The notes under the pieces were generated by a model. That model saw only the letters and a program-made list of their open reading frames with translations, did no database searches and was not told where the DNA came from. 64,000 nt of DNA from Helicostylum pulchrum (Eukaryota; Mucoromycota; Mucoromycetes; Mucorales; Mucoraceae), in NCBI GenBank assembly GCA_025677825.1, contig JAIXMO010000031.1:1-64000 (forward strand), in the 5' to 3' direction. Each line of letters starts with the position of its first letter. The first letter of the stretch is position 1. A program made the translations under genes and the position numbers. Shown here in pieces: positions 1-64,000 of the stretch.

Positions 1-6
1 CTATTA

Positions 7-189
7 TTAAGATTTACTTGCTAACGATATGCCAAACGTAGCATACTCCTTCACAATCTTGCCGTTTTGCATTCGGATATGCAACTGTCGTTTGGAAGTC
101 TCTGAATCTCGAGCCTTATCAATATCAAGTAACTCTTTACATTTTCCCGCTGGTTTAGCCCCTGTAGCACAATGGATAATTTCATCAAG
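7..189 (-). pseudogene. 3' end of an unrecognised gene, fragment
   Basis: A 61-codon stretch stays open on the minus strand and ends in TAA at 7-9. It is rich in Lys, Arg and Ser and has no methionine near its start. A possible GT-AG intron lies upstream (GTAAG donor near 225, ACAG acceptor near 166), but joining it does not give a convincing longer frame. I do not recognise the protein. Its style resembles the repeated orphan genes of Mucorales that travel with transposons, which is inference only. It could be a chance open frame. Confidence 0.25.
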
Positions 190-1175
190 TCAAATTGAAT
201 TAGATAAGGCAGGTCTTACCTCTTTTAATGCGTCAAAAGTTGTATCCCTAAAACATATTATTAAGACTATTGATATATACACGCTATATATTCACACCTT
301 TTGATTACTATTTTAAAGTCTTTTCTGCTGCTTCATTTTGACAAGTATAGATTTACTACAGGTAAATCTATACCGCGTGTATTTTCCTTATAAAAGATGT
401 CCGTGACACTGTTACGCAAAATAGTACTTGTTTGTTATTCTTTATCGTGATCTGCTCACTACAAATAACTCAGTCCGTTTGTTATTCACAACTCCATATT
501 TTACTATCATCTGATTCAACTGTCATTGAAATCTTCTCATTTATATAAATAGCCGTTCTTATTCCTTTCAAATGATAAAATCACTTTTGCTTTACTTTTA
601 TCAATTTTATTGACTTGATAATATAAGCAAGTATATCAATTATTATAAGTATTAATGAAAATAATCTTATTTATTCCCCTTACCAATCCACGGAAACATT
701 ACTAATACTGCTAAACATATTTTGAAAAAGAATTGAGCCATATTTTACAATAATGTAATCAATTTAACTGGGATAATATTTATATTCAAGGTTTTCGCGA
801 TTGTATCTTTTGGACTTTACATCGTAAAAAAATTTACAGCAATTATTTGCTAGTCAATCGTTCAATTAGTCATATCTTTTCAAATCTTACAAGGCTGTCA
901 AGGTTCGGGCAATCTTAATTTCCTCTAAATTAGTTGGGGCAGGGATTGACACAAAGAAACCAGCCTTATATTCTAAAGCCTTTCGCCACCGTTCAGTTTG
1001 GCCTATATTCTTAATGTGGTAAGCATGACGTTATCAAAATAATCAATCAAAAGGGACTTAGTTCATCAACTCTTAAACTAGTTTTTACCAGTTTTTCTAA
1101 TTATTTCAAACTTGTTATTTAAAAAAAATATACTCATCCTTTTTTTTTTTTACTTCTTTAACGATAGCACAAACT
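190..1175. other. AT-rich stretch without a recognisable gene
   Basis: Both strands show only short interrupted frames, none with a family signature. No tRNA, no simple repeat beyond A/T runs and no inverted repeat of note was seen. Confidence 0.5.
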
Positions 1176-1553
1176 ATGAAAAGCTGGAGTGAAATACCCA
1201 ACGAATTATTAAATCTAGTCACCGTATACTACGGAAGAGATCGTACACAAGTCAAATGGATGTTTGTGAACAAGCACTGGTTTACATTTTACCTCTCACA
1301 AGTATATTCGACCATTAAAACCTCATTAATCCGGTATTTTTCCGCTGTTAATGATAACTTTGCAGAAACCACAGAACGTGCATTTGAAGTATTTTGCAGC
1401 CAGTTTATTGATGGTGAAATCCTGTTTTTAAATATAAAGGTTAAATCGCTGCGGGAGCTATCATTGCAGCTAGCAGAAACTTCTGAAGTCTTTGGATATA
1501 CCTTTTTACCCGAAAGAACCATAGTTCGAATCATGATTAAAATTCGCCAATAA
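1176..1553 (+). CDS. F-box-like N-terminal fragment
   Basis: Predicted protein of 125 aa without introns. The first 50 residues follow the F-box pattern common in large fungal F-box families: a Trp and an IP-NELL motif at residues 4-12, then a Val/Phe-x-Asn-Lys-x-Trp (VNKHW) near residue 30, followed by a Tyr-Ser-Thr-Ile segment. F-box proteins link SCF ubiquitin ligases to their targets. Full members carry several hundred residues of leucine-rich repeats, which are absent here, so this is either a short orphan or a truncated copy. A stop codon follows directly and no downstream exon could be joined. The F-box assignment rests on pattern alone. Confidence 0.45.
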   Translation: MKSWSEIPNELLNLVTVYYGRDRTQVKWMFVNKHWFTFYLSQVYSTIKTSLIRYFSAVNDNFAETTERAFEVFCSQFIDGEILFLNIKVKSLRELSLQLAETSEVFGYTFLPERTIVRIMIKIRQ

Positions 1554-2711
1554 CCCCGAACAAGACATAGTTGGTAGTTTCTATAAGATTATTTCTTTTT
1601 CTACTGCTATCTTATATTCTAATAAACTAACACATATAAAAAGTGAATACGAAAAAGATAAATAGTATAATAGTTCCAAAGAGTTTATTAATCAAGGAGC
1701 CATTTGGGGTAAGGGATTGAATTTTTACTCAAAGACAAGAAAATATGTATTACATGATATTGCTTTTTCATGTTTTGAATAATCTTTATTAAAGACATTA
1801 GAGACAGGTAAAAACAGTTGACACCATTATTTACCCCTTTTTTTAAACTCAAACAAAAAAACTATTTTCTCGCCACATCTCTCTCCATTTAGTTTTTTTT
1901 TAACCGTATACAACACTTATATCATTGATCTCGATTATACTATACACATTTAGTTGTAACTTGACCAAAAGTTACCTGATATGTTGTCATATATCAATAT
2001 CACAAATGTGTTGATATGCATTAAAATCTTAATTTTTATCGACACTATTGTTAATTGAGGAGGTACTCGCAAAATACACTACTCTATTAAAGTTTATTTC
2101 GGATATTACGTAAATTTTTTTTTTGATACTATGAATGAGTGGTGGTACCAATACCAAGGTTCAAATATTACAACAATTTTTATTCTATATTGCTGTAGTA
2201 TTTGGAGCTGCTTGGACAGAGCAGACCTACCAGTTACAAGAACAGCCGTTTAATATTGCAAATGTATCTGTATTTGACAAGATGACGGAGCACACATATC
2301 ATGGTTTGAAAGGTATTGACAGGAGTTTAAAATGCTGATACGTGTATTACCAATTGAACGGAAGTGATCACCGTGGAGATTCAATGGTTTCCGAAATTTG
2401 TAACTTGGAAATCACTTTTAGTCTTTATTTTTGAAGTAGTGCGTTACAATTTAAACGTTGCTGCAGTAAAAATTAGACCCTTTACATTTCTATTGATATA
2501 ATAATGATGGTACATATACGACTTTACTGTAATACCACTTTCAAAAAAAGTTTTTTTTTGTTGTTGTTGCAAGCAACAAGCCAATCATATCTCACTATGA
2601 TAATAAAAAAAAAGGGGAAAAAAGGAGAGCTAAAATAGTTTCGTTCTCTTTTTCTCTCTCTCTTTTTTTTATACCCTTCTTCACACCTTGCTGAAAGAAA
2701 AAAAAAAGAAG
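1554..2711. other. Intergenic region upstream of the Rab gene
   Basis: No supported gene. The 3' part (about 2640-2710) is a C/T-rich then A-rich stretch directly before the Rab start codon, as is common in fungal promoters and leaders of strongly expressed genes. Confidence 0.4.
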
Positions 2712-3651
<940 letters not shown>

Positions 3652-3766
3652 TTTTTTTTTTTTTTTTTTTTTCGTATAAATAAATAAAAAATAAAAATAA
3701 AAAATAGAGTTTCTTCTTTCTTTCCCTTTATTCTTTTTTTTTCCTTACAAAAAAATAAATAATAAT

Positions 3767-5036
3767 ATGACAACAACTGATATACCAAAGAATAATGTAG
3801 GCCATGCTTCAGTTGGCTCAGAAGCAGAACTTAGTTACTTGCGTGATTTATACTTGCCTAAACAACAAGACGATCGACATATTGATAATGGACTTATAGT
3901 TTACAAGACAATTACATCTTACCCACCCGTAAAGCAATTAAGCCCGTCTGACCGTAAACGTATTTTAGTTACTGGCGGTGCTGGCTTTGTTGGGTCTCAC
4001 TTGGTAGATAGATTAATGTGGATGGGTCATGAAGTAATTGTAGTCGACAACTTTTTTACTGGTTCAAAGCGTAACGTAGAACACTGGATTGGTCACCCTC
4101 ATTTTGAACTTGTACGTCATGACGTTGTAGATCCTTTCATGATTGAGGTCTCTCAAATTTATCATTTGGCTTGCCCTGCTTCTCCACCTCATTATCAGTA
4201 TAACCCAACTAAAACTGTGAAAACCAGTGTTATGGGAACTATTAATATGTTGGGCCTTGCAAAGCGTACCAAAGCCAGATTTTTACTCACGTCTACCTCG
4301 GGTGAGTCTTTTTTATTTTATTTTATATATATAATTATTAACAAGTAATTCAGAGGTGTATGGTGATCCAGAAGAACATCCGCAAAAGGAAACGTATTGG
4401 GGCAATGTTAACCCGATTGGACCAAGAGCATGTTATGACGAAGGTAAACGTATTGCAGAAACTTTAACTTATGCCTATATGCGACAAAATGATGTGGATG
4501 TTCGCGTTGCACGTATCTTTAAGTGAGTAAAAATAATTTTAATCCAGTTTAAGTTTATCAGTGTGATGTGCTAATAATAAAATCGACAACGTAGCACGTT
4601 CGGACCACGTATGTCACCAGCTGATGGTAGAGTAGTTAGTAACTTTATTATGCAAGCAATAAAGGGAGAATCATTAACGCTCTATGGAGATGGAGAACAA
4701 ACAAGATCGTTTCAATATGTTCATGATTTAGTTGATGGGCTTATTTTATTAATGAATAAGAATTACAGTGAACCAGTGAATATTGGTAACCCAGAAGAAT
4801 ATACAATTAGAGATTTTGCAAATATGATTAGAGAAATGGTATTACAACCACCTCTTTCACCAGATAATGTAGATATCAAAATATTACCCGCTGCTCTAGA
4901 TGATCCTAAAAAGCGTAAACCTGATATCACAAGAGCGAAAAAATACTTGGGCTGGGAACCTGGATTCTCGGTTAAACAAGGATTACAAGAAACTGTTGAC
5001 TGGTTTAAAGTACAAGTGACCGAAGGTTCAATTTAA
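3767..5036 (+). CDS. UXS1: UDP-glucuronate decarboxylase (UDP-xylose synthase)
   Basis: Three exons (3767-4301, 4354-4522, 4595-5036) encode 381 aa. The protein is an extended short-chain dehydrogenase of the UXS family: NAD-binding [11 protein letters not shown] near residue 70, Thr/Ser-Ser-Glu-Val-Tyr-Gly rebuilt across the first intron, catalytic YDEGK, and the FGPRM and GDGEQTRSF(Q)Y substrate-side motifs. Family knowledge: it converts UDP-glucuronate to UDP-xylose with bound NAD. Mucoromycota walls are rich in glucuronic acid polymers, so the enzyme plausibly draws on that pool (inference). No N-terminal membrane anchor is visible, so the form is likely cytosolic. It is convergent with the Dap1-type gene: the two stop codons are only 12 bp apart, so the 3' untranslated regions must overlap. 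Confidence 0.95.
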
Positions 5037-5048
5037 CCTTTCTTTTCA

Positions 5049-5766
5049 TTATTGATTTTCAATTAATTTACCCACAAGTAAATATTTCCCGGCGAATAAG
5101 TTTTCCTAAGTATTCCTTTTTTCTTTAATAAAATACTCTTTATACTGTCATCCTCTTTTTAATACTTTACCCATTCTCTTAATGATTCCCAATCGTCTGC
5201 TTCTAAATCTTCCAATTTATCAATTGGTCCGTAAGGGTCCACCATCATTTCCGGGTCAAATGAGTTTTTAGCCAGTCCACGTGATGCATCATGTCCTGCA
5301 AAGTTAGCATAAGGGCTACCTATATATACTGTTAATATTACGTTCTTTGTACAGCAACAACAAAACCACTTGCCTGGACCATAAAAGTTTCTTCCTTGAG
5401 TTACATCATAAACTGACCCATTAACTCCCATCAAGATGCGACTATCATTATTACCATCAAACGGTAAAAGATCAACTGGTGTATAGTTTTTGAATACTAT
5501 TACTGTTGGATGTTGCGCTTTAATTACTGGTGCTTTATTAGAGAATGTAAAGTAACGTAATATATAGATTAAAATCTAGTTTTTTAAAAAAAAACTGAGT
5601 AAAAGAAACTTTTATTATTGCTATTATTCATTGCTTACTGCTGCTAAAGCCCAGTTGATTGGGTTTTCTTTTTTTTATGCGTGTAAGTTAGCAAAAAAAA
5701 AAAGAATAAAAACAAATATATAGTCATACCTTTTAATTGTGTCAAGAATAATTGTAAAGTAGACAT
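5049..5766 (-). CDS. DAP1: Membrane-associated progesterone-receptor-like haem protein (Dap1/MAPR)
   Basis: Five exons on the minus strand (5730-5766, 5639-5667, 5374-5575, 5171-5319, 5049-5105) encode 157 aa. A short N-terminal membrane segment (NPINWALAA-ILIYILRYF) is built across an intron. It is followed by the cytochrome-b5-like MAPR domain with NGSVYDVT, the [21 protein letters not shown] core and a C-terminal KYLLVGKL segment. Family knowledge: Dap1/PGRMC1 binds haem and supports cytochrome P450 enzymes of sterol synthesis at the ER. The last 19 codons sit in a separate exon behind a GTAAAG donor; without that splice the protein would stop early at a Tyr. The third intron uses a GC donor (separate entry). 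The gene shares a 155-bp divergent promoter with the cation transporter. Confidence 0.93.
5320..5373 (-). other. GC-AG intron in the Dap1-type gene
   Basis: The 54-nt intron begins GCAAGT and ends ATATATAG, with an ATTAAC branch-like site near its 3' end. It falls inside the most conserved MAPR stretch. Its length is a multiple of three and it contains no stop codon, so retention would add 18 residues (Cys-rich) between FYGPG and SPYANF without shifting the frame. Removal restores the family sequence exactly. Confidence 0.85.
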
Positions 5767-5921
5767 GGCTTGCAAAAAGGAAAAAGAAAAAAAAAGCAAA
5801 GAAAGTGAAAAGGAATTTTAACCGGATACCGAAAAAAAAAAAAAGAATCTGATAAGTGAACCAGGGCACACTTTTTCGCTGTCTCTCTATCTCCTTGTTA
5901 TTTTTTTTTTTTTTTTTAGTA
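5767..5921. promoter_or_regulatory. Shared divergent promoter
   Basis: 155 bp separate the start codons of the minus-strand Dap1-type gene and the plus-strand cation transporter. The stretch contains long A runs on one side and a T(17) run on the other, both reading as pyrimidine/purine tracts before each ATG. Any regulation of both genes must be packed here. No specific operator was recognised. Confidence 0.5.
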
Positions 5922-7315
5922 ATGTGGAGAGCTCATAGGCTGGCTAAAAATCCTTACATTATCGCAAGGTACTCCATGTCATTGCATAAACCATTTCAAA
6001 TAAGACCCAGTAAGCCAATCACTACTGAACCTACTCAAGATTTTGCTACATTGCTACAACATTCCAGTAAAGTTCTTTTAAAAAAAGTCAAAATTTTTAT
6101 ATAAACTAACTTGAGTTAAGGCAAAAAGGGTATGCGAGTGACTTGGATAGGCTTTGTATCCAACGTAGGTTTAACTATATCCAAAGGAACTGCAGGCGTG
6201 TAAGTGAATATTTATGTATAAATAGCAGAGTGATTCATTGTTCATGACTAATATAATAATGAAAAAAGGTTAATGAACTCGGCTTCGTTATTGGCTGATG
6301 CGACACACTCATTCAGTGGTAGTACATAATTATACTCATAAAATCTATTGGCTCTCTGATAACTTTTTTTTTATCAGATCTTTTGAGTGATTTCGTGACT
6401 CTTTATACTTTTAAAATGTCAAGAAAGGTACCAGATTCAATATACCCCTATGGCTATGGAAAGTATGAAACAATAGGTTCACTTTCTGTATCTGCATTAT
6501 TAATGGCAGGTGGTGCTGGTATTGGGTTTCATTCATTTGATTTATTATTAAATACAATGGATGGTACGCATAATACAACTGAATTAGATCCAAATGCTGC
6601 CTGGTTTGCTTTGGGTAGTGTTCTTGTAAAAGAATGGCTATATCGTATTAGTAAGTATATGTGTACATGTACCATATATTATGTTATCTAATACGCGTAT
6701 AAAAATAGCCTTGAAAGTAGGCCGCAGCGAACGTAGCGATGTGCTGATAGCCAATGCATGGTAAAAGCAAATAAAAGAACAACAACAACAAATTTAATTA
6801 TTATAATAGGCACCATCGATCGGACGCTTATTCTAGTTTTGTGGCTTTAATAGCAATAGGAGGTACTTATGCTGGTATACCTATATTTGACCCTTTAGGT
6901 GGTATGCTAGTCTCTTGCATGATTTTAAAGAGTGGCAGTGAAATCATGTGGTCAAGCAGTAGAGAATTATTAGATAAAAGTATTAGTGAATCAGAGCTAG
7001 ATGAAATTAAGAATATTGTTGCATCTGTCAAGGTATGTATTTATAAATAAAAGTTTATTTTTATACTTGTGTGCATAACTCATTTTTTTTTTTTACTCCC
7101 AGGACAACAACATACTGGATTTTTACTCTATTCGTGGAAGAAAATTTGGTCCGTTTCATCATTTAGATTTAACCTTGCAATTGAATCCAAATTTACCTAT
7201 ATATCAAGCTCATGCTATAGAGCAATCTGTTAGACTCGCTATAAAGCAAAAATGCAGTCATGTACAGGAAGTCATTATTCACATAGACGCTGAAAAACAA
7301 TCTAGACACTTTTAA
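5922..7315 (+). CDS. CDF-family cation transporter, mitochondrial Mmt-like
   Basis: Seven exons (5922-6066, 6121-6199, 6269-6318, 6378-6650, 6709-6760, 6810-7032, 7103-7315) encode 344 aa. Cation diffusion facilitator marks are clear: the first metal-site motif DATHSFSDLLSD (rebuilt over two introns), the PYGYGKYE loop, the second site WHHRSDA (built across an intron), and four to six hydrophobic spans. The cytoplasmic C-terminal domain ends with a histidine-rich FHHLDL region. The Gly-Lys-Gly and ATHS spacing is closest to the fungal Mmt1/Mmt2 group, which moves iron or other divalent cations across the inner mitochondrial membrane. The basic, acid-poor first 30 residues would fit a mitochondrial presequence. 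The exact metal cannot be told from sequence. Start choice: the ATG at 5922 directly follows a long T tract. Confidence 0.88.
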
Positions 7316-7559
7316 TTTGTCGTCAAAAAGGGAAAATAAAAAAGTTTTTTTATTGTAGAAAAGCATAAGGGTTCATATATGTATATATTATGTATATTTT
7401 TGGGTAAAAAAAAGAAAAAAAATAAATAGATCATATTAAGAAAATTGTATATAAAAAAGAAGAAACTGTATATAAAAAAGAAAGGAAAATGGTATATATA
7501 AAAAGGAAAAAGAAAAAAGAAAGAGAGATCATGAATATGTAAAAAAAAAAAAAAAAAAG

Positions 7560-8095
7560 TTATTCAGATAAAGGAAATGGTAAAGCGTCTAAACGAGATC
7601 TTAATTCAAACAAGATATCTGTCCACTCTTTTTGAAATGTATGTGATCTATCTATATTTAATGTCTGCATCAAGTGTCGAAAACGATCTAGACAAGCATC
7701 AACCGCTTCTGTTGCTGTTAATAAATCGCCACTATAATAAATCGATCCTTGAGATTCTATAGCGTATGCCATCTACAAATACCATTGATATCATTGTTAG
7801 CTACAGTAAAAACAAAGAAATAATTATATTTATTTACCTCATCTACAGCTAAACCGTATAAATTTTCAAATTCTTCTAAATGCTTTTGTTGTAAAATATA
7901 TTCTGTAGAGATATGGTGTTTATTTGGATGATCTTCAATTGATGAAACAGATGAAGAAGAAGAAGACCTTCTTCTAATACGTGGAAACCAACGTGTAGGT
8001 GTAAATAAAATTGAGTCCTCATGATGACAGTGGCAATGACAAGAAGAGGAGTGCTCTTGTTTTTGGTTAAATAAAAGTGATGATAGTGTAGGCAT
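7560..8095 (-). CDS. Conserved-looking protein of unknown function, 156 aa
   Basis: Two exons (7838-8095, 7560-7772) joined by a 65-nt GTAAAT-GTAG intron. The first 60 residues are low complexity: a Cys-His run (CHCHCHH), Arg-rich RIRRRSS and a Ser tract. From residue about 65 the sequence becomes ordered and helical (EEFENLYGLAVDEMAYAIE, then LLTATEAVDACLDRFRHLM). The second half looks like a compact alpha-helical domain. I do not recognise the family. The joint is supported by phase, a good donor and acceptor, and continuous helical character across it. The end lies about 245 bp from the convergent transporter stop. Confidence 0.7.
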
Positions 8096-10451
8096 TATTA
8101 TAAAGAAGAAAAGAAAAAAAAAGTAAAAAAAATAAAAAAATTGTACATTATTTATATACACCCCCCTTCAACTCAAAATACACTCCTTTGTACTACTACT
8201 CCCCTTATAGAGGGGAGTTCAACGATTGACTCCCTCTTTTGTCAAGTGTGTCATCTATGCTTTTTTAATTGCAACAATGTAGTCATAGTCAGCTTATTTA
8301 TATAAAGTACAAACAAACATATAATAAACGTACCTTATTTTTTTACTCCTAATGGCAACATTAAGCTGTTAATGCCTTTACGAAGGAGTCTCTCTTTTTT
8401 TTTTAAAAAAAAAAAAGACTTGAATCAGGAACAAGTAAGCATCTCGAACACTCTCTATAAAGTATATTTTGAAAAAAAAAAAAAAAAAAAACTAATCGAA
8501 TATTTGTTGATCATTGTTGATAGGTGGCTTTAGTTCAATTTCCTATAGTAAGCTTTATATTAGTCTTCATTTAAGGCTGTATTTACCTGTAAAAAAAAAA
8601 AAAAAACGCATCCACCAATTTACGGTTGCATCCCCGGTTTTGAACCTGCTCGATTTGCAGCTTTTTGTCACACACACACACACATTCTAGTCGAATTCAA
8701 GCTTTTTTTTTTTTTTTTTCAATTTACCATTTTATTAAAGCATGAACAATGATAGTTTAAATTGGTTTCTTTTTTGTTTCAGTATACTTTTTTCAAAATA
8801 GATGACACATTTAAAAGAGATCTACACGAACCAATCTATTGGACTTTTTTTTGTTTTTTACATCATCAATGTTTCTGAAACTTACTTCTTTATAACTTGA
8901 ATTTGAGGAGGTTTTGTTTAATCAAATCAAGTTTTCTTTTTTGGAAAGAGTAAGGGGGGAAGGGTTTGGATGCATCAATAACCAATATTTTTCTCTTTTG
9001 GCCTCTTTTTTTTTTTTTTTTTCCTCGTGTGAGAAAAAAAAACCTATTATCAACCTAACTTCTTGATAAAACAGTTTAGGTCTTTATCTCCCCCCCCCCT
9101 TTCTACTACTACTGTGGGGGAGGAGGCATTGTTTACGGAATTACTAGTTTGTAATAGCCGGAGTGATTGTTATGTTGCTAAAAAACCTTATTTCAAAAAG
9201 TACAATCAGCACCTTTTTTTTTCTGTATTTGATTTGACAGACAAACACTAATAATGTGTATAAAACTCTCACTTGAAGCATATAATTCGCGTAGCTAAAT
9301 CGCTTATTTAACTGCGTATAATTAGAGACACGGGGAGTATGCCTTCATCACAATATTTTTTGTTTGTTTTTTTATAATTGGACCCTAAATAAATTCGCTT
9401 TTTTTTTTCTGTCTTCAAATACCTGCAAGTAGCGAGAGTTATCACCTGTATTTTTTTTTGTCAGGGAGATACGGGGATTATGCTAAATGCGCGACCAAAG
9501 TTTAACCGAAGCGTTTCTCTTGTCTATAAACGTCAAAAAAAACTTCTTTTTATCGCATATCGAGACCTTTGAAATATAACTTTAATTTTACATACGGTTA
9601 ATAAAGCCGTATAGTAAACGACGTTAAAATGATAAAATATACGATAAAAAGTACTACTTGGTCAATTTGTTACCAAATTCAATGTTATTTAAAGCGATAC
9701 TTTTATTTTAAAGATGGTCAACAATCTTTTCGTAAAAGTAGATATGCCGCAACCACTTTTTATGCAACTGTTGCCAGAGCCAAGTAAATTTTACGAAGCT
9801 TAGTATTTGTGTAATTTTATTTATTTTACTTGTTAAGATAAAAATAAGGACTATTAATAAAAAAGGTTGAAATAAATCAGCTCATTTATTCGTAATAAAA
9901 AAGGAGGTCGATTGGACTGTTGTTAAAACGTGAAATTAAAGATCAACATTAAAAGTAGACATTGTTTATCTTCAAAGATTACAACATTTTTTGTTTACAA
10001 TATATTCTTAACACTATGAAAGTTATGTATTTTTTTTTTACCTTATTCTTTTTTCTTTAAAGGGTACAAAGTATAATTATTATTTTTAGGTAAGTAATAT
10101 AATTAAGTTAAAGTTTGGGAAGATAACTATGAATATCTTTAATACGAATATAGTTCAACATAATTACCAATCAAGTTTTTAAAAAAGTTGCTTTTTTTGT
10201 AGATAGCAAAAAAAAAAAAAACGGATAAACCTCCTTCACGTTTAATTCGGAAAACATTTCTTTCTACTTTATCTTTAATTTAAATAAAATACCAATGATA
10301 TCAGTTTGTTTTAAATGCGTATAATGTAGGTTGGTCAAAATTTAAGTCGAAGATTTTTTTTTTATTAGTAGTAGTAGTAGTAGTAGTATTGTGATATGTC
10401 ATGTAGGTATTTGAGAGATTTTCTAATAAATCGATAGATATGTATTATGCA
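8096..10451. other. 2.3-kb AT-rich intergenic stretch
   Basis: No supported gene. It carries many A/T runs of 10-20, a short CA repeat at 8670-8684, a C(10) run near 9091 and an AGT triplet repeat at about 10366-10388. Frames longer than 60 codons are rare and lack family features. Confidence 0.5.
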
Positions 10452-11942
10452 TTAAAGTTGAAAGAATTTGATAGGTTCATTGTGGCAATGTGGGGTTTGG
10501 AACCTTTTATCTTCTTTACCTTGTGCTAAACCAGCTTTAGCTATTCCGGTCGAAGGAATCGGTGCGGATTTATGTATAACCCGTGGTACTTCCGCGATTT
10601 CCGCATTTTCATATCTATTCACTGTTTTTGTCAAATTTTCAATTTCTGAATCCTTTATCGCAAGTTCCGCTAGCAATATAGAAATTTGCTCTTTTGCTTC
10701 CCTTGCTTCTCTCTCTAACTCTGTTTCCGTTTCCGTTTCTGGTTCAGCGTCAGCCTCAATATCTACCGCTAATAATTGAGATCCAAGCTTTCTAGTCTTT
10801 ACTTGGTCAATGTATACTTGTGCCGGTTCATACCCATTTTCTAATGACTTTTCAAACCACTTTAGTGCTACATCAAGATTAACCTCGGCGCCATATCCAT
10901 CGAGGTACATAGTACCGAGGTTCATCTGACCTTCTTTATTTCCTGCCTCAGCTGCCAGTGTATACCACTCAAATGCTTTATCAAGATCTAACTCTACGCC
11001 GTTGCCGTGTCGATAACAGTACCCAACATTATTCTTTGCCGTATCGTCACTTTCTGCGGCCAATCGATATAAACGAATCGACTCATTGTAATCTCTCTCC
11101 ACACCTAACCCTTCGTGATACATGTATCCAGTGTTTGTTTGTCCAATAGCATGGCCACTATCCGATGCCATTTTATACCACTTAAATGCCTCTTCATAAT
11201 TTACAGGAGAGCCGTATCCTTCCTGATACATATGACCGAGAAAGTTTTGAGCAGGAGTATATCCTCTTTTCGCGGCTTTTGTAAACCAGCGTATCGCCTC
11301 TTTATAATCCTTGGCTATACCTTGACCGTAATAAAACTGCACGGCGATTTTATGCATGGCCTCATCGTTATTACCACTAGCAGCTTTTTTAAACCATCTC
11401 ATCGACTCAATATGATTCTGCTGAGTTCCCTCTCCATCTCTATATAAATTACCCAAATTAAGCTGAGCTTCTACGCTTCCTCTTTCAGCCGCGATACTAT
11501 ACCAAACGAAAGCCTGCTCGTAGTTCTGAGCAAACCCTTGTCCACAGTAATACAAGTACCCTATCCAATTTTGTGATGTATGATTCGCTTTTTCCGCAGC
11601 CTTCATAAACCATTCTACAGCTAAATTAAAGTCTTGTTCGACACCATATCCGTGATAATACATGACTCCAATATTGTTCTGTGCATCTGTATCTCCCTGT
11701 TCTGCTGCTTTTAGATACCAGGAAAGTGCCACATCGTAATCGATATCAACTCCATATCCATTCTTATATAAAACTCCTAAGAAGTATTGTGCTTCGGCGT
11801 GATTGTCCTCTGCTGCTTCTAAAAAATTGTATAACGCTGCGTTATAGTTTTTGCTGTCATATCGTTTCACTCCCTTTTTATACCAGTCGTTGGCAGTTGT
11901 TTTGCCTGGATTTTCCCCCTCTTTTCTATTAGTGTTTTGCAT
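10452..11942 (-). CDS. Sel1-repeat (TPR-like) protein
   Basis: A single exon encodes 496 aa. After a short N-terminal helix pair come at least nine Sel1-like repeats (about residues 47-375). Each has the pattern A-x-x-x-LG-x-x-Y-x-x-G-x-G-V and a WY/WF-x-x-AAE helix end. Sel1 repeats form a solenoid for protein-protein contacts. Known members include Sel1/Hrd3 (ER quality control) and Skt5/Chs4 (chitin synthase activator), but neither the Hrd3 membrane anchor nor the Skt5 prenyl motif is present here. The C-terminal 110 residues contain an acidic Glu-Thr repeat and a heptad-rich helix (LEREAREAKEQISILLAELAIKDSEIENLTKTV, likely coiled coil). A partner-binding adaptor is likely; the pathway is unknown. 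It is intronless, unlike most neighbours. Confidence 0.88.
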   Translation of the reverse strand: MQNTNRKEGENPGKTTANDWYKKGVKRYDSKNYNAALYNFLEAAEDNHAEAQYFLGVLYKNGYGVDIDYDVALSWYLKAAEQGDTDAQNNIGVMYYHGYGVEQDFNLAVEWFMKAAEKANHTSQNWIGYLYYCGQGFAQNYEQAFVWYSIAAERGSVEAQLNLGNLYRDGEGTQQNHIESMRWFKKAASGNNDEAMHKIAVQFYYGQGIAKDYKEAIRWFTKAAKRGYTPAQNFLGHMYQEGYGSPVNYEEAFKWYKMASDSGHAIGQTNTGYMYHEGLGVERDYNESIRLYRLAAESDDTAKNNVGYCYRHGNGVELDLDKAFEWYTLAAEAGNKEGQMNLGTMYLDGYGAEVNLDVALKWFEKSLENGYEPAQVYIDQVKTRKLGSQLLAVDIEADAEPETETETELEREAREAKEQISILLAELAIKDSEIENLTKTVNRYENAEIAEVPRVIHKSAPIPSTGIAKAGLAQGKEDKRFQTPHCHNEPIKFFQL

Positions 11943-13068
11943 TTAGGAATAAGGAATTGATGTGTCTTACCGAAAAATCGCATTTTTATTTCTAAACCAA
12001 AAAAAAAAAAGCTTTCCTCCCAAAAAGAAAAACGAGAAAAAGAGAGAGAAAGAAAAAGAGGCGCAAAATGAAAAAGAAAAGGATTGGCTTAGCAAGAAGT
12101 CAAAAGGTTACACCGATTCATATTTGTCGCACATGATGAATCATAAATCCTCCGTGTGCACTTTTTCCACTAACAGTACTTGTTTTAGCTCGTTTTGTAT
12201 TTTGTAAGTTTCTACAAAGAGGTTATAAAGGCGGATGCTCCGCTTTTTTATAGTATATATACGCATAGCTAAGCATTTCACATACGCTTTTTTGCCTAGC
12301 TCTTTGTAACGTTACGCTTTGTTTCTTTTTTGTTACACGGAAAGCGATTGCGTATAATGTAGATATCGGTAATTGTCATTTGCTTTAGTTGAATTATTAT
12401 TAAGCTAAGCTCAACCGAACAGCCAAAATAATTGAAAAACTCGCGCTATAATAAGTAGCGCTATACTATTACTACAGGGCAAATTATATTGTGGATCCGT
12501 TCAATGGCTTTTTTTTTAAAAAAAAAAACCCCAATGTAGTTTAGTTTAAAGACTTATCGAGAAAGTTCCAGCTGTGATACCCTATACGAAAAGGAATTTC
12601 CAAATATTTGTACAGTGGATAATTACTGTTAAAGAAAAAAGCTCACTGAGATATTTGAGTTTAAATAATCGCTCACGTAAACCTTTTAAGAAGTTACTTC
12701 TAAACCTTCACTTAAAAACACGTGTTTTAAAGAAAATAATGGACAGGCGACAATGGATTATAACACTTTAAATAGTTTGTAAACTCACCCGCGTTATTTT
12801 ACAAAAAAATATGCTGTGTATTGTTTTATGCAAGAGCTCAAACATTAGAATCACTTTAGATTATATTAAATTTTTTACTGTTCTCAATTTACTAGAATAC
12901 AGTCATATTAATAATTCTTCTGTACGAGCCAAAGCGTTTCGCACTGTTAACTGGGTATCCAATAATAATAATAATAATAGAAAAAGCTTTTATTTATTCA
13001 CAAAACAAAAGGGAGGAGTTGTATATCCCGACACCTCGTCACTGTCGTCTACAATTGACTATAATTTT
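11943..13068. other. Intergenic region with a dispersed repeat
   Basis: No gene is supported. It contains the A-rich promoter of the Sel1-type gene and a copy of a dispersed repeat at 12615-12850 (separate entry). The frames at 12574-12771 and 12811-13263 overlap that repeat or the antisense of the dehydrogenase gene and are not coding. Confidence 0.5.
12615..12850 (+). repeat. Dispersed repeat, copy A (longest)
   Basis: About 236 bp. The first third (GGATAATTACTG through AATCGCTCAC) recurs at 28645-28706. The last two thirds (AGAAGTTACTTCTAAACC through GCAAGAGCTCAAA) recur at 37798-37956. Copy A therefore shows the order of both parts in one unbroken unit. It has no coding sign and no clear terminal inverted repeats. 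Copies have drifted by point changes and small indels. Confidence 0.8.
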
Positions 13069-13945
13069 CTACCAAGAAATGATTTGACCGTCAGAATCGA
13101 TAAGAGCGCCACTTTGTTCAGCAGAGACGTTATCAAAGACCTTCAACATATCCGAAATGGAATCACATGCTTCAATTGGCGCTTGCTCACCACCCATATC
13201 TGTTTTCACCCACCCGGGATTAGCAGCATACACAATAAAGTTTTCACTCGCGAGCTTATTTGAAAAGATCTTGGTAAGCATGTTAAGAGCGCATTTGGAG
13301 ACCAAGTAAGCCGTGCCCGTACAATCCGGTCTCCACGGTGAAAAGCTAGAGATTGATCCCAAAAGCGAAGAGATGTTTAAAATCCTTTTGAGATTTTCTT
13401 GACCACGTTTGCGAAGTAACGGTAAGAAGGCTTGCGTTACGTTAGAGACGGCGACGACGTTTGTGTTAAAAACCTCGAGATATTCTTCACCGGGACTATG
13501 GTTATTAATCAGAGAGGTTATGTTTGTGATTGATTTTTTTTTAGAAAAAAAAATTGAGGTGGTGGTGAGTAGTTACTTACGTATTTAAGATATCGTATTC
13601 TCTATTACCATAGATACCAACGTTATTAATTAAACAGTCAATACCTTCGGGCGAAGCTTCGTTCACCTCTTTAACAGCGTTCTATATAAAAAAGGGCCAA
13701 TATATTAGATACATATACGTGTATATCTAAACCCCTCTTTTTTTTATTACCTTGATGGATTCTTTATCGAGCACATCCAACTTGAATGCGAAAACTTTCT
13801 TGTTATCGATCAACTTTTGAAGGTTTTTGGATGCATCTGGGTTACGGGCTAAAGCAATGACAGTATGTCCTTGAGCAGATACCTGTTTTACAAACTCGAG
13901 ACCTAGTCCACGAGAAGCACCAGTAATAACATAAGTACTAGTCAT
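13069..13945 (-). CDS. Short-chain dehydrogenase/reductase
   Basis: Three exons (13751-13945, 13581-13681, 13069-13495) encode 240 aa, the standard length for classical SDRs. Motifs in order: TGASRGLG cofactor loop at residues 8-15, LDVLDKESI acidic loop, NNVG (usually NNAG) near residue 86, NISS with the catalytic Ser, and YLVSK with the catalytic Tyr and Lys. PGWVKTDMGG follows. The pattern matches the C-factor / carbonyl-reductase-like subgroup of cytosolic, NADP-preferring enzymes (the Ala-Arg-Asn after the second strand favours NADP). The substrate is unknown. The gene lies 176 bp from another oxidoreductase gene in the same direction, but no shared pathway can be shown. Confidence 0.92.
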
Positions 13946-14121
13946 TATATATATTTTTTGACAAAAAAAAAAAAAAAAAAAGAATAGGCGAAGAAAAAAA
14001 AGAAAGTTTCGGCTATTTTATATTAAGATATTCTCTCTTTTTTCCCGGACAAATTGTTCCCGTTCGTTGTAAATGTGAGTGTGAGTTCAAAAAAGTACTA
14101 GTAGTATATATATATATTTTT

Positions 14122-15437
14122 TTAAATAGAATAAGGTAAAGAAGTATGATCCAATCCAGCTAAAATGTTTTGAAGCGTCATGCCGGCCATATTTTCTCTT
14201 GTTTCATAAGTGGCGCTACCGACATGAGGAAGAATTAAGCAGTTGGGAAAAGTGTACAACTTGTGCATAGGAGGTAAAGGTTCCGGCGTGGTTACATCTA
14301 AACCAACTGCACCAATCAACTTTTCATCTAAAGCACGAACTAAAAAAAAAAGAAAAAAGAAAGATGTTAGTATTTTAAAACCTAAAAAAAAAAAAAACAA
14401 ATGATCAGATAAATATGCCTTACCCAAGTCATCTTGATGTACAATGCCGCCTCGAGCAGAATTGATAAATACCTAAAAAAAGGTGGATTTGTTATCAATA
14501 TTAGGCTGCAAGTTAAATTTCTCTAGTCTTTTTTTTTTACCACGGATTTTTTCATTTTAGAAAAGGCTTCATAATTAAACGAATTTTCAGTATCTTTTGT
14601 AAGAGCACAACAAACGACAATGACATCAGATTCTCGCAGCAAGGTATCAAAGGAAACAAATTCAGCGTTTAATTTAGCTTGGGCGGCAAGCTTTTCGGTA
14701 CGACCAGAGTAGATGATACGACCTACATTGAACGCCTTTAAACGTTCACCTACTGCTTCACCAATACGACCTAATCCAACAATGCCCAAAGTCTTGTTTG
14801 TAAATTGAGAACCGCATAACCAAGTAGGAGCCCATTTTCCCCACTTATTAAAATATACTTTAGAAAAAAAAAGCTTGTAATATTATAAAATCAACAGCCC
14901 TATTGTACCTGACCATCTTCCGCGGCACGAATACTTTCTTTAATTCTACGTGACGCACCTAAAGCCAATAAAACGGTAAGATCTGCAGTCGCATCGGTTA
15001 ATACGTCAGGAGTATATCCTAACGCGATATTTCTAGATTTAACTGCGTCTACATCGATATGATCATATCCTACGCTCATGGTAGCAATTACTTTTAATTG
15101 AGGACCTGGCAAAGTTTATAACCCTTTTTTAGAATCACAGATGCATAATACTTTTTTTTTTTACGTGATTTTAGTTACCAGCTGCATCCAATAATTCGCT
15201 ATCAATTTTTTCTGTTAATAAGCAGAACAATGCGTCGACGCCTAAAACATATTACATAATCAATTACACTGCTGCAAGGGGGGAAAACAACAAAATTATA
15301 CCTTTTATTTTTTCAAGTAATACGTCTCTGGGAATGCAGCAATCTTGTTGCCATTGAAACAAGTCAAAGTCTTGCTCTAATAAACGAGCTTGTGTTTGAG
15401 GAGGCAAGATTCGGGTAACTAATACTTTTGGTGCCAT
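14122..15437 (-). CDS. D-2-hydroxyacid dehydrogenase, glyoxylate/hydroxypyruvate reductase type
   Basis: Six exons (15302-15437, 15179-15241, 14909-15105, about 14541-14857, 14424-14472, 14122-14339) encode roughly 324-332 aa. Motifs: MSVGYDHID and TPDVLTDATADL of the substrate domain, GIVGLGRIGEAVG nucleotide loop, NSARGG with the catalytic Arg, TTPEPLP with the catalytic Glu, and LPHVGSAT with the catalytic His. This fits the GRHPR group, which reduces glyoxylate or hydroxypyruvate with NAD(P)H. The exon 3/4 joint is uncertain: either a GTCAGG donor with the TAAAG acceptor, or GTACAA with an upstream ACAAG acceptor; both keep the frame and differ by eight residues. No peroxisomal or mitochondrial signal is evident. 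Confidence 0.93.
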
Positions 15438-16313
15438 TGCTCTTTTTTTTTTTTACAAGAAAAATAAAATAAAGATAGGAAAAAGGGTTTATTTTATGGC
15501 CCCCCCTCTTCTTTGTGGGTGGGAAGGAGCATTGGGACTATTTTTTAAAAAAGGAAAGGCACCCTTTGTCGTTACACTGTATTTGACCTCCAAAGCGTGT
15601 GTACTTTTTTATAAAGTACAAACTCTTCCACTTGCAAAATCGTCCCAAAAAAAATCAAGCATAAATAAAAAAGACAGACTAAATTCTCGTTTCTTCGATT
15701 TTTATCGAAAAACCAAACCCCATCTTTCCATGTTTTAAGAGCCTTCTAGGTGTAAGTTGTCGGTTCTTTAGAACGTCCATTCTTGATAAAAAAAAGGAAC
15801 GTTTACCAAATTTATCATTTAATCATATTTTTAAGAGCTTTAATCAATCTCTTGAAATATACCACTATTAGCAACAGGAAAACAAGAGGTATTATATCCG
15901 TCTTTGTTTATATACTACACTACGGACCTCAAAGCTGGTTATTTTGGTGATAAAAAAACTTACTGTATAAAACCCGCGTTGATCACTGAAACAAAATGGT
16001 TTTACAGACAGATAGAAAAGTACGATTTGTACAATAAGATCGAGGAGTTTCCGAATTGAATGCCAGAAATGGGGTTTCATTTTTTTTTTAGCTCCCCCTT
16101 TTTTACGCACGAAAGGAAGTTGTCTTTTTTATCAAGTTGAACCCTGGTGCGTTTCAAAAAAAAACAGGGATGTCAATTTTGATATAAAAAAAAAGAAAAG
16201 AAAAAGACCCCCCCCCCCCTTTTACCCCTGCCCCACTGAATAAGGAACTTGAAAAAAAAAAAACTAATTGGTTTTAAACAATAGTTATTTATTTTGCTCT
16301 ATATACATGTATA
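15438..16313. other. Intergenic region
   Basis: No supported gene. It contains a C(12) run near 16208 and several A/T runs. The frames at 15496-15738 and 15892-16110 are low complexity and lack a domain. Confidence 0.45.
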
Positions 16314-17293
16314 TCATGGTTGTTCAGTTTTGGGTTTTGGTTGGACTGCAGTAGGTTCGTAATTTGGATGTTGTTGTTGTTGTTGAGCGAATTGCTGTAA
16401 TTGCATTTGATACTGTTGCACTTGATCTGTAGCAAACTATTTAAAATGCATTAATAATAAGTTTACCAAGAAAAAAGATGTATAATTTACCTGGTTTAAT
16501 TGAGAATAGTAATTGGGATCAATTTGAGGAGGAGCATACTGAGGTTGATAATAAGCTGCTGCTGCCGCTGCTGCTGCTGCGGCGGCTGCTGCTGCGTTAT
16601 TTGTAGCATATGTAGTTTGATCGTAAACTGGGTTCGTTGCCTTTGTAGCTTCTTCTCTAGGCACAATATCGATCAAGAAATCACACATGTCTGTTTTAGA
16701 AATAGCTGTTGCAATATCTGATCTTTGTAAAGTACGACGTTTATTTTCCTCTGCATGAACCCTTTTTTTTATATAAGTATTACTTTCTCTTTCTTTTTTT
16801 TTTTTTTTTTTTTGCTTACCAAGCTCTTTTAGTTAATTCGGTGATAAATATCTCACATCCTTTAGCAAATAAAATTGGAGCCTAAAAAACAAAATAAGCC
16901 AATAATATTAAAACACTATGCAAAAAAAAATCCTTTTTTTTTTGTACCTCTGCACTAATCATCTAAATGAAAATAAAAAAAAGCTGTCAGTACCAAACAC
17001 ACACACAGACAAGTTGCTTTCCGTTTTACCTTTACGTCTTGGTCAGTTTTCATTACTTTTTTTATACGAGCTAATGGTAAAGGATGGTTCTTAAAATCAG
17101 AGTCGAAAATATCGGCATTACGCATTTCTTCCTGCCAGAATTTTCCCAAGTCAAATACAGGTTGACCACCAGGAGCAGTAGTAGCGCTTATTTGTTGTTG
17201 TTGGTAATGTTGTTGTTGTAACTGCGGTTGTTGTGGAAGAGGATGCGGAGGTTGAACATCATGTTGTTGGTCTTTATGTTGTTGTGTCGACAT
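16314..17293 (-). CDS. HAP5: CCAAT-binding factor subunit HAP5 (NF-YC)
   Basis: Five exons (17030-17293, 16948-16962, 16820-16881, 16491-16761, 16314-16436) encode 244 aa. The N-terminus is Gln/His/Pro-rich. The histone-fold core begins at FWQEEM (about residue 52) and runs through [11 protein letters not shown], the MISAE segment, [16 protein letters not shown], and [21 protein letters not shown] to [10 protein letters not shown], all hallmark NF-YC/HAP5 residues. An Ala run of 14 and a Gln-rich tail follow. Family knowledge: it pairs with NF-YB (HAP3) and together with HAP2 binds CCAAT promoter boxes; in fungi HAP5 also helps recruit HAP4-like or HapX-type regulators of respiration and iron use. 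The second exon is only 15 nt (separate entry). A long GT repeat lies just upstream of the start. Confidence 0.95.
16948..16962 (-). other. 15-nt microexon of HAP5
   Basis: It encodes exactly Met-Ile-Ser-Ala-Glu, a conserved part of the histone fold. It is flanked by an ATTTAG acceptor and a GTACAA donor. Skipping it would keep the frame but delete five core residues. Confidence 0.9.
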
Positions 17294-17306
17294 GCTTTCC
17301 TGTAAT

Positions 17307-17313
17307 TGTGTGT

Positions 17314-17347
<34 letters not shown>
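17307..17347 (+). repeat. GT dinucleotide microsatellite
   Basis: About 40 bp of (GT)n with one TATG interruption, starting some 14 bp upstream of the HAP5 start codon, i.e. inside its likely 5' leader or core promoter. Confidence 0.9.
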
Positions 17348-17653
17348 CTGTATTTGTACACACGGTATATTTACTGTGCGAAAAAAAAAAGAGAGAGGAA
17401 AAAAAAAAAGAGAGATGTTTTACTCAAAAGCCACTGTTTTTTTTAATTATCCGATCGGATTTCATTTGTTCAATAGTGTAATTTGTGTAAGAGACATGTT
17501 TAAAAAAGAAAAAAGAATCGAAAGTACGTTTGAAAGTTTAAAAGCCAAAAAGTTAAATTGATATGCAATTTCATAAGGACTTTTGGTTGTAGCAAGAATA
17601 ACTAATATTTTTTTTATTTTATTTTCTATTTAACTTTTTTCTATCAGTGGTAC

Positions 17654-17857
17654 TTACTTGTTCAATAATTGATCAAGAATATTTTCAGTTTTTTCTAAAG
17701 AAAGCTTTGTTGTATTGGACAAAGAGTCAACCTGAGTAAATACTTTTGCAGTCTTTTGCGTTTCTTCATGAATGTTGTTTGAAACAAGTGCTTTTAAACA
17801 TTCTTCCCAATCATCGTATACTTTTTCCGCTTTTAAATGACAATTCTGTCCGTTCAT
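17654..17857 (-). CDS. Small coiled-coil protein of unknown function
   Basis: Predicted 67 aa, highly charged and helical, with heptad spacing in the second half (VDSLSNTTKLSLEKTENILDQLLNK). No domain was recognised. The size and pattern are reminiscent of small structural subunits such as those in kinetochore or BLOC-type complexes, but no family signature supports that. The stop codon TAA overlaps a perfect splice donor (AA-GTAAGT at the last codons), so the true C-terminus could continue in an exon I could not find. The start is 303 bp from the divergent W2-domain gene. Confidence 0.55.
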   Translation of the reverse strand: MNGQNCHLKAEKVYDDWEECLKALVSNNIHEETQKTAKVFTQVDSLSNTTKLSLEKTENILDQLLNK

Positions 17858-18160
17858 TGTTTTTTTTTGTGCTGACCAAGAGAGAGGGGCTTACAAATGT
17901 TTATAGTACAATGACTCATTCTTTTTTTTTTTTTGGGTGGGATGACGTCGCTGAAACCTTACAGTGCCTATTAAATCCCGAATGGTAATTTTGTCTCTTT
18001 CTTTTCCTTTTTTCTTTAAATAACCCCATTCTTTTTTTTTTTCTTCTTCTTTTTCAAACAAAATTATGTTTTTTACCAGTCAAGCTATTATTAATCAACA
18101 ATTTATTGCCTGCTTTACTGTTATTTATTAATAAGACTTATTACACCTCCCCTCTCTATA

Positions 18161-18558
18161 ATGAAAGAAGATTACGCATATTCACAACGCAATCTAATTG
18201 ACATACTTGACCCTACAGAAATGGAATATTATTTAAACCACAAAAGTTTAGCACCACTTAGAAAAGTACCTGTTTGTATTGCTGCTGCTGTATATAGAAT
18301 ATCTGCAGGAAACTGTATGCCTTGTAAGTTTCATTTTAGAATGATATTATATATTTTACTGCTTCTTATTTAAATATATATGTGCATGTTTAGATACTGG
18401 TACGAACCCTGACCAAAAAGCACTGGCATTTAACGCTTATCAAAGAAACGAATCCCCTTGGGACAGTTATAAAAGAAAAATGAAATCAGAAGACAATTCT
18501 AGTTGTTCAACTGTGGAATCCACATGTTCTTCTCGTTCTGATTCTCCTGAACCCAAAA

Positions 18559-18589
<31 letters not shown>

Positions 18590-20099
18590 TTCAAAAAAGA
18601 AGCCGTCATACCACATGCTGAGACGTGAGATCCGTCGATTGCGCGGTGAAAATGCCTTTTTACGTTCAAGCGTATCCGTCTTAAAAAACGATCTTCGTGA
18701 CAGTACTTTATCTCGCCAAAACGCTGATATTATCCACCAACGTACTTTTCAAGAATACGATTTATTACATAAAAGTCTAGAACAAGAAATCGTCTCCAAA
18801 AGAGACGAAGTTGAATACTTGAAAGAACAAGTCGAAAGACTCAAATTACTATCTTTGAGTTCCAATCATCATGATCCGAATTATTTAAAACGAAATGAAA
18901 CTACTAGCTCCTTTGGTTGCTTTGACTTTGAACAAGACAATGATGTCATCTCTTGTCAACCTATTGCACAAGATTCCGCTTTACCTGAAGTCAATATCAA
19001 GATGGATCAATTAAAGACAAATCAAGAAATTGGTGATGCCTACTTTAAACGTCGATTATTAGAAGAACAAGAAGAAGGAGGAGGAGGAGAATGTAACGAA
19101 GAAGAAGAAGGAGACGAAGAAGAAGAGGAAGATGAAAATCAAGATCCAGAATTAGAATCATTTGAAAAGGCCGCATCCTCCTATATTCGACAAGCGATTA
19201 TCGCTAAACTATCATGTGCACGTGTACGCCTTGATTTCGATGACCTGATTTTAAAGCATGAACCCACCAATGATACCATCATGTCCATACTAGCCGACGC
19301 CTTTGTCTATTGGCTTAATTCAATTTGGACCAAACCCGAAAATAAACCGGTCTCTGCTCACAAACTCTTTACGCATTTAATTCAACCTGGCATTGACGAC
19401 TTTTGGAAATCCATCTTGCAGTGTTACACTACCGATGACGAGTGTCAAGTCAGTTTATTGAACGATATCGAAGATCAAGTCAAACAGTTGCCCTCTACTG
19501 ATTTATTACACCATTTTAATCGCTTACTTATTTGTCTTTACAAGTACGAAATATTAGAAGAAGAAGCTATTGTGGCGTGGTATACAAATCCTATACATCA
19601 TGATGAAATGTCAAAGCATGTTCATATCATTTGTAAAGATTTTATTGAATACCTTGAATGTACCACTGAAGAAGAAGAAGAAGAAGAAGATGATGATGAT
19701 GTGACGGATAATGAAGGTTATATAGATCAAGATGAAGAGGAAGAAGAAGAAGAAGAGGATGATGATATTAACTTTGAATTTATGGATTCACCTATTCCAC
19801 GTGATGAAGATATTGGGTTTACATTTGGTCATGATTTAGAAGATTTAGATGAAGAAGAAGAAGGAGAAGCGTCATCATTACATGATAGTATAGAAGACTT
19901 TTTAACTAACAAAGAACGTAATCCATGTATTTGTCAATTTAATTATGACAATGATACCACAGACTCACCACTTTCTTCACACCCACCCTCTCCCACCATC
20001 ACCACCACCACTTCTGCTAAACTACCAGAATGCTCTTGCGATAGTACATACTCTCCTGTAACAGAAAAAAAGAAAAAATCTGTTCGAATCGCAATGTAA
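18161..20099 (+). CDS. Coiled-coil protein with a C-terminal W2-like domain
   Basis: Two exons (18161-18323, 18394-20099) encode 622 aa. The N-terminal 80 residues form an ordered block (DILDPTEMEYYLNHKSLAPLRKVP) of unknown kind. Then come a Ser-rich linker, a His run of 10, a basic stretch and a long coiled coil (about residues 125-210), and an acidic linker. A helical region at about residues 312-455 reads like the W2 (eIF5C) fold found in eIF2B-epsilon, eIF5 and eIF4G: repeated LADAFVYWLNSI, LLHHFNRLLICLYKYEILEEEAIVAWY. The last is the most diagnostic piece. The tail is dominated by Glu/Asp runs. W2 domains bind eIF2 or partner factors, so a translation or scaffold role is possible (inference). 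No nucleotidyltransferase or zinc ribbon is present, so it is not eIF2B-epsilon or eIF5. Confidence 0.75.
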
Positions 20100-21843
20100 A
20101 TATCTTTCTCCTTTTCTCTTTCACTTTCCAAGCAGCAACAACAATTCACTATTTTTTTTTTTTTTCTCTTTTCCCCCATTGTACTATATTAACTAAATAA
20201 AAAAAAGAGGGATAGGGAAAAAAAAAAAATCACATTTATATTTTCGTGGAATGCATAAAAAAAATATTGGCGGTTTTTTTTAATTTCAACTAAAAGCGGC
20301 TTCTTTTTGTGTTTTTGAACATCTTGGCTTTTGTTGTTGTTGTTGTTGTTGTACACATACATACACACGATTAGACTTAAAAAGAGGTCATGTGTAATGT
20401 CTTAATATAATCTGGAACCCGGGCGTACACTACTACAAATGTAGATCATTTAAGGGAGATTTTTTTTTCGTGCAGCAAAAAAAAAACTATGGTCATACTA
20501 AACGTCCTTCCCAGTCAATATTGAACAGTAATAGATGCCAAGCATTGCTTGGGTAAAAAGAGATGCTTATATTAAGGGGGAGGAGGATCAACTAAACTAC
20601 TGCTAAGAACCTATCACTGCCAAGTGTACCATGTAAAAAATTATCATTATTGGTCTGCATCGAATTATAGTTACAACATGTAATTATTGAGCACTGATAA
20701 AAAGTGATACAAACCTGTTTTTCTTATTTGAATCACCCTTTCATTCGGACCTGTCATACAAAAACTCTCATTGTTTTTTATTTATATAATTTTTTTGTGC
20801 AATCAGAAAAAGTAGTGTTCATTTGGAGTTCACAAATCAAGAATTTTACTGGTGTAAAAAAGCAGTTTTATGTTTGACGGAATAAAAAATAAAATGCGTG
20901 TATTCACCTTTTTTTAAAAAAGAAGAAAAAAAAAGTGCTTCTAATAATAAAAAAAAGTCTCCACAATTAGGGGCGCGCCATCACTTTTTATCTGTAGGAT
21001 TTAATTGGTAACGAAATCTGTAGTACTACATGACACAATACAAATAAAAAAAGATATCAGAAAATCAAAATTGCTGGTGTAGAAAAGTCTTTACGAAGAA
21101 AGAAGACATTTTTGTTTGTTTTTTACTTTTATTGTTATGCCGACGTTTTTGGACGGTACCGCTGTCATTTAAGTTTTAGATAAAGAGGAGGTAATAAAAT
21201 ACTTTTTTTTTATTCGTACAGATCGAAAAAATAATTAAGCATGTTATATTTGTTTTTTTTATTCGACCTCCTCTTCTTCTTTATCTATTTCATCTAAATA
21301 CACAATGAGAAAAAAAAAAAAAAAAAGTTGGATTATATCTGGATTGTTTACTTGGCGAATATACCTTTATTCGGCCGCTCGGACCGGACCTTAATAAGGC
21401 AAAAAAAAAAAAAGTTATAAAAAACCGCGCGTTTCTTGTCAATTTAATGAAACATTCCTTTCGTCAAAACGAGATCTGCCAAATACTACTTTTTTTTTTA
21501 AAAAATAAGGTTATTAACTAAATAGTTTAGCAGAAGAAGAAAGAAGAAAAAAGATGCGGAAAAAGCTGATCTAAAAAAAGTATTGCTTAGGGCTTAGCGC
21601 CACTAATTATGGATCATTATGATGAAACGATCGAGCACGAAAAAAAAAAAAAATTTGCGCGCAGTACTGCGGAAAAAAAAAAAATTCCTTTCCTCCCCCC
21701 AATCTATCTTGAAACCTACACACAAAAAAAAAAAAAAGATATAAAAAGCCATCAAGAATTTTTTTTCTTTTCCTTCTCTTCTTTTTTTTTCATTATTATT
21801 CATCACTACATACACACACACAATACACACACACACATATAAA
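20100..21843. other. 1.7-kb intergenic stretch
   Basis: No gene is supported. It contains an (TTG)n repeat near 20332-20351, many A/T runs, and a CA-rich leader just before the next start codon. Confidence 0.5.
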
Positions 21844-22368
21844 ATGACAGACGCAATAGTTTACTCTCAACAGTACAATGATTTCTATCATCATGACCCT
21901 GAAAATCTTCAATTTACTTACAACAACTTGATATTACCTTCTTCACAGGAACCCAAACGCAGACTTTCATTTTCAACTTTATTACAAAAGCGACCTAGTT
22001 TAATGGGTCGTAAACTTAGCATCTTTCGCCCCAAGAAAGCGCAATTAAAATTGATGATTCCAATGACAGTGCAAGGAAACCTTGAAAGAATGGACACATC
22101 TGCTAGCAACAGTACAGACGGTGAAGAGGGTCCTTTAACACCTACCAGTCCTACTGCTTCTTTGTACTATAACAAACCACCTTCCTCAAACGATTTGGAA
22201 ACTGCTCTGACCACACCAACAACAAACAGTGCCCCTTTAATGGATTATTCCGGAAAAGGGTACTCTAATTTTTATATCAAGTTGCCAAATGGAAATTGGA
22301 TGGTTCGTGTAAGAGATGGTAATAGAAAAATTGTTGGTACTTATGAAATCGATGGTTCTATGATTTAA
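21844..22368 (+). CDS. Orphan protein, 174 aa, unknown function
   Basis: Single exon. The N-terminus is Tyr/His-rich, the middle is basic and Ser-rich (RRLSFSTLL-QKRP, GRKLSIFRPKK), and a Thr/Pro/Ser linker follows. The last 35 residues are well ordered and end in a compact motif: YSNFYIKLPNGNWMVRVRDG-N-RKIVGTYEIDG. This looks like a small beta-rich domain. The codons are regular, the leader is pyrimidine- and CA-rich with TATATAA just before ATG, and T-rich sequence follows the stop, all consistent with a real gene. The RRLSF and RKLSIF sites resemble basophilic kinase targets. I do not recognise the family. Confidence 0.72.
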   Translation: MTDAIVYSQQYNDFYHHDPENLQFTYNNLILPSSQEPKRRLSFSTLLQKRPSLMGRKLSIFRPKKAQLKLMIPMTVQGNLERMDTSASNSTDGEEGPLTPTSPTASLYYNKPPSSNDLETALTTPTTNSAPLMDYSGKGYSNFYIKLPNGNWMVRVRDGNRKIVGTYEIDGSMI

Positions 22369-24308
22369 AGTATCTTGACGATATTTTTCCCCTTTCCTTT
22401 CTTACATATATACCCTTTTTCTTCCTCTTTTTAATTATACTTTTTTGTACATTTCATCAATCATTTTCAAATCATATCTTTTTTTTTTTACATATTTATT
22501 TTATCTATACCTTCTTTCTCCCTCCCCAATTAACTAACTCTTGTCTTATGCCGTTTAATAATAACAAATAATAAAAAAAATATTTCAAATCAGATTAAAA
22601 TTGTTACACATGCATTTCTAATACCTGCTGCTAAGCAATCTATCTGATGTAGTACATGAGTCAATTTATCTTTTAGGAAAATGACGCATAAATTAGGATA
22701 ACAAAAAAGTGCGGTAATAACATAAAATCTCCAAAGAAATTCTTTGTATAGCACAACACTCGAGAATGACGCCAAGCTTACAAATAGCCCTTCATTGTGA
22801 ACCAGCATTTATTGTGTCCCCTTGCAGAATGGTCTATCAACCTTTTTTTTTTTTTTTTTCTGTGTATCTTTTTTTGTATTTTACCAGTTTTGGAAAAAAT
22901 ACGAATCCGTCCCTTACGCGTTATACCATTTCAAAAAAAAACTGACGCGTACCCCCCCATTATTTATTTATTAAAAAAACGCCTTATATTTTAGGAGTCA
23001 AGCAAGGAGGAAGAGGATCCATCATAAGCTAACGAATCTTTGTATGTATAAAATATAATATGAACTGTATGTAATGTATAAATGATACTGCTTGTCTCTC
23101 CTGCATTTTTCCGAATTTCACTATCGTGAATCTTTCTCTCGTCTGTACTCCAACAATACTCTCTCTTTTTTTCGGTATAGTTAGTTCGCGTTCACTCTAT
23201 ACTACATCATACCGAGCGATCCCTACCTATCCCATTTTTGTGTTAGGGTTATCACAAAAACCCTTTTTTCGTTTAAAAAGTAAACTATATTATACCTTTT
23301 AATATAAACAAAATTATTCGGAACTAGTTTCTCCGTTTTTTTTTTTTCTTTTTTTCTGGGAGCCTATTTTTGTCAAAAGTGGCTACTTTTAAAATTAAAA
23401 AAAACTGTGTGGATGATGATAAATTGGCGTAAAAATGACATGAATAAGCACTTTAGTGCATATGGGTATTTGTAATAAAAAAAATTGGAACACCTCTTCG
23501 TTGTCAAACAACAAAAATTAACAGAGCCGACAAAAAACGTTTTTATTCACTCGGTAAAAAAAATCATTTAAAGATATGTTTTGATCGCATAAAAGATCGA
23601 TATACATTTATCAATCAAAATCGGCACCCCCTCCCCCCCCCCCCCCCCAAACATTCACTTTAGTATAATGCAGTACAATAAATTGAAAACAAGCCAAAAC
23701 AGCTAAAATTAGATAAATATAAAGAGCTGTTCTAAACTGACACACACCGATAAATTACTAAAACCGTGCACGTATTGTGTGACATTTAATGTAAAAAGAA
23801 TTTGATTGCTCGGTAAATCCTTCTTTATGGGCAGTTGGCACAACCCTTCGTAGTTTTATTTCTTTTTTATCCGCCATTTACTCCGGATTTTTTTTTTTCA
23901 GTTTAAAAAAACGTGGAGTTCGGTAAATCGCTAACTAGCTTCTTTTTTTTTTCTGTAGAAAAAAAAACACGTTTATATTTTGATGAAAAAGTTTTACAAA
24001 AAGAAACTATGCCGAGTCAATTTAAAACCTTCAGGTTTTAAATTAGGTACAGAATGCTTTCAAAAAAGAAAAGAGAAAAAAAGTATCCCGGGTACTCTGT
24101 GAAACAGTTTATATTTATTACACTTTATACTCGCTTTTAAACATTTTGGTTCTCCCAATGAGAAAAAAAAAAAAAATCCTTACAAAAAAAGCATAAATAT
24201 TAAACGGTATCTCCTCCGATTATAAATCTCACAAGCTTTCTTTTTTTTTGTACCTTTTTTCATTTTCATTACGTAGTTTTTCTTGTCTGCGTTCTTGCGA
24301 TACTCAAT

Positions 24309-24352
<44 letters not shown>

Positions 24353-26516
24353 CAGTGTCATCAGATTCTAGAACTTCCCGAATGCTGAAAAAGCAAACTT
24401 GGTCAAAACTGAAAGAATTATATATGCTGTAAAGTCTAGAGTCCCATCGGAGGCGAATACTTATAGCATTTGATAATTTGAAAATCACATTGTTTCACTA
24501 CTTTATTTACCATGACTTAATGGCATAAAAAAACTTGGGTACGATCAAAGTAAAAAGGGTTCTCAGGTCATTTGTTGCCACATTAATGCATAATAAAAAA
24601 GCTGTTATCCTTTATGAATTGTATATACAGTGTCATGCAAAATCGTGAAATTAAAATAAACAAACACCGTTTGCGTTTTTGTTATTTTTACAGCTTACTT
24701 TACTAAAATGTTTTAATGACAACTACAAGAGTTTATAAAACAGGGCCTATACAAAAAAATAATCGGGATTACACCAAAAATGTCAATCTGGGGATACTAC
24801 TGAAAAAACATATTACCAAGAAAGGTAATGTGATAAAACAGGAAGGAATAGCTATAAAATACGTTATAGACTTGCATAGTAATCTTACTAAGAGAAAAAC
24901 ATGATACTATCAAGATCAAAATTAGTAAATTAATTTCTGGTCTGTCTGTTTTATGTTTATAGTTATTATACTTATTGGATGCCGATATTATCAGTATAAT
25001 AACTTTGATAGAGTACTAAAAACAACAATACCTCAATTTTGATAATACAAGTATTAAAAACCTTGTACTAACCGATACTTCCCAGTTGGCAATCGAATGG
25101 CCTCGTCGGGCCCGCTCGGATATCTATTTGCGGATAAAATATTACGTTGAATAAATGTAGAACCATTTTATTATACTTTTGGCTGGTTTTTTTTACCGCA
25201 TCTCGGTAAAGTAAATTATTTGAGTTTGCGAGTAATTTCGAATATGACAGCGGAAGAGAGGAAATGTTTCCTCTTAAAGTAAAAAATTCGATTATATGTA
25301 AGTTTACCTCTAGATGAAAAGAGAGATGTATAGTATATTTTCGGAAGAATGTAAATAGAGCTATGTTACATTTGCTTAGAATACTTTAACATGGTACTCT
25401 TGTAAGCAATCTTTATTATGACGAAAAAGTACCTTTATTTTAAAATTAAAAATGTCGCAGCCTACATATATACAATACGTATTTTGTGTAAACCCGACAA
25501 AGTTTTTTTCGTAGGGTCTTCAAAAAAAAACATGAGAAATAAAAATCAAGAGACATATTCACAGCAATAATGACAGTTTAACCAATTGTAAGCAACTAGT
25601 ATCGCTTTATACCCAGAGTTTAACATTACTTTATACACTGCCTTTTCGGTCGCCAAGAATAAGCACGCACTTTTTTTTTTTTACAAATACCGATTACTAC
25701 TTGCGCCATAAATGATCTAGTATAATTTGGCTACAAAAAAAACTCTATAAAAAAAAATAATCGAGATTGTGTGGGAACCAAATTCATGTAAAACACACCA
25801 AAGTTAAGCGGACTTTTTTCTTTTGCAAATTTAACTTCTTCATGTAACTACTTTATATTGTATACAAAGGCACTGCTTGACAAGCAAAATAGATTTTCCA
25901 ATTTTAGCTCTTTGAATAATCAAATATTTTTTAAAAAAACGTATATTAAATCCAATTGTACCTCTCTACCTGAATGTTTAACGAAAAAAAAAAGTTCAAG
26001 TGTAAAAAAAATAAAGGTGACACGAAATCTATAAAAGAACATATTTGGAAGGTTACACAGATCTCTTATAAACCCTCGTCGCCCTTTCCATAAAGTTTTT
26101 TAGTGTGAACATCTATCAAAATATACTATTGCCCAACCAACGTTTGATTTCTGCCCTTATTATAAACAAATGCACAGACAATTTTTTTTTTTTGCAAGCT
26201 AAAATAGTTGACACTAATTTTAATATAATTGTGTTTCTATCGTGAGAAGAATATATTGGACTCTTTTTAATACAATGTCCATTTTAATACCATGTCCTCT
26301 TTTATTTTTATAGAACTTTTATAAAAACGCTTTTTTTTTTTTTGCAAAGGGCAACGGTATATTTTACTGCATTTGAAATTGTAAAGGTATAACTCTAATT
26401 TGATTCGTTACCCAAGGAAGGTGACTACGTTTTAAAAATGAGTTAAATAACAAATAAAAAAAAGCAATCTTCTATCTTCTCTCTATCTTCCTTCAGATAC
26501 AAAAAAGTATTTTAAA
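22369..26516. other. 4.1-kb gene desert
   Basis: No supported gene on either strand. Features seen: a C-run of about 17 near 23632-23648, an A8-10G repeat at 24309-24351, a perfect 12-bp palindrome at 24019-24044, and a frame of 62 codons at 24716-24904 (Lys/Thr-rich, no domain). The stretch could hide decayed mobile elements or non-coding RNA. Confidence 0.5.
24019..24044. repeat. Perfect 12-bp inverted repeat with 2-nt loop
   Basis: The arms AATTTAAAACCT and AGGTTTTAAATT flank TC. The arms pair without mismatch. No gene ends near it, so a terminator role cannot be argued. Confidence 0.85.
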
Positions 26517-28420
26517 ATGACCAACGCTATTGCTTACACTAAAATTGCTGCAGACGAATTCAAGAATTCCAAATTGTACAAGTCTATCAGTATGTATACA
26601 TTATTCATTTTTTTTTAATAATTCAAGATAATTTTAACCTGTTTCCCCTTTTTTTTTAGATTTGGCTAGTTCAGCTCTTGGAACTACTGTAGTTGATGTT
26701 ACCGATGATTTCTTTGCTCCTGCAAACATGATGCTTAACCCTGAACCTGCAATTTATTGTCCTGAAAGATTTGTCGGTAAGAAATCCTAAAAAAAAATGC
26801 CTCCTTTACAACTTTTGCTAATCTTTCGTTTTTAATTCAGACACCGGCTCATGGATGGATGGATGGGAATCCAAGCGTCACAACCCCACTTATGATTGGT
26901 AATATAAATATATATAAAAAAAGGGGAAAAATATACAAGTACTTATGGTTTATATAGGTGTATTGTTAAACTTGGATATGCTGGTTCATTTGAAGGTTTT
27001 GACATTGATACCAGCCATTTCACTGGAAATCAAGCACCTGCTGGCTCTGTCGAAGGTGCCTATTGCCCTGAAGGCGATGTTCAAGCCAAGGATGTTCAAT
27101 GGACCGAACTTCTTCCCAAGGTCGTTCTCCCTCCCAACTGTCAAAACATTTTTGCATTGGAAAAGACAACTGCTGTTTATACTCATCTCCGTTTAAATAA
27201 TTATCCCGATGGAGGTATTGCTCGTTTCCGTGCTTATGGTGAAGTACATCCTACTCTCCCCAAGGATCTCAAGTAAGTTTTTTTTTTTTTTTTTTGTGTA
27301 ATAGTGTACTGATGATATGTTATAGTGAATTGGTTGATTTAGTCTACGTTGGTAATGGTGGTCGTTCGGTTCAAGTAAGTGATGAACATTACGGTCCTGG
27401 TGACTTTTTGGTCTTACCTGGTCGCGGTAAGAACATGGGCGATGGATGGCAAACTGCTCGTTCTCGTGTTGAAGGGTACTCTGATTTTGTTGTCTTCCGC
27501 TTGGGCGCCAAGGGACATATCTTACAAGCTGAAGTAGATACCTCTCATTTCAAGGGCAACTTCCCTCGTCAAATCAAGTTGGAAGGTACTTACTCCGAAT
27601 CTGTTGTTCCCGAGAAGGACGCCAAATGGTCTACTCTTGTTGAACCTTCTTCCACTGGTGCTCATGGTGTCTTTTATTTCAATACTGCTCACACCGATAA
27701 AGTCTTTACTCATGCCAAAATTTCCATTATCCCTGGTAAGCAGATTTTTTATACAACAGAGTAAAAAAAAAAAAACTAATATTTTGTTAATTAGACGGTG
27801 GATTCAAGCGTCTTCGTCTTTACGGTATTCGCGAAGGTGGTAAAATCCCTACTTTACCCATTGTTTCACCCTCTATTCCTAAAAACCTCGTTACTGCTGA
27901 ACCATTGACATCTGAAGCATACGCACCTTACGGTCAAGTAATCCAATCTGGATTTGCCGAGTTTGTTACAAGTGCTAACCAAGGCACCGCAGAAAAGCAT
28001 CATCAAGTAGCACAAGTTGTCAACAACTTCCCTAACGGTAAGGGTAAGATGCACATGTGCGTCTTCCAATGTCTTCCTACCAATGAATTGCCATTCACCG
28101 TCAAGTTATTGGAAAGACATCCTTATTCCAGCCAAGCCTTTATCCCCATGACAGATAGCAAGTCTCGCGGTTACCTCGCTGTCGTTGCTCTTAACGGCGC
28201 TGATGATAAGCCAGATATGTCTACTTTAAAGGCCTTTGTCGCTACCTCTAAACAAGGTATCAACTATAACCCTGGTGTCTGGCATCATCCTATGGTCGCC
28301 TTGGAGTATGAAACCGATTTCGCTGTCGTTGTTCATGAAAGTGGTGTTCCTGAAGACGACTGTCACGAAGTTGATACCCCTCATGTTGTTGTTCAAGTTC
28401 CCGGATACCACATTTTCTAA
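26517..28420 (+). CDS. DAL2-DAL3: Fused allantoicase and ureidoglycolate lyase
   Basis: Six exons (26517-26589, 26660-26776, 26841-26898, 26958-27272, 27326-27735, 27795-28420) encode 532 aa. Residues about 18-345 form allantoicase: two related halves, with NLASS.LG....D, MDGWESKRHN, IDTSHFTGNQAP in the first and GDGWQTARSR, VDTSHFKGNFP, RLRLYG in the second. From about residue 360 (LTSEAYAPYGQV) to the end the protein is ureidoglycolate lyase: ERHPYSSQAFIPM, AFVATSKQGINYNPGVWHHPM. Family knowledge: allantoicase turns allantoate into ureidoglycolate plus urea, and the lyase turns ureidoglycolate into glyoxylate plus urea, so one chain does two consecutive steps of purine breakdown. Separate genes (DAL2, DAL3) do this in yeast. 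All exons keep phase and no stop separates the domains. Confidence 0.94.
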
Positions 28421-28643
28421 ATACTCTAATTTTTTATATATATATGCTAACATAGTATGTATTCATGTACATACCTCTCTCACATTTATAAAACTGGAAT
28501 CCTTAAAAATAAACAACAAAAAGTCATGAATCAAATTTTTTTTTGGCATTTCTAAATTTTTAAAAGCTACGCGGTAGCGGCTCTATTTTAAGGGTGGCTG
28601 AAACCTGGAAGAAATCCACCCTTATAACATACATTTCGAACAA
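28421..28643. other. 3' flank of the allantoicase gene with small hairpins
   Basis: Within this stretch an inverted pair AAGGGTGG (28590-28597) and CCACCCTT (28616-28623) could form a hairpin, next to a smaller GCTAC/GTAGC pair at 28566-28578. No gene. Confidence 0.5.
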
Positions 28644-28736
28644 TGGATAATTACTGCTTAAGCAGAAAAAGCTCACTGAGATACCTGAGCTTAAATAATC
28701 GCTCACATGAGAAACCATTACTAAAATTAGAAGTTA
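28644..28736 (+). repeat. Dispersed repeat, copy B (left part)
   Basis: It matches the left part of copy A (12615 onward): TGGATAATTACTG, AAGCTCACTGAGATA, TTAAATAATCGCTCAC, with changes between. It then ends in TTAGAAGTTA at 28727-28736, after which similarity to copy A stops. Confidence 0.8.
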
Positions 28737-28747
28737 TAATAAATATA

Positions 28748-28770
28748 ATGCATCCACTCAAATGGAACAC
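28748..28770 (+). repeat. Left inverted end
   Basis: ATGCATCCACTCAAATGGAAC, preceded by TATA. It lies about 55 bp from the stop codon of the minus-strand transposase fragment, a normal distance for a Tc1/mariner end. Confidence 0.65.
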
Positions 28771-28821
28771 ACTGTGAACCTCAATCTAAACACTTTTCAA
28801 AATTAATATGGAAGATTTTAT

Positions 28822-29205
28822 TTAAATAGGAACTTTGTTTAAACAATTTTCGAAATGGTTTTTTGAGTGTTGCGTAATGTTGACGAGATGAGATAAAGGA
28901 ACAAGATTACATGCCTCAGTTATTCTTTGTGCGAGCGTTTCAGACTCCATAAGCTGATTACACTTTAGTTTATGCTTAACTATAGCCCAGAATTGTTCGA
29001 TTGGATTCAATTCTGGAGAGTAAGGAGGAAGATATACGCATTTATAATTCTTTTTTCTATTCTCTACCATCTGGTTTACTTCCATTATACAATGAATTGT
29101 GTGTTCATTGATGAGACTGGGCTTAATATCAATATGAGGAACAATTGGGCCAGATCAGCAAGCGAAACTCCTGCCGTAGTAACGATAACAAAAATGAGGG
29201 TATAA
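28822..29205 (-). pseudogene. Scrambled Tc1/mariner (DDE) transposase
   Basis: The minus strand from 29085 to 28822 reads the transposase C-terminus with the hallmark YLPPYSPELNPIEQFWA block, which holds the third catalytic acidic residue. Immediately beside it, but on the plus strand at about 29094-29205, lies the middle block VFIDETGLNINMRNNWAR with the first catalytic Asp. Further plus-strand debris of the same protein extends to about 29400 with stops. The two parts are in opposite orientation, so an internal inversion has occurred. The N-terminal DNA-binding domain and the middle catalytic Asp are not visible. The copy is dead. Confidence 0.85.
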
Positions 29206-29399
29206 ATTGAAAATGACCAAATGTCTTATAGAGAGCGTGCATTACCGAGGTGGGATAATTAAGGTTGTGACCCCGAGAAAAAGGAAAGGATAAACTGTTG
29301 GTAATAATTGACATATGGTGTAGTATAAAAGGTTGCGCCAGTAAAAAGGAACTTTTAATTACCAAATAGGTGTCGAAGATGTCAAGATACTGTGTTGAG

Positions 29400-30798
29400 A
29401 ATTGAAAACATAGAAAGAAACCAAAGGTGGGGCGCCAGGGCCGAACGGTGTTGAAACCGCGGCTAATGAAACTTTTCTAAGTTTCCTCGTTGTTATACGT
29501 CTTGATACGACAAATGGCAAAGTCCTTGTTCCAAATAAGTATATGTAAGTAAAGATGTATATATAAGTGTTATATTACATACCAATTAATCAGAGTCATT
29601 AGCCACTATGTGCTGGTTACAGCCATAATGAGTAAATCATCGTGATATATTGTTCTGAGTAGTTAAAAGTAAAAGTAAGATTAATTTAGATGGGCCTCGA
29701 GTTAAATACATAATATTTATATTTTGATATATCTTACCTGTACTAAAATCAAACATTATTTGTAGTCAACGGAAACCATGTAACTACCAGAATAAAGGGA
29801 CCACATATCGGAATAAGATTAAGTAGACGGCATTCTTGGGTAAATAGATAAATGAGCTGCGTTCGTACTAAACCTTGGCATTAATAAAAACCTCTTGCCA
29901 CCATTAAAAAACCTTTCGAGAGGAAAAAAATTAAGGGGTACAAGAGGAAAAGATAACCAAAGAGTAGCATCAGCTTGAAAATATAGAGGCAGCGGTTGTT
30001 ACCAAAGGCCATAAAAGATTACTAACTAGCAAGAATTTTAGCAGGCCTTCAATAAAGGTAAGTAACCTATTGTAGGATTGATTTATTATGAATAAGGATA
30101 TATACTTTACCAAGAGGATATGTAGATTTATAACACCTAAGTAGGTATTCGCTTTTCTTTCAGCAACCATCTTGATTATCAGAACAGTGTATTTCTATAA
30201 AATAAGTAAAACTGAGTACCGTATATGAAAACTATTCTTTTCACTTATGAAACTTATACTTTCTTCTTTTTTCTCGGATAATGCAGATAAAAAAAAATAA
30301 AGAAAGAAAGAAAAAAGTTTGAAAAGAAATGGAAGGTATTTATAAGAACAATGAAAGTTGATTTATAGTTTGAGATGTCCTGATATACGAGTTTTTTCTT
30401 TTCTTATTTCAATCCTTTTATGAAAAAGTAGATTCAAAACAATACGTTAAGCTACAAAAATGAGGATATGTTGACACCCTCCATTCTATTGAAATACTTA
30501 GTGTTTGAAAGTATACTTAAGTACCGTAAAAAAGATCGAGAGTAACAACATAACATGTGTATACTTTCATTATACTTGAGTTTCGTCCATTTTGATTGGT
30601 GTAGGATGTCAATGAAACTTTATTCTAAACTCAAAAATAATATTTATTAAAAAAAAGAGAAATCTCTCGACTTCTAAACCATGAAAAATAGAAATATTTA
30701 GCGCCTACTTTCACTATTTTCGAGTTTGGGTTGTTTCGATTGACGTAAAAGACGAATAGTTGAGTAATAGCATTTTTCAGTGATATATTCTTTTGGTT
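29400..30798. other. Degenerate sequence inside the island
   Basis: 1.4 kb with stops in all frames. This is where the N-terminal half of the Fanzor gene would be expected, but no RuvC-I motif or other TnpB segment was found. Confidence 0.5.
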
Positions 30799-31962
30799 GA
30801 GCGCTAGAAGGAGTCTCTTCGCCCATTGCAGGTGTGAGTCCGCCGTTACTGATAAATATAGGTACAAGTGAAAGATCTTCTTTTTACACAGCATTTATTC
30901 TAATATTCATTGTTTCGCTTTATACTTATAGTATTCATGAGTTTATGAAGTCGTACCGACATCGAGAGAATAAGGGGTACGCATTTTCCAATCGACAGGC
31001 GTCACAAGATCATGCTGCTAGAGTAGTAATTGGGACAACACATACAGATGAACCATTCAAACTTTGTCATACCTCCACTTCCAAACGTCGATACAGAAAA
31101 AGACGTTTGTATCGCGAAACCATTAAGCAAATTTATTCGCAGCGCCCTTATCCTGCTCGTCCCCTTCCAGTCCGTGATTTGGTTCAAGACTCAAGAAGAA
31201 CGGTAGTGGCGTATGGGGACGCATCTCTCAAAGGAACGTATAAAGGGAACGCCCCTGTTCCCGTAAAGGTAAAAGAAAAACACGTTATAAAGTGTAGTAT
31301 ATATTTAGTAATTTTGGTTGTATATATAGAGTATACAAAGAGCAATCGCTAACAAAGCTATTGTTATACCAGTAGACGAATTTCGTACGTCCGTCACCTG
31401 CTCACATTGCCTCAGAAGATTAGAGAACGTGTATAACGATACGTTCTTAGAATGTAATCACCAGTAATATTTTCCGGCACATTATGAATGTTGAATATCG
31501 CACTCAACCCTGTTTAACTTATAGAAAAAAAACATCGTTATTATGATCAAGACAGCGAGAGTAACGACTGCCGAGCGTTTTTAAAATGTCTGGACGAAGA
31601 TGGTAACATCCTACATAGATCAAGTGCTTGTCCAGAAGGTAAAGTATGCATTCTTGATTATTATAGAAAATCAATCTTATACTTTTTTAAGCTCAAGAAA
31701 AACGTCGCTTGATTTATCCACTGAAGCAATGCAAGGAATGTCCTATGAGTGCAAATACAGACATACAGGTATTTAACATACATATGTATATAACGTATAT
31801 TTTTTTAATATGTACCTTTTTTAGTATTGGAACAGGGATGTGAATGCGGCAACCAACATCCGTGAAATTCTTTTTCGGTATATCACGCATGAATTTGATT
31901 TGAATTCGAGGCAGCCTCAATTGTCTCGCATAAGAGAAATAAACGATGATGACGAAAACTAA
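30799..31962 (+). pseudogene. Fanzor / TnpB-type RNA-guided nuclease, C-terminal half
   Basis: Open segments at about 30802-31268, 31330-31463, 31525-31638, 31692-31768 and 31825-31962 are separated by short introns with good splice signals. In order they give: a YGDASLKGTYKGNAPVPVK block, a VPVDEFRTSVTCSHC segment with the first Cys pair, a second Cys pair (CKEC), and WNRDVNAATNI, the RuvC-III motif with its catalytic Asp. A zinc ribbon interrupting the RuvC end is the mark of TnpB and of eukaryotic Fanzor proteins. Family knowledge: these cut DNA guided by an omega RNA. The N-terminal half, including RuvC-I, is missing. The exon 2/3 joint is out of phase by one base in an A(8) run. The copy is probably inactive. 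The next gene starts 74 bp downstream. Confidence 0.82.
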
Positions 31963-32036
31963 GCGTTTTTAAGTCTGGTTAAAAAAAATAATCACATTTT
32001 TACTTTAATAAATATCAAATATTTTTATTTTAAACA

Positions 32037-34185
32037 ATGTCAAGTAATAACGCTACATCTATTCATATCAGTTGTTATACGCCCATTTCAGAGAGACTTA
32101 CCGTACCTTTGACCAATTGGGAGAAATCCGTAGTAGACTATATTCTCCTACACGGTGTCAGATTTGTGAAAGGCACAACTAGAACCGCAGAGGGGCAAGA
32201 GAGGGCAAAAGCTCAGCGATTAAATGCCACCGAAGGTCCCAAGCCCAGAACCCGGTATATTGATTATGTTTTCAAAACGTATTACTCTTGTCATCGTTCT
32301 GGTGAAAAGAGACAAGCTAAAACCGAGCAAAATAATAGCAGCGAAGGATCTAGAAAATTACAAAAAAAAAGTAAAAAAATTGAATGTACTGCTAATTTAG
32401 TAGCTACCTGTTATAAAAGCGATCCTAATAATGTTGTCTTGCATCACACCGGTAACCATAATCATCAGATTGGTGGTCTTGAAGACTTGAAGTTTCTGCC
32501 ATTGTCGCAAGTAGCTAAACAGTTGATTGAGCAAAGATTACGCGAAGGATTTAGAAAGAGAGACACCAGAATTTCAATTCAAAACCATTTTCTTCATTAT
32601 AGTCAAGCCAACTTGAATACCGATGTAGAACAATCTCTTGGTAACGAAGCTCAAGTTATCGTTCACCGTGATCAGATGGTTCACTCCACAGAGATTTATA
32701 GCATCTATAAAAAAATCCAAAAAGCTTTCTACAAAAAAGCAGATGATCAGAAAGAATCTGTTAAACTTTGGTTGACCGAGTTAAAAGAAAATGAAGGATA
32801 CGATACTTTTTTGGCAGATAATTTTGATAGCACCTTCTCGTTTGGATTTGTCTCACCATGGAAAAAGGCACTCTTAATTGAAAGTGAAAGTGAAAGTGTA
32901 TGTCTGGATGTCACTCATTGTACCTCTAACATTGATAAGGGGATACTTTACACCATCGTGACCCGTCATCCATGGACTGGTACAGGATGTCCTGTAGCAT
33001 TCTTTTTTACGACTGATCATTCGATGTTACCAGTAAAGCATTTTCTTTACTTCTTGAGATATACCGTTCACTTTTCGAGCTTGAAAAAGATCACCATCGA
33101 TATCAGTACTGCCGAAAGAAATGCAATCAATTCTGTCTACCCAGAAGTTGTGATTCAGTGGTGCATTTTCCGCGTCGCAAGAGCCTGGATGGGTAAGATT
33201 CGCGAGTATATCAAGCTTGGAAGTTCAGCAGCCAACGCCCGGGTACATAGAGCAATTATTACCAATTTTAAAAGAATGATGTGGGAGAAGGACACCTCTG
33301 TTTTTCTGCCAATGCTTAGTGAATTTGTGATTACTTATGCAGCATATCCTGATTTCATCCAGTACTTTAAGCGACAATACTTGGAGAACGATGCTTTTAT
33401 GCGCTGGTCTGTCGCCTTTCAGCCTCAAGTTTTTACCAGTATGGAGACCAACAACTATGTTGAGAGCTGGCACAATCAGCTTAAAACGACATATTTAAAC
33501 AGAAAAAGAAATAGACGCGTTGATATATTGATTTTCATCCTTGTCAGAGATATACTTCCTGACTACGTTCAAAACGTAAATAGAAGGTGTTGAATATCGG
33601 CAAAATGAGTCCAGAAGAAAGAAGAAGAAGGGCTTGTGAGATGAGTGCAGAAGATGCGAACGTGGCTACTCTTGTAACAATGATTGAAGAGCTGGAAGAG
33701 CAAACTGGATACAAGGTTCGCTCTTTTTCAAATGAGGAAGTGTACTACATTATTCAAGTGGAACAGGATAGCATTAAATCTTGTGGTTGTAAGGATTTCC
33801 GTTGGAACCGTATCTCTTGCAAGCACATGTACCTTCTCAAACGTTTGCACAGGGATTTAGCTACTTTTGAGCGTGAGTATAAAAAAAATATCAGCATTTT
33901 TTTTTATTAAAAACTAACCATTATGTATTTTAAGCCGTCGTGTACGATGGAATTAGAATGGCAAGAGCTGAAAAAACAGCAAACGAGGAACCTGTACTTG
34001 AACCTTCTACCGTATTCGATTTTTCTGACTTGATTGCAACATTATCTATGTATCAACACAATCCTCGCAATCTAAATGAGCAACAGTTAGAAAGTATCAA
34101 ATCACACGTAGATGGAATTAGTTTGTTACTTCAAAACGATGACAGATTACCTTCAAACATAAATTTACAAACGCAACGTCGATAA
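32037..34185 (+). pseudogene. MULE (Mutator-like) transposase with a frameshift
   Basis: About 700 aa if read through. Order of parts: an N-terminal FAR1/WRKY-GCM1-like zinc finger (YSCHRSG, ECTANL, HHTGNHNH), the MULE catalytic domain with acidic residues in CLDVTH (D291), TIDISTAE (D355) and YVESWHNQLKTTYL (E476), then a SWIM zinc finger (CGC, then CKH; about 33780-33825). The DDE residues are all kept. The frame breaks once: after YVQNVNR near 33580 the reading frame stops at TGA (33591-33593), while the continuation (LNIGKMSPEERRRR) is open one base off. A 62-nt intron at 33873-33934 then joins the last exon, which ends at 34185. One indel would explain the damage, or a sequencing error. 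Nearest use: movement of the island or of related elements in trans. Confidence 0.88.
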
Positions 34186-34322
34186 AATAATAAAAAAAAA
34201 ATAGTAATAAAAAAAAGAGGCCATGATTGATATTTAAAAACCACTTATCTGTTAGGTAAATAAGGGCGTTCTCGTGAAGGCAATAGAAAACTTTCATAAC
34301 ACTTTTTCTGTTTCACCAGAGC

Positions 34323-36282
34323 ATGTCTTATTTCGAAGAAACTGCCCCTGAGGAGTGGGATCTTCTTGAAGCTATCAAAACGAACTTAAGCGAGAAAAGT
34401 TTTAAGTCATATCAGCAACTGTTTGATTCGATTCGAAATAATTTGGAACGATTTGACAATGAAACAGCAACTGACTGGAAGCAAAACTGGACGGTAGGCT
34501 GAACAATTTCTTGTAATTAGAAACGAAACTTGACATGAATTTGTTAGAGAATCACTCAAAATTTTTTATTAAAATTGAGCCCTACAACTTCTGAATCCTT
34601 TTCTCACCAATCGACGTAAGCACATCATCATCACTTCTTCTGCAAACCGAAACTAATTTTATGCGATTTATGCAACATTCTCTACTTTTAAGTGTGAATT
34701 TTGAAACAGTTAATGCTTCAAGCTTCATAAATAGTGTCCATGGAGATGTTCATTCAGCTTATACGGTAATTATTTGTTCACTTTTTAAAAATTAGGTATC
34801 ATTTTCACTCACTCTCTAATAAAAAACGTCGCGTTTTGTATAGACTAAAAGGTAATATACCCTCCATCCTACATATCCTAATTATTGAAACTAACCTTTA
34901 ATAAACCTATAGAAAAAATGGTGACGATAGCGGTGAAGATTTAAATATTAAAAAGCAAAAGCATTTGGAAACAAGGTAATCTTTTCAACGTCCCTCTATA
35001 AATTCAAATAACTTTACAGTGTTAATGAAGCAATATTTATTTAGTGGCGTATTATCAGAAGAACAGCCCGTTTCTTCACAAGAATCACAACCTTCATTGT
35101 ACACAACTGATACTGACTCTACTGAAGTGAATTTTGACAGAATGAGACCTTACGTAAGCAGATTGGCGTATAAGATAACCTTCGATAATTATTTATACTA
35201 TTCACTATAGTTTTTTTTCAATGAGGATAATATTAATAGAATTTGTTTCAATTTTAGAAATGAATGCTTGAAACAAGAGCTGGTTTATAAAGATCTGCCT
35301 GACATTAAAAAAATGGCTGTAAATCATGTTTACTTAGTTGACCAAGGTACAACAACCTCTACTATTCATGTGCAAAGTGATTTTTTCTCACAATTCGAGC
35401 TGAATGAATCATATCCTTCTTTAACAAGAGAAGATATAGTCGCTATCACTCTTATAAATCAAGTACGTGTGGATAAAAAAATACGACATTGTTTACTTGA
35501 TTAATTTGCTATATTTAATAGAATCTCAATATTCACTGTAAAGAGAAGGCAAGGGATATAGCATTGGAGCACTTGACCAAGGATAATAAAAATCCAGTTG
35601 CAAAAATTATGTACAATTTGTAAGTAGTTAACTTTTTCCGATTTCCATTCAATAATAGAAATATGAATCTCTCCTTCGTAGGCTTAATAGCTGTGATAAT
35701 GCTGAAAGCGTATATTCAAAAGATGAATCACTCTTTATTGGAAGGGCTTTAGATCCGTTTTTAAATGTGATATTTCCTGCCGGTGGTACTATGACTAGAG
35801 ATGGGTAAGTACTGCAGTATTCATGGTACATGTATATGCAAACTCATAACCATCTGCGTTATGTAGTCATTTCACATTTTTAATAGGAAATAGTGACTTG
35901 AAGCCTGATGTGAAGTACAGTGCTAAAATTGGCTCTAATATATTCGATTTTTTAATATTTGAAGTCAAGTGTCCGAACTCTGTTGCCAAAGACGATTTGT
36001 CCAAGATGTCTTTGGAGTTGCAGCTTATGATTAATCGTATGATAGACAACAATGTCAACAAGCCTGTCGTTTATGGAGTTGTTGGACAAGGTAGAGTTAT
36101 GAACAAAGTATTGCAAAGAGCAAATGGCTAACTCGTTAAGAGTAGGTTTCGATTGTGACGTTTATAGAATGGAATTGGTTGCTCCTTTGGTCTATTTACT
36201 GATCAAGGTACGCTCATTTTACCTTCCTCGAAGCACATATGACTTGACAGTTGCCCTTACAACTATACCCATCTTACTGTAA
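34323..36282 (+). CDS. Multi-exon gene with PD-(D/E)XK-like signature, intact
   Basis: Eleven exons keep one frame and give about 421 aa: 34323-34493, 34548-34615, 34693-34765, 34844-34851, 34913-34975, 35045-35167, 35258-35462, 35522-35619, 35682-35804, 35894-36090, 36146-36282. The N-terminal third is helical and acidic; the middle is variable. Near residue 320 comes KPDVKY, then 18 residues after its Asp the strand FLIFEVKCP. This Pro-Asp ... Glu-x-Lys spacing is that of PD-(D/E)XK nucleases, followed by a helix (KMSLELQLMINRM) and a strand with VVYGVVGQGFDCDVYRM. I infer a nuclease-like fold; activity is not shown. Several acceptors had to be chosen over nearer AG sites to avoid stops. 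It follows the MULE gene by 137 bp in the same orientation. It resembles orphan families repeated in Mucorales genomes (from memory, unverified). Confidence 0.7.
34844..34851 (+). other. 8-nt microexon of the PD-(D/E)XK-like gene
   Basis: ACTAAAAG between a TATAG acceptor and a GTAATA donor. Without it, the neighbouring exons join into an immediate TGA; with it the frame reads Thr-Lys-Arg-Lys-Asn. The following intron has a perfect ACTAAC branch site. Confidence 0.6.
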
Positions 36283-36458
36283 CTTCAACAACTCACTTGC
36301 AGCCAAGTATATAAAACAAGAAGAAATATTATGTCTGCTGAAAGTGAACAGTGTTATTGGACAAAATCCCCTTTGATTACCTTAAAACCAACCTTTTAAA
36401 AAAAATTCGTTTATGTAGAATAAAAAGGAATATACAGACACGAAACCGTTCTAGCTTC

Positions 36459-36761
36459 TTACGAGTAGTAAACATACTCCCTCATATCGGAGCAAGTATA
36501 ATGCACCATATATTGAATAAATTTAACCGTTGAATCTTCAGCTGTACCTCCTTTGTTAATGTCAAACTTAAATTTTACCATGAACACTGATCTGATACAA
36601 AGGTTTTTTTTCAGATACTCCTCGAAATCTGTCAGTTTATTTAAATTGTAAGGATCATCTTCAATCTCGAAATCCATAGCTTCAGTTCCATCTTTCTTCG
36701 CAATGTTGCCGGACCTGTCTTCACGTAAAAAAAAAAGCTCATTACGAATTATGAAAAACAA
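36459..36761 (-). other. Minus-strand open frame, unrecognised
   Basis: About 100 codons, acidic in the middle (FEIEDDPYNLNKLTDFEEYLKKN). No family recognised. Its place between the PD-(D/E)XK-like gene and the right inverted end suggests a fragment of another element gene. Confidence 0.25.
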
Positions 36762-36783
36762 AAATAAGAATGTTCAGACTTAA

Positions 36784-36920
36784 GTTCCAATTGAAGCTCA
36801 AAGGGTGTTCCAAATTAAGTTCAAATTTTGTTTTAATTTAATTGGTTGAGTGTTCCAATTTATTTTCAAAAAATGTTCCACTGATTTCAAAAAACGTTCC
36901 ATTTGAGAGTGGAAGCACTG
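36784..36920 (+). repeat. Right inverted end with five GTTCCA subterminal repeats
   Basis: GTTCCA occurs at 36784, 36807, 36852, 36875 and 36896. The last lies in GTTCCATTTGAGAGTGG, the near complement of the left end. CACTG and TA follow at 36916-36922. Repeated short motifs just inside an end are typical transposase binding sites. Confidence 0.7.
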
Positions 36921-37051
36921 TATTGGTTTTTATTTTTTAAAGAAACAGAAAACGCTTTTTGGACCCAAGTTATTTAATACATATTTATTGTTTCAAATAT
37001 ATCTTTGATGAAAAAAAAAAAAAAACGTCTTTTTTGTTTTTTTTTCGATTT

Positions 37052-37591
37052 TCATATTTGGGGGTCAACCCCTTTTGTATTTTTGTAGTTATTCTATATT
37101 TACCTCGGATCCAATTTGCCTAACTTTGTGGATGGTATTGAACTCGTTTAGACTCTTCTACTCCATTTTAAATTATACTTTTAATGCAAAAACTGAAAGA
37201 GTAATCGCTGATTTCGACCTTTTTTTTTTGGGTAAAAAAATACACTTTTTTTAATGTAACATCGTGTAACCATTTTCAGAGCTTCGCAACTACATAAAAT
37301 GTAGTTTTTTTATTACCGTGTTTGGTTATAGCACCGAATGTAGATATTTAAAAATTATATGTTGAATGTTCATAATAAAATGCTACATCTAAAACTGGGC
37401 GAGAAAACGCGCTTTAAAGAAATCGCCATCTTAACTCAAATTTGAGCGGAAAAAAAACGTCTAAAACGGTGATTACTCGGTCAGTGTTTTTATTAAAAAT
37501 ATGATTCTAAATGGATTAGATGCACCAAAAAGAGCCTTTTATTATTTCAAAATAACCTCAAAAACACAAAAGGGGCTGACCCCCAAAATGA
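37052..37591. mobile_element. 540-bp MITE-like element
   Basis: The left arm at 37052-37093 (TCATATTTGGGGGTCAACCC, then CTTTTGTATTTTTGTAGTTATT) is matched in reverse by the right arm at 37551-37591 (AATAACCTCAAAAACACAAA, then AGGGGCTGACCCCCAAAATGA), with a few mismatches over about 41 bp. The interior has no open frame. Length, long inverted arms and lack of coding capacity fit a miniature inverted-repeat element. A clear target duplication was not identified. Confidence 0.7.
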
Positions 37592-37795
37592 CTAAAAATG
37601 ATCAAAAATGATCGACTGACGAAAAATATAAAAAATCAAGAAAAATATAAAACAACATGCAGTTTTCAATTTTGATATTAAAGACATTGTCCTAAGGACT
37701 AACATTGACTGAGTAACTTGGTCAAAAGAATCATTTCCTGACGTTCAATAATACAAAGAAAACACCTTATTCCGATCACTGTGAAAGTGACTTTT

Positions 37796-37956
37796 TTAGA
37801 AGTTACTTCTAAACCTTTACTTAAAAAGACGCGTTTTTAAGATGGTAATGGACGAACATTGGTGGATTATAACACTTTAAATAGTTCTTAAACTCTTTCA
37901 AGTTATTGTTAAAATAAATATGCTGTATATCGTTTTCTGCAAGAGCTCAAATATTA
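37796..37956 (+). repeat. Dispersed repeat, copy C (right part)
   Basis: It begins with TTAGAAGTTA (37796-37805), the same 10 bp that end copy B, then follows the right part of copy A (CTTCTAAACC, GGATTATAACACTTTAAATAG, GCAAGAGCTCAAA) with point changes. Confidence 0.8.
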
Positions 37957-38685
37957 AATTCTATAAACATTTTTATTGCATTCGATTAAAAAAAACTGCA
38001 TAGCTATTTATTAGAATACTACAGAACAATGCATTTTCAAACTACTAGATATGATATATTTAGAGCAATGACGTTTATATACACTATAGGAATCACTTAT
38101 ATGAGTTATTTTAAGAGCAAGATCGTATACTAAATGAACCACAAAAGAAAATGTGCCTGTCAGAGTTCAACAACAAAAAATATGATTCAAAAAAAGTAAT
38201 ATACTATCACTTGGAATAGACGTAAAAAAAATAATACTTGTGCGGCATTTCTACAAAGTACTGAATAAATAGTTATTTCATCACAAAGCGTAGTATATTC
38301 AATTAGTTATATCCACTATTAAATCGAACACCCTTTCAATAGAGCCGTCAGTGTATGCAGTATTTTTCTAAATGTGATTTAAAGTTACTTTTACGAGAAA
38401 AGGTAGAATCAAAAACAAGATAAAGCGTGAGGACATGTGATTACTTTCCTGCAACTACATAAAACTTTTTATTAATTACGCAGAATCTGAGATGTCGGGC
38501 ATTATTTAGCATTAGGTAAAAAAACAATTTGCAAGTCGACGGGAAAATACATTGCCGCTGGATAATAGGCGAATACGAAAAATCAGCGGCATAAATGAAA
38601 AAAGCGTTTTTATTTATTTATTCATTTATAATAATATATGCGAGATGGTAATGGTACATAACAAAACAAAAAGACTCTTCTCTCT
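37957..38685. other. Intergenic stretch
   Basis: No supported gene, only short interrupted frames. Confidence 0.45.
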
Positions 38686-40333
38686 CTATAATTTAGCTTG
38701 AGGTTTAGCAGGAGCCTTGAAAAAGACTTCACAAATCTTACGACGTTGAATTTTACCAGTGGCAGTCTTGGGCATAACGGAAGTAACATAAAAGCGCTTA
38801 GGAACCTTAAATTTAGCAAGCTTAGTTTGACAATAAGCGATTAATTCGCGTTCGATTGATTTTTCGTCATCTTTTACGCCGGGCTTTAATACTACGGCAG
38901 CATGGACCTCTTGACCATACATATCATCAGGTACAGCAAAACTGACAGCTTCAGCAACCTTGGGGTGACTCAACATGACTGAGTCCAATTCGATAGGAGA
39001 GATTTTTTCACCGCCGCGATTGATCAGTTCCTTAATACGACCGGTCAAGATCAAGTAACCATCTTTATCTTTTTTACCTTGATCACCGGTACGGAAATAC
39101 CCCTCCTTGGTAAATGAACCGGCTGTAGCTTCAGGATTATTTAAATAACCCTTGGTGACGTTCTTTCCGCGAATACAGACTTCACCCAACTCTGCAGGAT
39201 TTCCTGCATCGTCCAAGATGACGACTTCGACACCTTGACCGAGGCCGACGGATCCAGCCTTATGAGGACCACGATGAGGAAGTGGGTTGGATGTCATTTG
39301 ATGAGATGCTTCAGTCATAGCATAAGCTTCCAAGACAGGGGCCTTGAAGGATTCTTCCAGTTGGTGTAAAGTTGAAGGTGCAAGACTAGATGAACAAGAA
39401 CGGATAAAACGAATACTAGGTACTTGACTAGGAGGAGAACGAAGCAAGATTTGATGAATTGTGGGTACAGCAGTGTACCAATTACATTTGTTATCTTGGA
39501 AATCTTGCCAGAAATGGGAAGCGCTAAACTTACGAGGAATGACAGCAACACCGCCAGAAAGTAAAGTAGATAATAAACCACAAATTAAACCGTGGACGTG
39601 GAAAAGAGGCATTACAAGTAACGTACGGTCCTTTGGTGTTAACTCATAAGTGTCGACGATGTTTCTCATTGAAGTTAATAAATTGAGATGAGTCAATGGA
39701 ACACCTATTTTTTTTTCGGCTATTAGGATTTCACTGTTGCTCTTTTACTGTTTTGTTTTTTTATTTACCTTTAGGTCTACCAGTTGTACCACTGGTATGT
39801 AATAACAAAGCAGGTTCATCAGGCTTGGGGGAGAAAGTTTCGATAATGCGATGAGGTTCATTGGCCAAGTTAGAAGGTACACGAGAATTGACTTCCATAC
39901 CTGTGCCATTCCAATGAACTTCGACAATAATAGCACCTTGCTTTTGAGCAGCTAATACAGCGGGATTATTTTTTTCATTTAAAGCACCTTTAGGTAAGAT
40001 CATAATGGTACTTTTTGCGTCTTCCAAATAAAAATTAAATTCATCTTGTGTATAAGCAGGGTTTAAAGGAGAAGCGATCAAGTTCATGTAGGTAGAAGCC
40101 AAGAAGGCAACAGTAAATTCAAGAGAGTTGGGGTAACTAATGGAAATAGAGCTACCGGGAGCCAAGCATCGTGCGGGAACTTGACCAGCTAACTTTCTGG
40201 AGAAATCATAAAGAATATCTAATAACTGACTGTAGTTAATATCACTGGGTACTTGTGCTGATTTAGGAATAATAACTGCTGGATGCGTAGATCCTTTTTT
40301 AGTGTTAAAAATTTCAAGTAATGTATCAGCCAT
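38686..40333 (-). CDS. PCS60: Peroxisomal acyl-CoA / oxalyl-CoA synthetase (Pcs60-like)
   Basis: Two exons (39769-40333, 38686-39704) encode 527 aa. It is an AMP-forming synthetase of the ANL superfamily: LLLHTSGTTGRPKG (P-loop, split by the intron after Lys-Gly), PLFHVHGL, EAYAMTEASHQM, GYFRTGDQG, LTGRIKELINRGGEKI hinge, and TATGKIQRR with the catalytic Lys. The last three residues, Ala-Lys-Leu, are a peroxisomal PTS1 signal. Length and motif wording match the fungal Pcs60/Fat2 and plant AAE3 group, shown elsewhere to make oxalyl-CoA and so break down oxalate; a 4-coumarate-ligase-like activity is the main alternative. It lies 203 bp downstream of a Zn2Cys6 gene on the same strand. Regulation by that neighbour is possible but unproven. 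Confidence 0.92.
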
Positions 40334-40536
40334 AATGTCTATATTCGTCTATATAACTAAAAGAGAAATAAAGATAGAAAAAAAAAAAGTGCGAAACAAA
40401 AAGTTTATAAGTGCTATTTCTTATCAAGATATGACATCACGCAATTAGAAGAATATCACTGTTTTTTTTTTTGCGCACACACAACGTGATTTTCTGTAAT
40501 TTTAAACTCTAAAATATTTCCTTTTTTAGGATTTTT

Positions 40537-42688
40537 TTATTGATGACCATGATTGTCTGTAGCAACAATAACTTGCCCTTGATGTGTCATGGAAACAGAT
40601 CGAGAGTTCGGTAAATGTTGCCTAATAACATCGTTATGATGTTGATGCGCAGAAGCATAAATTCCTAAACCAACATTTGTATAAGGATAAGAAAAAGAAT
40701 TATAATGTCGTTGCTGCTGATGCTGCTGTATGTTTTGTTGGGGTTCGGATACAGGTTCAGGCTGAGTTTCAGGTTGTTGGTCAGATAACAAGGAATAAAG
40801 TATATCTTCATTATTATTTGTTGGAGTAGAAGTAGTTGTTTCACTAGCATTACTACTTTTGTTACCTTCATTTGTATCTTGGATTTGAGCGACTAATGCA
40901 GCGATATCTGATGTTTGTGTTTGGTTTAACAATAATTCAGCAGGTGTTTGTGTTTGTGTTTGTGGTTGTGTTTGTGGTTGCGTACGCCATGAGTTTTGAA
41001 ATAAATGATTAGAATAATTATTACTATTATTATTATTATTATTATTATAAAGAGGTAGGTGATAATATAAATTTGATTTTGATTTTACGACAGGTGGGTG
41101 AATCAAACCATTTGAGAAATAATCCAATTTTGACCATTGCTGGCGTTCTTCTTCTACACCATTTCTAGCATTTAAGCTTCCCAATACAAACGGAGTCATC
41201 ATATCTTCTCCGTTTAAGTCTGCATCAGTCAGCGCTTGATCTAATGTAGTTAAAAAGTTTGTTATGGTTGAAGTGATTGCGTTTCTCTTTTGGTCTAGTA
41301 TTAATAAAGATTGCATAGTTTGCATAGATTGTTGAAACATAAAACGTGCATGTTGAGCTGTATTGATATTGATTGAGCCACAATTCTTCAAGTGTATTTT
41401 AATTGATTCAAACAGCGCATATGTAGTAAAATTATAATTAAATATCCAAGTTTGGTTTGTTGCCAGGATCGTAATTAGTCTAGTTAAATTGGTTGCAATA
41501 GTAATTGGTTTTTGTTGATTGGGTTTCGTTGTACCAAAAGAATAAGGTTTTAGTACAGATAATTCGATAAAATTGTAAAGTAAATGTAATTGACAGGTTA
41601 ATCTATTTGTAAGTGAATCAGGCTGTAAGTGTAGTGGTAATGAGCGTAACCAATTCGATAATTCATCAGCACCACCTTGTTGCTGTTGCTGCTGGTATTG
41701 TTGGTATTGAATTTTTTCAGTTATCTGTAATAACTTTATAGTTGACACAAAGCCTTCCAAAATTTCGTGTTCAATAACATCGTCACCTGGTTGTAAAAGA
41801 GGCATATCTAATTTAATATCTTTACTCTTTAGGATCCAAGGTTGACCTAACTGAGAATGAATTAGTTTATCCAGGTAATAACATGACCAACAAATTCGTT
41901 TTCTTAATTCTATGAATTCACTAGTATAATTCTTTAATAAATCAAGGTCAAAGCATAATTGAATTGCCATAACGCAATACATAGTATTACATTGATTATT
42001 TCCAGTTTCATACAAACTCATTAGTGTTAATGCAATAATCGTACTTTGACTGGAATTATTTAGTTCGTAATCTAACAACATTTTAGCTTGTTTAAAGTAA
42101 AGATCAGAATCCATAATCGATTTTTGTTGATACTGAGCACCATGCGCAAATATCATTAATAATAGAATTGGACTTGTTAATAACTTTCTTGTTGAAGATT
42201 CAAATTGTTTAAAGAACAATCTTTTCGGTATAATTGGAAATGTCGAATAACAGTGTTTAAAATACAATTGAATTAAATGTTGTTGAATTGGTTTAGATGG
42301 TAAATCTACTTTAGGCTGCTTACATTCTGTCACTTTAGCATTATTATGTATTGTTAATCTTTGATTATCAAATTCCCATTTCCCTTCTCTTCCTTCACCA
42401 GGTATCATCTTGTTGAGTCGATTCAAGATTTCAGTCGCTACTATACTGTTTGCCATCGTATTTGATTGTCTTATTTTTTTAGTTGCAGGTGAATCAATAA
42501 TTGGTGAAACTATAGGTGAATTAAATGCTTCTTCCTCCTCCTCCTCTTCTTCTTCTTCTTCCCCTTCACCATCTTTAGAGAACGAGCAAGGTCTACTTCT
42601 AGCTGTCAATTAAATACAGGTAATTAGATCAAAGAAAATAAAAGGGTCTTTCTAAATTACCTTTACACTATTGATAATGACAACAAAT

Positions 42689-42735
<47 letters not shown>

Positions 42736-43006
42736 AGTTGCAGTTTTTAAAGAAAAAAAAAGCTTCTTGAATGCGCAAATAAAGAAAGTATATGTACCTG
42801 CATACAAGGTTGTAAACCATCGCACTAATAAGAGTAAAAGAATGAATGAATGAATAAAAAAAGTCAATTTTTTTTTGTTTAAAAGAAAATACCTTTATCT
42901 TTTTCACTCTACAAGTAAAGCAGGCTTTACCGACTTTAAACCTCTTTTGCCTAGGTTGGTCTTCCTTGTGCTTTAGTTGGCGTTTTACAACAGATGTTGT
43001 TGACAT
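40537..43006 (-). CDS. Zn2Cys6 fungal transcription factor
   Basis: Four exons (42893-43006, 42798-42824, 42661-42667, 40537-42602) encode 737 aa. The zinc cluster has the exact spacing C-x2-C-x6-C-x5-C-x2-C-x6-C at residues 29, 32, 39, 45, 48 and 55. It exists only after splicing: exon 1 gives the first Cys pair, a 27-nt exon gives the next two, a 7-nt exon gives the fifth, and exon 4 the sixth. An acidic Glu run follows. From about residue 110 (PIQQHLIQLYFKHCYSTFPIIPKRLFF) begins the fungal_trans middle homology region, with RICWSCYYLDKLIHSQLGQPWILK typical of it. The C-terminal 200 residues are Asn/Gln/Thr-rich, as in activation domains. The target pathway is unknown; the adjacent acyl-CoA synthetase is a candidate only by position. 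Confidence 0.93.
42661..42667 (-). other. 7-nt microexon of the Zn2Cys6 gene
   Basis: TGTAAAG on the minus strand, between an AATAG acceptor and a GTAATT donor. It encodes the fifth zinc ligand Cys plus Lys and one base of the next codon. Skipping it would break both the frame and the cluster. Confidence 0.88.
42692..42733 (+). repeat. A(42) homopolymer within an intron
   Basis: 42 uninterrupted A residues on the plus strand (T on the coding strand), inside the 130-nt intron just upstream of the 7-nt exon, placed like an extreme polypyrimidine tract about 24 nt before its acceptor. Confidence 0.95.
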
Positions 43007-43243
43007 GGAAAATAAAAAATCAAAATGATGGAGAAGAGAGAAGAGAAGTGGGAGAATATACGAAAATAGAAAAATGTTAAAAATACAACATTTTTATTTA
43101 TTTTAAAAGAGCGATTACACCGCGGAAAAGGGTATTGAATGGACCCTACAAAAAAATTGTATTCCGCGGCACATCTAAATTTAGTTATCTCGCCCCCTTA
43201 GCAGACATACACACACATATATATTAAACCCTAAAAATAGTGT

Positions 43244-45723
43244 CTATTCTATCTTTGCCACTTCGTCTGATCTTAGTATGAATTCTTGTCTATCAAACCC
43301 ATCATCTTCATCATTGTCATCATTGTCACCAGCACCAGCACCAGCACCACTAACTTCTTTCTTTTGTTTATCAATGCTATTATTTACTTCCAAGCTTTGG
43401 GTATTGTTGTTATTAATATTAATGGTCGTGGTATTATGGTTATTATTAGTATTATGAGTAGGTATTTCCTTTGATACATTTTTGTTGGTTATGGTAGCCG
43501 TAGAAGAGTTATTTGTCAATAAACTGATTGAGCTTTTCGAGTTATTTAATTCAGATACTGTTGCTGCTCTTCTTAAATTACTTTGATTTGTTTTTAAAGC
43601 TGGGTAAGATATATCGTCTGGTTTACTAATACTTAGGCTTTGCATTGGGTGATGCGTTGGTGTACTTGCTGCTCTTCGGATCATCCAGTCAGAAGAGGAA
43701 GACGACGAAGAACTTGTTTTGGTATTATCATCTTCTGATATGACTCTTGACCAAGGTGAAGGAAGTAATATAATGGAAGATGCATTAGTTACTACTGTAG
43801 TAGACGTATTAATCGTATCTGATCTTGTTGGTAAACCACTTGTATTCACTTGTAACGGATGCGGTGTTTGAGCTGAAGGCCTTCTTGATTGATTGTTATA
43901 GTATTCAAATGGTTCAGTTGCAGAAACAGGACCTTTAAAGGAAATTTCGACCATTTCATGCTGATTTACAGAAGGACGATGATGCATAGGTTGAGATAAA
44001 TCGGATGAAGAAGAGTGATTCTGTGAGAAATCATCATTTTTATTATTTCTTCTATTTCTTTGCCTTTGATGATGAGAGTTTAAAAAATAAAAGGCTACCA
44101 AGATCAATACAAACACAACTAGTCCTCCTGTAACAGCACCAGCTACTATAGAGATTGAGGGGGAACTCGGGACATTATTTCCAGGCCGACCTCCTATACC
44201 ATTTTCTTTTCCACTGGCTCCATTACCTCCTGTATTATATCCAGGTGATGGCGTATAAACTGAAGTCCAGCTCCATGTTGTTATATCCAATACTTCAATA
44301 TCTGACATCACCGTAAGTGCTGTAGAAACACCTGTAAATCCAAATGCAACAATCATATTGGTATTGACAAGTGTAGCTTTTTTTTTTTTTTTTTTTTTTT
44401 ACTTTATACCATTAATTACTTGTTATTTTTACTATTTTTTTTTTTTTGTTATAATTACCTGTATGCTAAGGATATTAAGTAAAAAATAAACTTTCAAAAC
44501 CCAATTTTTTAAAACCAAAAACTTACATCAGCTCTTCCTTGTACTGCAGCATTTGTATTTTTAACATTCCAAGTCCAAGTACGTGTATCAAGTACGGCCA
44601 CATCATTATATACATGATATCCGTCATAGCCACCATAACTACAAGATACATTTTTTCTTTTTTTTTAAAAAAAAATTAAAATATACTGTGTATGTAAAAC
44701 ACTTACACTAAGATCGAAAAACCATCAGGCATTAATAATTGACTATGACTACTACGGTTGGCTGGCTTATTTTCCTTGTCTAATTTTGCATAAATCTGAG
44801 CCCATCTTGAGGTTGAAATATCAAATATCCAGACATCCGCTAACGAGATGGCATCACCTGTTGCACCATCAAACCCGCCCAACACAACAATTCGATGACC
44901 AGAGATCAATGTTTGAGTATGAGCGTAACGTAAAGGTGGATAGATATTCTCGTCTGAATCAATATTAGTTGAATTGGCAGGGTAAACAGAGTCAAAACGA
45001 TACATGCTTGCAGATAATACAGGCCTTGTTGTATTAATTGTAGACGGTGGAGGCGCTAATGTTGCTCGTTTACCGCCCCAAATCTATAAAATATTAATGT
45101 GCGATGCAATTTAGTATATTTATATATGTATATATATATATTATACGCTTGTAACATGTATATACTCTACATAGGCTATACCATGTTCAGTAGTAGTGCA
45201 TGCGGCACCTTGTCGGTTCAAATGATTTCCACTCGGTAAGCTAAATGAATTCCATCGACCTAAATCACAGTCATAGCTGTAGGCTGTCGGCTCTTCATCA
45301 CTTGAAAATTTATCGGTTTGCGGCATCACACCACCAATAACAATCATGTTTCCATTATTTGGACCGCCCATAAAAGCAACATGAGAGTAAACGGATGGGC
45401 CTCCAACTGAACTCTGTGGTCCTGAAGAAGGTTTCCATGGTGGATCTGTGAGTTGATATGGTAAATGCACTGGTAAAATAGCTAAATCTGATATCCATTC
45501 TGACTGATTTGCGGATGAACTAACTGATGAATCCCCTCCATAAAAATATATGCTAACGTAAATTCTCAGTAAAAAAAATAATTAAATAAACAAAAGATAT
45601 AGTTCAATTATACCTATCATTGACTTGTATAGCAGAATGTCCAAATCTACCTTGAACTGTATAAGCGTTTATTTCTGATTGAAAAACAAGAACCCACCAA
45701 AATAATAATACAATGTACATCAT
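43244..45723 (-). CDS. Kelch-repeat membrane protein
   Basis: Six exons (45614-45723, 45171-45552, 44707-45083, 44527-44638, 44459-44465, 43244-44376) encode 706 aa. A signal peptide (MMYIVLLFWWVLVFQSEINA) is followed by kelch-type beta-propeller blades with repeated Gly-Gly and Trp (IYFYGGD, IVIGGV, YVWGGK-type, IVVLGGFDG, LVYGGYDG, IVAFGF). A membrane span (about residues 403-426, SIVAGAVTGGLVVFVLILVAFYFL) leads to a basic stop-transfer stretch and a long Ser/Asn/Thr-rich cytoplasmic tail. So the propeller faces outside or the lumen. Similar fungal proteins are often called cell-polarity or attractin-like kelch proteins; the role here is unknown. The fifth exon is only 7 nt. The initiator could be either of two adjacent ATG codons. 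Confidence 0.9.
44459..44465 (-). other. 7-nt microexon of the kelch gene
   Basis: CATACAG on the minus strand, between a CCTTAG acceptor and a GTAATT donor. With it the blade reads Asp-His-Thr-Ala-Thr-Leu, the usual kelch start; without it the reading frame is lost. Confidence 0.85.
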
Positions 45724-45881
45724 TATTTTTTCATTTAGAAACTTGAAAAAAAACAAAAAAAAAGAGAGAAAGAGGGTTTAGTTCTGACAGAAAAAAGAAC
45801 TCTATAAGACGAATAACCGGCTATTTCTGTGCCGTTAAATATTTTTTAGCTTTTATTGAAACCTTTTTAACTTTTTATATT

Positions 45882-46154
45882 TTAGAAGCGAGTCTTTTTG
45901 AAAAGGGGTTCTTCAATATCTTCGTCTTCTTCTTCTTCCTTTTCTTTTAATCCTAATCGTTTATATAAATCTAATTTGGAGTTCATTTGACTAATGGACC
46001 TTCCCATAAAAATACTGTCACGATCAACGTCTATTTCAGGAGAAGGGACTTGGGTCTCTTCAGCTCTTTTTAATTGCTGTTCTCTCACTATATCTTTAAA
46101 CAGTTCAATATCCATTGTTGTCAATGTCACTGAGGTTGGTTTACGACGCAACAT
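45882..46154 (-). CDS. CDC26: Anaphase-promoting complex subunit Cdc26 (Apc12)
   Basis: Single exon, 90 aa. The first residues MLRRKPTSVTLTTMDIELF match the conserved N-terminus of Cdc26, which inserts into the TPR groove of Apc6/Cdc16 and stabilises it. The rest is charged, with RLGLKEKEEEEDEDIEEPLF in the tail, as expected for this small, mostly disordered subunit. The acetylated Met and MLRRKPT segment is the only strongly conserved part in the family, so the identification rests on it, but the match there is close. Confidence 0.85.
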   Translation of the reverse strand: MLRRKPTSVTLTTMDIELFKDIVREQQLKRAEETQVPSPEIDVDRDSIFMGRSISQMNSKLDLYKRLGLKEKEEEEDEDIEEPLFKKTRF

Positions 46155-46590
46155 TTTTTGAGTAAAAAAACAAAGAAAACCACTTTTTTTTTTGAAGCAT
46201 TTTTTTTAAAAAATTGCGGCACACTTTCTCCTCTTTTTCAATATTCCTACTCCGTTGTTGTACTGACACCAAGATACAGAATTGTTTCAGTTGGAACGTG
46301 TATGAAAGGGGTTAAGCGTCTAAACTATGAGCAATTGACGTCAAATGAATGTTCCGACCTAGTAGGACCTTGCAACACAAAGATAGGACCCCCTTTCCGC
46401 GGTTGTCTTTTGTACATTCATATTCTCACATTATTTCCCTCGGAAGCGATATACCTATTAATAACTTCCATTGTGTAAAATACTCGTAACACGTTCCGTG
46501 TATACTTTTTTTTTGTGTGAAATATGATAATATGCATTTTATTATTTTGGAAAAAAAAAATATATCTAGGGATGGAAAAACTATAATCAT
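46155..46590. other. Intergenic region between Cdc26 and Erb1 genes
   Basis: 436 bp: promoter of the Cdc26 gene and 3' flank of the Erb1 gene. No further gene; the frame at 46158-46478 has no domain. Confidence 0.5.
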
Positions 46591-49167
46591 TTAAGTCCAG
46601 AGACTGAAGTTACCTCTAGCATCACTGGAGAATAACCAAGGTTGAGTAGGATGGAATTCGATATTCAAGACACCAAGACCGTCCTTTGTAGATTCGCTTC
46701 TCAAAATCTTTACAGGTACAATTAAAGGATTTTGCAACAAATCGTTATAGACCATACCGTAAAAGATTTGAATAGTACCGTCATCAGAAGAAGAAGCAAA
46801 GAGAGGGTATCGCTTGTGGAAAGACACCTGGCGAACAGCCTTTTCGTGATATCTACACATATTAATCATAATTAAGTATTTGAATTATCCACATACAAAT
46901 TATTCTTTTTTTTTCTTACCTAAGAGATTTATATGGCCTTGAGCTAAGATCCAAATCGAACCAGCACACCTTTTTATCGTATGAACCAATAATGACATTA
47001 TCACCACCGGGATGAATATCAATACTTGAAACCCATTTAACACTGGTTTGTAATGTTTTAACTAATTGTTGTTGCATCAAATCGTATACACGAACATAAA
47101 TTTGAGTCTAATAAAAAAAAACAATTAGTATGCAAATAAATGATAACTAACAAGTAAAAAAAAAAAACTTACAGCGACAAAGAAAATAGGTTTGATAGGA
47201 TGGAAAGCAACCTTTTGGACAAGACCCTTGAGTTTCTTGAAGGGAGTTTGAGTTTGATGTTTTGAGATTTGATGGATAAGAACAGCAAGATTCTTTGCGT
47301 CAGGAGAGACAGTAGCAAGGTAATCACCCTTACGATGCCATGTAACTTGCTTAACGACTTGTGTATGTTGAATACGGACCTTATAACCATACTTTTCTTC
47401 ATCAGCTTCACTTGCTCTAACCCAAGTGACAGCTTGCTTACCGTCTTCCTTTGGAATAGCAAAACCTGACTTTGTGAATTGGTCTGTGTTCATGGCTTGT
47501 TCAGCAGAACAGAGCTTAGGGGGAGAGATCAAGTGAACTTCACCATGACCAACTGAGATAGCAAAGAGCCAGACATCAGGGTTAGGACACCAACCGAGTG
47601 CATGAATAATACCATCGAATTTCCACATGGTAAGACAACGACCAGTCAGAACTTCCCAGAGACGACAAGTATTATCGTCAGAACCGGAGACAGCATAAAG
47701 ACCGTTAGGGTGAACGGAGAGTGCACGAATACGACCAGTATGACCTACATATGAAATAGATTGATGTGTAGGGAAAGGACGAAGATCCTTAGGACTGGGT
47801 AACTTGGGAACAAGTGACTCAGGATCAATATTCAATCTGTTCTTACGAACACGGGGAGCCAAATAAAGATCAAGACAACGATGGAATCTTTCTTGAATGA
47901 ACTTATCATAGGCAGGAACATGACGTAAGCTAGCATGCTTCTTGGGAATGTAGTTCTTTGGTCTATCCTCTTCGTCCATTTCATTCCATTGCTTAATATC
48001 CTCTTCATCAGGAAGATATTCAGCAGGAGGGTTATAACTTTCATCATGCTCAGGTAATTTCATCTTTGGTGCAGCAATGTGCATAATGTGATCTTCACGA
48101 GGAGCATCTTCATCACCCCAAAGGTTATAGAAGCGAGGCTTTTCATCTTTAGGTTTACGAGGTACAATACGACCTTGACGAATAGCACGAACAATCTTCA
48201 TAATCTTCTTTGCTTCCCACTTGGAAGGAATGAATCTGCTCTTGGGTTCGGGACGAGCAGTAAGAGGCATAATCTCTGTCTTTGAAGTAAACCATTCGAC
48301 TGTAGGTTCATAAGGATTATATGTTGAATCAGGAATAATACCTCTTTGAAGACGTTGAATAATATCCAATTCCTTGTCATCAAGAATAATATCCTTTCCT
48401 TCTACATCACTCTTCACTGTCTTCCAAGAATCAGGATCTTCCATGGTAGCCAAAAATTTATCGAGTTCATCACCTGTTGCAGGCTTCAAGATCTTCTTAC
48501 CATCAATATCGTAACCGATATGAGGTAAATCATTATACCATTCAAGAGGTACATTTCCAATAGTATTTTCGGTTTCCTCAGTTGAACTATCACTATCGTA
48601 ATTACCTTCAATATCGGGTAACTTTTCCTTGGCATAACGTTGACGGTAAGGAGCAGGCCTAAAAGAGAGAAGAAAAAATTAAAATTTTGTATAAATATGC
48701 TAAATGTCGCGATCTATATTTTTAATAAATACATACATTTTGAAATCGTCTTCGTCAGAGTTTTCGTTGTTTTCTCTTTCGAGTTCAAGTTCAAGCTCTT
48801 CATCTAATTCAGCTTCGTCTGCATAAGCAGCTTCCATTGCCTCGTCTTCGTCGTCCTCTTCTTCGTCTCCTTCTTCAAGTTCTTCACTATCAGCTTCAAA
48901 ATCGACATCGTCTTCGTCATCATCACTGAGAGTAATTTCAGGGAAGGCTTCGGTAATATCGTCTTCATTGTCAGTGTTGTTATCTTCTTCTTCAGAAGAT
49001 CCCATGTCAATGTCTACCTTTCCAAAATCCTCTTTGTCGCTCTCCTCCTCTTCTTCTTCTTCAGCAGCACGACGCTTCAAGTTCTTTGCGACCGGCTTAG
49101 GTTGAGACTTTGGTGTGACAACCTTTGTGTCCTTTTTTTGAACGGAGGTCTTCTTTTTAGGAGCCAT
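46591..49167 (-). CDS. ERB1: Ribosome biogenesis protein Erb1 / Bop1
   Basis: Four exons (48737-49167, 47173-48658, 46920-47107, 46591-46852) encode 788 aa. A basic start and a long acidic region (about residues 35-140) are followed by the BOP1 N-terminal domain ([78 protein letters not shown]). A seven-bladed WD40 propeller starts at [17 protein letters not shown] and ends [12 protein letters not shown]. Family knowledge: Erb1 works with Nop7 and Ytm1 (PeBoW complex) in pre-60S maturation in the nucleolus. The three introns lie one before the BOP1 domain and two within the propeller. Very high similarity to the family makes this one of the surest calls. Confidence 0.96.
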
Positions 49168-50149
49168 ACTTTTTTTGAATTATGTATATAAAAAGTGTCA
49201 AAAAAAAAAAGAAAAAAAAGTTAAAGTTTAGTTAAAAGTGGCTTTCAAGAAAAAAAAGAAAAAAAAGTCACTCTGCGCAAAAAAACCTGGAGGACTGGTT
49301 TCTTGGGTGGATGCTTTTTTGTGTTTGTAACTCAGGCTTAATACACTGTAGCTGAAGAGCACAACGAAGTATCACAGAAGCGATAGTTTAACTGATTTAT
49401 GTGATAAGGTATGGGCTTAAGCTACATATAAATCAAAGAAACATAGTAAGCTTTTACCATCCTCTGCCGTTATAAAACATAGAATACATTACACCCCCTT
49501 ACCAATTTTCTCCCGAACAAAGAAATTAAGTATTTAACTTTAAAATTAGATTTTCATATCTTACATCACTTTTTATCAATGTTGGTAAATAGAATGACTT
49601 CGGCATTTTACTTCCGAGAAAGTAACTCGATAAGTATGGCATTGTGGTTTATGCTGTCCTTTGGGAGCTTCAGAGTAGTTGTGAAAATACAAACCTACGT
49701 CTACATTAAAAAGTAGATTATCATATGATAATTGATGACTACACAAACTTCGTGTTCTCTAACTAAGGCATCCTGACAAATTAGAGCTGGTTTTTTGAAG
49801 CTAGCTCTTCACACAAGTGCTTTTATAGACTTTTCTGATTTGTTTTCTCGTTCTGATTTTAGTTTGAAAGGATAGCTCAATAGACCTCCAAGAAAGCTCC
49901 TCGAAGCACGTCCGTACCGAGGAGCCTGTCGAGGATCTAGAGTATCATTTCAAAAGGTCTACTGCTAACAAATTAACATCTTTTACTCGGACTATCGTGA
50001 CGAGAACTTGATGATGATCTGCAAGCTTTGAAACCTAAGCTACTCACAAGTACCTGGAGCTATTAGAGAAGATGAGTCTTTTTTTACATTTAGTGACTGT
50101 CCCTCTTTTGGGTGATTTAATGTTGCTGATGTGAGTTTTTTCTTTTTTC

Positions 50150-50190
<41 letters not shown>

Positions 50191-50227
50191 TATATAGGGT
50201 TGTATTAAGTTACCATCTCGTATTAAA
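49168..50227. other. Divergent intergenic region with possible gene relic
   Basis: 1.06 kb between the divergent Erb1 and cyclin genes. Near 49872-50010 a 46-codon open stretch with a Glu/Ser-rich sequence is followed by frameshifted pieces; these look like a decayed coding relic. A GC-rich hairpin (49896-49925) sits in it. A T(37) run at 50153-50189 precedes the cyclin leader. Confidence 0.4.
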
Positions 50228-51909
50228 ATGTATTCACAACATTACCCAGTTATCGACAATAACGTTTATTCCACACCCCAACAATACCAACGTTTACAAT
50301 CTCCACTCTATCCGACTCTACCTTCGCAAAGAAAAGAACCTTTACCCAGTGCAACAGATGGTAAACCAAACATTACCTTATCTATTACAGAAATAGCAGA
50401 GTTTTCTTCTACCATGGTTTACTTGATGTGGCATGCCAGAAGACAATCTGTCATGGACTTGCATTCGAGTTCCAAAGTAGATTGTGTACAACAAAACAAT
50501 AACAATTTGGAACAAACCAGAGTTACAGCAGATATGGCTAATATGACTAGTGCAGCATTTAAAAAGTTCTGTAGACAGGTACGAAAATAAAATAAACTAA
50601 TAGAAAATATAGACTAATTAAGTTTCATGTAGATATTAAGTGCTACACAATTATCAGAATCAGTTGTATTACTATCATTAAAATATATAGCAATGTTGTT
50701 ACAGAACAATCCAAATATTCAAGGTGCAGATGGATCCGAATATCGATTATTTACAGTTGCACTTATGTTGGGTAAGCAGCACACCCACACACACACAAAA
50801 GTGGTATAAAACAATCTTTATTAACTTTTTTTTTTTTTTTTTGATGAAGCAAATAAGTTTCTAGATGATAATACGTTTACGAATAAGACATGGTCAGAAG
50901 TATCTGGGATGAAAGTGACGGATTTAAACATTATGGAACTAGAGTTTTTAGATGTATTAAGATTCAAGTTGTCGATTCAAAAAGAAGAATACGAAAGATG
51001 GCGGACAGCACTGTTTGGATTTCGTAGTCAACTTATGGGCGTACCTGTTGAAATGCAACGACAAAAACTTATGGAGACGATGGCACTATCGACGCAACCG
51101 TGGTTACAACCAACTATGCAACAGCAACATGCATCGCATAATTTCTACCTGTTTTCTAAAGCACAACAACAGTTTCCTGTTCAACCTACGTTTAATGGAC
51201 CTTTAGCTAGAGTACCGTTAAGAATACCAAATCATCCAGTGTATCCTGCTTTATATGATACTTCACCTAATAATGTCCAACATCGTTATTCTTCCTCAGG
51301 TCCAAATAGAAGACCTGCAGAAAATACTGGTTATGCACCTTATCAAAAGCAACAGCCATCACCATTTACAACTCCTATTGCCAATCAACAACCCTTTGCT
51401 ACAGGTACTCGTGCCAGTCATCGTACATCCTCTTTACCTCAATCGGGCGGATTGGATTTAACAGTAAAGAATTCATCTTATTATTATGCTACACCTTCTA
51501 GTACACCCACAAACAACAACGTATATCAACCTCATATTCAATTAAGTTTTCCCTCGACTACGAGTTATTATGTTGATACACCTGCTGCAAATCCAACAAC
51601 AACAACAACAACTACTACTACTACTACTACTACTCAATCACCGGCTGATTATAATCCATACGTAGCAAATACGAATAATATGAGTGATGTCTATAACAGG
51701 TCAACAGTACCGAGATCTACATCGTACAAGGTAATATATTAAATAATATATAATCTTTTATATAAAAACTTATATATTATTATTAGAATGTGCCTGTAAC
51801 ACCAAATGGACATTACATGTACTCGCAACAAGCCTATAATAATGGTCCTACCATGGAAGACCCACTCACTGCTATTGATTCTTATCGAACAAACTATCAT
51901 CATCATTAA
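50228..51909 (+). CDS. Pho80/Pcl-type cyclin
   Basis: Four exons (50228-50578, 50633-50771, 50850-51730, 51787-51909) encode 497 aa. The cyclin box runs from about residue 55 to 195 and includes FCRQILSATQLSESVVLLSLKYIAML, the [31 protein letters not shown] core, and LNIMELEFLDVLRFKLSI. This order is that of fungal Pho80/Pcl cyclins, partners of Pho85-like CDKs in phosphate sensing, morphogenesis and glycogen control. The rest is Pro/Ser/Thr/Tyr/Gln-rich and probably disordered, with a Thr run of 13. The length and long tail are closest to Clg1-like members. The gene converges on the Tpt1 gene. Confidence 0.9.
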
Positions 51910-51969
51910 GATTGTAAATATAAACCTTATTAATTATCCCACTCAAATAACTATCCAAATTCAAATATA

Positions 51970-52003
51970 TCCCCCCTTCCCCTTCCCCTTCCCCTTCCCC
52001 CTC
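51970..52003 (+). repeat. CCCCTT hexamer repeat
   Basis: Four to five copies of a CCCCTT unit between the convergent cyclin and Tpt1 genes. On the minus strand it would read Glu-Gly repeats if the Tpt1 frame were not spliced or stopped. Confidence 0.85.
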
Positions 52004-52784
52004 TACACACACACTGTAAGCAAAAAAAAATAAAAAATATTGCAAAACATCACCTTGTTTATTTACAACCTTTTCAAAGTATTTTGGTTCTATCACACCG
52101 TTGATTCCACTTGATAAAATAACATTATTACTAGATTTATAAAACACAACACCATCTAATTTATCTTATTAGTTTTTTTTTTTTTCGTATTCATTTTCGT
52201 ATTCAGTTTTTTTTTTGTTTACCTGATCTAGCTTTTGATACATCAATGTAGATATAGACTTGACTCGAGTTACGCATACCACTAATGACACCTTTATCAT
52301 TAGGTAATCCAACTGCAAAATGAATATGGTTTCGATTCATCTTTGACAACCCTTGTTCTTTAATACTCTCCCAAGCTTTCGCACTCGTACCGTGAATAAC
52401 AGGTGAAACGTCTTGCTGAATCTCTTGTAAAAGATCTTTTGATTCCACTGTTTTTAAAGAATGACCTTGATTAGCTCTGATAAAGTACTCGCCCTCTATT
52501 TCAGTTAGCTGGTATCTTTTCTTATCGTTGGTGTCAACAACATGTTGAATTTGTTGTAACGTAATGTTTTTAAACTTTGGTCTTTGCAACTAAAATGACA
52601 AAGCAGTTTAGAGAGGAAGGATTTATGAAAAATGAGATACTGGTATTATTATTATTTTTACCAAGTCTGATACAGCAATATAACCACTAGCGGAAATAGT
52701 TAAACTTTCTTTAGCTGCACCATGTCTTAAAACATACGAAAGAAGTTTTGATAACTGAACAGATTCTTGAGGACTAAGGCTCAT
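52003..52784 (-). CDS. TPT1: tRNA 2'-phosphotransferase Tpt1
   Basis: Exons 52662-52784 and 52223-52589, then one starting at 52155, encode about 220 aa. Motifs: LSKLLSYVLRHGA at the start, then HGTSAKAWESIKEQGLSKMNRNHIHFA with the NAD-binding His-Gly-Thr and RNxxH(I)H, and VYIYIDVSKA, DGVVFYKSSNNVILSSG in the last exon. Family knowledge: it removes the 2'-phosphate left at tRNA splice joints, using NAD+. The C-terminus is uncertain. The frame runs on to 51872 through a T-rich and a repeat-coded stretch overlapping the cyclin coding exon. A T-rich tract ending GCTTACAG near 52014 looks like a 3' splice site; splicing there from a phase-0 donor would end the protein at 52003, as annotated. Confidence 0.88.
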
Positions 52785-52839
52785 TAGAAAAAGAGAGAAA
52801 AAAACACGATTTATTTATTTTAAAAAAAAAATTATACAT

Positions 52840-54246
52840 TTAATCGCGAAGATGAGATAACTCAACAGCAAAACCAATAGCAACCTTTGAAAATTCCTTC
52901 ATGTGATCAAACGAAAGTTTATCAATGGTGTCTCCTCCAGTATGAATATAATGGTTTGAGTCATCAAACGCACTTTCAATAGTGAAAGCGGAAGGATATC
53001 CAAGCTTACGCCAAGAGGCATGGTCACTACAAGCGTAACCACACTTGGTAAGCGTGTAGGGGATATCAGCATAATTATCCACCAAATTCTTGAGGAAGTT
53101 AGTCAACCTTTCATCCACATGATCAGTAACAATACCAATCACCTCACCATTATCACCAATATAACCAGTCATATCGTTTTGCAACATGGCTACAACATGT
53201 CGGCCTTCTGCTTGGTATGCTTCAGAGACTGCTTGACTGCCCAATAAACCTGCTTCTTCACCACTGTACCAGTGGAATTCAACAGGACGTTCGGGCTTAA
53301 AGCCGTTTTCTACCAGACTACGGAATGCTTCGATAATAGTTACAGTGCCACTTCCGTCATCCTATATTTAAAGCAAACAATTCTGTTTAGTATCATGTGA
53401 TATATAAAATTAAAATTAAAAAATATCCTTACATCAGCACCGGGAGAACGACCATAAGTAGGTAACCACATATTGACAGAGTCTTGATGAGCGCCAACAA
53501 TGACAAGTTCATTATCTAAATCCTTGTTGGAGCCTTCAAATCTAGCAATAATAGAGAATTGATCCCACTAGCAGTAAAAAGAAAAAAAAAAGGGATTATT
53601 TTGTGTTACAATATTGCGTACATCTTTTTTTTACCTTGTGCTTGAATTCTTTTACGGACACATGATCGGTACGCTCTGCAATACCTTGAATTTGCTTAAT
53701 TAACCAACGACAAGATTGAGCGCCATAAGAAGACTTGTAGTATCTGTTACGGAAACTTGTAAACTTTGTTAAATGCTCTACCATACCGTCAGTTGTAAGG
53801 TTTCCAATAAATGGAGTCACTTCGCTTTGGTATTCAGATTTGGAAGGAATATCTTTTATAAACATCATGTGTCAGTGTGGGAGTAAAAATAAACAATTGA
53901 AACACTTTAAAAAAATAGCTTACATGGTGTCCAGGAAGAAAGGGTGGAGGGTGCTGCGTTACGATGGTCAGTAATATCCATGTACTTTACACCTGCACGG
54001 AGTAATGCTTCCTTATCTGATTCAGTCATCCATTTAGGGGGTGTATCCTCACTAAAACAGAAAATATGTAAGTACGCTTTTTTGTTTCTGGGGGTTACTA
54101 CTATTTTATTACCCGTATTGGATAAGACGAAGCTCAGGTTCCGAAGTACGGAATATGCGAAGCTGATCCATAGCAGCCAAAGGGCCAGCTTGAACAAAAG
54201 CAGAAAGTGCTGACACGGATAATAAAGATAAGGATAAAAACTTCAT
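52840..54246 (-). CDS. Secreted M28 aminopeptidase (leucine aminopeptidase type)
   Basis: Five exons (54113-54246, 53924-54051, 53635-53852, 53433-53567, 52840-53361) encode 378 aa. A signal peptide ([20 protein letters not shown]) comes first, then a propeptide-like segment. The M28 zinc ligands and catalytic residues follow in order: GAHQDS (His, Asp), DDGSG (bridging Asp, assembled at an intron), [13 protein letters not shown] (Glu-Glu), QNDMTGY (Asp) and [10 protein letters not shown] (His). The [17 protein letters not shown] segment with a nearby Cys pair (KCGYACSDH) is typical of the M28E Vibrio/Aspergillus Lap1 group. Such enzymes remove N-terminal residues from peptides outside the cell. 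All metal ligands are intact, so it should be active. It lies 55 bp downstream of the Tpt1 start, same strand. Confidence 0.94.
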
Positions 54247-54380
54247 GTTTTTTAAAAAGGGATAAAGAAAAAAGAAAAAAAAAGCTGGTGTCTTTTTATT
54301 TTATTTAACGACAAGAGGAGGTTAAATGACGTATTGTTAAGATTCTTGTTTTGGTAAATATTTGCGCTTTAAGAATATTT

Positions 54381-57102
54381 TTATTTTTTCAGCAATAAAA
54401 GTCTGCCTGGATTGGTATCTCTTATTAACTCGGACGCTTCTAACCTTCTTGCTAGTGCAAAATCATTACAATCGTCTTTAAACTGACTTAGCGTATCAGT
54501 ATAATTTGAATAAAACTACATAAACGTATTATAAGTGGACATAATTCTTTAATTTTTTAATATCTTTTTTTTACCTTAATTCCTTCAACTAAATTTGTAC
54601 GAATCTCTTTAAACTTTGTAAACGCAGATTCTAAATTGGTAATGGCCTTTTCTCTTTTATTCAATACACTCTTATTCGCCACAATAAACGAAAATTGTCC
54701 ATACGAGTCATGAATCTTGTGTAACAAATCTGCTTGTTTGGATATATGCACCTTCATTTGGTCTTCAAACACCTTGTAAGCAGATAAATGCTGTTCAAAG
54801 ATGGAAGCAAACTGTTCTGGTTCCAGCTTAACAATAGGTGACCCCTTTGTTAATTCATTTGCCTTTGTTACCAGATGAGAAGAAATATCGTCCTTATCTG
54901 CCATATGAGTCACCTTATCTTGTAACTTTTCTCGCTCGTTTAATTCCTGTTGTAACAGATCAAGTAAAACTCTTAAACCGGTTAGGTTCTCTTGGATAAA
55001 CGTATAGTATTCTTCGTCCGCTTGTAAAGTGGGTAGATAAGATTGAACTTGGTCGGTGGGCTTGGATAACATCGCAATGGCTTTTCCCCAGTTGGATACC
55101 TTTGCTTGTACAATACGATCGGCTTTTTGTGCCGCTTGTACTGTGTCGTTGTATTGTCCTCCCATCGTTAGCAAGTTGTGAGTTAAAGACCTTGATGTAG
55201 GTCGAGCCCATACTATTTATAAATATATAAAAGGTTTCTTTCTTTTTTAAATTTTTTTCTTGTAATGCAAAAAAAAAACAAAAACATTTATACGTGTGTA
55301 TTCTTACATTTGCCATATTGTCTACTTAATTGTACATCTTGTTCATTCTCATCTTCAATCACATTAAACCCTTCTTCGATTAAATTAGTTGCTTTGCGAG
55401 ACATGGTTTGGATCTTTTGCAGCATATCGTACAAGGATTGAATACCGCCTTCATGTTGAACTTCTTCCGCGTAATCTACCAGTCTCTGGGGTAACGTATC
55501 TACAATATCCAAAGCATAAGGTAAACAAAGTTCATCTAAAAGCCTATTCTTTTCTTTTTTTAGTTGTAAACTTTTTTAATATTTTATCAAAACTTTACTT
55601 TTCACTTTCTGCTTTTAGTTCCTGGTTTTTAGCAATCACTTCTACCTTGACTATATAATCCTTCTTATCTGAATAGACACTGGCAGCTTGATGTACTGCA
55701 AAAGGAACCAGTTTTTCAAACAAAGGTCGTTTGATAAATAGCTCGTTATTCGGACGGTCAGCTAACGTTAACCAGTAATTGGGACTCAGGACAAAGTTGG
55801 GCAAAATGGGCTTTACCATATCCGATCGTAAAATGGGAGCCAACGCACTTTCCTCAGGTATCGATTCCATATACACCACATCGTTATCCTTTTCCGCTCT
55901 CGCTAAATCGCGGTCGATGGATTGTTGCAAGGTATGGATCTGATCGATAAACGCTTGATTTAAAAGAGTGGCGTTTTCCAAATGACGAATAGCAGCTAAA
56001 TTATTTGACTTTGCTAAATTTAATCGAGCGATTTCTTCACCGTACCTTCCATTGGAGATGGCTTCGTTGGCCTTTTGATATTGTGCAAACGCCTTGAAGA
56101 AATTGGATTTGGTATCAGCGTAAGATTTCCAGTCCTCGGGTATGATAGGTGTAGCGGCAGAAAGAAACAAGTCGTAAAAGTCTGATACCCGGATAGCGAG
56201 TCGAGCTACGGTACCGTACTTCATATGCTCCATTACTGCTTTTTGCCAAATGCATTCGTGCGCTTGCGCCATCATTAAGGCTACAAGCGATTCCAGCATC
56301 TCGAAATCTTTTGGTGGATTGCATCGAAGTTCTGGTACCAATTCTGTCTTTATATAATTTAAACAACCAGCTGCATTCTATAACATGTGCGTGTGTGAGT
56401 GGATAAATAGAGAGCAAAAAAAAAAAAAAGAAAAAAAAAAGAGAGAGAAAAACTTACTTGGAAATGTTGACATGCTTTACGAATTCCTTCAGTTGAAACC
56501 CAGTTTTGAGAACAACCAAGTTCACTGTAAAGTCCAGCCATGCGATAGAGTACACATGATTTTTCATAGTTTAAATTGCTAACGGATTCTATTACGGGCG
56601 ATTAAGTATATATTTGTATATTCATCAGCTTTCACGTGCTTTAATATTCTTGTACCTGTTTTTTCTTGGGGTATGAAAATTGGAAACCATCCAATTCTTA
56701 AATTGATCTATAATAATAGCGTGATAAGTGACTAATAAATTAGTAAATAGTTTTTAACTTATTTACATCAGAAGGGAACCGAGATCCCAAAAATGTCAGT
56801 TGGTTAAAGTAACTACACGTATATATATAAAAAAAAAGGTTATAAGATATCAAAGTACGACCTCCCCCTTTCAAAAGGTATGGCACTTACATTGACAAGT
56901 CTTCTAAAGCAAAAGAACAAGTGGTGGGCTGAAATAAAGCTTGGTCTCTCATGGCATCAAGTGTTGTTGCATCTTGCTTATACTTTTCGGCATCTTCAGC
57001 GTAACTAGATGTAATATAAGCAAGTAAAGAAGAAGCCCATTCTAACTTGTCAGGCACTTTTAAAGGAATGTTTAAAAGTAAATTACGAGGTAATTCTTCC
57101 AT
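54381..57102 (-). CDS. BRO1-domain ESCRT protein (Bro1/Rim20/ALIX-like)
   Basis: Eight exons (56891-57102, 56767-56812, 56656-56707, 56458-56588, about 55605-56377, 55308-about 55552, 54575-55212, 54381-54515) encode roughly 740 aa. The N-terminal BRO1 domain is clear: LNIPLKVPDKLEW, LNYEKSCVLYRMAGLYSELG, AQAHECIWQKAV, RYGEEIARLNLA, DNDVVYMESIPEESALAPI, LFEKLVPFAVHQAASVY. The long helical second half, with LYDMLQKIQTMSRKATNLIEEGF, is the V domain. Family knowledge: BRO1 domains bind Snf7 (ESCRT-III); Rim20/PalA serves pH signalling, Bro1 serves cargo deubiquitination, ALIX both budding and sorting. There is no proline-rich tail, which makes a Rim20/PalA-like role somewhat more likely. The exon 5/6 joint is uncertain (GTGAAA or GTAAAG donor). 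Alternative upstream starts in frame exist; 57102 was chosen because homology begins there. Confidence 0.88.
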
Positions 57103-57344
57103 GACTTGTTTTTCTAATGGTTCTTCTCTTTTAAATAAAACTGAATAAAGTATTGGGTACAACTTGGGCAAAGAAAGAAAAGGAATTGTGTATGAAAGAG
57201 AGAGAGTGAGAAAAAAGCGGGCATACAATATATACGAAAAAAAAAAGTTTTATTTGTTTTATATATTGGATGTTATTTGTGTTACAATTGAATCATGCAT
57301 TTTTTTTTTTCTTAACCCAAAGGAATTATACAATTTGTTATTTC

Positions 57345-59106
57345 TTAAAAGTTTGTACCATTATTTACCATATTCACAACAGCTGCTAATGAATTGACAT
57401 CAGCATCAGTATCAACATCTTCTTCGTCTTCTTCTTCTTCAGATAGTAATTTCTGTAATTGTTGTTGCAGTAGTAGTTGTTGTTTTTCTTGTTGTTGTTT
57501 CTGTAGTTGTTCTTCATTATTTGTTGCCATATAAACTCTCATTTCTCGAGCATACCTTGCTTTATCAGAGTCAGCTTTTTGCTTCCAAGGCACCCTTTCT
57601 TCATTTGACATTGCATGCCATGTCTTTGAGATAGATTTACTGATGGGACCCACGGTGGAACCAGGAAATTCGAGAGATACTTTAGGGTAAACGGAGGCAA
57701 GATAATACAGGTAAGCAGACATGGGATGCTTGGGAGCAAAAGGATGCTTATGTCTCTTCTTTTTGCGACCTCTAGGATCTCTTTGACCACCAGTACCAAT
57801 TGATTTCCTAGATCTTTTCTTGGTCTGTGGTTGATTATTATTATTACTATTATTATTACTATTTAAAATTAAATCTATTGACTTTGGTTGGCTATAAACA
57901 TCTACACTATTCTTCTCTTCTTCTTCATCTGAATGATTTAACATGACGCTTTCCGATTTCGATTTTCGACCGAGTTTGGAGCTTTTTTTGGCTTCTGCTA
58001 ATTCTGCTTTGGATCGTCGGGTATAAATAAAATCAGGATATTTTTTTAAATGTTCTTCTTTCAGCATAGATGCTTCTTTGACATAGTATTCTCTTTTATC
58101 CTAGAGGTTAATAGTAGTATTAGTATACAAGTATTTATGTATAATATAAAAGACATACGTCGGGTAAGGCTTTCCACCAGTCGCCAACTTCTTTACTAAT
58201 TTCAGCAACAGTCATTTTAGGTGAAGCTTTTAGTAATTTACGGCGCATATCTCGATTAAATAACAAGTACGCATTGGGTGGCCTTTTCAGCTTCCCTGGT
58301 ACGACTTTTTTTAAATTTGTTCGATCTAAAGTATTGTTATGAGGGAAAGGAGTCTGAGGTTCCTCTTCTTCTTCTTCATCGTCGTAGTTCATTTTCTTTA
58401 TAGAAGGAGAAGGGCTAAAAGGAATAGAAAAACTAGGCGGTGAATTATCACTAGAGAATCGACGCTGTTTTAGTGCGTTAAATGAGGAATATTGTGAAAA
58501 TGGTTTTTGACTGTGGCCTAGTGCTTCTTCTTTTTCTTCTTTTAATGCTTCTCGAATAGCTTCCGGCGAAACAATGTGAGTTGGTGCCTGATCATCAGAT
58601 GGTGATCCAGCACTATGACGATCTTGTTGTTGTTGAGAATGTTGAGCCTTATCATTAATAATGATGGCTGGCTATTTATAAAAAAAAAAAAAAGGGTTTT
58701 AATAAGAAGAGGAAAAAAAAAAAGACATGATATAACAGCTAATTACTTGTGAAACATCGTCCCATTGTTCTGGTAGTTCCTTATGATGCATTAACGAAGA
58801 GAAGGTTAAATTTGTGTTTTGAGAGACTGATATAGGCGGTAAATAGTAAGGCGATGATGTTTGGTTTATTGTATAATCGTACGCATTATAATTTCTAGTC
58901 GCATTACTTGTCGTCGTAATAGCAACCTATTTTTAAAAAAAGCGTTAAAAAAAAAAAGTTAAAAAAAAAGTTAAAAAAAAAACAAAAAAAAGTTGCTGTT
59001 GTCGAACCTTTCTTTGATCAGACAAGGCTGCAGTTGCAATGGGGAAATCAAAGTTGTAGTCATTAGTTTTAAATATATCGTAATTCAATAAATTTTGTTC
59101 GGACAT
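57345..59106 (-). CDS. Protein with two HMG boxes
   Basis: Four exons (59008-59106, 58747-58926, 58159-58671, 57345-58100) encode 515 aa. The N-terminal 200 residues are low complexity with a Gln run and a Glu run. HMG box 1 (about residues 220-290: KRPPNAYLLFNRDMRRKLLKASP, VGDWWKALPDDKREYYVKEAS, KYPDFIYTRR) has the sequence-specific MATA/SOX-like wording. HMG box 2 (about 384-452: HPMSAYLYYLASVYP, ISKTWHAMSNEERVPWKQKADSDKARYAREM) looks like the non-specific, NHP6-like type. A basic nuclear signal (GRKKKRHK) lies before box 2, and a Gln and acidic tail follows. A transcription or chromatin factor is likely. The first intron uses a GTTCGA donor, weaker than its neighbours, so the first 33 residues are less sure. 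Confidence 0.9.
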
Positions 59107-59804
59107 GACTATATGAGAGTTAAAAAAAAATATATTTATATTTATACTGTTTTTAGGGTTGTTACCTTCTGAACAATATTTATTCGTAACAAATATTATT
59201 GGTTTTTTTTTTTCAGTTGCGAATATATATGTATATATTTTATTTTTTTTGCTTAAAAATATATATGTGTGTGAGAGAGAAAGAGAAGAAGAAAGAAAGA
59301 AAGAAAAAGGTAAATAAAAAGGAAAAAAGAAGAGGAAAAAAAAGAAAAAAGTAATGTGATGCAGAGGAAAAAAAGTCAATGTGGAAACGCAACCAAGTAT
59401 TCTTTATTTGGAAAGGCAATTGAGTGGCGTGCAATTATCCGTTTTTTAATGAATACCCGTCCCCTTTATTTTTCTCACATTGTATGCATTACCATAAAAA
59501 GGCCAGAATACACTTTAGGGAATTCTTGGTACACGTTCTATTTAGATACACGTTCAGGCGAAAAGTGTGTGACGCATGAGACGTTTTTGGTTTGTAACAA
59601 CAGGTTGTAGTAGACATAAAAACTATTAAATCTTATCCTTTTTTTAAGATAAAAAAAATCACTTTTCATGTACATCTTTTCTTTTTTATGTCGGTACCAA
59701 ATGATACTGTTCTTCTTAAAGCAACCGCCGTGTAAAAGAGCGCTAGTCACAAACGCTCAAATGTGTTCCGTCCGAAAGGTATGTGAAAAACTAATACGCT
59801 GTAC
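59107..59804. other. Intergenic stretch
   Basis: No supported gene; A/G-rich leader of the HMG gene followed by short interrupted frames on both strands. Confidence 0.45.
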
Positions 59805-60110
59805 CTTTTTTTTTCTGGACGTGCAAATAGAGCGTGTACCAAGAATTCCCCTTACAGAATACTTACCAAATTACCAGCAATCACCGAAAGTTTTTTGCAA
59901 AATAACGCATTTGAAGTTGTAGGATACGTTCGAAAGTCCCTTACTGCGGATAATTTGGATAACCGTGCGAAGCTATTGCATCAAATGATAGACAATTTGC
60001 GTTCCAGCTCAAGAGCTTCAACGGCTTTTGCAGAGCGAGACCAAAATATATACCAACAATTAGATAAAGCAGTAGTAGATGAAACTACCCAAGGTAAAAA
60101 TTCATTAAAT
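59805..60110 (+). pseudogene. Fragment of a TE-like orphan gene (VGYVRKS)
   Basis: The plus strand is open for about 100 codons without a good start and reads through AFEVVGYVRKS, RAKLLHQMIDNLRSSSRAST, AERDQN. VGYVRKS at this place resembles the first strand of serine recombinases (YxRxS), and similar frames recur in Mucorales genomes next to mobile elements (memory, not checked). A GTAAAA donor closes the stretch near 60092, and a possible next exon (DKATLFVPQ) lies at 60220-60244. No catalytic context beyond this was found, so it is probably a decayed or partial copy. Confidence 0.4.
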
Positions 60111-60179
60111 AAGCGCAGGTTCACTACCAATAAATTCTTTTGATTCATTTTACATTTTATTTCAATATGATCAACATAC

Positions 60180-60210
<31 letters not shown>

Positions 60211-63200
60211 GTATGAAGACAAGGCTACATTATTTGTCCCACAGGTATGAAACTTTTTTTTCCTAAAGTGCACCAAAACTTTCTGAAAAAAATGTGTACA
60301 AAAAAGACCACCTTAGGTTTAATGTAACCATAAATAAAAGGATTTAATTGGTTATTGACCATCTACATTATCTTTTTTTTTTTTGTCCTACAGAATTGAA
60401 CCTCATGATGAATAGAAAACCCACTTTTGTAAGTAAAAAAAGGACCTGATCATTAACACTAACTTCCCATGATCTATTCGTACCACTCTAATTAATTTCA
60501 TATTCTCTTTTTGTTTTATCTTTTTAAAATAATAATCACAATTTATAAAAGTACTTATATAAATTATATGAGTGGGAGATCGCCAATCTGTCTACTTGGT
60601 TATTTGAAAAAATAAAAAATAAATTATACGTGTAACGCTCTTTTTTTTTTTTTTTTCCGTGGATGTTTACCTTACTTTGGAAAGAAGGTGAGGTTACTAT
60701 TTTACACCGTAACCGCCCGGTCTTTTTTTTTTTTTTCCTAGTTAAACGAATGATTTTTTTTTAATATCACTGCTATATATTTTATTTATCATTTCGTTAC
60801 TGTAGTAGATTCTGCTGCACGATAGGCAAAAAAAAAAAAAAAAAAATCTAGCCTCGATAATAAAAAAAAGATTAGATTGTTATGAGGTACAGAGCGAACA
60901 AAAAGCCTTTACCTCGTGTGTATCTATAGTAAGACACACATGCACACACAACCACCTCCAGAAATTCGGAACACCAATAAAAAAGGTTTACCCCAGTTTT
61001 TTAGTCGCATTGCGTCTTATAATAAATCTGGAAGTATACGCATTGTGCACAAATAATTCAGTGCACCAGTTGTTCGTGTCTAAATTAATTTACCCCATTG
61101 AATTTATTATACTTTGCTATGCAACTAGTTTTAAATTGTCTTGCTCAGCAATTATATTTATAGGTAGTCTCTCTTTTCTACCCTCGGCTTTGTAACCTTA
61201 TGTGTATACATGCAAATGGATTTGTGTTCTTCTTGTCACTTTTTTTTTTCTCACTTTTTTTTTTGCTGTAGCACTATATTTATATATAAATAAATTATAC
61301 TTTAAAAAATCTAATGTTTGCATAAAGGTTACCCACATCCTTTTTTTTTTGTGAGCGCAAAATTTAATACTATTTATTTAATAGCACCTTTTACTTTCTT
61401 TTATTTGTTATGTGTGTGGGGTCACGCAATAATACGTCTAACCAATCTATGTTTCCTCAGAAATTAAAACTGGTATTTAATCTCATGCTATTGCATTATC
61501 TGGAATTGCACAGTACCTACTTCTTTATATATATTTTAAGTTTAGCTTAATCGCCAAACCGTGTATTTCCTTCCCCTCTTTTTCTTACCCATTTCATCTT
61601 TATACTGCAACTATGTTACAAAATAGAAATTAATTATATATATATAAATGGCTTATACCGGTAAGTACATCAGCAAAATTTGGCCTCGATCTTTGAATAT
61701 ATCTTTTTTTCATTATTAATAGTTGCGTAACAAAGATCTTTTGTTTATTATGTTTATTCATCTGGGTTCAAACAATAACAATAAACCTGAACACTGGTCG
61801 TTTCTGTGCTACAATAGTACTCGCAGCCACTTTAGAAAAAAGAGCAATCTGCGCGTTTGATCGACTCGCGTTTTTGATTAGCAAATAAAAACGATGTAAC
61901 ATATATCTTTTTTTTAGCTGCGAACACATACGCACACACATATAAATAAGCGCGTTAAATCTCATTCGAACAGTTTGTACTTTTTGTATTATTTAAATAA
62001 AATTAGCCAAGTTAAACACAAAACTAAAAAAAAAATCCTTATATAAAGAAACGTGTACAAGAGAAATCGGGTTAGTGCCATTTGTAGTAGTTGAGTTAGT
62101 TGTGCGAGTGAAGATCGAGTAACGTACAAAAAAAAAACTTTACGACGCATGTTCAAGAAATAATCCAAATCTTGTAACACAGTAAAATCAGGCACAATGG
62201 GCACCCTGCAGAATAAAGGTTTTATGGCTCAATTTTTGATAATGCCATTACCAGGATAATAATTACCGTTATTTCTTGTTTGATACGCGTATTAGAAGTA
62301 TTGCTCCTTCTTTTGACCCTATTGGCAACGAGTTTACCCTTCTTCTTCTTGTCGATTTGTGTATCTTCGCTGAATAACTGTTCACTCTGTAAATAACTTA
62401 TTCTGTCTTTGTACATGAGATAGATAATAATATAGTTAAACGTATCTCGCTCAATATTACCCAAGATAGGCAGACAAGGACTGTGTTGATCTACTATCCT
62501 GTTTGTGTCTTATATGCAAGCACACTGGTCTCAAAATATTCATCATTTTACATCCAATATAAAACAATTCGGCTCTGAAGCTCCCTGGTGTTTTTTTAAA
62601 AAATATAAAATGTAGTTATCTCAACAAAAAAACTTGAAGCTCCTCTTTTACTTTTAAAAAAACGGTATTGACATTTAAGCTAGTCAATTTTAATTGCTTT
62701 GGAAAGCTTATCTGGAAATAATTAAAATAACTGGCACCAATTATAATAGAGTGTATGACACCATCTACAATATATTATAAACACATGATGTTTATACAAC
62801 CCATGATTCTAGAGATAACATAGTAGATGCTACGAATAATAATCGCCTATCTAATCTTATGGTGAGTAGAGGATCACGAAAACAAATTTGGCTTAGCTTT
62901 TGTTTTTAGAAATAGCGGAAACATTAGCCATTATATGGAGTTTAAAAGAATAGATGTTTTATAAATTTAAAAGTGACAACATTAATTCTCTATTTATCTA
63001 CCCCTTTCTCGAAGCAGTAGCTACTTGGCTAAATTAAAAAGAAAGTGAACCAGGATTTTGGCTTGAAGGAGCACAGTTGACATCCACGAGTAAACAAATT
63101 AAGGCCCTCATATTATATGAAGTGAAGATAACCCACAGCTATTTGGCTGATAAAATCATCAAAATTTATGACTTCAAAAAAAAACATTGAAATCTTGCTG

Positions 63201-63518
63201 CTTGAAACTGTCCAACTGTTTTGGTTTTTCTGATAAACCAAAAATCGCGTTCGATCATCATAAACGTCTCTTTGGATCCCTTGTGGCGCTATAAAAATAT
63301 TGCTGATGGGTCTCGTATGGCAAGTGAGGAAGCATTCCAAAAATATAAGGTCTTTTAGCAGTGAAAAGACACATTATTCATTTGTCCGTTTTTTGCTCTG
63401 CTGTCTCTTACATCATCTAATAAACTTAGGAGAAAATATTTATCTTTGTTAAATAAAAAAGGGAAACGGAACATTTTTCCTGAAACGCCCTTTCGTCTTT
63501 CTTTTTTTTAAAAAAAAC
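60111..63518. other. 3.4-kb stretch without supported gene
   Basis: It holds T(30) at 60182-60211, A(20) near 60830 and several T runs. A minus-strand frame at 63113-63340 (DDRTRFLVYQKNQNSWTVSS) may be a fragment of an element gene. Nothing else could be supported on either strand. Confidence 0.45.
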
Positions 63519-63975
63519 ATGAACATGCCACCTACGGCTAAAATTTATTTTAAGATACATTGCACTTCATTTGACCTCGTAAAATTTTATAAAATATATG
63601 GAACTGATGATAGAAAGCAATCTGAAGAACTATTTAAAAATATAATTCGTGCATGTGCAAACACCAAAGGAAAAGAAAATTTTAAAAAAGTCGCCAATGA
63701 TATCTTAAACAATAGCTTTATGGTAAGCAAAAACATTCAAATATAGTTTTTCTAGTTTTTGACACTTTATTTAGATGTTAAACTCAAGATTAGTGAATGC
63801 TTACTGGAGGAAAGTACAAAGTGAAGTCAACAAGAACAAGTTTAAAGAAGCATTAGTTGAAGAAAATATTGCTGCCTCCATCTTAAAAAAACAAACAGCC
63901 TCCCGTTTAATTCAACAGTTACACCGCAGCAACACCTGTAGTGTTATTGAGCAAAATGTTATACGTGACCTGTGA
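63519..63975 (+). CDS. Unrecognised protein, two visible exons, near right edge
   Basis: The ATG at 63519 opens a frame of 67 codons that ends at a GTAAGC donor after NNSFM. A TTTAG acceptor then resumes at 63775 in phase with MLNSRLVNAYWRKVQSEVNKNKFKEAL, ending at TGA 63973-63975. The sequence is helical and Lys-rich. The NAYWRKVQSE wording fits repeated orphan genes of Mucorales that accompany transposons (unverified). A GT at the last codon (CT-GTGATC) could be a donor to a further exon outside the window, so the gene may be longer. Confidence 0.5.
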
Positions 63976-64000
63976 TCAACAGTTGTTTTACCCTGAATTC

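Follow-up and report, generated by a model that had tools for sequence, protein, structure and literature searches.

A predicted Fanzor1 nuclease remnant in an internally deleted Mutator-like element of the mould Helicostylum pulchrum

The first 64,000 nucleotides of contig JAIXMO010000031.1 of the Helicostylum pulchrum assembly GCA_025677825.1, hereafter the window, contain a transposon island in which an earlier note, made from the sequence alone, had placed the C-terminal half of a Fanzor, the eukaryotic counterpart of TnpB, at 30799-31962. Such an assignment raises the questions of whether the feature is indeed a Fanzor, whether it could still act as a nuclease, and which mobile element carries it. 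Comparison with the related protein P0006 and GT-AG signals, from which the splice borders were inferred, resolved the region as follows:

30799-30861: leader of the element, joined to the Fanzor gene by a deletion
30862-30931: intron before the first remaining Fanzor exon
30932..31268 (+): Fanzor exon with a RuvC part and the YGDAS block (P0006 comparison; GT-AG borders inferred)
31330..31463 (+): Fanzor exon with the relocated RuvC-II Glu (31378-31380) and the first Cys pair (31399-31410)
31525..31638 (+): Fanzor exon with the insertion that separates the two Cys pairs (KCLDEDGN...SSACPE)
31692..31768 (+): Fanzor exon with the second Cys pair (31730-31741)
31825..31962 (+): last Fanzor exon with RuvC-III (WNRDVNAATNI, Asp at 31837-31839) and the stop codon (31960-31962)

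Coding sequence thus begins at about 30932 and not at 30799, as the tblastn match to P0006 starts at 30930 and an AG acceptor occupies 30930-30931. The exons within 30932-31962 (+) match residues 741-981 of the 985-aa protein P0005 of Mucor circinelloides, and the encoded part of the Fanzor1 nuclease is accordingly its C-terminal quarter rather than a half. The predicted order of blocks, YGDAS...GNAPVPVK followed by VPVDEFRTSVTCSHC, the second Cys pair (LKQCKECP) and WNRDVNAATNI, was confirmed on exons with GT-AG borders. Since close copies of the exons occur elsewhere in the genome, where the joined protein has 70 matching stretches, this pattern is not a product of chance; furthermore, the same order of blocks in P0005, a single annotated protein, places both Cys pairs in one polypeptide, as had been supposed. 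Given the splice sites used, the junction of the second and third exons is out of frame in the window copy, and the A-run at this junction varies from 8 to 10 in length across copies.

The joined exons matched a single Pfam family, PF07282 (OrfB_Zn_ribbon/Cas12f1-like TNB), with 27.0 bits against a cut-off of 26.3, a margin of 0.7 bits. Three relatives stayed below this cut-off (P0001, 25.5; P0002, 25.6; P0005, 20.0 bits), and hmmscan gave no PF07282 match in P0006 and P0007. Searches with phmmer returned no match for the joined window fragment alone among PDB sequences, nor for P0005 alone among PDB chains, and it is the full-length relatives that decide the identity. With a spliced copy from this genome as the query, four proteins were retrieved, all from H. 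pulchrum; residues 690-985 of P0001 retrieved 20, of which 13 were from Mucorales and the others included Phytophthora and Trebouxia. Eighteen of these 20 (P0003 and P0004 were left out) were aligned with and without the window piece. Against the PDB, the profile of relatives best matched solved Fanzor1 proteins (PpFz1, 6e-26; SpuFz1, 1.5e-25; GtFz1, 4.5e-22), and so did a further profile from these alignments (SpuFz1, 1e-25; PpFz1, 1.2e-22; GtFz1, 7.9e-20). The relatives' profile was weaker on the TnpB-like nucleases L79 (3.1e-8) and TranC (7e-4); judged by profile scores rather than by a tree, the family is closer to solved Fanzor1 proteins than it is to other nucleases of the TnpB-like kind. 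When P0005 was modelled with AlphaFold2 (pLDDT 69.2, pTM 0.47), residues 2-289 came out almost wholly helical, with parts at low confidence. The model had seven fold matches in the PDB at E<=0.001, all of them Fanzor chains; normalised by query length, their TM-scores were modest (0.26-0.30). On profile and predicted fold, the window feature is a Fanzor, in agreement with the earlier note. It should be added that PF07282 has 18 matches in the genome (L001-L008 and ten more, e.g. on C136, C158, C132, C90, C139 and C79), 17 of them over the cut-off; L002 lies in an open frame of 476 aa, and other Fanzor lineages seem to account for most of the matches.

The Glu of VDEFRTS, which had been named as a candidate for the relocated catalytic residue, precedes the first zinc Cys by exactly six residues in VDE-FRTSVT-C (31378-31401); behind the zinc ribbon, the WNRDxNAA motif (31828-31860) supplies the RuvC-III Asp. 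DPG combined with a Glu that has moved to six residues ahead of the zinc Cys is described as a mark of Fanzors in the available part of PMC10711439. The RuvC-I region with DPG is absent from the window copy, from which it was removed by the deletion; IDPG is present in L039-L042, L044-L047, P0001 and P0005, a search of L048 did not find it, and P0002 has IDSG. With an incomplete catalytic triad the window copy is predicted to be inert, and the loss of RuvC-I together with the N-terminal domains means that it could not act as a nuclease: judging by its residues, it is a remnant and not a working Fanzor. The insertion within the zinc ribbon recurs in Mucoralean relatives, as CNH...KCL...SSQC in Mucor, in similar form in Rhizopus and Lichtheimia and less exactly in Cunninghamella; it is rich in Cys and His and may form an extra zinc site.

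The remnant belongs to a larger element, a copy of what we call the A-type, in which a gene for the transposase of a Mutator-like element (MULE) follows the Fanzor:

29429..34271 (+): internally deleted, left-truncated A-type MULE-Fanzor copy, 4843 bp (4.84 kb)
30860..30866: deletion junction with the 7-bp microhomology AGGTACA, by comparison with L039 and L040
32034..33593 (+): open frame of the MULE transposase, covering FAR1-like and MULE regions
33584..33910 (+): remainder of the transposase in another frame, with the SWIM zinc finger
34244..34271: right (R-type) terminal inverted repeat, CTTATCTGTTAGGTAAATAAGGGCGTTC

BLAST of window positions 26001-40000 against the fetched copies returned two blocks, at about 29.7-30.87 kb and 30.86-34.27 kb, both 94-98% identical to L039-L042. 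At their junction about 3.05 kb of L039/L040 are absent, comprising the N-terminal Fanzor exons and RuvC-I. At the left end about 114 bp are missing (the match begins at query position 119, and the tip at position 5), and the window copy retains the right terminal inverted repeat only.

The transposase of the window scored 27.1 bits with PF10551, 0.5 under the cut-off of 27.6, and 22.9 bits with FAR1 against a cut-off of 28.1; its SWIM zinc finger (PF04434), with 20.3 bits, exceeded the cut-off of 19.6. Over 91% of the window query there is 100% identity to P0021, a 653-aa protein of strain KT1b. Precomputed PF10551 annotation is carried by 14 of 50 relatives including P0021, to which hmmscan gave 26.2 bits, under the cut-off. 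On these domain and homologue matches, the gene downstream of the Fanzor is a MULE transposase; stops or shifts interrupt the transposase frame in each of the four A copies (L039-L042) of this assembly. KT1b is described as a second H. pulchrum strain in the consulted text of PMC11385716, and the HPULCUR proteins probably come from it.

Fuller copies, anticipated as the means of recognising the carrier, were found elsewhere in the genome, and the carrier is a MULE. An A-type element is about 8 kb long and consists of 28-bp imperfect inverted repeats enclosing an intron-containing Fanzor1 gene and then the transposase gene on the same strand; tip-to-tip lengths are 7990 bp on C138, 8011 bp on C32 and 7999 bp on C108. 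The right tip is sharp, and the left tip known from the fuller copies is an imperfect match to it (GAACCTCCTTATTTACCAAACAGTTAAG / GAACGCCCTTATTTACCTAACAGATAAG). An A-type deletion derivative of 2.7 kb (L062, C94:129968-132653), with 2686 bp between its tips, lies on the same contig as the window copy, about 96 kb away. A second, B-type family (6047 bp on C87, 6738 bp on C139 and 4600 bp on C83, tip to tip) combines a diverged Fanzor, 48-55% identical to that of the window over the compared exon, with an inverted MULE remnant. Segments shared between B copies (L044-L048) and the A-type are the left 0.55-1.2 kb (95-97% identity), the inverted start of the MULE gene (91-92%) and the right tip; given these segments beside a diverged Fanzor, parts of elements have been exchanged. 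Related Fanzor sequences were also seen in rearranged contexts: in L050 (C154:40500-50400) an internal inversion has put the N- and C-terminal exons on opposite strands, and in L063 (C90:380600-385100) Fanzor-like matches lie between two R-like tips, with ACGTCA 13-14 nt outside each of them, an arrangement that misfits one simple insertion.

The target site duplications made by Mutator-like elements measure about 8-11 bp. Exact 8-bp duplications flank the copies on C139 and C87, i.e. two of the seven two-tip copies, both B-type, with a chance expectation of 3e-5 each; on C108 an A-rich candidate agrees at 6 of 8 positions, and comparison of the flanks at the remaining four of the seven gave no match.

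The sequence outside the tips pointed to a second property of these elements. An exact tip pattern search of the whole genome yielded 39 tips, of which 18 were R-type (GGGCGTTC), 20 L-type (GGAGGTTC) and one GGGGGTTC. The word RYGTCA was present 0-30 nt outside 13 of the 18 R-type tips (11 at exactly 13 nt, one at 15 and one at 17) and outside 0 of the 20 L-type tips, against an expectation of about 2% per tip from its density in the 64-kb window. The contrast corresponds to a Fisher p of 1.6e-6, or 3.3e-6 with the flank shared by C115 and C138 counted once; these values are descriptive, as most flanks had already been seen. R-type tips without the motif are C90:384831, the window copy, whose right flank lacks it, C94:132640, C116, which has ACGTAT in its place, and C139:105108. 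Four further R-like tips with mismatches show ACGTCA at 14 nt (L063 and L064), ACGTGA at 13 nt (L067) or nothing (L069). Inside the element, a word resembling TGACGTCA lies 35-66 nt from the tip at 17 of the 22 listed L-type tips. Taken at the level of these flanks, R-type ends have a one-sided target preference, and the reader of the motif would be the transposase or a host factor.

Two simpler accounts of these data have to be weighed. The Fanzor and the MULE might be separate elements that landed side by side, the inverted repeats belonging to the MULE alone. That the two genes can be shuffled is evident from the B-type, with its oppositely oriented MULE piece and its divergent Fanzor, and four of the seven two-tip copies are without a clear target duplication. 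Set against this, the three loci C138, C32 and C108, with different flanks and nearly constant length, show one and the same succession of left tip, Fanzor, MULE and right tip, and on C87 and C139 a Fanzor lies between the same two tips inside exact 8-bp duplications; independent neighbouring insertions are hence highly improbable in our estimation. The RYGTCA signal, for its part, could reflect flanks shared through recombination, segmental duplication or nesting, coupled with a motif chosen post hoc, instead of a choice of target. Indeed, RYGTCA was selected after ACGTCA-like words had been noticed in right flanks and its test drew mostly on those flanks, C115 and C138 have one flank in common, the matching flank on C166 consists of the left end of a further copy of the element, and the motif is missing from five R-type tips, that of the window included. 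Nevertheless, the 13 nt between tip and motif vary among sites, L-type tips are devoid of the motif, and both R-type tips that had not been seen before the test (C139:18577 and C158:757267, with interiors differing from A and B) carry RYGTCA at exactly 13 nt. We therefore regard shared flanks as quite an improbable source of the signal and retain a target preference of R-type ends.

A guide RNA was harder to place. The earlier note had directed attention to 31700-32050 and to a conserved non-coding segment at the 3' end; this interval, however, holds the Fanzor stop, about 74 bp (31962-32037) and then the start of the transposase gene, and a guide RNA directly 3' of the Fanzor found no support. 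Rfam had no match at E<=1 in window positions 29000-34600, and eight candidate end sequences (including window 34150-34271) folded no better than their shuffles (z from -0.71 to +1.52). A conserved hairpin at the tips was likewise discarded, as its CTTA/TAAG arms are part of the inverted repeat and are not kept in L076 and L081.

The left end nonetheless merits discussion, since a guide (omega) RNA could run outward through the left tip, with solo left ends as ghost guide-RNA loci. Only the terminal 77-78 bp are present on C93, C123, C125:394702 and C102 (L058-L061), a solo left end of 83 bp lies on C57 (L057), and in L071 (C166:49965) a 77-bp left end abuts the R tip of another element. By eye, no target duplication of an ordinary insertion was seen at L058-L061, and the genome tip search gave no R-type tip on C57, C93, C102, C123 or C125. 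In L074 a C-terminal Fanzor exon points to an L-type tip at a distance of about 100 bp. Ghost loci with a guide RNA and without the protein are reported from S. punctatus in the accessible part of PMC10432273, and the PpFz1 guide RNA has 75 nt according to that of PMC11423790. L050, which at first seemed a further case of a Fanzor 3' end beside an L-type tip, is rearranged and L075 is without a Fanzor match, so that L074 is the one candidate case left; the folding results speak against the idea. Moreover, position 77 is the expected insertion point of an R-type end, 13 bp from TGACGTCA, as in L071, so that an insertion scar explains the boundary of the solo ends equally well. On balance, a guide RNA running outward through the left tip, with the solo left ends as ghost loci, seems to us unlikely.

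How do these elements compare with known systems? MuDr-type Fanzor1 elements of Mucorales, namely ROr-4, PBl-3 and MCi-4 of Rhizopus, Phycomyces and Mucor, were described by Bao and Jurka in 2013 (PMC3627910), and they share with ours the Fanzor1 within a MuDR/MULE-type element with inverted repeats. In the part of that report available to us they are given as lacking a MuDR transposase, whereas the A-type elements encode one; B-type elements resemble them more in this respect (PMC3627910). Their target duplications are reported as 9 bp (PMC3627910), as opposed to the clear 8 bp in two of seven copies here. PpFz1 of Parasitella parasitica (PDB 9cf0), another Mucoralean Fanzor1, is among the best profile and fold matches. 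It has a cyclophilin-binding FRI insertion in RuvC, and most Fanzor1 proteins comprise 600-700 residues, according to the consulted sections of PMC11423790; the family described here differs from PpFz1 by a long helical N-terminus, as modelled for P0005, and by the Cys/His-rich zinc-ribbon insertion. The best fold match, SpuFz1 of Spizellomyces punctatus (PDB 8gkh), aligns at the relocated Glu (DEYKTS/DEFRTS). Its element is reported as a single ORF in about 2.1 kb with no transposase found between the repeats, in the excerpts of PMC10432273, in contrast to the introns and the co-encoded transposase here.

As for target choice, Tf1 inserts near the CRE-binding factor Atf1. Dada DNA transposons insert at a preferred sequence, according to the available text of PMC3706591. 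Both belong to other superfamilies, and in the present elements it is one specific end that is placed 13 bp from the motif. In the open-licence literature, at title and abstract level, no prior report was found of a Fanzor co-encoded with a MULE transposase, nor, in the open-licence literature, of an RYGTCA-type target preference in MULEs. The occurrence of Fanzor1 in MuDr elements of Mucorales is thus already published (PMC3627910, as far as available); new here, as far as that open-licence literature goes, are the transposase co-encoded with Fanzor1 and the one-sided target preference.

Taken together, it is very probable that the window holds a dead Fanzor1 remnant in an internally deleted MULE copy whose working relatives would operate as follows. 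The MULE transposase would cut and paste the element with 8-bp target duplications and would preferentially place the R end at 13 bp from RYGTCA, a CRE-like word; the target would be read on one side, by a host bZIP-like factor or by a subunit of the transposase. By analogy with characterised Fanzors, the Fanzor would be an RNA-guided endonuclease helping the element to persist, for example if it cut empty sites and repair copied the element back. B-type elements, with their diverged Fanzor and inverted transposase piece, would move in trans. A bolder version, which we hold to be doubtful, treats the MULE with its own Fanzor1 as directional: the R end would be set 13 bp from (A/G)(C/T)GTCA and the L end marked by the internal TGACGTCA, an asymmetric transpososome or a two-site bZIP would fix both site and orientation, and solo left ends would be ghost guide-RNA loci.

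Should this bolder version hold, sequence-anchored cut-and-paste insertion and RNA-guided cutting would be joined in one eukaryotic element. Two-gene elements, transposase-poor relatives, deletion derivatives and an insertion signature within the genome of one saprophytic mould would make a tractable system for asking whether the nuclease helps the transposon to persist, and the one-sided motif offers a concrete, checkable prediction of MULE site choice.

The surroundings of the window copy add some minor observations. A fragment of a Tc1/mariner-like transposase (DDE_3) occupies 28822-29154 (-), and some stretches within 28700-29428 have matches in other places of the genome, with identities reaching about 91%. 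Next to this transposon island, at 27791-28420 (+), lies a host gene for ureidoglycolate lyase (PF04115, E 1.4e-51).
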